From Nanobdellota archaeon (GTDB lineage Archaea > Nanobdellota > Nanobdellia > Pacearchaeales > GW2011-AR1), in NCBI GenBank assembly GCA_020053375.1, contig JAGVNG010000007.1, positions 1-49,101 on the forward strand: a stretch of 49,101 nucleotides of DNA. Reading direction: 5' to 3'. Of the stretch, positions 1 to 49,101 are shown piece by piece; positions within the stretch are counted from its first letter, which is position 1, and every line of letters starts with the position of its first letter. A model generated the notes under the pieces. That model was not told the origin of the DNA, made no database searches, and worked only from the letters and a program-made list of their open reading frames with translations. A program made the translations under genes and the position numbers.

Positions 1-1
1 A

Positions 2-94
2 CCTTCTGATTCTAATCATTCAGAAATATTAAATTTTGAGGGTGGCAATTCCTCGCTCGGTTTTAAAACCGAGGTATCCTTGCCACAGATGTAA
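2..94 (+). CDS. C-terminal fragment of a CDS cut by the window edge (...PSDSNHSEILNFEGGNSSLGFKTEVSLPQM*); possibly the end of an IS200/IS605-type TnpB gene
   Basis: Frame 2 is open from base 2 to TAA at 92-94 and reads through a long hairpin (42-86). This layout resembles tnpB 3' ends that overlap the element's right-end hairpin. Identity is an inference. Confidence 0.35.
   Translation, partial: PSDSNHSEILNFEGGNSSLGFKTEVSLPQM
42..86. repeat. Long inverted repeat: GTGGCAA...CTCGGTTTT/AAAACCGAG...TTGCCAC
   Basis: Perfect 18-bp palindrome CTCGGTTTTAAAACCGAG (56-73) nested inside the 7-bp inverted repeat GTGGCAA (42-48)/TTGCCAC (80-86). Confidence 0.8.
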
Positions 95-390
95 TGAAAT
101 TAAAAGAATTTTTTAAATTCGGCTGGACAAAAATTATATTGACAATTTTATTGACGTTGCTTACTTCAAATTGGATAATTGGATATAATACAATTATTAA
201 CGGCTCTGTTTACGGGTCTCCCTTAGTTTTTTATAATTGCATTTTTCCAGCGGCGCTTCCTGAACTAATAGGATGCATCTATTCATTTAATCTATTCTAT
301 CTATTATTTGACATAATATTTTGGTATTTAATCTCCTGCTTAGTTGCATTCATCTATAATAAAATAAAAACTAGGAAAAACAAAAAATGA
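94..390 (+). CDS. small membrane protein, hypothetical
   Basis: 98-aa ORF with hydrophobic segments; overlaps the ATG of the next gene. Confidence 0.5.
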   Translation: MKLKEFFKFGWTKIILTILLTLLTSNWIIGYNTIINGSVYGSPLVFYNCIFPAALPELIGCIYSFNLFYLLFDIIFWYLISCLVAFIYNKIKTRKNKK

Positions 391-1943
391 CAACAGCTAC
401 TCAAGACATAATGAGTTATCCGAGAGTTGGCATAGATTTTTCTCCGAAATTTCCTCCATTAAAAAAAAGTCCCGATAAGACAAAAATAGACGTAAGATAC
501 AGTCTCATACCCCCTTTTGCATCTGTTCATATATACTGGGATCCAAAAGTTTATGAATTGATGTATGAAATAGAAGAGCCAGCTCTTGACCAAAAGGAAG
601 AGGAATACCGTGATCAAATAGTGGATGCAATGAGGGACATAATCAACTTTGACACAATTGTTGAAAAGGACCAGGAAAAACTTCTGGAATATCTTGACCA
701 GAGATTCAAGCTTCTTGCAACTGAATTTGGAATGAAAATGTCCTACGAAACTTACCAGAAAATTTATTATTATCTGTGCAGAGATTTCATCGGAGTAAAC
801 GAGGCTGAACCTCTTTTAAGAGATTATTTTGTTGAAGATATAGAATGCAATGGGGTTGACACACCAGTGTACATTGTCCATAGAATATACAGAAACATGA
901 AAACCAATCTTGTGTTCACAGATATTGATGGACTTGCAAGTTTTATTGAAAAACTGGCGCAGCGAACAGGAAAGCACATATCTTATGCAAATCCAATACT
1001 TGATGCAAGCCTGCCGGATGGAAGCAGAATAAATGCAACATATTCCAAGGATATAACAAGCAGGGGACCAACTTTCACAATAAGAAAATTCACGGAGACC
1101 CCATGGACGCCCACACAGCTTGTATCCTTCAAAACATTGAGCCCTGAAATGCTTGCATATCTATGGCTGCTCGTGCAATATAAGATGAACATCCTGATTA
1201 CGGGCGGAACTTCTTCAGGAAAAACGACGCTCCTTAACGCAATCGCCTTCTTTATACCCCCTGAGGCGAGAGTTGTAAGCATAGAGGACACGCGCGAGCT
1301 TAATCTTCCTCGAGAAAACTGGCTTCCAAGCGTTGTAAGAACAGCAACAGGAACAGGAGATGTGGGAGAGATAAGCCTGTTCACTTTACTGAAAAGCTCT
1401 TTCAGGCAAAATCCAGATTATGTGATAGTGGGAGAAGTAAGAGGAAAAGAAACATCTGTTCTTTTCCAAGGAATGGCTTCCGGACACTCTTCCATAAGCA
1501 CCATACACGCAGATTCTGTTGACACCGTAATAAAAAGGCTTGAGACTCCCCCAATAGAACTTTCACCGACTCTGCTAAATGTTCTTGACTGCGTCTGCAT
1601 AATGACCCATGCGATAGCAAACAAGCAGGAAACAAGGAGATTAAAGGAAATAGTTGAAATAATAAATGTGACAAATGACGGAGTGGCTATAACAAACACG
1701 CCATTCATGTGGAATGCGGCGGACGACCGGTTTTATTTCAAGAAAACCAGCAAAATATTCGAGAAAATAACAAAGAGATACGGAATAAGTGTGAGCGAGC
1801 TTGAGATTGAATTCAGGAAAAGAGTCCAGCTTATTTACAACCTTTACATGAAAAATGTCTTCGGCTTCGAGGATATTCAGAAAGTAATCATAGAATATTA
1901 CAAGAAGCCCGATGAAGTTTTAAGAAAATTCGGAGTGCAGTAA
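387..1943 (+). CDS. type II/IV secretion system ATPase (GspE/TadA/ArlI(FlaI) family)
   Basis: Walker A GGTSSGKTTLLNA, VSIEDTRELNLP, NPDYVIVGEVRGKE, GHSSISTIHADS. Confidence 0.93.
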   Translation: MTTATQDIMSYPRVGIDFSPKFPPLKKSPDKTKIDVRYSLIPPFASVHIYWDPKVYELMYEIEEPALDQKEEEYRDQIVDAMRDIINFDTIVEKDQEKLLEYLDQRFKLLATEFGMKMSYETYQKIYYYLCRDFIGVNEAEPLLRDYFVEDIECNGVDTPVYIVHRIYRNMKTNLVFTDIDGLASFIEKLAQRTGKHISYANPILDASLPDGSRINATYSKDITSRGPTFTIRKFTETPWTPTQLVSFKTLSPEMLAYLWLLVQYKMNILITGGTSSGKTTLLNAIAFFIPPEARVVSIEDTRELNLPRENWLPSVVRTATGTGDVGEISLFTLLKSSFRQNPDYVIVGEVRGKETSVLFQGMASGHSSISTIHADSVDTVIKRLETPPIELSPTLLNVLDCVCIMTHAIANKQETRRLKEIVEIINVTNDGVAITNTPFMWNAADDRFYFKKTSKIFEKITKRYGISVSELEIEFRKRVQLIYNLYMKNVFGFEDIQKVIIEYYKKPDEVLRKFGVQ

Positions 1944-1980
1944 TAAGAAAGTATAAAAAATAGTTCCCCTTCAAATTGTA

Positions 1981-2943
1981 ATGAAACTAAAATTAGTTCA
2001 TACAACTGTAATTTACCCAACAACCCCCTATAATTTTAATTATAGTGTGCATAATCCGACACATTATCCTGACAAGCTCAATAAATGGGAGCCCGGGAGA
2101 TTATGGTTTTCTTTTAGATTCAAAGGTAAGTTAATTGGCATAAAATTTGAAAATCAGGGAACGGTGCTAAAACCAAAAATCAAGGCAAAATTTTATTATA
2201 AAACCAAGCTTAATGAAGAATACATAAATCTTTTATTAAAAGAACTGGATTATAGATTTGAGTTTAAAGAAGGTTATTCAAAATTTTATGAAAAATTTGA
2301 GAGGGACAGATTAGTTGGCAAAATTTTAAAGAAATTCAAAGGCATGAAAAATTTCTGCAGAGAAGGACTTTATGAATATCTAATGATTGCTATTTTACTG
2401 CAAAATACCAATGTAAAAAGAACAGTGCAGATGACAAATGCAATGCTAAAAGATTATGGTGAAAAAATAGAATTTGACGGGATTAAATTATATTCAATAT
2501 GGAAACCAGAAAGAATAATTAAAGTCCCTGAAGAAGAACTAAGGGCTCTTAAAGTCGGTTATAGAGCAAAGAGTTTTCTTAGGGCAACGGAAGATTGCAT
2601 AAAAATAAATGAATTTTCTATGCGTAATTTAAATGACATAGACTTAAGAAAAGAACTGCTTAAAATTTATGGCGTCGGACCTGCGTCTGTCGATTACATT
2701 ATGACAGGAGTTTATCATAGAGATGTTCTAGATACAATTATGCCTTGGGAAGCCAAAATATATTCAAAATTGCTTGGATTAAAAACAACAAATCCAAATG
2801 AAATCATGACTTTTTTAGACAGGCTTTACGGGGAATATAAATCAAAAATAATTGGACACTTGTTTATGGATGTATCATGGAAGCACAAATATGAAAAGTT
2901 GGATTGGATGGAGAAACTATTGCCTTTTGCTCATGAAAATTAG
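1981..2943 (+). CDS. HhH-GPD superfamily DNA glycosylase (AlkA/OGG-like)
   Basis: HhH motif LLKIYGVGPASVDYIM followed by VLDTIMPWEAKIYSKLLGL; YLMIAILLQNTNVKRT at the start of the helical domain. Confidence 0.75.
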   Translation: MKLKLVHTTVIYPTTPYNFNYSVHNPTHYPDKLNKWEPGRLWFSFRFKGKLIGIKFENQGTVLKPKIKAKFYYKTKLNEEYINLLLKELDYRFEFKEGYSKFYEKFERDRLVGKILKKFKGMKNFCREGLYEYLMIAILLQNTNVKRTVQMTNAMLKDYGEKIEFDGIKLYSIWKPERIIKVPEEELRALKVGYRAKSFLRATEDCIKINEFSMRNLNDIDLRKELLKIYGVGPASVDYIMTGVYHRDVLDTIMPWEAKIYSKLLGLKTTNPNEIMTFLDRLYGEYKSKIIGHLFMDVSWKHKYEKLDWMEKLLPFAHEN

Positions 2944-3000
2944 TCATTTTACCTTGTCCTAATCCAAAATATTTAATAACACATTTTGCCTCTTTTCCCC

Positions 3001-3168
3001 ATGGAAAAAGGGGACGTGCCGCTTCTGGAACAGATGATAAAATCCCTTGAAGAAGCCAATGATATTCTAAATGAATCATATAACAAAAATGATTCGCAGA
3101 AGTTTAACAAAGCCAAGAAGATAATATTGCAAATTCAGGATAAAATATCTGAAATTTTAAAACAATGA
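3001..3168 (+). CDS. small helical protein, hypothetical
   Basis: In-frame ATG at 3001 within the 2986 ORF; 4-nt overlap with the next CDS suggests translational coupling. Confidence 0.5.
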   Translation: MEKGDVPLLEQMIKSLEEANDILNESYNKNDSQKFNKAKKIILQIQDKISEILKQ

Positions 3169-4499
3169 AAAAAATAGAAGGGCCTATCGTAGACCTGCGG
3201 AAGAAAATCATCTCTGAAATAACCGTTCTTCAGGAAATCAAAAAGGCATATGACTCTATGAATGGCGCAAATGAGCAAGATAAAAAAAAGCTGGAAGCGC
3301 ATGCTAAATCCCTTGAAACATACCTTAAAAAAACAAAGGATGATATAATTTCCTCCTTAAATAATATAAAGATGAACTCTCCGCTGCCGCAGGTTCAGCA
3401 GGCTATGCCAGTCCAGCAGGCTGCGGACAATAAGCCCGAAGTCCAGTCAAGCCCTGGTTTTGCCTTGAGGGAGACAGAACTTAACGAAGAGGAAAGCAAG
3501 GAATACAAAGAAGAATCTTCTGAGATTGAAAAAGAAACCGTAAAAAGGCTCAAGAGAAAAGAGGAAAAGCCTATTGAGGAAAAATCCAAAAAATTAAGCT
3601 GGTATGTAAAATCTGCAAGCAAGATGTTTTCAGGGCAGGCAAGAAAGTTGATAGCAGAAGGGCATTTCAAATCACTGGAAAGGGATCTGCGAAAAGCAAA
3701 TCTGGAATACGTGCTTGCAAGCTATGTTTCGCTGATTTTTTACACAACGTTCTGGTCTGTTTTTCCAGGCATAGCCATAACCCTTTTCTTTTTATTTTTT
3801 AACATAAGCGCGCAATGGCCAATAATCACCTTCATGAATGAGGGCATTTTATCAAGGCTTCTAAAAGTTTTCTGGATTTTGATTCTAATCCCTGCGGGAA
3901 CTTTCTTTTCAATGTACATTTATCCGTCCCTCGAAAAGAGATCAGAAGAAATGAAAATAAACCATGAGCTTCCCTTTGCAACAATACATATGGCTGCAAT
4001 ATCCGGCTCAATGATAGACCCAACAAGAATATTCCAGATTATAATAACAACAAAGGAATACCCTGCAGTTGCAAAGGAATTTACAAAACTTCTGAATCAA
4101 ATAAATGTATATGGCTATGACTTGGTGGGGGCTCTTAGAAAAATGGCATTCAACAGCCCAAGCAGAAAGCTCGCTGACTTGTTCAATAGCCTTGCAACTG
4201 CAATCACATCGGGAGGAGACCTTCCTGACTTCTTTGACAAAAGGGCGAGCAGCCTTTTGTTTGAATATAAATTAGAAAGGGAGAAACAGGCAAGGGCTGC
4301 GGAGACATTTATGGATATTTACATAAGCGTCGTTATTGCGGCGCCAATGATTCTTATGCTATTGCTGATGATGCTGAAAATAGGAGGTTTGGGAATAGGA
4401 TTGAGCACTGGAGCAATAACCATCACAATGATACTCGGAGTAGTAATAATAAACATATTTTTCCTCACATTCCTTCACCTGAGGCAGCCAGCTGAATAA
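3165..4499 (+). CDS. type II secretion system F / ArlJ(FlaJ)-TadC family membrane protein with long N-terminal coiled-coil
   Basis: ELPFATIHMAAISGSMIDPTRIFQII..., multiple TM segments, located next to the secretion ATPase. Confidence 0.85.
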   Translation: MKKIEGPIVDLRKKIISEITVLQEIKKAYDSMNGANEQDKKKLEAHAKSLETYLKKTKDDIISSLNNIKMNSPLPQVQQAMPVQQAADNKPEVQSSPGFALRETELNEEESKEYKEESSEIEKETVKRLKRKEEKPIEEKSKKLSWYVKSASKMFSGQARKLIAEGHFKSLERDLRKANLEYVLASYVSLIFYTTFWSVFPGIAITLFFLFFNISAQWPIITFMNEGILSRLLKVFWILILIPAGTFFSMYIYPSLEKRSEEMKINHELPFATIHMAAISGSMIDPTRIFQIIITTKEYPAVAKEFTKLLNQINVYGYDLVGALRKMAFNSPSRKLADLFNSLATAITSGGDLPDFFDKRASSLLFEYKLEREKQARAAETFMDIYISVVIAAPMILMLLLMMLKIGGLGIGLSTGAITITMILGVVIINIFFLTFLHLRQPAE

Positions 4500-4502
4500 A
4501 AA

Positions 4503-4916
4503 ATGATAAAAATAAGAAAAGCAAAAAAAACAGAGATAAAAGAGATAAAAAAGTTGATTGATTCTTTTGAAGAAATGGATGTTATAGAAGAAACTTTCCC
4601 AGAAAAATATTATCAAAGAATCCTTAAAAAAGGAATACTCTTTGTCGCTGTAAATGATAACAGAGTTATAGGAGTTTGTTTTGGAACTTATAATAGTAAG
4701 GAAAGATGGTCAGATTTGCTTGGAATAGCTGTAAGAAAAGAATTTAGAAAAAAAGGGGTGGGAACAGAATTGATTAAAGAATTTGAGAGAGATGTAAGAA
4801 AAAAGAAATTAAGGACAATTGATTTATATGCCGATAAGAGCCAGATTGACTTGTTCAACAAATTAAAATATGTTAAAGGCAGAACTTATGCCGCCTTTCG
4901 GAAAAAAATAAAATAA
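4503..4916 (+). CDS. GNAT family N-acetyltransferase
   Basis: GIAVRKEFRKKGVGTELIKEFE acetyl-CoA binding motif. Confidence 0.85.
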   Translation: MIKIRKAKKTEIKEIKKLIDSFEEMDVIEETFPEKYYQRILKKGILFVAVNDNRVIGVCFGTYNSKERWSDLLGIAVRKEFRKKGVGTELIKEFERDVRKKKLRTIDLYADKSQIDLFNKLKYVKGRTYAAFRKKIK

Positions 4917-4918
4917 AA

Positions 4919-5782
4919 ATGGAAGTAAAAAAATCTCACTGGATTGGAATAATTCTTGGGTCAGCCGTGGCACTTACTTCCTTGCTTTTTATGGGGAGCG
5001 ACTTATTTTTCTTTCTTCTTGGAATAGGCGTTGTGATAGCAGTCCTGCCCTTTATTCTTGTCATAATGAAGGAATCAAGAGTCTCTAATGAGAAGGAAGA
5101 AATGTTCCTTGAGTTTGCAAGAAGCCTGGTTGAAAGCGTAAAGACAGGGATTCCTATCAGCAGAAGCATAATTAATGTAAGAAGCAAGTCATTCGGAGTT
5201 TTGAATCCCCACATAAAGAAACTGGCAAATCAAATTTCAATGGGAATTCCCTTGAGCATAGCCCTTCAAACTTTTTCAAAAGATGTCAACAGCAGAACAA
5301 TATCCCGATCCCTTACTCTTATCGGACAGGCCGAACAAGCTGGGGGGGACATAGGAAGGATACTGGAAGATGTTGCGGGAGCTGTCAGCACATCTGATAA
5401 AATAAAGAAGGAAAGAAAGGCGGCGGTATCAACCCTTGTTGTCCAAGGATATATAATATTCTTTGTTTTCATAATCATCATACTAGTAATGCAGTTCAAA
5501 ATAATTCCCATAATAGAGGGCATATCCAATATAGGCGGGGGGATTGCGGGAATTGGAGGAATTGGAGGAGGAGGAACCGCAGGAGGAGGCGGATTAAATT
5601 CCCAGGAATTATCCAGCTCTTTCCTTTATCTTCTTTTGATACAGGGCCTGTTCAGCGGGCTGACAATAGGAAAGCTTGCGGAAGGAAACATAAAGGCGGG
5701 AGTCAAGCATTCTTTTGCGCTCGTGCTTGCCTCATTTTTAATTTCAACAGGGGCAAACCTGTTTTTTGGAGGGGCGGGATGA
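4919..5782 (+). CDS. type II secretion system F / TadC-like membrane protein
   Basis: FARSLVESVKTGIPISRSI, LIGQAEQAGGDIGRILEDVA motifs typical of T2SSF domains, plus TM segments. Confidence 0.85.
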   Translation: MEVKKSHWIGIILGSAVALTSLLFMGSDLFFFLLGIGVVIAVLPFILVIMKESRVSNEKEEMFLEFARSLVESVKTGIPISRSIINVRSKSFGVLNPHIKKLANQISMGIPLSIALQTFSKDVNSRTISRSLTLIGQAEQAGGDIGRILEDVAGAVSTSDKIKKERKAAVSTLVVQGYIIFFVFIIIILVMQFKIIPIIEGISNIGGGIAGIGGIGGGGTAGGGGLNSQELSSSFLYLLLIQGLFSGLTIGKLAEGNIKAGVKHSFALVLASFLISTGANLFFGGAG

Positions 5783-5873
5783 AATTGAATATAATAGAAG
5801 ACAGAATGACAACAAGTAAATTCAAATATTCAAATGGAAAGATTTATAAACAAGTGGAAACATATATTTCCAG

Positions 5874-6404
5874 ATGGAAAGAAAATTAACCATATTAAAG
5901 CCCTTCTTTGAGGAACCAAACAGAAAGTTCAGCATCAGGGAGCTTTCAAGAATTTTAAAAATTAATCATACAACCGTCAGGCAGTATCTTAACCAACTAG
6001 TTGCGAAGGGTTTCTTATCATCAGAAAAAGGCGGTTTGTACTCGTTTTACCAGTTAGTTCCAACTAAAAAGACTTTAAACCTAAAGTTGTATTATAATTT
6101 GGAAAAAATTAGGGAGTCAAACCTTGTCCCAGACATGGAAAAATTTTTTGATTTTCCAGTTATTGTTTTATTCGGAAGCTATGCCTCTGCCATGAATGAT
6201 AAAACCAGCGATATTGACATTTGCCTGATATCCAATATAGAAAGGGAATTTTCTGCGAGGAAATACGAGGGGAAATTGAATAGGAAGATAAGTCTGCATA
6301 AATTTACCAGAAATTCATGGAATAAATCAAAAAAATTTAATCATAATCTTATAAACAGCATCTGCAACGGAATTGTGTTGTCTGGAGAACTGGAGGCCCT
6401 ATGA
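5874..6404 (+). CDS. HTH + minimal nucleotidyltransferase (MNT) protein
   Basis: N-terminal winged-helix-like REL SRILKINHTTVRQYLNQLV; GSYASAMNDKTSDID = GSX10DXD. Confidence 0.8.
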   Translation: MERKLTILKPFFEEPNRKFSIRELSRILKINHTTVRQYLNQLVAKGFLSSEKGGLYSFYQLVPTKKTLNLKLYYNLEKIRESNLVPDMEKFFDFPVIVLFGSYASAMNDKTSDIDICLISNIEREFSARKYEGKLNRKISLHKFTRNSWNKSKKFNHNLINSICNGIVLSGELEAL

Positions 6405-6814
6405 ATTTTGAAAACAGTTTGAGGGATGGAAAAGTTAAAAAAATAATGCCAAATAAAATAAGAGCTTCAAGCTTTTTCAAGTCTTCAATTCAGGCTATTG
6501 AAACTGCCAGACTTATAAAGTTAAATCCTGACACTTTAAAATCAATCTTAAGGGAACTTTACGAGGGGCTAAGAGAATATTGTGAGGGAATCGGTTATCT
6601 AAAGGGTTATAAATTTCTTGACCATGAATCAATAACCTTCTTTTTAAGGAATATTCTCAAAGAACAGTCAGTTTCCGCAAAATTTGACAGATATAGAAAA
6701 TTAAGAAATGGAATAAATTATTACGGAGAGGATATCAATATTGAAACAATAAAAGAGGCAATCACGGACATTCCCCAGTTGATTAAGGAGTTGGAGAAAT
6801 ATTCCAAAATTTAG
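6401..6814 (+). CDS. HEPN-like protein paired with MNT
   Basis: Helical protein with RKLRNGINYYGED motif; overlaps the MNT gene by 4 nt. Confidence 0.65.
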   Translation: MNFENSLRDGKVKKIMPNKIRASSFFKSSIQAIETARLIKLNPDTLKSILRELYEGLREYCEGIGYLKGYKFLDHESITFFLRNILKEQSVSAKFDRYRKLRNGINYYGEDINIETIKEAITDIPQLIKELEKYSKI

Positions 6815-6838
6815 CCGGTTAAACAGGAAAAATAAAAA

Positions 6839-7576
6839 ATGATAAAAAACAAGAAAGGCTCGCATGTTGGCATGATAATCTCATTCGTTGTGTTTGTAAC
6901 CTTTCTTCTTTTTTTGTTTTTCATACTTGAACCTTTCTTGGGCGTTAATGAAGAAAAAGAATCTTCTCTTGGCGCTATAGAGGCATCTCTGCTTGACTAT
7001 CTGACTTCTGATTTAACAACCATAAGCGTTAATATAAATGATGATTTTGATGTAAACATCAATAAGTGTCTTCAGTTTATTGACATAACTCCCTTAAACG
7101 AAACGGAATTAGATGGCAATCGCATGTTTGTAAAAAATGCAACAGGGACGGATATAAACTTTGACTGGAGATCTGATCCTGACTGGCATTTAAGAGTTGA
7201 AAATGATAAGGTAAATAGATTTTTCAAGATATATGCCTCTAATGGAATATCATCCCAAGAGGGAAACCTGAATGGATGTGAAAATGTCCAGAAGAATAAA
7301 TATACCCTCGGAGTTGTAAAAGCAGAAAGGCATATCTTTGAACAGAGCATCCTGAACGCTTTGGAACTTTACCAGACAAATTATTCGCTGCTCAGACAAA
7401 ATATAGGTCTCATGGCAGGGGAGTTTGGCTTTGATTTTATATATTCAAATGGAACTATTTTAAGCACTGGAGAAAGCACTCAAAGAGTAAGTGTATACAC
7501 AAAGGAAACTTCTATAGATTACCTTGACACGAGTCTTAACAGCAATGAAGGGAGTATCATAATAAGAACATGGTAG
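6839..7576 (+). CDS. pilin-like / pilus operon protein
   Basis: N-terminal basic KKG followed by a hydrophobic helix (class III signal-like); in the secretion operon. Confidence 0.5.
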   Translation: MIKNKKGSHVGMIISFVVFVTFLLFLFFILEPFLGVNEEKESSLGAIEASLLDYLTSDLTTISVNINDDFDVNINKCLQFIDITPLNETELDGNRMFVKNATGTDINFDWRSDPDWHLRVENDKVNRFFKIYASNGISSQEGNLNGCENVQKNKYTLGVVKAERHIFEQSILNALELYQTNYSLLRQNIGLMAGEFGFDFIYSNGTILSTGESTQRVSVYTKETSIDYLDTSLNSNEGSIIIRTW

Positions 7577-7663
7577 CAGAGAGACTGAATAAAAAATGTT
7601 AACAAGATGGAAAATTTATAATAAATTAGCGATAAATTGAATTGGGGATATATATAAATTAAA

Positions 7664-8119
7664 ATGTTAAATAAAATTGTTTCTGATAAAAGAGGCTGGA
7701 TAAAGGTAGTTGAAGCTTTTTTTGCGGTTGTGCTGATAGGAGCTGTGCTTATTCTTGTCATAGAGGGAAATGCTGAAAGCGACGGAGACATTTCCTCTGG
7801 AATATATAAGGATGAACTGGCGATGCTCAGAGCAGTGCAATTAAATGACAGCCTGAGGGCAAGTGTTCTCGGAATAAGCGACGCCAGCCTGCCATTAAGC
7901 CTTAACGACTTGGAATTTCCATCAGATGTCAGGGCAAAAACAGAGGAGAAAAAGCCATCTTATCTCATCTGCAATGCAAAAATATGCGAGATAGATCAGG
8001 AATGCGCAATCGAAAACGCGGCTGACGCAAACATATATGTCAGCAAGGCAACAATATTTGCGAACCTTACAGTATACAATCCAAGAAAAATTGTTTTATC
8101 GTGCGCACTGAGTGAATAA
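7664..8119 (+). CDS. type IV pilin-like protein
   Basis: SDKRG|WIKVVEAFFAVVLIGAVLILV: class III signal-like with Glu before the hydrophobic helix. Confidence 0.55.
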   Translation: MLNKIVSDKRGWIKVVEAFFAVVLIGAVLILVIEGNAESDGDISSGIYKDELAMLRAVQLNDSLRASVLGISDASLPLSLNDLEFPSDVRAKTEEKKPSYLICNAKICEIDQECAIENAADANIYVSKATIFANLTVYNPRKIVLSCALSE

Positions 8120-8248
8120 ACAGCAGAGGAGAAGACAGATTTTAATACAAAAAGTAATTATATATAATTTTAATCACAAATTCAAATTTGATAAAAGTTA
8201 CAATTTCAAAATGGGGCTTGATTTATTTATTATCAACTTTCCCATACT

Positions 8249-9457
8249 TTATCTTTTTCTATGCCTTCCTTCTCCCTGCCAATTTATGAAAGGCGTTAGA
8301 TGATTGATGATTTTTATTGATTCTTTTTGCGCGTCCAAAACTTTATGAATATTTTTATAGACTTCTGGCGCCTCATCCAGTGAGTTGTCAGTAAAGTTTC
8401 CTATAACCCCTGCTTTTTCCATTTCTTTTTTGAATGAAACTACATCCAGTGTTTCTTTTGCCTGTTTTCTGCTCATGACTCTTCCTGCTCCGTGCGACGA
8501 GGATGAGATGAACTCGCGGTTTCCCTTTCCCTCAACCAAAAAAGAGCCATCACGCATGTTTGCAGGAATTATTCCCTTTTCCCCTTTTTTTGCGGGGGTG
8601 GCGCCTTTTCTATGGATGAATAATCCTGATTCCTTTAGCGCATGATTGTGATTCTTGTTTGTCCAAATTGTGAATTTTATTTTTTTGCCAAGGATTTTTT
8701 CAATGGTAAGGCAGACTTGACGCACTATTTCCATTCTGTTTAGCTTTGCAAATTCAAGTCCGAAATCAAGAAGATTTTGATATTCTTTTCCTTCCTTGGA
8801 ATTTGAAGAAAGAGGATGCGTAGCTTCAAATCCTTCCTCCTTTCCAGAAGATTTTTTCATGTACAATGTGGCAACCCAATGCCCGACTGCCCTTGAGCCT
8901 GAATGAACAACAATCCATGGATTCCCTAATTTGTCTGAGTTCAGAGATATGAAATGATTTCCGTGTCCCAGGCTTCCAAGGCTTCTCTCGGCTTTTCCCG
9001 AGGAGAGAAATTGCAAAACCCGAGGGTCATGCTCTCTCTTCTTGAAATCAGAAAGAATTTTCTCGTATTCCCTGCGGGTTTCTTCTGTTATCGAAGAGAC
9101 TGAATCATGGATTTCGCCAAGCCCCATTGGAATACGGCTTCTTACAGCTTCGTAAATTGATTGCGCATTTTTTCTCAAAAGGGGCAAAATGTTTTTGGGA
9201 AGCTTGGCAGCAGTCATCCCGCAGCCTATATCATAGCCCACCCACGAGGGAACAAGATAATCTTTAGTAGCAAGGACAGCACCGATTGGAGCAACATAAC
9301 CAAGATGCGCATCAGGCATTAAGGAGGCTTTTATAACATAAGGCTCGGAATAGCAATTTTTGAATTGCCTGAGTGTTTCTTTGCTGGGGTCCAGTGCAAA
9401 ATTGGTCACTGTTTTTTTTTGCTTTTTTGCTTTTTTCATCATCTGAGAGAAAAGCAA
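8249..9457 (-). CDS. rtcB: RNA-splicing ligase RtcB
   Basis: MPDAHLG, GYDIGCGM, GSRAVGHWVA, NHNHA, SSSHGAGRVMSR (guanylylated His region). Confidence 0.95.
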   Translation of the reverse strand: MLFSQMMKKAKKQKKTVTNFALDPSKETLRQFKNCYSEPYVIKASLMPDAHLGYVAPIGAVLATKDYLVPSWVGYDIGCGMTAAKLPKNILPLLRKNAQSIYEAVRSRIPMGLGEIHDSVSSITEETRREYEKILSDFKKREHDPRVLQFLSSGKAERSLGSLGHGNHFISLNSDKLGNPWIVVHSGSRAVGHWVATLYMKKSSGKEEGFEATHPLSSNSKEGKEYQNLLDFGLEFAKLNRMEIVRQVCLTIEKILGKKIKFTIWTNKNHNHALKESGLFIHRKGATPAKKGEKGIIPANMRDGSFLVEGKGNREFISSSSHGAGRVMSRKQAKETLDVVSFKKEMEKAGVIGNFTDNSLDEAPEVYKNIHKVLDAQKESIKIINHLTPFINWQGEGRHRKR

Positions 9458-9474
9458 ACAGAAGTTTAATAAGG

Positions 9475-9591
9475 TTATTCCCTGAGAAATTTTATTGTTC
9501 TGTACGCAAAAACAAAAGGCAAGATAATAACAAGCCCTAGTGCCATAAAAAATATCTTAACATAGTTCTCCTTAGGTATTTCGTGGTGCAT
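9475..9591 (-). CDS. 38-aa single-TM microprotein MHHEIPKENYVKIFFMALGLVIILPFVFAYRTIKFLRE
   Basis: Complete ATG-TAA ORF with one hydrophobic segment, just upstream of rtcB; absent from the ORF track because of its size. Confidence 0.45.
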   Translation of the reverse strand: MHHEIPKENYVKIFFMALGLVIILPFVFAYRTIKFLRE

Positions 9592-9649
9592 ACTGTAATG
9601 ATGATATTGTTATCTTTAAATATTTCTGTGATATGTTCTATATCTTTTA

Positions 9650-9718
9650 TTACTTGCTCAAAACCATCTTCTTAGTCTCCGCGAAGTCCCCTGCCTTAAT
9701 CTTGCAAATAGTCAAACC
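9650..9718 (-). pseudogene. relict C-terminus of a T9SS-type sorting tail (GLTICKIKAGDFAETKKMVLSK*)
   Basis: Manual translation of the minus strand matches the C-terminus of ORF 10878..12308 (YFYRLKAGDFVETKKMVVNK*), with mostly synonymous nucleotide differences. Confidence 0.7.
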
Positions 9719-9963
9719 TCAAATGAATTTTCTTTTTTAACTTCATCCAAGACCTCTTTGATATCCTCTGGATTCATGGTCTTTTTTCCATATATGCTCA
9801 GCTCGGCTTTTACATCCATAAATATTTTTTTTAATCTGCTTAAAATGTATGCATCTAAAAAAAGAATAGAAGCGGGATTAATCCTCCTTATTCCGGATTT
9901 TTTTATCTCATTTATCAATTTCTTCTTAATTAATATATTAGTCTTCCCCTTGCTTTTTGTCAT
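9712..9963 (-). CDS. histone-fold protein (divergent archaeal histone)
   Basis: IKKSGIRRINPASILFLDAYILSRLKKIFMDVKAELSIYGKKTMNPEDIKEVL aligns to HMf-type histones without gaps. Spacing from SG(I)RRI to YGKKT is 40 residues, as in AGAERV...AGRKT. Confidence 0.7.
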   Translation of the reverse strand: MTKSKGKTNILIKKKLINEIKKSGIRRINPASILFLDAYILSRLKKIFMDVKAELSIYGKKTMNPEDIKEVLDEVKKENSFEV

Positions 9964-9969
9964 TATAAA

Positions 9970-10518
9970 TTAATGCATTAACGCATAATACTTAACAAAT
10001 TTAATTCCGAATCTTACAAAAAAATTTTCGAGGATATATTCATGGTTTACAGGGATAACAAATACCCGATTAGCCAGCCAATTTCCATTGTTTTCCGCTA
10101 CCAGCCCGTTGCTGTTTTTTTTGCCCCGCAAAATATTTACAATCTTAACCTTTTTCGAGCTATTTAAGCCTTTTAATTCATAAATAAACAAAACTTTATT
10201 CTTAAAGCCATATAATTCAGAGAATGGTTTATTGAATTTAAGACTATATCCCTCTCTAAAAAGCGTGTTCAAGAGAGTAATTCTTCTCTTGAAAAAATCC
10301 AAGGGTTTCAAAAAACTGAAATGAAATCCATTTAAATTAAATAAATCTGGAGCAATTTCATTTTCGCTTATAATGGCGATATCTATGTCTCCAGGAGCTG
10401 GCTTTCCTTTTATTGAAGATCCGAATAGAATAACATCTAATATATTATCTTTTTTTATTATTTTATTCAGTTTATTCCTTATTGATTTTATTTCTAAATT
10501 CATTTGCATAATTCCCAA
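9970..10518 (-). CDS. minimal nucleotidyltransferase (MNT) domain protein
   Basis: LFGSSIKGKPAPGDIDIAII (GSX9DXD). Confidence 0.8.
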   Translation of the reverse strand: MGIMQMNLEIKSIRNKLNKIIKKDNILDVILFGSSIKGKPAPGDIDIAIISENEIAPDLFNLNGFHFSFLKPLDFFKRRITLLNTLFREGYSLKFNKPFSELYGFKNKVLFIYELKGLNSSKKVKIVNILRGKKNSNGLVAENNGNWLANRVFVIPVNHEYILENFFVRFGIKFVKYYALMH

Positions 10519-10804
10519 CTTTTATGGCGTCATTTTTATTTAAACGCAAATTATAAGATTTAACGTATAGGCTAAAAAGCCCAGAGACCTTTTCATAAAC
10601 ATCAGCGAAATATTTTTTTAATAAAGAAAATCTATCGTTATGGTTTTTAGGAACAATTTTGGTATTCTTGTAAATGATAAAATCACAGCTAACAACAATT
10701 GCCTTGAAAAAATCCGACACTGAAGCATTGTATCTGCCTTTTTTCAGATTATCATTCCCCGAATCTATAAATTCATCAATGTTTTTTAGAAGCTCCTCTT
10801 CCAT
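10472..10804 (-). CDS. HEPN-like partner of MNT
   Basis: Helical; overlaps the MNT gene; ...YNASVSDFFKAIVVSCDFIIYK... resembles HEPN helices. Confidence 0.55.
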   Translation of the reverse strand: MEEELLKNIDEFIDSGNDNLKKGRYNASVSDFFKAIVVSCDFIIYKNTKIVPKNHNDRFSLLKKYFADVYEKVSGLFSLYVKSYNLRLNKNDAIKVGNYANEFRNKINKE

Positions 10805-10877
10805 ATTAATGCATTATAGTAAACCTTGCTTTTTAAGCTTTTTGATTAATGTATTAATTTGTATCTGTTCTTTTTTC

Positions 10878-12308
10878 TCACTTGTTCACAACCATTTTCT
10901 TGGTCTCGACAAAATCGCCTGCCTTAAGCCTGTAAAAGTAAACTCCAGAAGATAATTTTGAGGCGTCAAAGCCTTTAGTGTATTCTCCAGCTGGAAAAAC
11001 TCCGTCGGCAAGTGTCACGACTTCTCTTCCAAGCACATCGTAAATCTTTAGGGATGCGTTGCTTGTCTTTGGAAGAAGGTATCTTATGTTTGTAACAGGA
11101 TTAAACGGGTTAGGATAATTCTGGCTAAGGGAATATTTCGCGGGAGCCTTCGGATCCTCGAGCCTTTTGACATCTGTAACTGTTGGAGTAAAGAATTCCA
11201 TGTTGCTGTTTGTGAAATTAACAGTGTCTCTTCCATCTGTTACTTTTCCTTCCAGAGTATATTTAGAGGAAGGTTGGAAGGTTCTATCTTGAATATTTAT
11301 ACTATCATTTTGAGTTGCTACAAGAGTGTCCACTCTCGGACCATTAACCCTTATCAAATATTTTAGAATGTCTCCATCGGCATCTGTTGATTTTGTATAT
11401 TTCACCGATAATTTTCCAGAATTAAACTTGACAGTGTCATTATCCTTGATATTTGTAAAAGTTGGCTGTGTTGGAAGGCTGTTGAAGTTTCTGTCCAAAA
11501 CAAGCCTTGTGGTGTCATATGATGCGAGGGTTGGAATGCCGTTAACGATGTTGAAGGTGAGAAAATCATTTTCTTCTGCTAAATTTCTCTTTAGATTAGG
11601 TTCATAAAACCACGAGAGATTTATTATTTTAACAGTGCTATTTAAAGGAATATTCCATGTTCCTGGTTTAACATTGATGCTATCATTTTGAGGCTCTACA
11701 AAACTCCAATCACTAAAATTTTTAGGATTATCTCCGACTAAAATGGCATTCATTCCATGTCCTCCGCTTTGTGAAGAAACCCCTGTTTCATAAATAGGAA
11801 TATTAAATCTTTTAACATTGGTTGTATCATATTTAAAAGTTGTTTCTTCTGGATGAAAAACATAATCTCCAAAACCATAAAAGTTAAGATGGGTCTGTCT
11901 TGCAAAATTTCCAGATTCCCATTGTCCTGCAACATAATGCAACGTATCTGTCTTGTCTACTGCAAGCATTTTTTTACGCCAAGCTTCTCTCTCAGTTCTT
12001 GTTATGCTCTGCCAGTCTGAGGGCAGTTTTGCTCCCTGTGTCAAATGCTGGTTTAAGATGGATTTATCGTTGGCAGTGCTTGGCGTTCCATCTCCGTCAA
12101 TATCTGCCTGATCAATTTTAGGAGAAGAAGACTGCATTATATCATAGTCTATCAAATCCACTTTTCCGTCGCTGTTTACATCTCCGCTTCCGTAAAATCT
12201 GGTTGTCTGGCTTGGCTGCCTGAATGGATTTATCTTGTCCTGTGACACAGCTCCAGCTGGAAAAAGCAAAGAAGCTCCCAGTAATAGTGTTAATAGTGTT
12301 TTTCTCAT
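10878..12308 (-). CDS. secreted protein with dockerin-like Ca-binding repeats and C-terminal T9SS type A / FlgD-Ig-like sorting tail
   Basis: Signal peptide MRKTLLTLLLGASLLFPAGAVS; GDVNSDGKVDLIDYDIM...ADIDGDGTPS; C-terminal LSQNYPNPFNPVTNIRYLLPKTSNASLKIYDVLGREVVTLADGVFPAGEYTKGFDASKLSSGVYFYRLKAGDFVETKKMVVNK. Confidence 0.85.
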   Translation of the reverse strand: MRKTLLTLLLGASLLFPAGAVSQDKINPFRQPSQTTRFYGSGDVNSDGKVDLIDYDIMQSSSPKIDQADIDGDGTPSTANDKSILNQHLTQGAKLPSDWQSITRTEREAWRKKMLAVDKTDTLHYVAGQWESGNFARQTHLNFYGFGDYVFHPEETTFKYDTTNVKRFNIPIYETGVSSQSGGHGMNAILVGDNPKNFSDWSFVEPQNDSINVKPGTWNIPLNSTVKIINLSWFYEPNLKRNLAEENDFLTFNIVNGIPTLASYDTTRLVLDRNFNSLPTQPTFTNIKDNDTVKFNSGKLSVKYTKSTDADGDILKYLIRVNGPRVDTLVATQNDSINIQDRTFQPSSKYTLEGKVTDGRDTVNFTNSNMEFFTPTVTDVKRLEDPKAPAKYSLSQNYPNPFNPVTNIRYLLPKTSNASLKIYDVLGREVVTLADGVFPAGEYTKGFDASKLSSGVYFYRLKAGDFVETKKMVVNK

Positions 12309-12526
12309 ATCTTGCCACTACTTTATAATAACTAATAATTTGGGAGTTTATAAGCTTTACGAAATCCCTTTGCAAGCTTTATTTTTGGGCTAAATTTCTA
12401 TCTGTGAACATTATAGATATTAACCTATTACTTTTTATATGCAATAATTATTTGTTGAATAATCTATTATTATATAAAGGATAAAAAACATTTATAAATC
12501 GGATTTCCCTGAAATATAACATAAAA

Positions 12527-14911
12527 ATGAGAGTGAAAAAAGCAGGTATTTTTTATTTAATTCTTCTTGGAATATTCTTATTTGCATTCCTGCCTTCTGC
12601 GAGCGCTGCTGATACTTGCCTAATAAAACTGAAAAGCCAGTGCACAGGAAGTCAATATCCTTTATTAGGATTGTCGACAGGCAGCAATGCCCATGGAGAA
12701 TTATATAGCGAAAATAATTATCTTTATGCATTGTGCTGTAATTTTGGAAACGGAATTCAGGCTAATGAATGCACCAGCGGAACAGAAGTGTTAAAGCTTT
12801 CTTCCGCGACAAACGCCCATGCGCAAACTTCTTCCTTATCTACATACGCTAATAAGATTTGCTATCAAAAAAGCGGGTTCGACTGTCAAACTATCACTTC
12901 TGGCAGTTGTCCAACAGGATATAATGCCATATTAAGCCTTTCTTCTGAAACAAATGCTCATATAGGAACTCCCGGCTCTTATGGAACAAAAATATGCTGC
13001 AATGTTAGGACAGTTCCTCCTGTCTGCGGCAATGGGGTTCTTGAAACGGAGAATAGTGAGACTTGCGACGATGGAAACACTGCAAATGGCGACGGATGCT
13101 CAAGTACTTGCATAATAGAACCACATGCTTATTGGAGTTTAAGCGCTTATGGCTCTCCAATAATCTCCACGGAAGTAATGCTTGGGACAACCACATTGTA
13201 TATGATAATAGATAATCCCGGAATTGAAGATGGTTCTGCTGTAACTTTTGAAGTTTATGAAGATGATGACACCTCCAAGGATGATAAAATAAGAACAACT
13301 GCTACTAATAATTCTATAACAGGAAGTGTTGTGGACGAAAAAGCAATTGCCTCAGTAACTCTCACTCAGACTGATTGGGATTGGGCAAAGGCAAGTGAGT
13401 TAGCTGATGATGTTACACAGGAATATTATTTTAGAGTTGGAAGCATTGGCATTACGAGCGGCAATTTAGATGTTACAAAGAGTGTTGTTTGCGGCAACTC
13501 AATTATTGAAACTGGAGAAACCTGCGACGACGGAAATACTGCACCCGGCGATGGGTGCTCAAGCACCTGCCAGATAGACCATGTTTGTGGCAACTCAATT
13601 ATTGAAACTGGAGAAACCTGCGATGATGGAAACACTGCAAATGGCGACGGATGCTCAAGCGTATGTGTATGGGAGCCGGATGCTTATTGGAGCACAAGTT
13701 CAAGCGGTTCTCCTAGGATAACATCTAAGGAAGTAATATTGGGTGAAACTCCACTTTATATGATAATAGAACACTCACCATTTCTAGATGGAACTAAATA
13801 TTTCAATGTCTTTGAAGATGATACTTTTTTTGACGATGATATAAGAACAATTGGAGAGGAAAATGCTGTTAGGGGAACTGTTACTGGAGGAAAAGCAGTT
13901 TCTGCTCCATTAATCCTAACTGACACTGATTGGACTAAGGCAGATGATGGGGCTGATGATATTGAGCAGGAATATTATTTTAATATAGAAGGTATTCAGA
14001 GTTATGATTTGATTGTTACGAAACGTATTGGACCACAACCATGTCTCAACACCAACCTCTGCTCGGACTATACTGATTCAGCAAGCTGTGTAGCGGACTC
14101 ATGTGGTGTTGCAGATGCAAGTGTAGATCCGCCGGGAATTGCTACTTGTAGCACTCCTAATTATAGTTGCGGCTGCTGGTGGAATCCAGCTCCAGAAAAG
14201 GGAACAAGTAATTGCCAAGGCAACTATAGCATTGGTCCTGCTTGCGGAGATGGAGTGATAAATACAGGAGAAACCTGTGATACTGGGCTTGTTGACCCTA
14301 TCGACAGATTTGGTGGATTAACATGCTCTGACTTTGATACTTTCACAGGAGGAGGCTTAACATGTGATCCTGTAACTTGCACGATTGACACATCACAATG
14401 TACAGGAGGTACACCCGGAGTATGCGGTGATAGTGTGATAAATACAGGAGAAACCTGTGATACTGGGCTTGTTGATCCTATCGACAGATTTGGTGGATTA
14501 ACATGCCCTGACTTTGATACTTTCACAGGAGGAGGCTTAACATGTGATCCTGTAACTTGTGATATATTAACAAATACTTGTACTGGCGGTGTTGATGCAA
14601 ACCCAGGAACATGCCAGGTTACTCAGGACACTGCTAAAGACGATTGTGCTGATGGATTCTTGTCCTTCAGTTGGACAGGAGTATGGGTTGGAGACAGGGT
14701 TTCAGGAGACGAAGATGAAAAATGTGAGTTAGGAGGAGCAGATACAATAGCATGCCCTTCAAGGGTTCAGCTTCCATTCTTTGGAACAGGCAGCGTCATA
14801 GCGGTGATAATACTGGCTATAATAATATACTTGATAATCTCTTTGCGAAGAAACAGAAACCCATCAAAGACTCAGTTCAGACATGGACGAGTTAAAAGAA
14901 GAAAGAAATAA
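12527..14911 (+). CDS. large surface protein with DUF4215/Myxococcus Cys-rich repeats and C-terminal TM anchor
   Basis: Repeated CGN.xxxxGETCDDGNTxxGDGCSSxC motifs; C-terminal GTGSVIAVIILAIIIYLIISLRRNR. Confidence 0.8.
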   Translation: MRVKKAGIFYLILLGIFLFAFLPSASAADTCLIKLKSQCTGSQYPLLGLSTGSNAHGELYSENNYLYALCCNFGNGIQANECTSGTEVLKLSSATNAHAQTSSLSTYANKICYQKSGFDCQTITSGSCPTGYNAILSLSSETNAHIGTPGSYGTKICCNVRTVPPVCGNGVLETENSETCDDGNTANGDGCSSTCIIEPHAYWSLSAYGSPIISTEVMLGTTTLYMIIDNPGIEDGSAVTFEVYEDDDTSKDDKIRTTATNNSITGSVVDEKAIASVTLTQTDWDWAKASELADDVTQEYYFRVGSIGITSGNLDVTKSVVCGNSIIETGETCDDGNTAPGDGCSSTCQIDHVCGNSIIETGETCDDGNTANGDGCSSVCVWEPDAYWSTSSSGSPRITSKEVILGETPLYMIIEHSPFLDGTKYFNVFEDDTFFDDDIRTIGEENAVRGTVTGGKAVSAPLILTDTDWTKADDGADDIEQEYYFNIEGIQSYDLIVTKRIGPQPCLNTNLCSDYTDSASCVADSCGVADASVDPPGIATCSTPNYSCGCWWNPAPEKGTSNCQGNYSIGPACGDGVINTGETCDTGLVDPIDRFGGLTCSDFDTFTGGGLTCDPVTCTIDTSQCTGGTPGVCGDSVINTGETCDTGLVDPIDRFGGLTCPDFDTFTGGGLTCDPVTCDILTNTCTGGVDANPGTCQVTQDTAKDDCADGFLSFSWTGVWVGDRVSGDEDEKCELGGADTIACPSRVQLPFFGTGSVIAVIILAIIIYLIISLRRNRNPSKTQFRHGRVKRRKK
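14255..14379 (+). repeat. intragenic direct repeat copy 1 (125 bp)
   Basis: gtgataaatacaggagaaacctgtgatactgggcttgttgac...; matches 14435-14559 with 2 mismatches. Confidence 0.9.
14435..14559 (+). repeat. intragenic direct repeat copy 2 (125 bp)
   Basis: Offset of 180 bp from copy 1; 2 mismatches. Confidence 0.9.
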
Positions 14912-15006
14912 CCCTTCTAAATTCATATTGGCTAAAGATTTGGGATTTATTCTAAGAGCTATCATAATAGGGGAAAGTTTATAAAATAAAAATCCTATTC
15001 TAATAT

Positions 15007-17637
15007 ATGAATAAAAGAGCGGTGATATTTTTATTTTCAATATTTTTCATCTTAATTATCAGCTCGGCATCGGCAACCCTTTATATTGGAAACTCCTCGC
15101 ATTTAATTGAAAAAAAATACGGGGCTTCGCAGAATATTATAGGATGGATAAACGTAAGCATAAATGGCGAGAATACAAGCGCCACATTCAAGGACTCATT
15201 AAACAACGAGATTTCTCTTATAGACTTGCTGAGGCAAAACCCCAAAATAAATTACTCTTGCGCGCCAAATAAGGACTGCGAAAAATACTATGCCACAAGC
15301 GGAGAAAATAACGGGGCAATAACCAGCAATGGAAACAAGATTCTAGGAATGGCTTTCACGGGAAACATAGAGAAAATAAATTCCATAAAATTTGACTTGA
15401 GAATCCCTGACGCAGGGCTTGCTCCTTCCTGCACCAATCAGCTAAAAGTGGATTTTTTCAATGATGGAATAATTGACTTCTCAAATAACAATTCTGACGC
15501 AAGCATTTGCTCTGGAACCAGAAGCTATGGCTGTTTTAACACAAGCGCAAGCTCAGAACTCTCCAAGATTGAGCTTGATTCTTATTGCCAGAGAATAAAT
15601 CTTAGTGAGGCCCCGGGCTTCAGATTGGGCGCATGGGTGATAAAAGCAGGAACAACCAAAAGGAACCTTACCATGTCTCTTTATGATTTAAGTGGAGTAG
15701 ACTCGCTGGCATCATGCAAGCTTCCTGACGCAAGCGCATCTGGAGGAGAAATATCTTGTGATGTTAATTATGCCCTAAATTTCCCCCGGGAGCATTATGT
15801 TTGCCTTGGAGCAAGCTCTGGAACAGGAGAATATAAGACAAAAGTAACAGAAGACCTTGACAGATGCGGTTTCTTGAATTCTCCTCCCTCTGAAGAGAAT
15901 TCAGCTTACTGGATTTTTGCAGAAGCAAAGAAATTTGGAACTGTAAAAAATATTCTTGTCAGGAACACGCTTCCAAATGAACAAGAACTTTCTATAATGA
16001 CTCAGGACTATCTCAATAAGAGATATGAAGGCATGAATTGCAGCAGGAGCGGAGGATGCGTTGTTCCCCTGACAATTATGGTCAATAAACCAGCAGAGAA
16101 GATTACGGGATATATAGAAGGAGATGATGCTGCGCCTGCTACAGATAGTCCTACAGTTTTTATTGAAAATATTAACATAGATTGGCAGACGAGTGGCGCA
16201 CATCCTACAAAAAATAATTTATATGACTTGAGCGAAACTCCTTCAAAAGTTATTTCAAAATTTGGGAAATTATACTTGGACGCAAGCGGACTGAAGGTCA
16301 GGGACACACTGGGAAACTTCACTTATTCCCTGAGATTTAACGGGCAGTCTATATTTTCAGAAACCCTGTCTGTGCAAAAAGGCCCATTGATAAAGGGACT
16401 TTCCCCTCTTCAGACAGGATATGCAATTCCAACCCAATTTGAAGTAAATGTTGAACCAGTTCAGAATGTCAGCAGATATGAATGGAATTTTGGAGACAAT
16501 ATCACAGAGACAACTTCCGCAAATAAGACAACCCACACATACAACATCTCAGGGGATTATAACCTGCAAATTATCATAAGGGACAAAAATAATATAAGCT
16601 CTTCAAGGATTTTTGTGATAAATGTGACTTCCCCCGCATCTTTCATAAACAGCACGCTGATAAAAATGAAGGATGATTTGGCTAGCATAAAAAGCCAGAT
16701 AGACTCATATGACCTGTTTTACAGAGCAAGCTTGAACAAGGCAGTAGACACCAATAATCTAAGCTTAAAAGTTAGCCAAATTGAAAACAGATATAAAACT
16801 GCGAATGAAAGCAGTTATAGGGGAATAATCTCTGATTTATTCAATTTGAAAATACCTGAGTCCATAATAACCACAACGATAGCGCCAAATTATGTCTTTT
16901 ACCCTGAAGGGAATAATGTGAACCTTGATATTCTAAAGGAGATTGGGGGAGGAACATACGGAAATCAGGGGGACGCCACAGACGCAATATATTCATGGAA
17001 CACTGAAAACATAATAAACAACATGACATTCAAAGAAATTTCAGCAAGGTATTCCGGAACATCCGAGCCTATCCTCAGGATATTTGACATTAAGATACAG
17101 GAAAAGACCGCGCTTAATTATAAGGCTTACTTCATAATAAAGGATCTTGAGAACCTCATGTTTAAAGAGAATTACGATGAAAGAGATGCTGACGGATACA
17201 CGTACATAAATATCACGGGAGGAGCTAAGAACATAGTCTTCTCCACCACTGAAAATGTGAACTTTGAAAATCTTCCTGCCTTCATCGCCCCTCCATTAAG
17301 CAAGCTTGTGGTAACAGAGTCATCTGGCGGAGAGCCGACAGAATCTGTTTCTCCTTTCAGCTGGCAAGTATTTGCATTTTACATAGGAATACTGCTGGTT
17401 GTTGGAATTGCAGTCTACATAATTATGCGCTCATGGTATAAAAGAAGATATGAAAATCATCTTTTCAAGAATAAAACTGATTTTTACAACCTTCTTAATT
17501 ATATAGAAGGACAAAGAAGAAAGGGGGCATCTGAAAGCGAGATACATGAAAAACTTAAAAATGCGGGCTGGACTTCAGAACAGATAAGACATTCTATCAA
17601 GAGGCATTCCGGAAAAAAGATATGGGGTGTCGATTGA
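15007..17637 (+). CDS. surface protein with PKD-like domain, C-terminal TM and cytoplasmic helical tail
   Basis: Signal peptide; YEWNFGDNITETTSANKTTHTYNISGDYNLQIIIRDKN (PKD); TM near the C-terminus; AGWTSEQIRHSIKRH tail. Confidence 0.75.
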   Translation: MNKRAVIFLFSIFFILIISSASATLYIGNSSHLIEKKYGASQNIIGWINVSINGENTSATFKDSLNNEISLIDLLRQNPKINYSCAPNKDCEKYYATSGENNGAITSNGNKILGMAFTGNIEKINSIKFDLRIPDAGLAPSCTNQLKVDFFNDGIIDFSNNNSDASICSGTRSYGCFNTSASSELSKIELDSYCQRINLSEAPGFRLGAWVIKAGTTKRNLTMSLYDLSGVDSLASCKLPDASASGGEISCDVNYALNFPREHYVCLGASSGTGEYKTKVTEDLDRCGFLNSPPSEENSAYWIFAEAKKFGTVKNILVRNTLPNEQELSIMTQDYLNKRYEGMNCSRSGGCVVPLTIMVNKPAEKITGYIEGDDAAPATDSPTVFIENINIDWQTSGAHPTKNNLYDLSETPSKVISKFGKLYLDASGLKVRDTLGNFTYSLRFNGQSIFSETLSVQKGPLIKGLSPLQTGYAIPTQFEVNVEPVQNVSRYEWNFGDNITETTSANKTTHTYNISGDYNLQIIIRDKNNISSSRIFVINVTSPASFINSTLIKMKDDLASIKSQIDSYDLFYRASLNKAVDTNNLSLKVSQIENRYKTANESSYRGIISDLFNLKIPESIITTTIAPNYVFYPEGNNVNLDILKEIGGGTYGNQGDATDAIYSWNTENIINNMTFKEISARYSGTSEPILRIFDIKIQEKTALNYKAYFIIKDLENLMFKENYDERDADGYTYINITGGAKNIVFSTTENVNFENLPAFIAPPLSKLVVTESSGGEPTESVSPFSWQVFAFYIGILLVVGIAVYIIMRSWYKRRYENHLFKNKTDFYNLLNYIEGQRRKGASESEIHEKLKNAGWTSEQIRHSIKRHSGKKIWGVD

Positions 17638-17649
17638 CAGATTAATAAT

Positions 17650-18291
17650 ATGGTAATAAAAATATTCAAGAATTTCTTTAAGAAAATTTTCAGCAATATG
17701 TTCAAGAGCAAAAAGCACATAAAGCTCGGGTTCTACGGGCCTCCAAACTCCGGAAAAACCAGTTTGGCAAACAGGATATGCAAAGACTTTACTGGCGAGG
17801 AAATGGGAAGCGTTAGCAAGGTTCCGCATGAAACAAGAAATGTCCAGTTCAAGGAGAAAGTTGATATAACTTACAAGGAAAAAACCCTCACCTTCAAAAT
17901 GATTGACACGCCCGGAATAGCCACAAAAATAGACTATGAGGATTTCCTGAAGTTCAAGATAAAAAAGAAAGAGGCAAAGGAAAGAGCCAAGGAAGCCACG
18001 CAGGGAGTTATTGAAAGCATAAAATGGCTTGATGATATGGATGTGGTTGTGATTGTTCTTGATGCAACGGAAAACCCATACAACCAGGTGAACATAACAA
18101 TAATAGGAAACCTTGTTGCCAGAAAAATACCAATTCTTATAGTCGCAAATAAAATTGACATTAAGAAAGCGAACATAAAAAAGATAGAAGACGCATTTCC
18201 AGAATACGAAGTTATCGGAATAAGCGCAAAGTATGGGAAAAATATGGAGGAATTTTACGAATCAATTTTCAGGCTTGCAAAAAAGATTTAG
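17650..18291 (+). CDS. Era-like GTP-binding protein
   Basis: GPPNSGKTSL, DTPGIA, ANKID motifs; adjacent to DUF2073 and a Zn-ribbon protein, as in other archaea. Confidence 0.88.
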   Translation: MVIKIFKNFFKKIFSNMFKSKKHIKLGFYGPPNSGKTSLANRICKDFTGEEMGSVSKVPHETRNVQFKEKVDITYKEKTLTFKMIDTPGIATKIDYEDFLKFKIKKKEAKERAKEATQGVIESIKWLDDMDVVVIVLDATENPYNQVNITIIGNLVARKIPILIVANKIDIKKANIKKIEDAFPEYEVIGISAKYGKNMEEFYESIFRLAKKI

Positions 18292-18335
18292 AAAAAAATA
18301 AAAAGCATATGCTGCAATATATATAATAAAAGACA

Positions 18336-18626
18336 ATGGTTAAAAAAGAAACAATCGGAAAAATCCAGTTAGGGATAGGAATAGTCTTATTGTTAATAAG
18401 CCTAACAGGGATAATTATTAGTTTTAGCAATTACATTGGGCATTCTACCGATATCATTAATTTTTTCAGCCTTAATTTTTCTGGGTATTCCAATGAAATA
18501 GACGCGCTTGGCATAATTCTTTTCAAAATTAATATTTTAATTGCATCTATCTTGTTATTCATTATCTCTCTTTTATCCATAACGCAAGGCTTGGCCAATG
18601 CTTGGGGGGATAAACAATCTTTTTAA
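18336..18626 (+). CDS. small membrane protein, hypothetical
   Basis: Two hydrophobic segments; sits between the GTPase and DUF2073 genes. Confidence 0.5.
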   Translation: MVKKETIGKIQLGIGIVLLLISLTGIIISFSNYIGHSTDIINFFSLNFSGYSNEIDALGIILFKINILIASILLFIISLLSITQGLANAWGDKQSF

Positions 18627-18641
18627 AAAAGACTAAAGAAA

Positions 18642-19043
18642 ATGACAAAAAGAAATCTTGGCAAGATAAAGGGATTTTCCTTGCAGTTTCTCCCTTTCAA
18701 CGAAATAAGGGATCTTAATAGTTCTGACAGAATAAAGAAGATTCTGGATATAATCCTTGGAAATAATATATTAATACTTCAGGGAAAGCTTCTACCTGAA
18801 GAAGAAACGAGGCTTATAGGGGACACGATGGCAATGATAAGACATGTGAAAAACTTCAAGGGAATAGAACTTGCAGTCATATCTGGCAGCAACAGAGCAA
18901 ATATATTACAAAAGGCAAGGCAGGGAATAGCAAACGCTATATCAGGGGGAGATTTGGGAGCGATAACAATAATAGGCCCTGCAACGATAGTAAAGGAAAT
19001 TAAGAAAAATCCAAGAAAGATTGAACTTCTGTTAAATAAATAA
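18642..19043 (+). CDS. DUF2073 family protein
   Basis: Recognisable archaeal DUF2073-type sequence (KGFSLQFLPFNEIR..., ...KGIELAVISG); neighbours fit. Confidence 0.75.
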   Translation: MTKRNLGKIKGFSLQFLPFNEIRDLNSSDRIKKILDIILGNNILILQGKLLPEEETRLIGDTMAMIRHVKNFKGIELAVISGSNRANILQKARQGIANAISGGDLGAITIIGPATIVKEIKKNPRKIELLLNK

Positions 19044-19139
19044 TCATTCAATTTAGTTTCAAGGATTGTTTTATTATTAATTGTCTTCTTTAACATAAAA
19101 ATTTATTAACTATATTCTTTTTCATTATATTAACAGAAA

Positions 19140-19562
19140 ATGCCAAATCAATGTGTGCATTGCGGGGAAATATATCCTGTGGGAAGCAAGGAGCTGCTTG
19201 AAGGCTGCAGCGGCTGCGGAAGCCACTTCTTTTTTTACATAAGGGATGAGCAATTTCAAAGAATAAAGGAAGGGAAGGAAAGCCTTATTGAAATGCCTGA
19301 CGAGGAAAAAAAGAAAGTTGAAAAGGACATAAGAGAAATGGCGGGAATAACCGACATTGAAACTCCCGTCATACTTGATATTGAATCTGTGAGAATTGCT
19401 TCTCCAGGAAAGTTTGAGATAGATCTTGTAAACCTATTTAAGAAAGACAGGCCGCTAATTTACAAAGTGGGAGAGGGAAAATATATAATAGACCTTTCAT
19501 CAACCCTTGGCAATGATATCAAGAGCATAAGGGGAATAAAAAATCCTAAAAGGAAAAAGTGA
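19140..19562 (+). CDS. Zn-ribbon protein (DUF2072-like)
   Basis: CVHCGEIYPVGSKELLEGCSGCGSHFFFYI; two CxxC knuckles. Confidence 0.8.
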   Translation: MPNQCVHCGEIYPVGSKELLEGCSGCGSHFFFYIRDEQFQRIKEGKESLIEMPDEEKKKVEKDIREMAGITDIETPVILDIESVRIASPGKFEIDLVNLFKKDRPLIYKVGEGKYIIDLSSTLGNDIKSIRGIKNPKRKK

Positions 19563-19566
19563 TTTC

Positions 19567-19962
19567 TTATTTAATCTTACTTGCAAAATGTTCTAATGAT
19601 TTTTTTCCATCCTTTGTTAATCTATAACCTAAATCAGTTCTTCCATTGATATGTTCAATTATTCCCTGGCTTTTATCACTCGTTTCAAGAAAATCCCCTA
19701 TCCTCATCATCAAGTAAAATTCTTTTCTATAAATAGGTTGGGATTTATAAAAACCTTTCATATAAATAAAATCTTTATTTCTTTTCTTAAGATTTTGAAG
19801 AATAATTCTTGTAATATTTGAAGTTGTTGTCTTTTTTCCATCTTCATATAATCTATTAATTAAACAAAGAACAAACATTCTGCTTCTGCCAATTGTTTTA
19901 GCAGATTTTTCATCAATACCACTTGAAATATTATATGCTTGATCCGTAAATAAATCACTCAT
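19567..19962 (-). CDS. hypothetical, possibly winged-helix
   Basis: 131-aa ORF; ...GYRLTKDGKKSLEHF resembles a wHTH C-terminal wing. Confidence 0.45.
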   Translation of the reverse strand: MSDLFTDQAYNISSGIDEKSAKTIGRSRMFVLCLINRLYEDGKKTTTSNITRIILQNLKKRNKDFIYMKGFYKSQPIYRKEFYLMMRIGDFLETSDKSQGIIEHINGRTDLGYRLTKDGKKSLEHFASKIK

Positions 19963-20094
19963 CTGCCGAGTATGATGGGAGACTATATAAATTTAATTAT
20001 TCAGAAAGCAAAATTTACAATCAAAAATCTTTGTTTTTTCAAATAAAATTTTCTAAAGAAAAGTTTTATAAGCCATAATCCTTATTCTGATGTA

Positions 20095-21387
20095 ATGATT
20101 AGTAGTAATAAGATTGGTGCTATTCTAAGGGAAGTTCTCAGGAAAATAGAGCCTGAAAAGGAAGAAATTGAAGAGATAAACGGCAAGTTAAAGGAATTTC
20201 TTGGTAATTTAAAGGCAAACTTAAAGAAGAAAAAGATAAGCGCAGAGGCTTTTGTCGGCGGAAGCTTTGCAAAAAAGACAATAATAAAGAAAGAACATTA
20301 TGACATCGATATTTTTGTAAGATACAACAAAAAATACAGAGAAAAGGACATATCGGCAATCACCAGGCAGGCGCTTGCAGGAATCAAGAATGTGCAGGAA
20401 ATACATGGCTCAAGAGATTATTTCAGGGTAAAGACCGGAGCTGCGTTTTTCATAGAAGTTGTTCCTGTTCTTAAAATACGAAATCCAAAAGAAGCTGAGA
20501 ATATAACTGATTTATCGTATTTTCATGTAAAGTATGTAAACAAAAAAATAAAAAACGGAAAATTGCTTGATGAAATAAGGCTTGCAAAGGCTTTTTGTTA
20601 TGCAAATGGCGTCTATGGGGCAGAATCATATGTAAGCGGATTCTCTGGATATGGGCTTGAGCTTTTGATTTATCATTACAAAAGCTTCATAAATTTTATC
20701 AAAGCAATGTCAAAGACAGAAGCTGGAAATAAAATTATCATAGACGAGGAAAAATATTACAAGGGCAAGAATCAGGTTATGTTGGACGTTAATCGTGCCA
20801 AACTGGCTTCGCCAGTAATTCTGATTGACCCAACTCATTCATCCAGAAATGTTTTGGCTGCACTGTCATATGAAACTTTTGACAGTTTCAGGCAAGCAGG
20901 CAAAAACTTCCTTAAAAACCCCTCAATTAAAGCATTTGAAACAAAAAAGCTCAATTTTGAAGAAATAAAGAACAGCGCAAAAAAAAACAAGCATGAATTG
21001 ATAATCTTGAAGGCCACAACCGACAAGCAAGAAGGAGATATTGCAGGAAGCAAGCTGGTAAAGTTTTACAAACACCTAAAAGAAGAAACAGCAAAATCCT
21101 TCGATGTAAAAGACAGCGGCTTCGAGTATTCTGGCAAAAAGACTGCAATGTATTATTTTGCAGTCAGGAAAAAACCGATGGTAATTAAGGAAGGTCCACA
21201 GTTAAAAGACAAGGAAAATGCCAGGAAATTCAAAAGAATGCACGTGTCCACGTTCAACAAGAAAGGAAGAATCTATGCAAGGGAGAAAAACAAGTTTGAT
21301 ATAAAAGATTTCCTTAACAAATGGGCCGAGAAGAACAAGAAGATAATTACAGATATGTCTGTGAAAGAACTAAGGGTTATTGGTTAG
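20095..21387 (+). CDS. cca: archaeal CCA-adding enzyme (tRNA nucleotidyltransferase, class I)
   Basis: GGSFAKKTIIKKEHYDIDIFV; FIEVVPV; GVYGAESYVSGFSGYGLELLIYHY. Confidence 0.88.
   Translation: MISSNKIGAILREVLRKIEPEKEEIEEINGKLKEFLGNLKANLKKKKISAEAFVGGSFAKKTIIKKEHYDIDIFVRYNKKYREKDISAITRQALAGIKNVQEIHGSRDYFRVKTGAAFFIEVVPVLKIRNPKEAENITDLSYFHVKYVNKKIKNGKLLDEIRLAKAFCYANGVYGAESYVSGFSGYGLELLIYHYKSFINFIKAMSKTEAGNKIIIDEEKYYKGKNQVMLDVNRAKLASPVILIDPTHSSRNVLAALSYETFDSFRQAGKNFLKNPSIKAFETKKLNFEEIKNSAKKNKHELIILKATTDKQEGDIAGSKLVKFYKHLKEETAKSFDVKDSGFEYSGKKTAMYYFAVRKKPMVIKEGPQLKDKENARKFKRMHVSTFNKKGRIYAREKNKFDIKDFLNKWAEKNKKIITDMSVKELRVIG
21364..21387 (+). repeat. cca C-terminal tail, copy 1 (native): AAA GAA CTA AGG GTT ATT GGT TAG = KELRVIG*
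   Basis: In-frame end of cca. Confidence 0.95.
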
Positions 21388-21430
21388 AAATCTCTTAGAT
21401 AGACATAAACATAGAAAGGTTTATATACAC

Positions 21431-21450
21431 TTAGTTATTTAGTTACTTAG
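21431..21450 (+). promoter_or_regulatory. iterated operator-like repeat TTAGTTAT TTAGTTAC TTAG after TATA-like ttatatac
   Basis: 8-bp period direct repeats directly upstream of the antitoxin gene. Confidence 0.5.
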
Positions 21451-21456
21451 TGGAAA

Positions 21457-21765
21457 ATGGCTAAGCTGAAATCAGGAGATTTCACAGAACCCGTCTTTAA
21501 AGAAAAAATGACATCAAGAACAATAAAAATAAGCGAGGGGAACTATAAGAGATTACTAAATATAGCTGCAGAACTGCAAAAACAAAGGGAGGAGAGGGTT
21601 TCTTTCGATGATGCATTACAGGTTATGGAAGCCGAGAACATGGACAAAAAAAAGAAAAAATTGAGTGATTTGGCTGGAAGATGGGCTGACATGAGCGATG
21701 AAGAAGCCGGTGCTATTCTCAAAGAAATATATGGGGAAAGAAGAGTCATATCAAGAAGGTTATAA
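21457..21765 (+). CDS. VapB-like antitoxin
   Basis: Small ORF with overlapping stop/start to a PIN-domain toxin. Confidence 0.65.
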   Translation: MAKLKSGDFTEPVFKEKMTSRTIKISEGNYKRLLNIAAELQKQREERVSFDDALQVMEAENMDKKKKKLSDLAGRWADMSDEEAGAILKEIYGERRVISRRL

Positions 21766-22148
21766 TGGCATGTTTGGATACAAATGTGATTATAGGTTTG
21801 TTAAGAAATGATAAAGATACAGTTTCACTAATAAAAAATCTTGAGAAATCTGGCAGGATAACCACCACAGTTATAAACAATTTTGAGCTGTGGAAGGGAT
21901 TTTACAGGACAAAAAGCATCAAAGATGAAAAAGCTATTATTGAATTGTTAAACATAATATCCTTGCTTGAATTTGATGAAAAAGCAAGCAAAAAAGCTGC
22001 TGAGATTTTTGAACATTTAAGGAAAAAGGGAAAGATAGTTGATGCCCTTGATGTAATGATAGCCTCCATTGCAATAACAAACAATGAGCCGTTATTAACA
22101 TTCAATAAAAAGCATTTTGAAAATATTCCTGGTTTGAAGCTGATTTAA
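21765..22148 (+). CDS. VapC-like PIN-domain toxin
   Basis: MACLDTNVIIGLL, NFELWKGF, DALDVMIASIAITNNEPLLTFNKKHFENI. Confidence 0.88.
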   Translation: MACLDTNVIIGLLRNDKDTVSLIKNLEKSGRITTTVINNFELWKGFYRTKSIKDEKAIIELLNIISLLEFDEKASKKAAEIFEHLRKKGKIVDALDVMIASIAITNNEPLLTFNKKHFENIPGLKLI

Positions 22149-22170
22149 AGAATTAAGAGTTATTGGGTAA
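22147..22170 (+). repeat. cca C-terminal tail, copy 2: AAA GAA TTA AGA GTT ATT GGG TAA = KELRVIG*
   Basis: Same peptide and stop as the native cca end; all differences are synonymous. Confidence 0.85.
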
Positions 22171-22182
22171 AAAGATTTATAT

Positions 22183-22202
22183 ACTATAGCGGGTTATATA
22201 GT
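22183..22202. promoter_or_regulatory. inverted repeat ACTATA...TATAGT downstream of TATA-like tttatata
   Basis: Operator-like palindrome at the start of the antitoxin/RelE module. Confidence 0.4.
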
Positions 22203-22428
22203 GAATATGGATACAACAATACAAATAAGCAAGGAGCTTTTGGGAAAGCTTCAAAAGATGAAAATGCATGCCAAGGAAAGCTATGAAGACATAATCTGGG
22301 ATTTATTGGAAGATACAATGGAATTATCTGAAGAAACAAAAAGGGAGATAGAAGAATCCAGAAAAGAAATAAAAGAGGGAAAATTTGTAACTCTTGGAGA
22401 AATTAAGAAGAAGTACAAGATTAATTAA
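22201..22428 (+). CDS. antitoxin (RelB-like partner)
   Basis: 75-aa ORF immediately upstream of a RelE-like toxin; GTG start or ATG at 22207. Confidence 0.65.
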   Translation: MNMDTTIQISKELLGKLQKMKMHAKESYEDIIWDLLEDTMELSEETKREIEESRKEIKEGKFVTLGEIKKKYKIN

Positions 22429-22680
22429 ATGTGCAATATAATTTTCTCGGAAAAGGCAGAGAGATTTCTGGGTAAATTGAATGGTTCTGAACGAGAGAGG
22501 ATAGTAAGGGCAGTTGAGAGAATAAGAATAAGGCCGGAAGCATTTCTGGAAAAGCTGGTTGGCGAAGAAGGCTATAAATTAAGAGTCGGAAATTACAGGC
22601 TATTTATCGACCTTAACAAAAATGATTTATTAATCTCTGTAATAAAAATAGGCTATAGAAAGAATATTTACAAGCATTAA
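22429..22680 (+). CDS. RelE/ParE-family toxin
   Basis: IIFSEKAERFLGKLNGSERERIVRAVERI...YKLRVGNYRLFIDL...KIGYRKNIYK. Confidence 0.85.
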   Translation: MCNIIFSEKAERFLGKLNGSERERIVRAVERIRIRPEAFLEKLVGEEGYKLRVGNYRLFIDLNKNDLLISVIKIGYRKNIYKH

Positions 22681-22694
22681 GGGTTATTGGTTAG
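22677..22694 (+). repeat. cca C-terminal tail, copy 3: TTA AGG GTT ATT GGT TAG = LRVIG*
   Basis: 19-bp exact match taagggttattggttagaa at 21371-21389 and 22678-22696. Confidence 0.85.
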
Positions 22695-22696
22695 AA

Positions 22697-23107
22697 TTAT
22701 ACAGCAGGTGTTCTAACCTTTCTGGCGGTGATTGCCATACTTATTTTATCATATTTATTTATGGCATCTGCTTTCTCTGGAAATTGTCTCTTTAATTCAC
22801 TTATTTTATGGGTTGAATACAATCTTCCTAAAAAGAGACCCAAATCAGCGCCAGCAACTAACCCTAAGAAACCTAAAAAATAAACATCAATATTCTTATC
22901 TGAATTCTCATTTAAATAATGCCCTGTATTATTTTGTAAATAAGCATATGTACTCCCCATAATTGTTCCAATCGGCATTCCAAAGATAACCCCCCTGTTA
23001 GAATATTTCTCAATTATTTTATCTAAAGTTCCTTTTAGATTTGCACCTAAATTAAACCTAATATTTGGCAGATCTTCCGTTGCTTCTTTTAGATTTTTAT
23101 ATTTCAT
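22697..23107 (-). CDS. hypothetical membrane protein with Gly-rich helices
   Basis: Hydrophobic Gly-rich segments. Confidence 0.45.
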   Translation of the reverse strand: MKYKNLKEATEDLPNIRFNLGANLKGTLDKIIEKYSNRGVIFGMPIGTIMGSTYAYLQNNTGHYLNENSDKNIDVYFLGFLGLVAGADLGLFLGRLYSTHKISELKRQFPEKADAINKYDKISMAITARKVRTPAV

Positions 23108-23108
23108 C

Positions 23109-23498
23109 TTACTTCTCCGGACTCAAAGCCAAATTTTCCAGGCTTTTTGCAAGCATTAGTCTCATAATTTTAAGCTCTATTTCCTCTGCCTTAGGACCAT
23201 GAAGGAATATTTTAGTAATTCTTTTATTTCCTATGTGATCAAAGTCAATTTTAACTATGTTTTTACCTGTCAAACTTGAATATTTATTCTCTTTCCTTAA
23301 AAAGTTATTCTTCCCAACAATGATATCATGAGAGCCAAAAAACCCAAAGGTGTAAACTTCTGACTTTGCCATCTTTAATAACTTTAGGACATCTCCATCA
23401 GTAACATCATCTAAAGCAAAGAAAATATCGGTGTAATACTTTCCCTCTATAAAACCAATTTTTTCCCCATCATACTGTGGTTCTCCTGATAGTTTCAT
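23109..23498 (-). CDS. hypothetical protein
   Basis: 129-aa ORF overlapping the TrmB-like gene by 4 nt. Confidence 0.5.
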   Translation of the reverse strand: MKLSGEPQYDGEKIGFIEGKYYTDIFFALDDVTDGDVLKLLKMAKSEVYTFGFFGSHDIIVGKNNFLRKENKYSSLTGKNIVKIDFDHIGNKRITKIFLHGPKAEEIELKIMRLMLAKSLENLALSPEK

Positions 23499-24289
23499 TT
23501 CCCTTCCTCCCCCTTCATTGCTCTTTCAAACAAGGATGTAAAAGCATCTGCGAAGAATGGAGAGTTAAGCCAGATTGCAATGTCCTCTTCGTTGCTTTCA
23601 TTGTTTTTTGAAAGGTAAAACAATATTTCTTTCCTATCAACAATGAAGAATTTTGTTTCAATGTCTATTCTGCTTATTTTTACCCTAAGGATTTCAGAAA
23701 TTTTCTTTATTAAAATCTCGTCACCTGACAGAGCGATTTTAATTTTTATGTCTGCTTTTCTTAAGTTATCAAATGTTTGTTCGAAAAGCTTCATCTTTGA
23801 CTTCATTTCCCCTGCGTTAAGGCAGATTATTACTTCCTTTGTTGCATTCTGAAGTATTTCCCTTAAATGATTAGTTATATGACTTTTCCCTCTCAATGCA
23901 AGAGACAAATCTTCCCTTTTTATTGGTTCTATTCCACCCTTATATAATTGTTCAAGCTGTTCAAATTCAGAAGTACCTGTAACCTTTGACAGAGTAACTA
24001 TTCTTTCCTCTGCATCGCTTCTAACATTATTTTTAAGTTTTTCAAGAATCAACTTTGGTTTTACACCTATATACTTTACTGGTTTTCCAAGCTTAACAAG
24101 AGCAAAACCCTTTTTTTCAAGGCTTTCCAGAACATCATAGGTTCTTGATCTTGGAACTCTCGATATCTGCGCAACTTCTCCTGCAGAGGCAACTCCCTTT
24201 CCAAGCAAAGCTAGCCAAACTTTTGTTTCATATATGTTAAGGTCAAAGTAGTCCTTAATCTTGCTGACGAGTTCTGTTTTTACGAGCAT
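23495..24289 (-). CDS. TrmB family transcriptional regulator
   Basis: Winged helix NIYETKVWLALLGKGVASAGEVAQISRVPRSRTYDVLESLEKKGFALVKLGKPVKYIGVKP; start placed at the internal Met. Confidence 0.85.
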   Translation of the reverse strand: MLVKTELVSKIKDYFDLNIYETKVWLALLGKGVASAGEVAQISRVPRSRTYDVLESLEKKGFALVKLGKPVKYIGVKPKLILEKLKNNVRSDAEERIVTLSKVTGTSEFEQLEQLYKGGIEPIKREDLSLALRGKSHITNHLREILQNATKEVIICLNAGEMKSKMKLFEQTFDNLRKADIKIKIALSGDEILIKKISEILRVKISRIDIETKFFIVDRKEILFYLSKNNESNEEDIAIWLNSPFFADAFTSLFERAMKGEEGK

Positions 24290-24290
24290 T

Positions 24291-24692
24291 TTAATGTGGG
24301 CCTCCAAAAGATTCTGAATGAGATTGAACATCCCCAAAGAAACTACCTGAAGGAGTATAAGATATCACTTTATGAGAAGAATAAAAAGGATTAATTTTAT
24401 CTATAGTAATCCTTCTCTTAACAAGTAAACCATCTAAATTATAATATTTCGTGTCTGTTTTTGTTTTTGAGGGATTTTGACGAACTACATCTGGATTTGA
24501 TGCCTCTTTACTTTCATGATAATTTAAAATCCTTGTTTCTTTTTTAACCATGTAATCTCCATCAATCCAAAATTCATCTAAATCTTTCATTGAAGGATAA
24601 CTATGTTTTTCTTCTCTCCTAGCCATTTCCATCTCTTTCTGAGAAAGCTTTCTTCCTGTTGCAATCTTTAACAAATCTATCAATTCTGTCAT
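24291..24692 (-). CDS. hypothetical protein
   Basis: ORF abutting the TrmB start. Confidence 0.4.
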   Translation of the reverse strand: MTELIDLLKIATGRKLSQKEMEMARREEKHSYPSMKDLDEFWIDGDYMVKKETRILNYHESKEASNPDVVRQNPSKTKTDTKYYNLDGLLVKRRITIDKINPFYSSHKVISYTPSGSFFGDVQSHSESFGGPH

Positions 24693-24704
24693 TTTATTCA
24701 GCTC

Positions 24705-25127
24705 CTAAAGTATTCTCTCCAACGCATTTAATTTTGGAAGATCAGCTCTCACAGCATCTAATTTATCCTGCCATGTTCTGACAGTTGCGTACGTGGTTAG
24801 TATGTCAATTGCCTGATTCATCGTTTCATCAGATACAAGCTCGTTCCAAGGATAATTCTTTGAACAGTAAGAATCTCCATCACTATCACTAATTATCTTT
24901 AGCGGAGTGATGCCTATATCAATCATTTTTCTTATCCTGTCGTTCCCTATCTTTTTTAATTCAGGGTATAAAGATATGGGATAATTGAGAGGATTAACCA
25001 TTTCTGGAGAAATTGGAATAAACTTGATAGGACCAGATCCCTGAGTATTTTTTAATGCCTTTTCAAGTACAGAAACATATTCTTTTATCTGCCTTTCTAT
25101 AAATATTGGCTTTGTTAAATCTATCAT
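24705..25127 (-). CDS. hypothetical protein
   Basis: 140-aa ORF in a same-strand run. Confidence 0.45.
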   Translation of the reverse strand: MIDLTKPIFIERQIKEYVSVLEKALKNTQGSGPIKFIPISPEMVNPLNYPISLYPELKKIGNDRIRKMIDIGITPLKIISDSDGDSYCSKNYPWNELVSDETMNQAIDILTTYATVRTWQDKLDAVRADLPKLNALERIL

Positions 25128-25231
25128 AAAAAATCCAGAAATCTCTGCTTTATAAATCTTACGATATTGTTATTCTTTACAAGTGACTACATTAGGGAAA
25201 AGTTTAAATAGATAAAATTTAGCATAGAGAT

Positions 25232-25555
25232 ATGACAGATTCAGAATTTGGGTTTGATAAGGAAAAATTACACGATAATTATATCGGGAGATGGGTATTA
25301 ATTTATTCGTCTGGATTGAATACTGCCTTTTCCGGAAAACTGATGGCTATCAAGGAGGGATATGGTTTACTTAATCCTTTTCAACATGAAGAAATAAAAG
25401 AGGGAAAACTGGTCAGAAAATTAGTGGAAGATGATATAGGTTCTATTGTTCCATTGATAGGAAGCGCCATAGAACCTACAACAGAGGAATACCTAACTGC
25501 ATATTGTGAGATGCTAAACAAAAAAGAAAGTAAGAAGAAAGAATCAAAGAAGTGA
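25232..25555 (+). CDS. hypothetical protein (possible small beta-barrel)
   Basis: GRWVLIYSSGLNTAFSGKLMAIKEGYGLL. Confidence 0.4.
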   Translation: MTDSEFGFDKEKLHDNYIGRWVLIYSSGLNTAFSGKLMAIKEGYGLLNPFQHEEIKEGKLVRKLVEDDIGSIVPLIGSAIEPTTEEYLTAYCEMLNKKESKKKESKK

Positions 25556-25564
25556 GCAAATTAG

Positions 25565-25747
25565 TTATTTTTTCAGTTTCTTCTCCTGTTTTTCCCTCTC
25601 TTTTTCAAAGGTTTTTATCTGCTTCTCCCAGTATTCTTTCAGATAATCCTTTGAACCCCCATAAGTTTCTTTCTTTCCCTTATGCTCTTGTATTAATTTC
25701 TCATAGCTCTCTATTGACTTTTCTATTCTTTTTTTGCTTTTAGCCAT
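25565..25747 (-). CDS. small coiled-coil protein
   Basis: 60-aa K/E-rich ORF overlapping the next CDS. Confidence 0.35.
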   Translation of the reverse strand: MAKSKKRIEKSIESYEKLIQEHKGKKETYGGSKDYLKEYWEKQIKTFEKEREKQEKKLKK

Positions 25748-26514
25748 TTTTCATGCTCTTTTAATTTTTTTGAGATATATGTTAATAATTTTTCAGCTTC
25801 CGCGATAGGAAGTGTTTTCTTTGTTTTTTCATCATTTTTGACCCTTAAATATCCACTATATGCCTCCAAACTTCCAGTAGTTCCTTTTATAAGGGAAAGA
25901 AGATCTTTTGTGCTCCATTTCTTGTTATTTTTTATGCAATCTATGATATAAACGCTTCTTAAATTCAGAATTAAAGAATATGAATTTGCATCACCGCATT
26001 TTTTTGAACCAGCATCTTTACCAAAATCTATAAAGGTTTTATTCAATCTGACTGCGGATTTTGTTATAGCCAGATACCATTTTAGATTTTTATTTGATAA
26101 TTTGATTTTTTTTCTATATTTCTCAATTAATTCTCTGTTCAGAAGTATTTTAGCTTCCATTAATAGAGGGATTATGGGCATTGCATCACTCTCTAAGGCA
26201 TCAGCAATTTTATCCTCGCTTATAAGAATTACATTATATCTTCCTGAAGAGATTAAATTATTGAGATTATAAGTTATCACCAAAACATCAATATCACTTT
26301 CTTTTGTTTGCTCTTCTCTGGCATAACTTCCTGTTAAATAAATACCTATAATGTCTTCTAAGTATGGGCTTAAGATTTCCAAGATATCTTTTTTTACATT
26401 TATTGGTTTAGCTATCAGTTCCACTTTGGCGCTTCCATTCATCCATTCTTTAGGCACCAAAACCCCCGCTGAATTTCCCACCCGGATTACTGGCTTGATT
26501 AATTCCATTTTCAT
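25723..26514 (-). CDS. AbrB-like N-terminus fused to MNT nucleotidyltransferase and a helical C-terminus
   Basis: PVIRVGNSAGVLVPKEWMNG (SpoVT/AbrB-like) then GSYAREEQTKESDIDVL (GSX10DXD). Confidence 0.7.
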   Translation of the reverse strand: MKMELIKPVIRVGNSAGVLVPKEWMNGSAKVELIAKPINVKKDILEILSPYLEDIIGIYLTGSYAREEQTKESDIDVLVITYNLNNLISSGRYNVILISEDKIADALESDAMPIIPLLMEAKILLNRELIEKYRKKIKLSNKNLKWYLAITKSAVRLNKTFIDFGKDAGSKKCGDANSYSLILNLRSVYIIDCIKNNKKWSTKDLLSLIKGTTGSLEAYSGYLRVKNDEKTKKTLPIAEAEKLLTYISKKLKEHEKWLKAKKE

Positions 26515-26583
26515 GTTATAACTATGTTATAACCATATTTAAATCTTTATATCTTACAACATTTTAGAGAGAATAGATGCAGA

Positions 26584-27498
26584 TTATAAACTAATCAGCC
26601 ATCCAACCAGAAGTCCTAAGAAAATCCCCGCGGTTATGAAAGGCATCGCAGGATAAAACTTCTTTTTCTCCGAATATATGAACAGGTAAAGCAGGCCAAG
26701 TGATGCTCCTGCCACAGCAAACAAGGAATAAAACAATCCATAGGTAAGCATTACAACTCCTGCAGTTATTATTGGGAAGACAACATCTCCTCCGCCAAGA
26801 ATCGCAATATTAACCTTTATCTTTTTATTTTTTAACTGTGATTTTGATAATTTTTTTAGCTCGAGTCTGAGTTTCTTTGACATATATGGAACAAAAAATC
26901 CTGAAAATACCTTCACCTTGTTTATCTGGTATTTTGCCATTTTCTGCATTATTCCTGTGTGCCAAACAGCCCACATGTCATAAATCGAAATCAGGACAAG
27001 CAAAATTAAAACGCTGTATATGTTTAAGATAGGAACAAAAACAGCTGCTATTCCTGGATAAATAATCAACTCAGTCAGATTATGAACCAAAATATTCCTT
27101 TTGAATGTTTTAAAGAATGCAAGTCCAAGAGCCAGCAAGCCAGACAAGAGGAATGAATACACGCCTGGGATTACACTCTGAAGAGCTATTATCAACGCTA
27201 TTACAACGACAAAGAAAAACCAAAGTCGAATAATAAATTCAGCCCTTATTTTTGTAAGAAACAAAAACAGAGTGATGGCTATTATGAATGCGAATATTAT
27301 TGAGCCCAAAAACTGGGTGCATGAGAAGAAATCACTAATTGAATTTATTGTGCATGTCAAGTCTGCTTGAGGGTAACCCATTCCCAATGGCAGCTGATTT
27401 GAAGGCGTTGCATAATAATTTATTACATACAGCCCAATAAACTGGGTGAGAATAAACATAGACATAAGAATAATTACTATCTGCAGTTTGTGCTTCAT
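26584..27498 (-). CDS. presenilin/signal-peptide-peptidase-like (A22) intramembrane aspartyl protease
   Basis: ISIYDMWAVW (YD), ILGGGDVVFPII (GxGD), YPAMPFITAG (PAL-like), multi-TM. Confidence 0.85.
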   Translation of the reverse strand: MKHKLQIVIILMSMFILTQFIGLYVINYYATPSNQLPLGMGYPQADLTCTINSISDFFSCTQFLGSIIFAFIIAITLFLFLTKIRAEFIIRLWFFFVVVIALIIALQSVIPGVYSFLLSGLLALGLAFFKTFKRNILVHNLTELIIYPGIAAVFVPILNIYSVLILLVLISIYDMWAVWHTGIMQKMAKYQINKVKVFSGFFVPYMSKKLRLELKKLSKSQLKNKKIKVNIAILGGGDVVFPIITAGVVMLTYGLFYSLFAVAGASLGLLYLFIYSEKKKFYPAMPFITAGIFLGLLVGWLISL

Positions 27499-27606
27499 GT
27501 TAATGTTAAATAAGAAAGTCCTTTTAAATATTGCTTGAGAGGTAAGATAAAAAGTTTAATGATGAAATTAATTTATCAGGCCGTTTTATAGATTAACAAT
27601 TAGGGA

Positions 27607-29493
27607 TTATCTCAACCTCAAAGTCTCCAAATTTCTTGGAACATTTGTTTCAACCCTTTGAAGTTTGTACAATGCAGAAGCGAGGTCCAAAGACTTTGAA
27701 ACTTCTCCGTGATTTATTATTATTCTCTTTGGCCTTGGCCTCATATTATTAAAAAAAGCCATTATCTCATTTCTTCCTGCGTGAGTGGAAAATCCTGTCA
27801 TTATTTCAACCCTGAGTTTTATGTTAAGAATTTCGCTTCCATGCCCGTATTCTCCCAACGGAATTGTTCTTTCTCCTTCCTGAATCCTTCTGCCTATTGA
27901 GCCTGGTCCCTGATAACAGCTAAGAATCATAAGATTGTTTGGATTTTCTGCAAATGCTTTTAGATATTCAACAGACGCTCCACCCTGCAACATTCCAGAG
28001 GTGGCTATTACAATGCATGGTCCTCCTTCAATTACTTTTTTTCTTTCCTGAGGCGAGCCAACTCTTGAGAAAATATCAGACATGAAAGGGTTGTTGTCTT
28101 GAAATATTTGAGATCTTACATTGCTGCTCAAGAAATCAGGATATGCCGTATGTATGGCATTCATATCCCATATCATTCCATCTATATACATCGGAATTTT
28201 TGAAAGTTCACCGTTTCTCACCGCTTCCTCTACCCTTAAAACAGTTTCCTGTGCGTGCCCAAGACCCAATTCAGGAATTAATACTTTTCCCCCTTTTTCT
28301 ACGGTTTCCTTGACCATTTGTATAAATTTTTCCTCTGTTTCTTTTCTTGGAGGAAGAATATCATTCTTTGAACCATAAGTAGATTCTGTTATTACTGTTT
28401 CCACTCTTGGGAAATTTGAAACGGCAGGGTCCAATAATTTGGTTTTTGAATATTTATAGTCGGCTGCATAAAGAAGATTATGCGCTCCGTTTCCAATGTT
28501 AAGATGAACCATAGCGCTTCCAAGAACGTGCCCAGAGTTGTAGAATGTCAGCCTTATGTCTGGTGTAACATCTGTAACCTCATTGAAATTCAGGCATATG
28601 CTATGCTTGACCATCTCTTTTATATCAGTTGAACTGTATAATGGAGCTGCTGCTTGCTTGTATGCAACTCCAATAAAGTCCAGGGCAAGCAAGGCCGTCA
28701 AATCTCTTGAAGGAGTTGTCATATATACCGGTCCTTTGTATCCCATTTTGTAAAGATATGGAAGCAAACCGATATGGTCAAGGTGAGCGTGACTTATTAT
28801 GACTGCATCTAAGCTTCCTATGTCAAATTCAGAAACGTTAAAGTAAGGGAATCTTTCTGCTCCGCTTGCAGCAACATTTATTCCACAATCCAAAAGAACC
28901 TTTGAGTTCTCGGTCTGCAGAAGAAGGCAGCTTCTTCCTACCTGTCGTCCTGAGCCAAGGAAGGTAAGCCTTATCCACCCATCCATTTTTTCTGGATTCC
29001 ATTCCTTGTATATTTTCTCCCCAATCTCATTTAGGAATTTTCTTCGGTAATTATTGTTTGCATACAAAACTTCTCTTATATTCTCTGTTATCTTGCTTTT
29101 TATTGCAGATGACCTTTGAACCTGAGGGGTCCATAATGTTTTCTGTCTTATTTCATCCAGTATAGAACCCTGCTTTCCTATAACAAGCCCCGGCTTCTTT
29201 GCTTCTATAACCACAATGCTTCTCTGCACATCGAATATTATCTCTGTTATTTCCGCGTCAGCAGGAACTATTCTCTTTATCTCTGCTTCAGCTGTTTCCT
29301 TGTCAGGAAGAATTTTCTGGTCTGCGCGAAGTTCAATCCTCTTTTTTATCTGGTCCACTATTGCCTTTATCTTTGGCTCGCCTTCCCTGAAGAAGTTCTC
29401 GTTGTTTGTGTAAAGAACTATGTTTGCCCCTTCAAAATTGGCTTCCGTTATTTTCTCTTTCAACTGGTCCGTTATGTTTTTTAAGATGTCCAT
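27607..29493 (-). CDS. archaeal CPSF1 (aCPSF1/FttA) KH + MBL beta-CASP ribonuclease
   Basis: KH region VIGKQGSILDEI; SHAHLDHIG; YGSKND; STHAGRNEI; NHGE. Confidence 0.94.
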   Translation of the reverse strand: MDILKNITDQLKEKITEANFEGANIVLYTNNENFFREGEPKIKAIVDQIKKRIELRADQKILPDKETAEAEIKRIVPADAEITEIIFDVQRSIVVIEAKKPGLVIGKQGSILDEIRQKTLWTPQVQRSSAIKSKITENIREVLYANNNYRRKFLNEIGEKIYKEWNPEKMDGWIRLTFLGSGRQVGRSCLLLQTENSKVLLDCGINVAASGAERFPYFNVSEFDIGSLDAVIISHAHLDHIGLLPYLYKMGYKGPVYMTTPSRDLTALLALDFIGVAYKQAAAPLYSSTDIKEMVKHSICLNFNEVTDVTPDIRLTFYNSGHVLGSAMVHLNIGNGAHNLLYAADYKYSKTKLLDPAVSNFPRVETVITESTYGSKNDILPPRKETEEKFIQMVKETVEKGGKVLIPELGLGHAQETVLRVEEAVRNGELSKIPMYIDGMIWDMNAIHTAYPDFLSSNVRSQIFQDNNPFMSDIFSRVGSPQERKKVIEGGPCIVIATSGMLQGGASVEYLKAFAENPNNLMILSCYQGPGSIGRRIQEGERTIPLGEYGHGSEILNIKLRVEIMTGFSTHAGRNEIMAFFNNMRPRPKRIIINHGEVSKSLDLASALYKLQRVETNVPRNLETLRLR

Positions 29494-29573
29494 TTTTCCT
29501 ATTTTTATTTTGTCTAATCTTTTTTAAAAGATTATTTTCAACCCTTTGTGATTAATCTAAAACTAAAAGAGAA

Positions 29574-30248
29574 TTATTTCTCTCTGTCCTTGTATTCCGG
29601 AACTGCTGTTTGTGCCAAAACTTGTTTTATTTCTCCTTTTTTAACAACATAAACATCTATTCCTTCTCCTGTGGCGGGATCTCTTCCCATGGAGGCAGTA
29701 ATACATTTCTTTGCTAGTTTTATCCCTTCCTCAACAGAAATTTTCTTGTCATATTCTGAATCAAGAATAGGATTAACATTAATTCTCCCACTTCCTGAAA
29801 CAGTGTAATTACTTATCTTTTCCAAAAATCCATCTGGCATTATATCATATAAATAAACTCCATTATCATCATAACCTGCCATCAAAAAATGGGCGATGCT
29901 TGGTATCATGGATGGAGTTCTTATGCCCTGATAAGCAATATTTGAAAATAGATTTGCTGCGTTATCCACGCTTGGTTTGGATTTTGAGCGCAACTCTTTA
30001 AGCTTTAATTCTGCCCTTGCAATTTTTATTATTCTTCTTGTATCAGAAGCTGTTCCTGCAGTTGTAACAATTATCTCAGGAGTTAATTCCTGTATTTTTT
30101 CCTGATCTTTTCCTGCAATATAAGTTACTCCCTGATCTGAACCAAAACTAGCTCTTTTATCAGCAGCTACAACTATTCCATCCTTGCAAACAATACCTAA
30201 AGTGGTAGTACCTGTCTTAGTAACATATCTTTCAATTTCTTTATCCAT
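29574..30248 (-). CDS. psmB: proteasome beta subunit
   Basis: MDKEIERYVTK|TGTTTLGIVCKDGIVVAADKRAS with processing site before Thr; start at the internal Met. Confidence 0.93.
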   Translation of the reverse strand: MDKEIERYVTKTGTTTLGIVCKDGIVVAADKRASFGSDQGVTYIAGKDQEKIQELTPEIIVTTAGTASDTRRIIKIARAELKLKELRSKSKPSVDNAANLFSNIAYQGIRTPSMIPSIAHFLMAGYDDNGVYLYDIMPDGFLEKISNYTVSGSGRINVNPILDSEYDKKISVEEGIKLAKKCITASMGRDPATGEGIDVYVVKKGEIKQVLAQTAVPEYKDREK

Positions 30249-30360
30249 TTTTATTTTGTTTCGTCCTGTTTTTACTTTCTTTTTATCTAAGCCGTATAAC
30301 AACCTATTATTTAATTCTCTTAGAATCAACCCGTATAATTACTATGATATATTGCCTTTT

Positions 30361-30383
30361 ATAAAGTTTTCGGAAAACTTTAT
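30361..30383. terminator. hairpin ATAAAGTTTTC-G-GAAAACTTTAT just after the rad50 stop
   Basis: 11-bp inverted repeat between rad50 and psmB. It could also be palindromic promoter DNA. Confidence 0.4.
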
Positions 30384-30392
30384 TTAGGGGCT

Positions 30393-32444
30393 TTAAACCT
30401 CTTCCTTCACAGACACGCCTTTTTCCTTCCTGAATCTTATAACATTCTCCACAAATCCCTCAATCTTCTGCTCGTGGCTGACTATTATTAACTGTTTTAC
30501 ATTCAGCTGATTAAGAACATCTCTCATCTTGTCAAGCTGCTGTTCTGAAAATCCATCTGTCGGCTCGTCAAGAATAACAAGATCACGGGTTTTTATTTTG
30601 CTGAGCATTGAATTGATAACCTGATTAAGCGAAAGACGATACGCCAGAGCGATTGCCGTTCTTTCTCCTCCAGAAAGATACTGATAATCTAGCTCGTAAT
30701 CATGCTGCTCTACAATTGGGGTGAAATCATCATTCAGCTTTACATTGAAGGAATCGGATACAAGCATGTAAAACCATTCTGCAAAAAGGTTTGAAAACTG
30801 TGATTTAAGTTTTAGCATAACGCTTTTTTCGATAAATGAGACAACGGGAGTAAATTTCTTTGACAGCCAGCTTTCAAGCTCGTTTATGTAATCAAGCTTT
30901 TCCTTTATTCCCTCTGTTTTCTTTATTCTGTCTTTCATATCATCTATCTGCTTTGAGAAAACCTCTATTTCCTTTTTCAATTCAGCCACCTTTATATCGG
31001 CAAGCCTTTCTTCTTTAAGAGATTCATCAAGCTCTTTCTGCTTCAAAGCAAAAATAGCATCATATTTTTTCAAATCAAAGAGACTCTGGCCAAGGTTTTC
31101 AAGATGAGAAGTTAATATTTCTATATCCTTGTAAAGAAATGCGTTTGCCTTTTCAAGTTCCTTAAGTCTCTTATCCTTTTCATCTATTCCCTGTATCTTT
31201 ACCTTAAGAATATTTATTTCGTTAATTCTTTTTTCTTTTTCGGAAATTTCAGATTCAAGCCTAATCTTTTCATCCAACAATTGCTTTTTTTGCACATTTA
31301 GGCTATTCAGCCTGTTATTATTCTCGGATGTATTTGAACCAAGCTTCAGAAGCACATTTGCACGATAGATAGGATCAACATTTTGCAAACATGTAGGGCA
31401 GATATCCAGATGAGAAATCTGCTGTTCTATCTTTCCATTCTCATCATTTTTTGAATTTAGCGAGGCTATTTCCGAATTAACATCAAGCCTCTTTTCATCA
31501 ATTTTTATTTTTTCCTGTTTTTTTGCCAATAATTCTGATTTAATCTTTGATATTTCGGATTCCTCAATCTTTAATTTTGCCAATTCCTTTATCTGAGACT
31601 GAAGCTCGCCGATTGTCTTTGAATTAATGGAAATTGTTTCTTTTTTGTTCAGAATAACCAGCTTGGTTTTTTCCATTTCCTGCTGAAGCTTGGTTTTTTC
31701 CTCTTTTTTCTTTGAGATTTCCTCCTTTTCTTCCTGAATTCTTTTTCTTTTCTCCGTTTTAAGAAAAAGCTCTTTTTCAACAGACAAGAGATTATGATGC
31801 TTTGATTCAAGATCTTCTTCTTTTGACAATAACAAAATCTTGTCGTTTTCAAGACCTAAAGTCATTCCTTCCTTCAATCTTTTTTCTTCCCTTATTTTTG
31901 CAGTGAGTATTAAAACATTTTCCAGAATCTTTTTGTATTTGTCTATTCCAAATACATGCCTTAAGGTGTTTATTCTAACTTCTGGGTCCTCTAAAATAAT
32001 TGCCTTCATTTCTTCCTGTGGTGTATAAACCGTGAATTTGTAAAGCATATTTTGTTTTTTTGAGAATTCCTTGGGATAATTCAAAATTTCAAGCACTTTA
32101 TCTTTTAGTTCTGTAACCGCAATTTCTTTTGTAACTCCCTCAATTGTTATTGCGCAATAATCCTGGGTAATTGTTTTCCCCCTCTTTAAACTCCGCTCAA
32201 TTATTACTTCCTGCCCATCTATATCAATCTCAAGCAAAACACTTCCAGTTTGTGCCCCGTTTCTTAGTAGAGACCCTCCCCTTTGCCCTGGCTGAAAGCC
32301 GAATAATGCAAACTCAATCCCTAAGAGGATTGAGGTTTTTCCAGAGCCTATATCCCCTGATAGAAGAGTTGAACCTTCCTTGAATGATATTTCCCCATTT
32401 TCGTAGCTTCTTATATTATTGAGCACTATTCTTTTTATTATCAT
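30393..32444 (-). CDS. rad50: DNA double-strand break repair ATPase Rad50
   Basis: SGDIGSGKTSILLGIEFALFG Walker A; zinc hook CPTC; LSGGERTAIALAYRL; DLVILDEPTDGFSE. Confidence 0.93.
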   Translation of the reverse strand: MIIKRIVLNNIRSYENGEISFKEGSTLLSGDIGSGKTSILLGIEFALFGFQPGQRGGSLLRNGAQTGSVLLEIDIDGQEVIIERSLKRGKTITQDYCAITIEGVTKEIAVTELKDKVLEILNYPKEFSKKQNMLYKFTVYTPQEEMKAIILEDPEVRINTLRHVFGIDKYKKILENVLILTAKIREEKRLKEGMTLGLENDKILLLSKEEDLESKHHNLLSVEKELFLKTEKRKRIQEEKEEISKKKEEKTKLQQEMEKTKLVILNKKETISINSKTIGELQSQIKELAKLKIEESEISKIKSELLAKKQEKIKIDEKRLDVNSEIASLNSKNDENGKIEQQISHLDICPTCLQNVDPIYRANVLLKLGSNTSENNNRLNSLNVQKKQLLDEKIRLESEISEKEKRINEINILKVKIQGIDEKDKRLKELEKANAFLYKDIEILTSHLENLGQSLFDLKKYDAIFALKQKELDESLKEERLADIKVAELKKEIEVFSKQIDDMKDRIKKTEGIKEKLDYINELESWLSKKFTPVVSFIEKSVMLKLKSQFSNLFAEWFYMLVSDSFNVKLNDDFTPIVEQHDYELDYQYLSGGERTAIALAYRLSLNQVINSMLSKIKTRDLVILDEPTDGFSEQQLDKMRDVLNQLNVKQLIIVSHEQKIEGFVENVIRFRKEKGVSVKEEV

Positions 32445-32445
32445 T

Positions 32446-33606
32446 TTAATATTTCAATATTTTCTTTGACTCATCCATCAGCCTATTTGTGAAACTTTCA
32501 GATGTTTCCCCTTCTTGCTTTTCAATATTTAGGATATGTATCAATTGTGGAATAAATGCGTTGAAATCAGAAGGATTTTCATTTGAGTAAACTTTTATTG
32601 CCTCTTCCTCTATATTATCAGGGTCCTTTACATCTGGCTGTATCTCAAGTTCCTTTGTCTTCAGGTCGTGTGTGTTTTTAAGCAGGAAATATGCTTTTTT
32701 TGTCTTGGTATATTCTTCTATCTGGGAGAATTTTATATCGGAGTTATCGCCCCTTTCCAATATCCCAGATATTCTTAAAAGGACTATCTTGTCTTCTATG
32801 TTAACTTTCTCTAATTCCGATATTATCTGGCTCGTTGCTGTGAGAGCATTTTTTGTTTTAATATTTAATGACACAACTTCTTTTAGTTTAAGCTCTATTT
32901 TTTCAGGATTTTTCGGATTGTCTGTGTCTGCAATATAAAATCTGCCATTTTCCATATCCTCAAGCTCTTGGAAATTATTTGGAAATGTCGGGCCTGCATA
33001 TATGAAGTTCTCGTACTGAAATTCAACGTGAAGGTGGCCGCAGGCATAATAGTCTGCCTTTGGAAGGTTATCGGTTTCAAGAGCATCTATAGGAAGGTTT
33101 CCTCTTGCCTTATCTATCGTTGTATGGAGCATGAAAATCTTGAACATTCCTGGCGCATCATTGAATTTTACCCTTCTCAATTCTGGTATTTCAAGTCCCG
33201 ACTTCTTCCCTGGGTAGCCATATATTGCAATTCTTTCGTGCAAAGTAGGATTTAATATGAAGTATCCGTCTCTTTCCTCAAAATCAGTCACATTCTTGCA
33301 GAAGCCTGCTTTTTCAAGGACATCCAGAAAAGTTTTTCCAGATACTGAGTAGTCATGGGAACCTGCAATTAGAAAACAGGGAATCTTTGAATCCTTAAGC
33401 TTCTTGAATTCGGCGAAGGTTTCTTTAAGTATGTCTATAGGGGGGTATGCAGAATCAAATAAATCTCCGGATATCAAAACAAAGTTTACTTTTCTTGATA
33501 TGCATGTGTCCAGTGCCTTCCTGAATGCCTGGAAATTCAATTCCTGCAGGGGCTGCTGCTTCCATCCTCCAAGATGCACGTCAGAAATGTGTGCGAATTT
33601 TGTCAT
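32446..33606 (-). CDS. mre11: DNA double-strand break repair nuclease Mre11
   Basis: HISDVHLGG, GDLFDSA, AGSHDYS, GHLHVE. Confidence 0.93.
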   Translation of the reverse strand: MTKFAHISDVHLGGWKQQPLQELNFQAFRKALDTCISRKVNFVLISGDLFDSAYPPIDILKETFAEFKKLKDSKIPCFLIAGSHDYSVSGKTFLDVLEKAGFCKNVTDFEERDGYFILNPTLHERIAIYGYPGKKSGLEIPELRRVKFNDAPGMFKIFMLHTTIDKARGNLPIDALETDNLPKADYYACGHLHVEFQYENFIYAGPTFPNNFQELEDMENGRFYIADTDNPKNPEKIELKLKEVVSLNIKTKNALTATSQIISELEKVNIEDKIVLLRISGILERGDNSDIKFSQIEEYTKTKKAYFLLKNTHDLKTKELEIQPDVKDPDNIEEEAIKVYSNENPSDFNAFIPQLIHILNIEKQEGETSESFTNRLMDESKKILKY

Positions 33607-33746
33607 TTTATATTTTTATTCTTGCAAATACAAATTCCGAAAAGAATTTGCATAGTGCGAATTTAACCATCTTTTATTATTAAGGTTCCCTAAAAAGGCA
33701 ATATTATTTCTCTATATAAAATTGATTGTAATAGAGTATAGAAAGT

Positions 33747-34301
33747 TTAAGATAACTCAAGCACAATAAGCTTCTCAAAAAATAATTTCTCTACAGCAAG
33801 AATTTTCCTTTTATAACCATTAAAATCCAATCCCTTGGTCAATGAGCTAACCAGGAGGATTATCATTCCATCTTCTGTCAGATGTTTTTTTGCCTGCTTG
33901 AGAAACCTGTTTATTATCTCGCTGCCTTTTTTTCCGCCTGTTGTTGAAACCTTTGAAGATTTTGATTCCTTTCCCGAGTTATCTTCAGGGAGATAGGGAG
34001 GATTAAAGACGATAATATCATACTTGCCCTTGGGAATCTTTTCAAATAAATCTGAAAGAATGCATTTAAACCCGAGCTCGGAACATTTTTCAGCGGCATC
34101 CGGATTTATATCTGATGAAAGGATATAATTCTTTTTCACACCAGAGCTTAATGCTGCCTCAAGCTGAATTCCGCTTCCTGAACCTATCTCAAGAAATTTG
34201 AAATTTTTGTTTTTGGATATCATCCCCGGAATAATTTTTTTGAGAGTCTCCGCAAGCAAAAAAGAATCATCGGAAGGCTCGTAAATGGTTGAATTAAGCA
34301 T
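33747..34301 (-). CDS. HemK-like methyltransferase (release-factor/PrmC family)
   Basis: EPSDDSFLLAETL; LEIGSGSGIQLEAAL; DIIVFNPPYLP. ATG at 34301; the ORF-track N-terminal extension is the DGR template repeat. Confidence 0.85.
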   Translation of the reverse strand: MLNSTIYEPSDDSFLLAETLKKIIPGMISKNKNFKFLEIGSGSGIQLEAALSSGVKKNYILSSDINPDAAEKCSELGFKCILSDLFEKIPKGKYDIIVFNPPYLPEDNSGKESKSSKVSTTGGKKGSEIINRFLKQAKKHLTEDGMIILLVSSLTKGLDFNGYKRKILAVEKLFFEKLIVLELS

Positions 34302-34325
34302 GGTTAATATCTTAGCAGCTAAGGC

Positions 34326-34419
34326 CATTCCAAAAACATAGCCATTGTTGTCGTTCCAATTGTTGCCATTGACACTCAATTGGCTGCTGTCCAAGCTCCT
34401 GTTGGAATTCAGACCCGCG
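34326..34419 (-). repeat. DGR template repeat (TR), AAC/AAT-rich
   Basis: 94-bp ungapped match to 34737-34830; all 16 mismatches at TR adenines (sense = minus strand). Confidence 0.88.
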
Positions 34420-34488
34420 CCGAACTATGTAGCCAATTAATCTCATGAAAGTTTAAAGCCTTCATGTCAGGAATCTTGCCTGCACAGA

Positions 34489-34505
34489 GCAAATATGAAA
34501 TTTGC
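34489..34505. other. hairpin GCAAAT-ATGAA-ATTTGC in TR-VR spacer
   Basis: Perfect inverted repeat. Confidence 0.5.
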
Positions 34506-34514
34506 TACACTTTT

Positions 34515-34527
34515 CCCCTAAAAGGGG
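34515..34527. other. GC-rich hairpin CCCCT-AAA-AGGGG in TR-VR spacer
   Basis: Perfect 5-bp stem flanked by T/A runs. Confidence 0.5.
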
Positions 34528-34632
34528 TAAAAAGCAAAAGTTAATTTGCACACCGGAGCTTCTCGTAAGTCGCCCCTGAATTTTATAGCTTAAAATAAAC
34601 CTTAATAATGCCTTAATTAACTGGCGTGTGGC

Positions 34633-34661
34633 CTTAGCTCATAGGCACTTGCCTAGCTAAG
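34633..34661. other. bulged hairpin CTTAGC-tca-TAGGCA-CT-TGCCTA-GCTAAG in TR-VR spacer
   Basis: Two nested perfect 6-bp stems. Confidence 0.6.
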
Positions 34662-34714
34662 ACAAAATTAATAAAAATCTTAATATTAATAAATATATCC
34701 TTTAGAAAATTTGC

Positions 34715-34727
34715 GTCCCTATGGGAC
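34715..34727. other. hairpin GTCCC-TAT-GGGAC immediately downstream of VR
   Basis: Begins about 9 nt past the sense 3' end of VR, at the target stop codon; placed like DGR target-recognition hairpins. Confidence 0.55.
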
Positions 34728-35465
34728 TTGCTTCAACACCCCAAAAACATAGCCACCGTAGTCGTACCAACTGAAGCCATCGACACCCAACTGGCCGCTG
34801 CCCAAGCTCCTGCTGGAATACAGACCCGCGACTCTCAAAACAGGTTCTTGAACTTTATCAAAATTAAAAACATTAACTCCTCTCTTGTAATGCTTGGCAG
34901 AGGATATTCCACTTAAATTTTTAGCTGTCTTTTCTTTTGTGTGTTCTAAAAGTCTTGCCAAACCGCTTTCTGCAAAATCACTGAAATCCTGAACACCTTG
35001 CTTAAATGTTTCATAGGAGGCAAATCCAAAATCATTTTCCCCAAGGTAAATACCATTCACTTTTTCAGATTTATTTAAAAGAGCTTTAAGAGTTTTCTCA
35101 TCAATTATTGGATTTCCATTATTTTTTATAATCGGATTTGCAAAAACTCCCTCTGATGTTCTTACTATATAACCAAGCTGAAGCCATTTTGGATCAAAAA
35201 TCATTGGTTTAGCCAAATTTACAAAATCATAAGCAGCTGCTGAAATTGATTCAGAGGTAGTTGGCTCCCTAAATAAAATTCTCTCTCCTGTTTGTGGATG
35301 AGAATATAATTTCTGCATTTCTGCAATATTGCTTTTGAAATAATCGGACCCAAAAGCAGGATAACTGACTGTTAAATTTCTATTTTTATGCGGAACTATA
35401 AGCAATCCTTTTGCTGGAAATTTTGGCTGTTTTGCAGAGATTATTCCGTACTGCGCTTTTTTCAT
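34719..35465 (-). CDS. DGR target (variable) protein
   Basis: C-terminus RVAGLYSSRSLGSGQLGVDGFSWYDYGGYVFGVLKQVP is encoded by VR; no obvious signal peptide. Confidence 0.8.
   Translation of the reverse strand: MKKAQYGIISAKQPKFPAKGLLIVPHKNRNLTVSYPAFGSDYFKSNIAEMQKLYSHPQTGERILFREPTTSESISAAAYDFVNLAKPMIFDPKWLQLGYIVRTSEGVFANPIIKNNGNPIIDEKTLKALLNKSEKVNGIYLGENDFGFASYETFKQGVQDFSDFAESGLARLLEHTKEKTAKNLSGISSAKHYKRGVNVFNFDKVQEPVLRVAGLYSSRSLGSGQLGVDGFSWYDYGGYVFGVLKQVP
34737..34830 (-). repeat. DGR variable repeat (VR)
   Basis: See TR; 11 A>G and 5 A>T substitutions relative to TR, no other changes. Confidence 0.88.
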
Positions 35466-35552
35466 ATTTTTTCAAGAAGCGGGGAGTTTATAAATATTTC
35501 TATTATGTTATTACTTAATAGTTATATAAGAAAAATATAATTATTATCTATT

Positions 35553-36038
35553 TTACAGATTATTGATGAAGTTGGTTATCTCTGGCTTGAACATAAACAC
35601 CACTACAAGAATTCCAATCAGAATCATAAGCATTGCCACCATTATTATTGTTATAAGCATGCCTGTTTTCGACCGAGGGTTCTGTTCATAATTAGATACC
35701 ACTTGTGGATATTGGGCAAATTGAGGCTGAGAAAATTGTGGCTGCGGTGGAACAAATCTCGGCAGTTGTTGTGGTTGCACAGTAGGATAATAAGAAGCTA
35801 TTTGTGGAGATTGTCCTTGCACTGCGGGTTGTTGTGACTGCTGAACAGGTTTTTGAACAGGCTTAATTGACTGCTGCACTGGCTGCTGCGGCAGTTCATA
35901 CATGTTAATTTCCTGAACAGCCTCATCAACTTCATTTTTGGCGTAGCCTGAATTATAAAGGCTCTGAACCGTCTGCTGGAGATTCTGTCCCTTCAGCAAT
36001 GCGGTTCTCAGCATTCCCATAATATCTTCCCGTACCAT
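35553..36038 (-). CDS. Q/P-rich protein with C-terminal TM helix
   Basis: N-terminal helical domain LLKGQNLQQTVQSLYNSGYAKNEVDEAV, Q/P linker, C-terminal TM. Confidence 0.55.
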   Translation of the reverse strand: MVREDIMGMLRTALLKGQNLQQTVQSLYNSGYAKNEVDEAVQEINMYELPQQPVQQSIKPVQKPVQQSQQPAVQGQSPQIASYYPTVQPQQLPRFVPPQPQFSQPQFAQYPQVVSNYEQNPRSKTGMLITIIMVAMLMILIGILVVVFMFKPEITNFINNL

Positions 36039-36132
36039 AATATATCAAGGAATAACTGATTTAAAAAGTATTTGTGATAATGACTATAAATTACATAAAA
36101 ACTTATAAATTCTGCTTTTAATAAAAAATGTT

Positions 36133-36495
36133 ATGTTGGATTTAACTAGAACAACAAATTGCATAAAGGTTATGAAGAAATATGGAACATATGATAAACA
36201 TAAAATAGGAGTAATGAAAAGGGATGTTTCTACTATAACTGCTGCTGTTTCTGGATTTCCTGAGAGGCTTAATGGCGAATTGGTTTTATACCGAGAGGAA
36301 AAATGGCCCAATGATTCTATGATGCAAATGGGAGAATACAGAGAAATAAAACAAAAAAATTTGGGAACTGTGACTGTGGAAATTCCCCTCTCTAGAGAGG
36401 AGATAAAAAAGCAAAAAGAAAAAGGCTCATTATTAACAACAGTTGGAACAATAGTTGGAGTTCCAAGAACATATGTAACAGAAATAAGGATTTGA
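36133..36495 (+). CDS. hypothetical protein
   Basis: 120-aa ORF between minus-strand genes; the overlapping antisense ORF is less plausible. Confidence 0.45.
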   Translation: MLDLTRTTNCIKVMKKYGTYDKHKIGVMKRDVSTITAAVSGFPERLNGELVLYREEKWPNDSMMQMGEYREIKQKNLGTVTVEIPLSREEIKKQKEKGSLLTTVGTIVGVPRTYVTEIRI

Positions 36496-36517
36496 TATTT
36501 CTCAAAAATTTTTATTA

Positions 36518-37885
36518 TCAAAACTTCATGAATTTACCGTCAGAAGAAAGATGAGCTGTTTCCCCGAACTTGTATCCCATTTCCTTTGCAAGCTCTATCA
36601 AAGGAGTTTCCTGCTGAAGAGTTCCATGAGCTGGGATAACATGCTTTGGCACAAGCATTTCAATCAAGTCACGCAAATCCTCTCTTCCAGCGTGACCTGA
36701 CACATGAACATCAGTCTGTATTCTTACGCTTTTTCTCATTAGTTTCTTGTCCATTTTGTCCCTTGCATGAATATTTACTGATACCGGAATAACACTTGAA
36801 GAAAATATAACATTATCATCTGCCATAAATTTAAACGGAGTCTCATCATTTACAATCCTGTCAAGTATGGAGCCTGGCTCTGCCTGATGACCAGTGCATA
36901 CTATAAGATACTTTCCTCTCTCGCTATTCAATTTTTTCAGGAAGCTGTCCACCTGATTCCGGTATTTAATCATCATTATATCTTTCTTGAATGAGCATTC
37001 ACCAACATTTATTGCGCAATTTACATATTTGTTAAGACTTCTTCCAAGAAATACTATTTTTCTGTTTGTCCTTTTGCCGAAATCAACTATGCTCTTCAGC
37101 CTTGCAATATGCGACGAAAAAGTTGTTATAAAAATGGCGGAATTGGTTTTTCTTACTCTTGAAAATGCATCCTCAACCATATTTCTTGCTATTCTCTCGC
37201 TGGGAGTTCTTCTTTCCATTCCGGAATACAAAGCCTCTATCACAAGAAGCTTTACCCCCTGTTTTCCAATTTCTCTCAGCCTCTTGTAATTGGTAACTTC
37301 TCCTATTACAGGATAATTATCAAATTTATAATCCAATGCATAGAAAAATACTCCCTCGTTTGTATGAAGAGCGCAAAGCACACACTGAAGAGTTGAGTGG
37401 GTCACATGTATAAATTCCAAAGTATATTCATGACTCTGTCCCTTAATTTTCATTGACGAATTCCCTCTCAATATAGTCTGTTTGTTTTTTGAAACCATTC
37501 TGTTGTCTTCAAGAAGAGCATTGAAAAAGGCCATTGTGAAAGGTGTTGCAATAATCTGCGCCTGGGGATACCGATGGGTTATGTAGGGGAGTCCTCCTAT
37601 ATGGTCAAGGTGCGCGTGCCCGATTATGATTGCCCTAACCTTATCTTTCCATCCTGCCTTTTCAAGAATGGTATCATCAGCAATTGCCCCTATCTTCCTT
37701 AATTTCTGCTCGGTATAAGATTGCCCTGGTTTCTGGGGTTCTGTTTCCTGAATTTCTATTACAGGCGGAAGAAACAATCCAGCATCAAATATAAACACGT
37801 CGTCATTTATCTTTAAAGCAGTCATATTCTTGCCTACTTCCTCAAATCCCCCAACAGTGCATACTTCCATTTTATTGTAAGACAC
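36518..37885 (-). CDS. ribonuclease J (MBL beta-CASP)
   Basis: GHAHLDHIGGLPYI; HSTLQCVLC; HVSGHAGREDL; VIPAHG. Confidence 0.92.
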   Translation of the reverse strand: MSYNKMEVCTVGGFEEVGKNMTALKINDDVFIFDAGLFLPPVIEIQETEPQKPGQSYTEQKLRKIGAIADDTILEKAGWKDKVRAIIIGHAHLDHIGGLPYITHRYPQAQIIATPFTMAFFNALLEDNRMVSKNKQTILRGNSSMKIKGQSHEYTLEFIHVTHSTLQCVLCALHTNEGVFFYALDYKFDNYPVIGEVTNYKRLREIGKQGVKLLVIEALYSGMERRTPSERIARNMVEDAFSRVRKTNSAIFITTFSSHIARLKSIVDFGKRTNRKIVFLGRSLNKYVNCAINVGECSFKKDIMMIKYRNQVDSFLKKLNSERGKYLIVCTGHQAEPGSILDRIVNDETPFKFMADDNVIFSSSVIPVSVNIHARDKMDKKLMRKSVRIQTDVHVSGHAGREDLRDLIEMLVPKHVIPAHGTLQQETPLIELAKEMGYKFGETAHLSSDGKFMKF

Positions 37886-38040
37886 CTACAGTTTCTTCAG
37901 AAGATGTAAGGCTTCGCGATGCAAATTTCTTTGCATCTGGACAATCAACTTCCCTTTTATTTAATTTCATTATTATTTTCCTCTTTTTATTCTAATATTT
38001 AGAAAGATAGTTTTAATAATGTTGCTGTTTTATTTTTATT

Positions 38041-38316
38041 ATGAAATCTCTAAAGCCATCAATGAGGGAAAAGAAGAGATATCTTCTTGTTAAAGGCAGT
38101 AATCTAAGGGAAAATATCGAGAAATCCATCTTTGATTTTATTGGGGTGTTGGGTATGTCGAAGGCAGGTTTGGAATGGATAAAATCAAGCTCGGATTCTG
38201 CAGTAATTGCCGTAAATCGAGGAAGTGTTAACCATGTAAGGGCATCTTTTGCCGTCTGGCCCGAGAAAATAGAAGTAAAAAGAGTCAGTGGAACATTGAA
38301 GGGATTGAGGGGCTAA
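38041..38316 (+). CDS. rnp2: RNase P protein component 2 (Pop5-like)
   Basis: MREKKRYLLVKG...VNHVRASFAV...VKRVSGTLKGLRG. Confidence 0.85.
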   Translation: MKSLKPSMREKKRYLLVKGSNLRENIEKSIFDFIGVLGMSKAGLEWIKSSSDSAVIAVNRGSVNHVRASFAVWPEKIEVKRVSGTLKGLRG

Positions 38317-38417
38317 GCATAATACCGATACTTTGGCGGCACCTGATTTAAAGTTATGTTGGGGGATTTTTGATAACTAAAAAATCAATAAATCACAAAC
38401 TTTAAAAAGAGAAAAGA

Positions 38418-38666
38418 GTGGGAAGAATTATTATGACAATTGATAAAAAATTAATAGAACTCAAAAAGTTCTTAGATGAAAAAATAAAAGAAATAGAGAT
38501 AGAAGAAGTAAGAATAAAAAAAGATAAAAAAGGTCTTAATCCAGAAAGACAACAATATCTGCAAATTAGGTTATCGATTGAAAAAATTTCAACGTCTGGA
38601 CAAAGACTAGCATATCAAAATGTTAGAGACCAATTATACAGTTTATTTCCAAAATTAAAATATTAA
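38418..38666 (+). CDS. hypothetical protein
   Basis: 82-aa charged ORF. Confidence 0.4.
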   Translation: MGRIIMTIDKKLIELKKFLDEKIKEIEIEEVRIKKDKKGLNPERQQYLQIRLSIEKISTSGQRLAYQNVRDQLYSLFPKLKY

Positions 38667-38845
38667 TCACACATCATATTCAATAATTCTTCCAACATAA
38701 CACAGGGTGTTCTGGTAAGCAGGCATGTTTTCTGCGCAGAAGTTTTTCATACCGAAAAACTTAAAAATAGCCAAGTTTTCTAAATTTCGAATAGGTAAGA
38801 GAAAATAATTAAATTATTATTGAAATCTCTCAAATTACATAGAAA

Positions 38846-39565
38846 ATGGATATATCAACAGATATGCAGCATCAGGCTATGGGATATGACAGAACTGCAA
38901 CCATGTTCTCTCCCGAAGGAACAATTCTTCAGGTGGAATACGCGCAGAAGACTGTTAGATTGGGAAGCTCAAGCATAGGAATGGTATGCACGGACGGGCT
39001 TTTCATACTTGCTGACAAGAGGTCAGAAGACAAGCTCATGGTTTCTAAGTCTGCAAATAAAGTATATGAAATAGACAGCCACATAATAGCAAGCGCTGCA
39101 GGAATAGTCTCTGATGCAAGAGTTTTGATAGAAAAAGCACAGGTTCTTGCGCAGCAGCATAGAGTAACATATGATTCTCCAATAGAGCCTGAACTAATTG
39201 TAAAGGAAATTTCAAACATGAAACAGCAATTCACTCAGTACGGAGGGGCAAGGCCTTTCGGAGTATCAATGATGACGGCCGGATTAAACCAGGACAAGTC
39301 AGAATTATATGTGAGCGATGTGACAGGAAACTACTTCTCATATTATGCAAACGCAATAGGTGAAAACGACGAGAAAATAAGGGAAAAGTTAAGAGAAAAG
39401 TACAAGAAAGACTTGAACATGAAAAAGGCAGCCAAAATAGGTTTGGAAATATTCAAGGAAGTTCAAGGAAGTAAATTTGACATTGCAAGATTTGAGCTTG
39501 TTTATATTGATAGTAAAGATAAAAAAATAAAAAAGTTAGATGGAAAAGAAATCGAAAATTTCTAA
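38846..39565 (+). CDS. psmA: proteasome alpha subunit
   Basis: MGYDRTATMFSPEGTILQVEYAQKTVRLGSSSIGM. Confidence 0.96.
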   Translation: MDISTDMQHQAMGYDRTATMFSPEGTILQVEYAQKTVRLGSSSIGMVCTDGLFILADKRSEDKLMVSKSANKVYEIDSHIIASAAGIVSDARVLIEKAQVLAQQHRVTYDSPIEPELIVKEISNMKQQFTQYGGARPFGVSMMTAGLNQDKSELYVSDVTGNYFSYYANAIGENDEKIREKLREKYKKDLNMKKAAKIGLEIFKEVQGSKFDIARFELVYIDSKDKKIKKLDGKEIENF

Positions 39566-39581
39566 TAAACAAAATTAAAAA

Positions 39582-40250
39582 ATGACCAACACTCTAGCAA
39601 GAATAAAGAAAGCAGGGAAGAATTTCGAGATTATTGTTGATCTTGATAATGCGCTTAAATTCAAGAAAGGATTGTCTACTTCAGTAGAAGCTGAGGCAGG
39701 TAAAATTTTTAGTGATAGCAAAAGAGGACTTGCAGCATCTAACGCTGACCTGACAGCTGCATTTGGAACGAATGACGTAAATGAGATTGCTCAGGGAATA
39801 GTAAAGAAAGGGGAAGTTCTTGTGACTCAGGAACATAGGGATGAGGAAAGGGACAAGAAGATGAAGCAGGTTGTTGATTTCATTGTCACAAATTCTGTTG
39901 ACCAGAACGGAAGGCCATATACTCCAAGCAAAATAAAGTCTTCTCTGGAAGAGGCGCATGTCAACATAAAGAATGTTCCTATTGAAAACCAGATAAAAGA
40001 AATTATGGCTGAATTGAGCAAGATAATTCCGATAAAACTGGAAACAAAGAAAGTAAAGATAACAATACCCGCAATTCATACTGCAAAAGCATACGGAATA
40101 ATATCCTCACACAAGGAAAATGAAAAATGGCTGAATGATGGAAGCCTGGAAGTTGTTGTGAGTGTTCCTGCAGGCATATTGATTGATTTTTATGATAAAT
40201 TAAACGGCGTAACACACGGAAGCGCGCTTACCGAAGAGGTAATGGAATAA
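39582..40250 (+). CDS. SBDS/Sdo1 ribosome maturation protein
   Basis: Recognisable SBDS-family sequence (ARIKKAGKNFEIIVD..., RPYTPSKIKSSLEEAHVNI); conserved synteny with psmA and rrp4. Confidence 0.92.
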   Translation: MTNTLARIKKAGKNFEIIVDLDNALKFKKGLSTSVEAEAGKIFSDSKRGLAASNADLTAAFGTNDVNEIAQGIVKKGEVLVTQEHRDEERDKKMKQVVDFIVTNSVDQNGRPYTPSKIKSSLEEAHVNIKNVPIENQIKEIMAELSKIIPIKLETKKVKITIPAIHTAKAYGIISSHKENEKWLNDGSLEVVVSVPAGILIDFYDKLNGVTHGSALTEEVME

Positions 40251-40254
40251 AGAA

Positions 40255-40971
40255 ATGACAGAAAAAGAAAACAGCACAGAAAGAAAGATAGTAACCCCAG
40301 GAGAAGTAATCTTATCCGGAAATGATTATCTTCCAGGAGAGGGAACGGAAAAAATAGGCAATGATATTGTTGCATTCAGATACGGGCTTGCAGAAGAAAT
40401 AAACAGGCTTGTCAAAGTAATTCCTTTGTCAGGGGTGTATCATCCAAGAAGAGGCAATGTTGTTATTGGGAAAATTAATAATATAACATTCAATGGGTGG
40501 CTTATGGACATAGGCTCTCCTGATAATGCATTCTTGTCTGTTGCAGAATATCCCAAATTTGTGCATAAGAGCGAGCTGGATATGGTAATGAACATAGGCG
40601 ACATGGCTGTTGCAAAAATAAAAGAAGTAAACAGGAAGGCTGTTGACCTGACAATGAGGCTCAAGGGGCTTGGAAGAATTGATGAGGGAATAATAATTCA
40701 GGTTAATCCAAACAAGGTTCCAAGAATAATTGGAAAGGAAGGAAGCATGATAAACCTGATAAAGGAAGAAACGGGATGCAATATAACGGTTGGACAGAAC
40801 GGATTTATATGGATGAAGGGCGACAGCATAGAAAAAGAGCTTTTTGCAAAGAAAGCAATCATGTTCGTAACCGAAAAGTCATTCGTGAGCGGACTTACGG
40901 AAGAAATAAAAAAATGGTTCGAGAAAGAGAAAAATCATCCAAGCATGGCTGATTTAAAGGAGAAGAAATAA
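40255..40971 (+). CDS. rrp4: exosome complex RNA-binding protein Rrp4
   Basis: S1 and KH domains; VPRIIGKEGSMINLIKEETGCNI. Confidence 0.93.
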   Translation: MTEKENSTERKIVTPGEVILSGNDYLPGEGTEKIGNDIVAFRYGLAEEINRLVKVIPLSGVYHPRRGNVVIGKINNITFNGWLMDIGSPDNAFLSVAEYPKFVHKSELDMVMNIGDMAVAKIKEVNRKAVDLTMRLKGLGRIDEGIIIQVNPNKVPRIIGKEGSMINLIKEETGCNITVGQNGFIWMKGDSIEKELFAKKAIMFVTEKSFVSGLTEEIKKWFEKEKNHPSMADLKEKK

Positions 40972-40972
40972 G

Positions 40973-41191
40973 ATGAACGATAGAGTTGAACTTACTGGAA
41001 TGCTGGATGATACTTTAAAGGAGCTAGGAAAAGAAATTGAAAGAAGAAATAAAGAGGGAATTAATTCAAGAGTTTTGGAATTTACAAGAGTTATTGGAGA
41101 ATCCCCGGGAGTGTTAGGAGAGGTAGAGTTAACAAGATATAGCAATGAGTTCAGTAAATTAATGAAAAGAGGAGAATATATTCACGGATAA
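40973..41191 (+). CDS. hypothetical protein between rrp4 and rrp41
   Basis: 72-aa ORF with 1-nt spacing on both sides. Confidence 0.5.
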   Translation: MNDRVELTGMLDDTLKELGKEIERRNKEGINSRVLEFTRVIGESPGVLGEVELTRYSNEFSKLMKRGEYIHG

Positions 41192-41192
41192 A

Positions 41193-41888
41193 ATGACAAC
41201 ATTCAAAAGAACAGACGGAAGAAAACTTGATGAAACGAGGGAAATGAAAGCAAAGGTTGGCATAGTCCCAAATGCAGATGGAAGCGCGATGTTTTCGTTC
41301 GGCGACACAATTGCAATTGCTGCTGTTTATGGACCCAAGAAAATGCATCCTCAGCATCTTCAGGATTCTGAGAAGGGAACATTGAGGTGCAATTACAATA
41401 TGCTTAGCTTCTCTGTCACAGACAGAATAAAGCCGGGACCAAGCAGGAGAAGCATGGAAATAGGCAAGATAACAGAATGGGCATTGAGTCCTGTTGTAAT
41501 GATAGACCAATTCCCAAACACCGTTGTTGATGTTCACATAAATATAATTCAGGCAAATGCATCGACAAGATGCGCTGGAATAAATGCGGCTGCAATGGCT
41601 CTTGCGCATGCAGGAATACCAATGAAGGATATGGTATCAAGCATTTCAATAGGAAAATTGGACAAAACTCTGGTTGTTGATGTAAGCAAGGCAGAGGAAG
41701 ATTGGGAAGATGGAGAAGGCGCAACAGATATTCCAATGAGCTTTACGCACAACGGAGAATTGACTCATATTCAGCTGGACGGAAAAATAAAAAGGGAACA
41801 GCTGAAGGAAGCAATAGAAATGGCAAGAAAAGCCACACAAAAAGTTTATGAATTGCAGAAAAAAGCGTTGAAGGAGACAGTTGAATAA
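41193..41888 (+). CDS. rrp41: exosome core subunit Rrp41
   Basis: RTDGRKLDETREMKAKVGIVPNADGSAMFSFGDTIAIAAVYGP...; RRSMEIGKI. Confidence 0.95.
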   Translation: MTTFKRTDGRKLDETREMKAKVGIVPNADGSAMFSFGDTIAIAAVYGPKKMHPQHLQDSEKGTLRCNYNMLSFSVTDRIKPGPSRRSMEIGKITEWALSPVVMIDQFPNTVVDVHINIIQANASTRCAGINAAAMALAHAGIPMKDMVSSISIGKLDKTLVVDVSKAEEDWEDGEGATDIPMSFTHNGELTHIQLDGKIKREQLKEAIEMARKATQKVYELQKKALKETVE

Positions 41889-41889
41889 A

Positions 41890-42174
41890 ATGAGATACTA
41901 TTATTATGATGTATTTATCCCAGAAAATGATGCTGATGCAAAAAGAGATTTGGAAAAATATGTAGCTGAAAGTAATTCCATTATGACAATGGAATCACCA
42001 ATACATCATAAAGCAAGACATCTGGAAGAATTTGGTCTTAGAGTTCCAGAAATTGATAGTATAGATAAATTCAGAAAAATTATAATGGGAGTTAATCCAA
42101 AAATTGAATGTCGTTTAACAGATGACAGGGTTTTACATAAAATTGGGAGTCGCTACCAAGGAGAAGAAGCATAA
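41890..42174 (+). CDS. hypothetical protein between rrp41 and rrp42
   Basis: ATG at 41890 within the 41881 ORF; ends 1 nt before the rrp42 ATG. Confidence 0.5.
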   Translation: MRYYYYDVFIPENDADAKRDLEKYVAESNSIMTMESPIHHKARHLEEFGLRVPEIDSIDKFRKIIMGVNPKIECRLTDDRVLHKIGSRYQGEEA

Positions 42175-42175
42175 A

Positions 42176-42985
42176 ATGGCAGAATTATATGAGACATCAG
42201 ACGTAACAAGAGAAAGGATAAGAAAATACTTGGAAGAAGGAAAAAGATTTGACGGAAGAAAACCTGATGAATTCAGGGAAATTACAATCGAGCCAGGAGT
42301 TTCAAAAAACGCAGAGGGTTCTGTAAGAGTGAAAATCGGAAAGACAGAGGTTCTTGTAGGAGTTAAGATGGGAGTTGGAGAGCCATATCCTGATTCACCT
42401 GACCGCGGCAACTTAATGGTGACCGCGGAATTCCTGCCTTTAAGTTCTCCAAGATTTGAATTAGGACCTCCAAAATTCAATTCAATAGAAGTTGGAAGGC
42501 TTATTGACAGGATAATAAGAGAAAGCAAATTCATAGAGCTTGAAAAATTATGCATTGAAGAGGGAAAGAAAGTATGGTCTGTTTTCATCGACATATATTC
42601 AATAAATGACGACGGGAATCTTCTTGATGCAGCAGGCATAGGAGCGGTAGCCGCGCTGAAAGTAGCACGAATACCAAAGTACGATGAGAAAGAAGAGAAG
42701 ATTGTTTATGGTGAGTGGACCAGCAAGAACATTCCATTGAGCAAGGATATTCCATTGTCAGTGACACTGCACAAAATAGGAAATTCCATAATAGTTGACC
42801 CAACAAGAGAAGAGGAAGATGTCAGCGAGACAAAATTGACTATCGGGTCTTCAGGGGAATATATTTCATCAATGCAGAAGGGAGATGAGAAGAGCCTGAC
42901 AATAGAAGAAATGCACCAGATGATAGATTTGTCTGAAAAACTCTACAAAAAAATATATTTAAAGCTGGAGAAGTTTATAAAATGA
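42176..42985 (+). CDS. rrp42: exosome core subunit Rrp42
   Basis: RKYLEEGKRFDGRKPDEFREITIEPGVSKNAEGSVRVKIGKTEVLVGVK. Confidence 0.94.
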   Translation: MAELYETSDVTRERIRKYLEEGKRFDGRKPDEFREITIEPGVSKNAEGSVRVKIGKTEVLVGVKMGVGEPYPDSPDRGNLMVTAEFLPLSSPRFELGPPKFNSIEVGRLIDRIIRESKFIELEKLCIEEGKKVWSVFIDIYSINDDGNLLDAAGIGAVAALKVARIPKYDEKEEKIVYGEWTSKNIPLSKDIPLSVTLHKIGNSIIVDPTREEEDVSETKLTIGSSGEYISSMQKGDEKSLTIEEMHQMIDLSEKLYKKIYLKLEKFIK

Positions 42986-43299
42986 TAAAATTAAATAATA
43001 TCTTTGAAGATATTCCAAAAAAAATTACTGGAGAAATTGTTAAGAGATTACTTTCATCAAAAAAATTTATGATAGAGAGAGTAGTATCTGCTGCATCCAA
43101 TCTTCCAAGTCATGTTTATAATCAAAAGGAGGGGGAATTTGTTATGCTTATTGATGGCTATGCTGAGTTAGAATTTCAAAAGCAAATTGTCAAAATGAGA
43201 AAAGGAGATTATATAAATATCCCTCCACATTCAAAACATCGTATACTTAAAACAGATAAAAATACTCAATGGCTATGTATATTTTATAAAACAAAATGA
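42982..43299 (+). CDS. cupin-fold protein
   Basis: GEFVMLIDGYAELEFQKQIVKMRKGDYINIPPHSKHRI. Confidence 0.7.
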   Translation: MIKLNNIFEDIPKKITGEIVKRLLSSKKFMIERVVSAASNLPSHVYNQKEGEFVMLIDGYAELEFQKQIVKMRKGDYINIPPHSKHRILKTDKNTQWLCIFYKTK

Positions 43300-43679
43300 C
43301 AATGAAGATGGATGATTTTACAAAATATGAAGTAGCAAGAATACTTGGAGCAAGGGCTTTGCAAATTGCAATGAATGCCCCTTTGCTGATAAAAATAAGC
43401 AAAGATGATTTGGAAAAAATAAGATATGATCCAATTAAGATAGCAGAAGTTGAATTAAGGTCGGATATTCTTCCAATATCCATAAGGAGGCCTTTCCCAA
43501 TGAAGAGGGAAGGGGAATTAAGGATGCCTAAGGAGCCGAAGATAACCGACGAGAAGATAGAGGAAAAGGAAACCACTGAAGAGGAAGAGATTGTAAAGGA
43601 AGGGGAAATAATGGCTCTTGCAAATCCCGACGATGAGGTTGACGAGGCTGCGGCAGGGGAAGAAGAAGCTGGAGATTGA
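43296..43679 (+). CDS. rpoK: RNA polymerase subunit K (Rpo6) with acidic C-terminal extension
   Basis: KYEVARILGARALQIAMNAPLLI...DPIKIAEVELRSDILPISIRRP; acidic tail EEEEIVKEGE...DEAAAGEEEAGD. Confidence 0.9.
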   Translation: MTMKMDDFTKYEVARILGARALQIAMNAPLLIKISKDDLEKIRYDPIKIAEVELRSDILPISIRRPFPMKREGELRMPKEPKITDEKIEEKETTEEEEIVKEGEIMALANPDDEVDEAAAGEEEAGD

Positions 43680-43738
43680 ATTCTTATAAAGCGGTACAAT
43701 ATCATAAGATTTAAAAATATCTAATTACCCTCTGGTTT

Positions 43739-44101
43739 ATGGTTAAAGTGTCATTAAAAAAAGGTTTAGAATATATATTAATTGCTGGAATATCATTTCT
43801 AAATTATAATTGTGGCACCAATATTCCAGATAAATTAATTAAAGGCAAGGTTGCATTCGAACATTTTAAAATTATTAGATATATATTTCCTTTACATAAT
43901 CATCCCAATTATGTTTTCTTTGTAGAGACTGGAAAAAGCACCAAAAAATTTATGGTGAAAGGTCCTGATGCCTACGTTGCTGATGGAATAGTAAATGAAG
44001 GTGATTCTGTTGAGGTAAATTTAATTGCCGGAGAATATGAAATTATAGAAAATGGGAACTGTTATTGGATTAGGCATTCTAGTATAAAAAAGGTTAACTA
44101 A
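43739..44101 (+). CDS. hypothetical secreted or lipoprotein-like protein
   Basis: Hydrophobic N-terminus ending in LNYNCGTN. Confidence 0.45.
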   Translation: MVKVSLKKGLEYILIAGISFLNYNCGTNIPDKLIKGKVAFEHFKIIRYIFPLHNHPNYVFFVETGKSTKKFMVKGPDAYVADGIVNEGDSVEVNLIAGEYEIIENGNCYWIRHSSIKKVN

Positions 44102-44148
44102 CTTTTTACAATATAAAAACTTAAAAATAGATTGTTTATCGAAAGAAT

Positions 44149-44385
44149 ATGGATAGAAGAAGGAGAAGAAATGGATTGGCATGTCTTGTTGCCGGAGGAT
44201 TAATGATAGGTTTGGGAGCATTCAACTTAGTCACAGAAGAGCCTCTAGATAAGAAGATGTTCAGTTCCAATTATGAATTAATAAATAAAAAGAATTACAG
44301 TGAAAACTGGAAATATTATATTGGGATGGAAGGTTTGGGAGGATTAATGATAGCTAGCGGATGGGCATATCTAAAAAAAAGATAA
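44149..44385 (+). CDS. small two-TM protein
   Basis: Two hydrophobic segments. Confidence 0.45.
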   Translation: MDRRRRRNGLACLVAGGLMIGLGAFNLVTEEPLDKKMFSSNYELINKKNYSENWKYYIGMEGLGGLMIASGWAYLKKR

Positions 44386-44431
44386 AATTTTATTTCTTAT
44401 AAAAATTTATAAATCTGATTGCATTTTCTTA

Positions 44432-45601
44432 TTGATGGCCGTTATAAAGAGTGTTGATGCCAAGTCTGTTCTTGATTCAAGAAAGGAGAAAACAGTATAC
44501 GTGTCTGTGAAAACCGACGTTGGAGTTTTTGGCGCGAGTTCTCCGAATGGAAAGTCAAAGGGAAAATATGAAGCCAGGAGTTATGTGAAGAGCCTTGAAG
44601 AGGACATAAAAATGCTTAAGAAATTCAGCGCTTACTTTTCTTCTGAAAAAATAGAAAAATTTGATGATTTGCGAAGGGTTGAGGATATTGTTGACAGACA
44701 GATAGGAGCAAATACTTTGTTTGCATTGGAATCAGCGATATTAAAGGCACTTGCTAAAGAAAAGAAAAAAGAGATATGGAAACTCATAAATCCCAAAGCC
44801 ATGAGATTCCCAAGACTGGTTGGAAACTGTATAGGGGGAGGAAAACATTCAAAGGGAATAAATTCAAGAAAGCCGGACTTTCAGGAGTTTCTTCTTATCC
44901 CTAATATGAAAAGCGTGAAGGAAAATTGGGAAAAAAACAAAAAATTAAAAGAAGAAGCAAGATACCTGCTAAAAATTCACGACAAGAAGTTTGAGGGTAA
45001 GAAAAATGATGAGGACGCGTGGAACACGAGTATGAATGAAAAAGAAGTATTTGATGTCCTAAAAGAGCTTAATATCCCATTCGGAACGGATGTGGCTGCA
45101 TCAAGTTTCTTCAAAAGAAAAAAGTACTCGTACGAAAATCCGATGCTCAAGAGAACAGAAGAGGAGCAGTTTGAATATGTCTCCAATCTCATAAAAAATT
45201 TCGGATTGTTTTATATTGAGGATCCGTTTGACGAGGAAGATTTTGAAAACTTTGCAAAGCTTCTAAAGAAGTTCCAAAACAGCCTGATAGTAGGGGATGA
45301 CTTGACTGTAACTAATTATAAAAGACTGGAAAGAGCAATTAAGGAAAAAAGCATAAATGCGATAATAGTCAAACCAAACCAGACTGGCTCTCTGCTGGAA
45401 GTTCAGAAAGTGTGCGAACTTGCACTCAAAAATAATATTAAGATTATTTTTTCGCATAGAAGCGGAGAAACTGGAGAAACTATTCTTGCAGACCTTGCAT
45501 TCGGATTCGGAGCTGATTTCTTCAAGTGCGGGATAACTGGAAAAGAAAGAGAAGCCAAGATTAAACGGCTGATACAGATTGAGAAAAGCTTTAAAAACTA
45601 A
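44432..45601 (+). CDS. eno: divergent enolase
   Basis: GGKHSKG, QEF, IEDPFDEEDF, VGDDLTVTN, IVKPNQTGS, SHRSGET; rpoK-eno-rpsB synteny. Confidence 0.88.
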   Translation: MMAVIKSVDAKSVLDSRKEKTVYVSVKTDVGVFGASSPNGKSKGKYEARSYVKSLEEDIKMLKKFSAYFSSEKIEKFDDLRRVEDIVDRQIGANTLFALESAILKALAKEKKKEIWKLINPKAMRFPRLVGNCIGGGKHSKGINSRKPDFQEFLLIPNMKSVKENWEKNKKLKEEARYLLKIHDKKFEGKKNDEDAWNTSMNEKEVFDVLKELNIPFGTDVAASSFFKRKKYSYENPMLKRTEEEQFEYVSNLIKNFGLFYIEDPFDEEDFENFAKLLKKFQNSLIVGDDLTVTNYKRLERAIKEKSINAIIVKPNQTGSLLEVQKVCELALKNNIKIIFSHRSGETGETILADLAFGFGADFFKCGITGKEREAKIKRLIQIEKSFKN

Positions 45602-45621
45602 TTTTGCTGTGAATTTATTAT

Positions 45622-46548
45622 ATGGTAGGAATAATTGATGAGATTGAAGAGAAAATTGAAGAGGAAGAAGAAGCAATAAAAGAAATTGCAGAGAAAATTG
45701 TTGGAAAAGCTAAGAAAATAAAGAAAGCTTCTTCAAAACCAAAGAAAGAGAAAGAAGATAATTCTGATGCAGATGCAATTACTCCTGAACTAATTAAGGC
45801 AGCCGAGGAAGAGTCTATAAAACCAGACATTGAAAGGAAGAAAAAAGAACTTCTTGAAAATGTTAAGAAACTTAAAGAAAAGATTGCTGCAGAAGAAATT
45901 ACTTCTGAAGAGCTTAAGGAAAAAGTTAAGGGAAAGAAGAAAGGAGAAATGCTTGTTCCTCTTGAAGAATATGTGAAGTCAGGTATATATCTTGGAACAA
46001 AGGTTGTAACACCGCAAATGAAGCAATATGTATATAGAAGAAGGGCTGACGGACTTGCAATATTTAACACAGATATAATTGATGAGAAGCTAAAAGAAGG
46101 AATTGAATTTCTGTCAAAGTTTGATGCGAAGGATGTAATCTTGGTTTGCAAGAGGCAAGCAGGCTGGAAGACGGCAGAAATGTTCGGAAAAGTAACAGGG
46201 ATAAAAGTTTTCACAAAGAAATACCCAGCCGGGGTTTTAACAAACACACAACTTGCTGAGTTTTTTGAAAACGAGCTCACAATAGTATGTGATTCATGGC
46301 TTGACAAGAATGCCCTGAACGATACCTTAAATGTTCACAAGACAATTTTGATGGTCTGTGACACAAACAATTTCCCAAAGGATGCCAACCAGACAATAAT
46401 TGGAAACAACAAGAGCACGAGAAGCCTTGGACTTATCTTCTATCTGCTTGCAAGAGGATATTGCAAAGCAAAGGGAATAGAGACAAACATTCCGGACATT
46501 GATTGGTGGACCGCAGAGGAAGAAAAAGGCGCCGAGATGGGCGTTTAA
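45622..46548 (+). CDS. rpsB: 30S ribosomal protein S2 with about 110-aa charged N-terminal extension
   Basis: S2 core: LVPLEEYVKSGIYLGTKVVTPQMKQYVYRRRADGLAIFNTDIIDEKL...; K/E-rich coiled-coil-like N-terminus. Confidence 0.92.
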   Translation: MVGIIDEIEEKIEEEEEAIKEIAEKIVGKAKKIKKASSKPKKEKEDNSDADAITPELIKAAEEESIKPDIERKKKELLENVKKLKEKIAAEEITSEELKEKVKGKKKGEMLVPLEEYVKSGIYLGTKVVTPQMKQYVYRRRADGLAIFNTDIIDEKLKEGIEFLSKFDAKDVILVCKRQAGWKTAEMFGKVTGIKVFTKKYPAGVLTNTQLAEFFENELTIVCDSWLDKNALNDTLNVHKTILMVCDTNNFPKDANQTIIGNNKSTRSLGLIFYLLARGYCKAKGIETNIPDIDWWTAEEEKGAEMGV

Positions 46549-46593
46549 GTTTAATTCTGTAAGATTTATAAAGAGACTCTAATCCAAAATTGT

Positions 46594-47082
46594 ATGTTAC
46601 CAGAAGGATTTGATTTAAGACATTTAGACAGTGGAATATTAGAAGCTGTGGTCAATTTGAACAGGATTCCGGGCGTATTTACAAATACAACATGCGAAGG
46701 GCATATATGGAGGAATACCCCCGCTTGGCCAACCAAAGATGGATGGATACATTTTAATGTCAAAAAAGAAACAAACAAAAATTTAATTTCAAAAATTAAA
46801 AAAAATTTTATCGAAAAACACCCTATATTTGAGCTTGAAGAATGGAATGATTACATTTTCGATAATAATTATTTACATTATACAATGGTTGGGCATTATG
46901 AATCTCATGATGATGGAAATTTATTTGGCAGAATAGGTAAATTTGGGCAATGGAGATATTTCAGGAGAGCTGAAAAAACAAGGAAGGAGATGTTAAAAGG
47001 ATGGCTTGATTTTAATGAAACAATTATCTCTTATTTGAGAGAGAATTTTGGGAAAGAATATGAAAAACTTCCTTATATCTGA
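46594..47082 (+). CDS. hypothetical protein
   Basis: 162-aa ORF, His/Cys-containing (NTTCEGHIW, GHYESHDDG). Confidence 0.5.
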   Translation: MLPEGFDLRHLDSGILEAVVNLNRIPGVFTNTTCEGHIWRNTPAWPTKDGWIHFNVKKETNKNLISKIKKNFIEKHPIFELEEWNDYIFDNNYLHYTMVGHYESHDDGNLFGRIGKFGQWRYFRRAEKTRKEMLKGWLDFNETIISYLRENFGKEYEKLPYI

Positions 47083-47544
47083 TTAAACCTTAAACCACAG
47101 CCATGACTTGTCTGGCTTTGAGCCGTAATGAGTTTTAATCAGAACATAATCTCCAATTAGTTTTTTACCGTTAAGTCTAAACTCTATTTTATTAGCACTT
47201 CTGTTCTTTAATTCATATTTTCCGTTATCCCAGATTTCAACTTTTCCTGCGCCGTAGTTTCCTTCAGGAATCACTCCTTCGAATTTTGCATACGCTAGCG
47301 GATGGTCCTCAACCTGAATAGCAAGCCTTTTGGTTTCCTTATTTGCCGGAGGCTCTTTTGGAACAGCCCAGCTTTTTAAAACTCCGTCCATTTCTAAACG
47401 GAGGTCGTAATGCAAGTGAGAAGCTTCATGGCGATGCACGACAAAGATTAACGATCTATCACTTCTTTTTATAGTTCCTTTTGGCTCATTAGTTTTGCTT
47501 TTTCCTTCAAACTTTCTTTTTTTTGTATATTTAACCAAGGACAT
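47083..47544 (-). CDS. standalone LigD-type 3'-phosphoesterase (PE) domain protein
   Basis: FVVHRHEASHLHYDLRLEMDGVLKSWAVPKEPP...AKFEGVIPEGNYGAGKVEIWDNG. Confidence 0.92.
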   Translation of the reverse strand: MSLVKYTKKRKFEGKSKTNEPKGTIKRSDRSLIFVVHRHEASHLHYDLRLEMDGVLKSWAVPKEPPANKETKRLAIQVEDHPLAYAKFEGVIPEGNYGAGKVEIWDNGKYELKNRSANKIEFRLNGKKLIGDYVLIKTHYGSKPDKSWLWFKV

Positions 47545-47546
47545 TT

Positions 47547-47960
47547 TTATTTTTTTAAAAATTGTTTAATTTGTTTGATAAATTCTTCAGCATCTAAGAT
47601 TAGTTCATCTTTTATAGAATCAAAAACAATTTCATCATCTATCTTCCCATATTCATGGGCAAGAATATTTCTCATACCCTTTGCATCTTTTAATTTTTGG
47701 GCTAATTTATCATCAATGATTTTATTTTCTTTAAGAACTTCAAAAGCATCACTATCATCTTGGGGTATTCTTAATTTTTTAAGTTTTATGACATAAAACG
47801 CTACATCAGTTATCGCTCCTATTATTTTTTCAAAATACCTTTCGCATGCCGCCTTCTCTTTTTTATTTGAAATATAATCTTCCAGATTTTCCGGAATAAT
47901 CCCGCTTAATTCATCAAAAAACATTAATATATCTTCTATTTTATCATTAATTCTATCCAT
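47547..47960 (-). CDS. HepT-like HEPN ribonuclease toxin
   Basis: MRNILAHEYG = RX4HXY motif. Confidence 0.88.
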   Translation of the reverse strand: MDRINDKIEDILMFFDELSGIIPENLEDYISNKKEKAACERYFEKIIGAITDVAFYVIKLKKLRIPQDDSDAFEVLKENKIIDDKLAQKLKDAKGMRNILAHEYGKIDDEIVFDSIKDELILDAEEFIKQIKQFLKK

Positions 47961-48681
47961 TTTTTATTAAACCCGCCTGCCTCATCCTCAGGAAGTAATC
48001 ATTATCTTTTAGATATCTTACTGAAAAAACTACATTATCAAAATTTCCTGATTTGTATAACACCTTATGATTTTCTGCTATTGTTTTTTTTATTTTAAAG
48101 GGGAGGACATTAAATACTTGAATATCTGCCTTTTCGGGGAGTTGCCCAGACATCCTAATCCTAAATTTTGTGGTGTCCTTTAGGGATATTTCTTTTTTGA
48201 AGACAATACATATGTCTATATCGGATCGCGACGTAAAACTTTCATCAGCAAAAGAGCCAAAGAGAAGTATTGCTTTAATATCTTTTTTTAATTCATCCTG
48301 CAATATTATATTCACTGCTCTTTGAATTATTCTGTTGTTTTTCTGATTTTTCGCTAGGATAAACTCGTTTTCGAATTTTGCCAATTCTTTTATGCATTCA
48401 AATTTTTTTCTTATATCTCTTGAAAGCCTGTTTTTCTCAGATTGGCTTAAGGAAATTCCATTAACCTGCTTTTCAATAATTTCTAGCTCCCGCTTCCCAA
48501 ATATCTTTCTAATATTCTCATTTGTTTTTAAAAACTCTATTAAAGCCATTAAATAACCTAAATGATGGTTATTTATATAGTTTTTGGTTCCGTCTAGGAT
48601 TGTCCAATAAAATGAACAACTGTCTATTTTTGTATTTTTGGTAAAAATTATTTCTTGTAATGCTCGTTCTTTGTTCCGCAT
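47953..48681 (-). CDS. MntA-like MNT nucleotidyltransferase antitoxin with N-terminal extension
   Basis: LFGSFADESFTSRSDIDICIV = GSX10DXD; overlaps hepT by 8 nt. Confidence 0.85.
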   Translation of the reverse strand: MRNKERALQEIIFTKNTKIDSCSFYWTILDGTKNYINNHHLGYLMALIEFLKTNENIRKIFGKRELEIIEKQVNGISLSQSEKNRLSRDIRKKFECIKELAKFENEFILAKNQKNNRIIQRAVNIILQDELKKDIKAILLFGSFADESFTSRSDIDICIVFKKEISLKDTTKFRIRMSGQLPEKADIQVFNVLPFKIKKTIAENHKVLYKSGNFDNVVFSVRYLKDNDYFLRMRQAGLIKNG

Positions 48682-48869
48682 TCATGGCAGAATTTTTGCC
48701 TTTCGTCGAGGTTTGTTCCACAATCAGGGCATTTTGATATTATTGGTTTGACATCGACAATTGTCTTATAGCCTGCTTTCCCAGAAACAACCTTTGAAAA
48801 GATGTTTGTAAAATCCTCTGACCTCTGCAGGTCTTCCTGCCCGCTTTGTCTGTCATATATCTCGCTCAT
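48648..48869 (-). CDS. small zinc-ribbon protein
   Basis: CPDCGTNLDERQKFCHECGT. Confidence 0.75.
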   Translation of the reverse strand: MSEIYDRQSGQEDLQRSEDFTNIFSKVVSGKAGYKTIVDVKPIISKCPDCGTNLDERQKFCHECGTKNEHYKK

Positions 48870-49101
48870 CTTTTGCCACTCTTATTTTATTTTAGGAAAA
48901 TATTATTTAAAAAGATTTCTGGAGTGAATATTTCATCTTTTTATCAACGGAAATCAGTCGAATGTTTTGCATTTTTACGATATAGTTTAGCAAATGTTTT
49001 TGTGTAATATCCTCTATTAATGTTATATCGTGGATTTAAGTTGTTCATCTTTTTATTCCTTTCTTTGTTTTTCTAGGAAAGCTTGATTGGGAGTTCTAAG
49101 C

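Follow-up and report, generated by a model that had tools for sequence, protein, structure and literature searches.

A diversity-generating retroelement cassette without its own reverse transcriptase in a Nanobdellota genome, probably driven in trans

The window, i.e., the whole 49,101-nucleotide stretch of Nanobdellota DNA analysed here, carries a cassette whose origin as a diversity-generating retroelement (DGR) is virtually beyond doubt and which is, in our reading, probably a non-autonomous (‘satellite’) DGR that lacks its own reverse transcriptase (RT) and is driven in trans. Indeed, ORF inspection and tblastn found neither an RT nor an RT remnant in the window, and this absence is the most informative feature of the cassette. 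DGRs of DPANN archaea, RT-less fragments without a template repeat (PMC4372165) and trans loci (PMC10907252) were already known; what is added here is a complete template-target cassette lacking only the RT, which bears an RT-16 RNA, is recurrent, is conserved in place and co-evolves.

Anatomy of the window cassette

On the minus strand, the gene starting MVREDI is followed by the target gene with the variable repeat (VR), a hairpin, ~320 nt of non-coding sequence, the template repeat (TR), a 24-nt leader and the start codon of a methyltransferase gene (Table 1). In a repeat search, no direct repeat of the region was longer than the one at an offset of 411 (34330-34419 and 34741-34830, 84%). 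The TR and VR, aligned over 94 bp, differ at 16 positions, each of which is an adenine in the minus-strand TR (11 A>G, 5 A>T). Within the 90-bp core, changes affect 14 of 26 adenines and none of the 64 remaining positions (hypergeometric p = 1.1e-9), and the first non-adenine mismatch (34325 G / 34736 T) marks the edge of the repeat. The first-pass annotation of this DNA had placed the pair at this offset, assigned every mismatch to TR adenines with the same split of substitutions, and proposed the hypergeometric test; the repeat was recovered where it had been put, the recount gave 16/16, and the VR lies, in the frame given, at the 3′ end of the ORF that had been named. Its repeat coordinates hold, with printed strings that overrun them by one base, and its statement that DGRs are known from DPANN archaea is borne out by the literature (PMC4372165; clade 5F in PMC10907252). 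As a whole, its reading of a DGR TR/VR pair stands, and the absence of the RT, the RT-16 RNA and the hairpin had been overlooked.

Table 1. Coordinates of the cassette and its flanking genes in the window
Feature	Position	Strand	Remarks
HemK2/MTQ2-family methyltransferase	33747..34301	-	TIGR00537 118 bits (cutoff 87); ATG 34301-34299
Post-TR leader	34302..34325	-	resembles TR-to-RT leader of RT-bearing cassettes (L041, L007); no RT after it
Template repeat (TR)	34326..34419	-	ends in IMH* TGGAAT
RT-16 RNA (Rfam RF03019)	34424..34662	-	5′ leader of TR; 68.3 bits
Long-range helix, 3′ arm (GATTAATTGGC)	34432..34442	-	followed by TA; ~10 nt before TR
Long-range helix, 5′ arm (GCCAGTTAATT)	34615..34625	-	pairs 11/11 with 3′ arm
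Post-VR hairpin GTCCC-ATA-GGGAC	34715..34727	-	target stop codon overlaps loop
DGR target gene	34719..35465	-	248 aa, orphan family; relatives have homologs in cassettes with an RT
Variable repeat (VR)	34737..34830	-	3′ end of target gene; ends in IMH TGGGGT, motif as in PMC4372165
Gene starting MVREDI	36038-35553	-	other flank of target

The cassette thus combines adenine-specific substitution with a VR at the 3′ end of the target gene, has both the IMH and the IMH*, and carries an inverted repeat directly after the VR, as expected of a DGR. DGR-associated RTs were found solely on two other contigs of the genome (C7 and C27), and the cassette is classed as a non-autonomous rather than an autonomous DGR because it holds no DGR-type RT. 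No third copy of the window TR/VR was detected in the genome (up to 3 mismatches, TR adenines taken as N), and a genome-wide search found no additional VR served by the window TR or the C27 TR.

The non-coding stretch belongs to the RT-16 RNAs, as its covariance-model score exceeds the RF03019 gathering threshold of 50 bits (a second search gave a shorter match of 54.6 bits), and in archaeal DGRs RF03019 is placed here as the leader of the TR, even where no RT follows. Independently of the Rfam match, a family helix was found in which YACAYG[GCC...] pairs with [...GGC]TA just upstream of the TR; over 43 cassettes, the arms of the same cassette gave 410 paired positions versus 333 +/- 7 when arms were swapped (z = 10.9). 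The post-VR hairpin is likewise family-wide, being strong in 21 of 33 cassettes where shuffling predicts 1.5. Avd is not universal among DGRs, and between VR and TR no ORF of at least 60 aa was seen except one antisense to the VR.

Where relatives carry an RT in the cassette, the target-VR is mostly followed by RT-16 RNA, TR and RT, in this order. In the window, the TR ends 24 nt upstream of the MTQ2 start codon, which occupies the usual position of the RT start codon. MTQ2 directly adjoins an MVREDI-like gene in one relative (L025, homolog of 35553-36038), and the two are near neighbours in another (L029); thus, the target-VR-RNA-TR unit is lodged between two native genes, and MTQ2 is a native housekeeping gene of the locus that now stands in the RT position. 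A role of MTQ2 as a functional replacement of the RT was considered and rejected, since the gene is native to the locus and absent after most other RT-less cassettes.

RTs and RT-less cassettes in the genome and the family

The window genome (G000) is a MAG of 33 contigs, about 91% complete, with four RT-16 cassettes, two with an RT (C7 and C27) and two without (the window and C19). Both RTs are intact, 74% identical to each other, carry YVDD and a DGR-like GNLTSQ motif, and each lies directly 3′ of its own TR, for which there is a matching VR. In C19, TR and VR differ at adenines, save one base and a 3-nt gap. This second RT-less cassette (L155:3183-4340) lies beside lysyl-tRNA synthetase, and its target family, common to G022, G062, G077 and G108, differs from that of the window.

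In the mechanism that we propose, the satellite unit would consist of target, VR, hairpin, RT-16 RNA and TR, set between two housekeeping genes. A DGR RT encoded on another contig, C7 or C27, would recognise the window RT-16/TR RNA and copy it, misreading adenines, and the cDNA would replace the VR at the IMH/hairpin, altering up to about a dozen C-terminal residues of the target. The RT would then act on the window cassette in trans, the RT-16 RNA presumably being its recognition element, and the system may be active at present.

The RT-16 RNA was searched over 181 family genomes (the relatives named here being Pacearchaeota, Woesearchaeota and other Nanoarchaeota MAGs), of which 67 were positive. 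Among the 123 loci in these 67 genomes, an RT lies within 1.6 kb at 100 and none at 23, a count judged from draft contigs in the other genomes and including a few loci near contig ends, with weak matches or with an RT fragment. Most RT-less loci examined have adenine-only TR/VR pairs, with non-adenine/adenine changes of 0/10 (L156), 0/9 (L157), 0/13 (L158), 1/12 (L160), 0/8 (L163), 0/10 (L166), 0/11 (L168) and 0/13 (L122); the alignment requires gaps in L169 and L170, and no VR was found within the stretch fetched for L159, L162 and L164. With no non-adenine change in 64 positions, the window resembles RT-intact cassettes (0-1 in 64 nt), and some frame-disrupted cassettes have 3-4.

Two pairs of RT-less cassettes from different genera occupy orthologous loci: G000:C19 and G062:C6 at a common lysS / rnhA / acylphosphatase (acyP) locus, and G103:C48 and G077:C154 beside the same Rmt-like methyltransferase. 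At the non-adenine columns where the TRs differ, both VRs match their own TR in 6 of 8 cases (C19/G062) and 13 of 15 (G103/G077). Since TR and VR co-diverge at these sites with no RT beside either, they moved together after the lineages split, and copying went on without a local RT. The RT-less arrangement is recurrent and long-lived in this archaeal family. As separate observations, L157 and L163, both RT-less and with different RNA subtypes, share an ABC-ATPase locus in two genera (a possible insertion hotspot or replacement), and at L050, L053, L054 and L172 the RT-16 RNA/TR/VR is convergent with the RT on the opposite strand, the RT ORFs being mostly longer (about 480 aa).

In the RNA tree, the RT-less label is clustered (8 changes against 14.6 when shuffled, with 0 of 500 shuffles as low), and one RT-less clade covers four genera. 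The window cassette stands apart from these, as an RT-less case within an RT-bearing clade. The loss of the RT could be recent here and independent at the orthologous loci. The C7 and C27 RTs are sisters in the RT tree (99/98), and their RNAs fall in different supported subtypes, the window RNA being of the C27 subtype. The same pattern was observed in G020, where the RTs are sisters and the RNA subtypes differ; sister RTs without sister RNAs occur in G057 and G103. The RT and RNA trees are incongruent, and hence an RT is not restricted to a single RNA subtype; such incongruence, as read from the trees, is what either an RT serving several RNAs or an exchange of modules would be expected to leave, and an RT of the former kind may work on the RNA of the window.

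Proposed remote action, its alternatives and known systems

The best surviving alternative, which we nevertheless consider unlikely, is a fossil in which the RT that once followed the TR has been deleted and the VR is frozen at its last rewriting. The post-TR leader, similar to RT leaders, and the MTQ2 start codon where that of an RT would be fit this reading, and decayed cassettes do exist, e.g., L116 with a truncated RT. However, a fossil is at odds with the 64 unchanged non-adenine positions and the lack of any RT remnant in the window, and other RT-less cassettes have been retained at orthologous loci in different genera, their TR and VR continuing to diverge together. Remote action is therefore favoured over a fossil, because TR and VR evolve in concert in these cassettes. 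Much less probable still is that most cells bear the RT and that the assembly shows a deletion variant or a misjoin: the source is a MAG, and such variants were documented in Thiohalocapsa DGRs 3 and 7 (PMC10907252), but the downstream MTQ2 is intact and native to its neighbourhood, and RT-less cassettes occur in independent MAGs, two pairs of them at shared loci. Finally, a chance repeat or an ordinary gene duplication without any retroelement, for which no supporting point was found, is already refuted by the combined signature of adenine exclusivity (p about 1e-9), RT-16 RNA, IMH/IMH*, hairpin and homologous cassettes with an RT.

The closest known systems are the nanoarchaeal (DUSEL4) DGRs of Paul et al. 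2015, which share with the window a DPANN host, several DGRs per genome, orphan targets, the IMH TGGGGT / IMH* TGGAAT and a short-loop hairpin, although the loop is ATA here and GRA there (PMC4372165). Their RT-less partial DGRs consist of a target, a VR and cis elements only and were left undecided between fossil and remotely diversified (PMC4372165), whereas the window cassette keeps its own TR and RT-16 RNA, so that its template-target pair is complete save the RT, and our comparative evidence favours remote action. In Thiohalocapsa PB-PSB1, incomplete or remote DGR loci also miss components, and trans action was proposed; in contrast to the window, where TR and VR match nothing but each other, its clear trans cases use the TR of another locus, and its loci without a matching TR elsewhere were ascribed to structural variants, whereas RT-lessness here is conserved across genera (PMC10907252). 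The BPP-1 DGR shares the TR/VR, the IMH, the post-VR stem-loop and adenine mutagenesis (PMC12875486, PMC3240598), but the window shows no avd gene between VR and TR and no RT in cis, and its structured RNA lies 5′ of the TR instead of in the 3′ spacer. The RT-16 RNA provides a marker by which DGR cassettes without an RT are found, and such cassettes are missed by surveys blind to remote loci, e.g., that of PMC8144416, in which remote loci were undetected by its own statement. If remote action holds, DGRs would reach further in DPANN genomes than is now estimated, with template RNA, RT and target as separable modules.

Frame-broken RTs and the target protein

The frame was broken in 40 of 77 distinct DGR RTs sampled, a frequency that is no estimate since the sample was partly selected for split RTs, and a (G)n/(GA)n tract was present in 38 of the 40 broken versus 6 of the 37 intact ones (Fisher p 3e-13). 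Of 45 tracts, 44 lie at two loops (176-186 and 237-239 in C27 RT residue numbering); the C7 RT of the window genome has a G7 in frame at the second of these, and the L079 RT is broken only near its end. Tracts or frameshifts were recorded at L031, L057, L062, L071-L079, L083, L117-L121, L191-L206 and L007:1335. Several broken-RT cassettes (L031, L062, L074 and L077) keep clean TR/VR pairs, as a recent or reversible switch-off would predict, and the RTs of the family are apparently phase-variable through these tracts. Split RTs working as two-subunit enzymes are less likely than phase variation, given that 38 of 40 breaks come with a simple repeat and that in-frame versions exist. We give an even chance to a divided system in which few RNA-promiscuous RTs, many of them switched by slippage, would serve dispersed RT-less cassettes of RT-16 RNA and target among housekeeping genes; one phase-variable switch could then control the diversification of several genes together. 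Our literature search, over a limited set of papers, found none on phase-variable DGR RTs or RT-less cassettes, and the apparent phase variation would add a switch undescribed in the DGR papers searched.

The first-pass annotation had taken the target protein for probably ligand-binding and proposed to model its C-terminus for a C-type-lectin or Ig-like fold. Searches against Pfam, NCBIfam, PADLOC and PDB sequences gave no match to the protein. Its AlphaFold model is confident (pLDDT 80, pTM 0.83), and Foldseek against PDB and BFVD gave insignificant matches only. Note that archaeal AvpA, another orphan target, was recognised as a C-type lectin only by crystallography (PMC5006420), so that the window target, which may bind a ligand, could still have a C-type-lectin fold. 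Some target homologs belong to RT-bearing cassettes (L041, L074 and L075), and others have no nearby TR; an iterated HMM search drifted into RTs, some frames reading through the TR, and its later rounds were discarded. Homologs at L024, L025, L028 and L029, with no TR or RT in about 10 kb, may be remote VRs or former targets. Elsewhere in the window, positions 10878-12308 encode a 476-aa protein in which a dockerin-like stretch and a C-terminal FlgD/type-IX-secretion-like sorting domain were recognised by eye, a combination odd in an archaeon.
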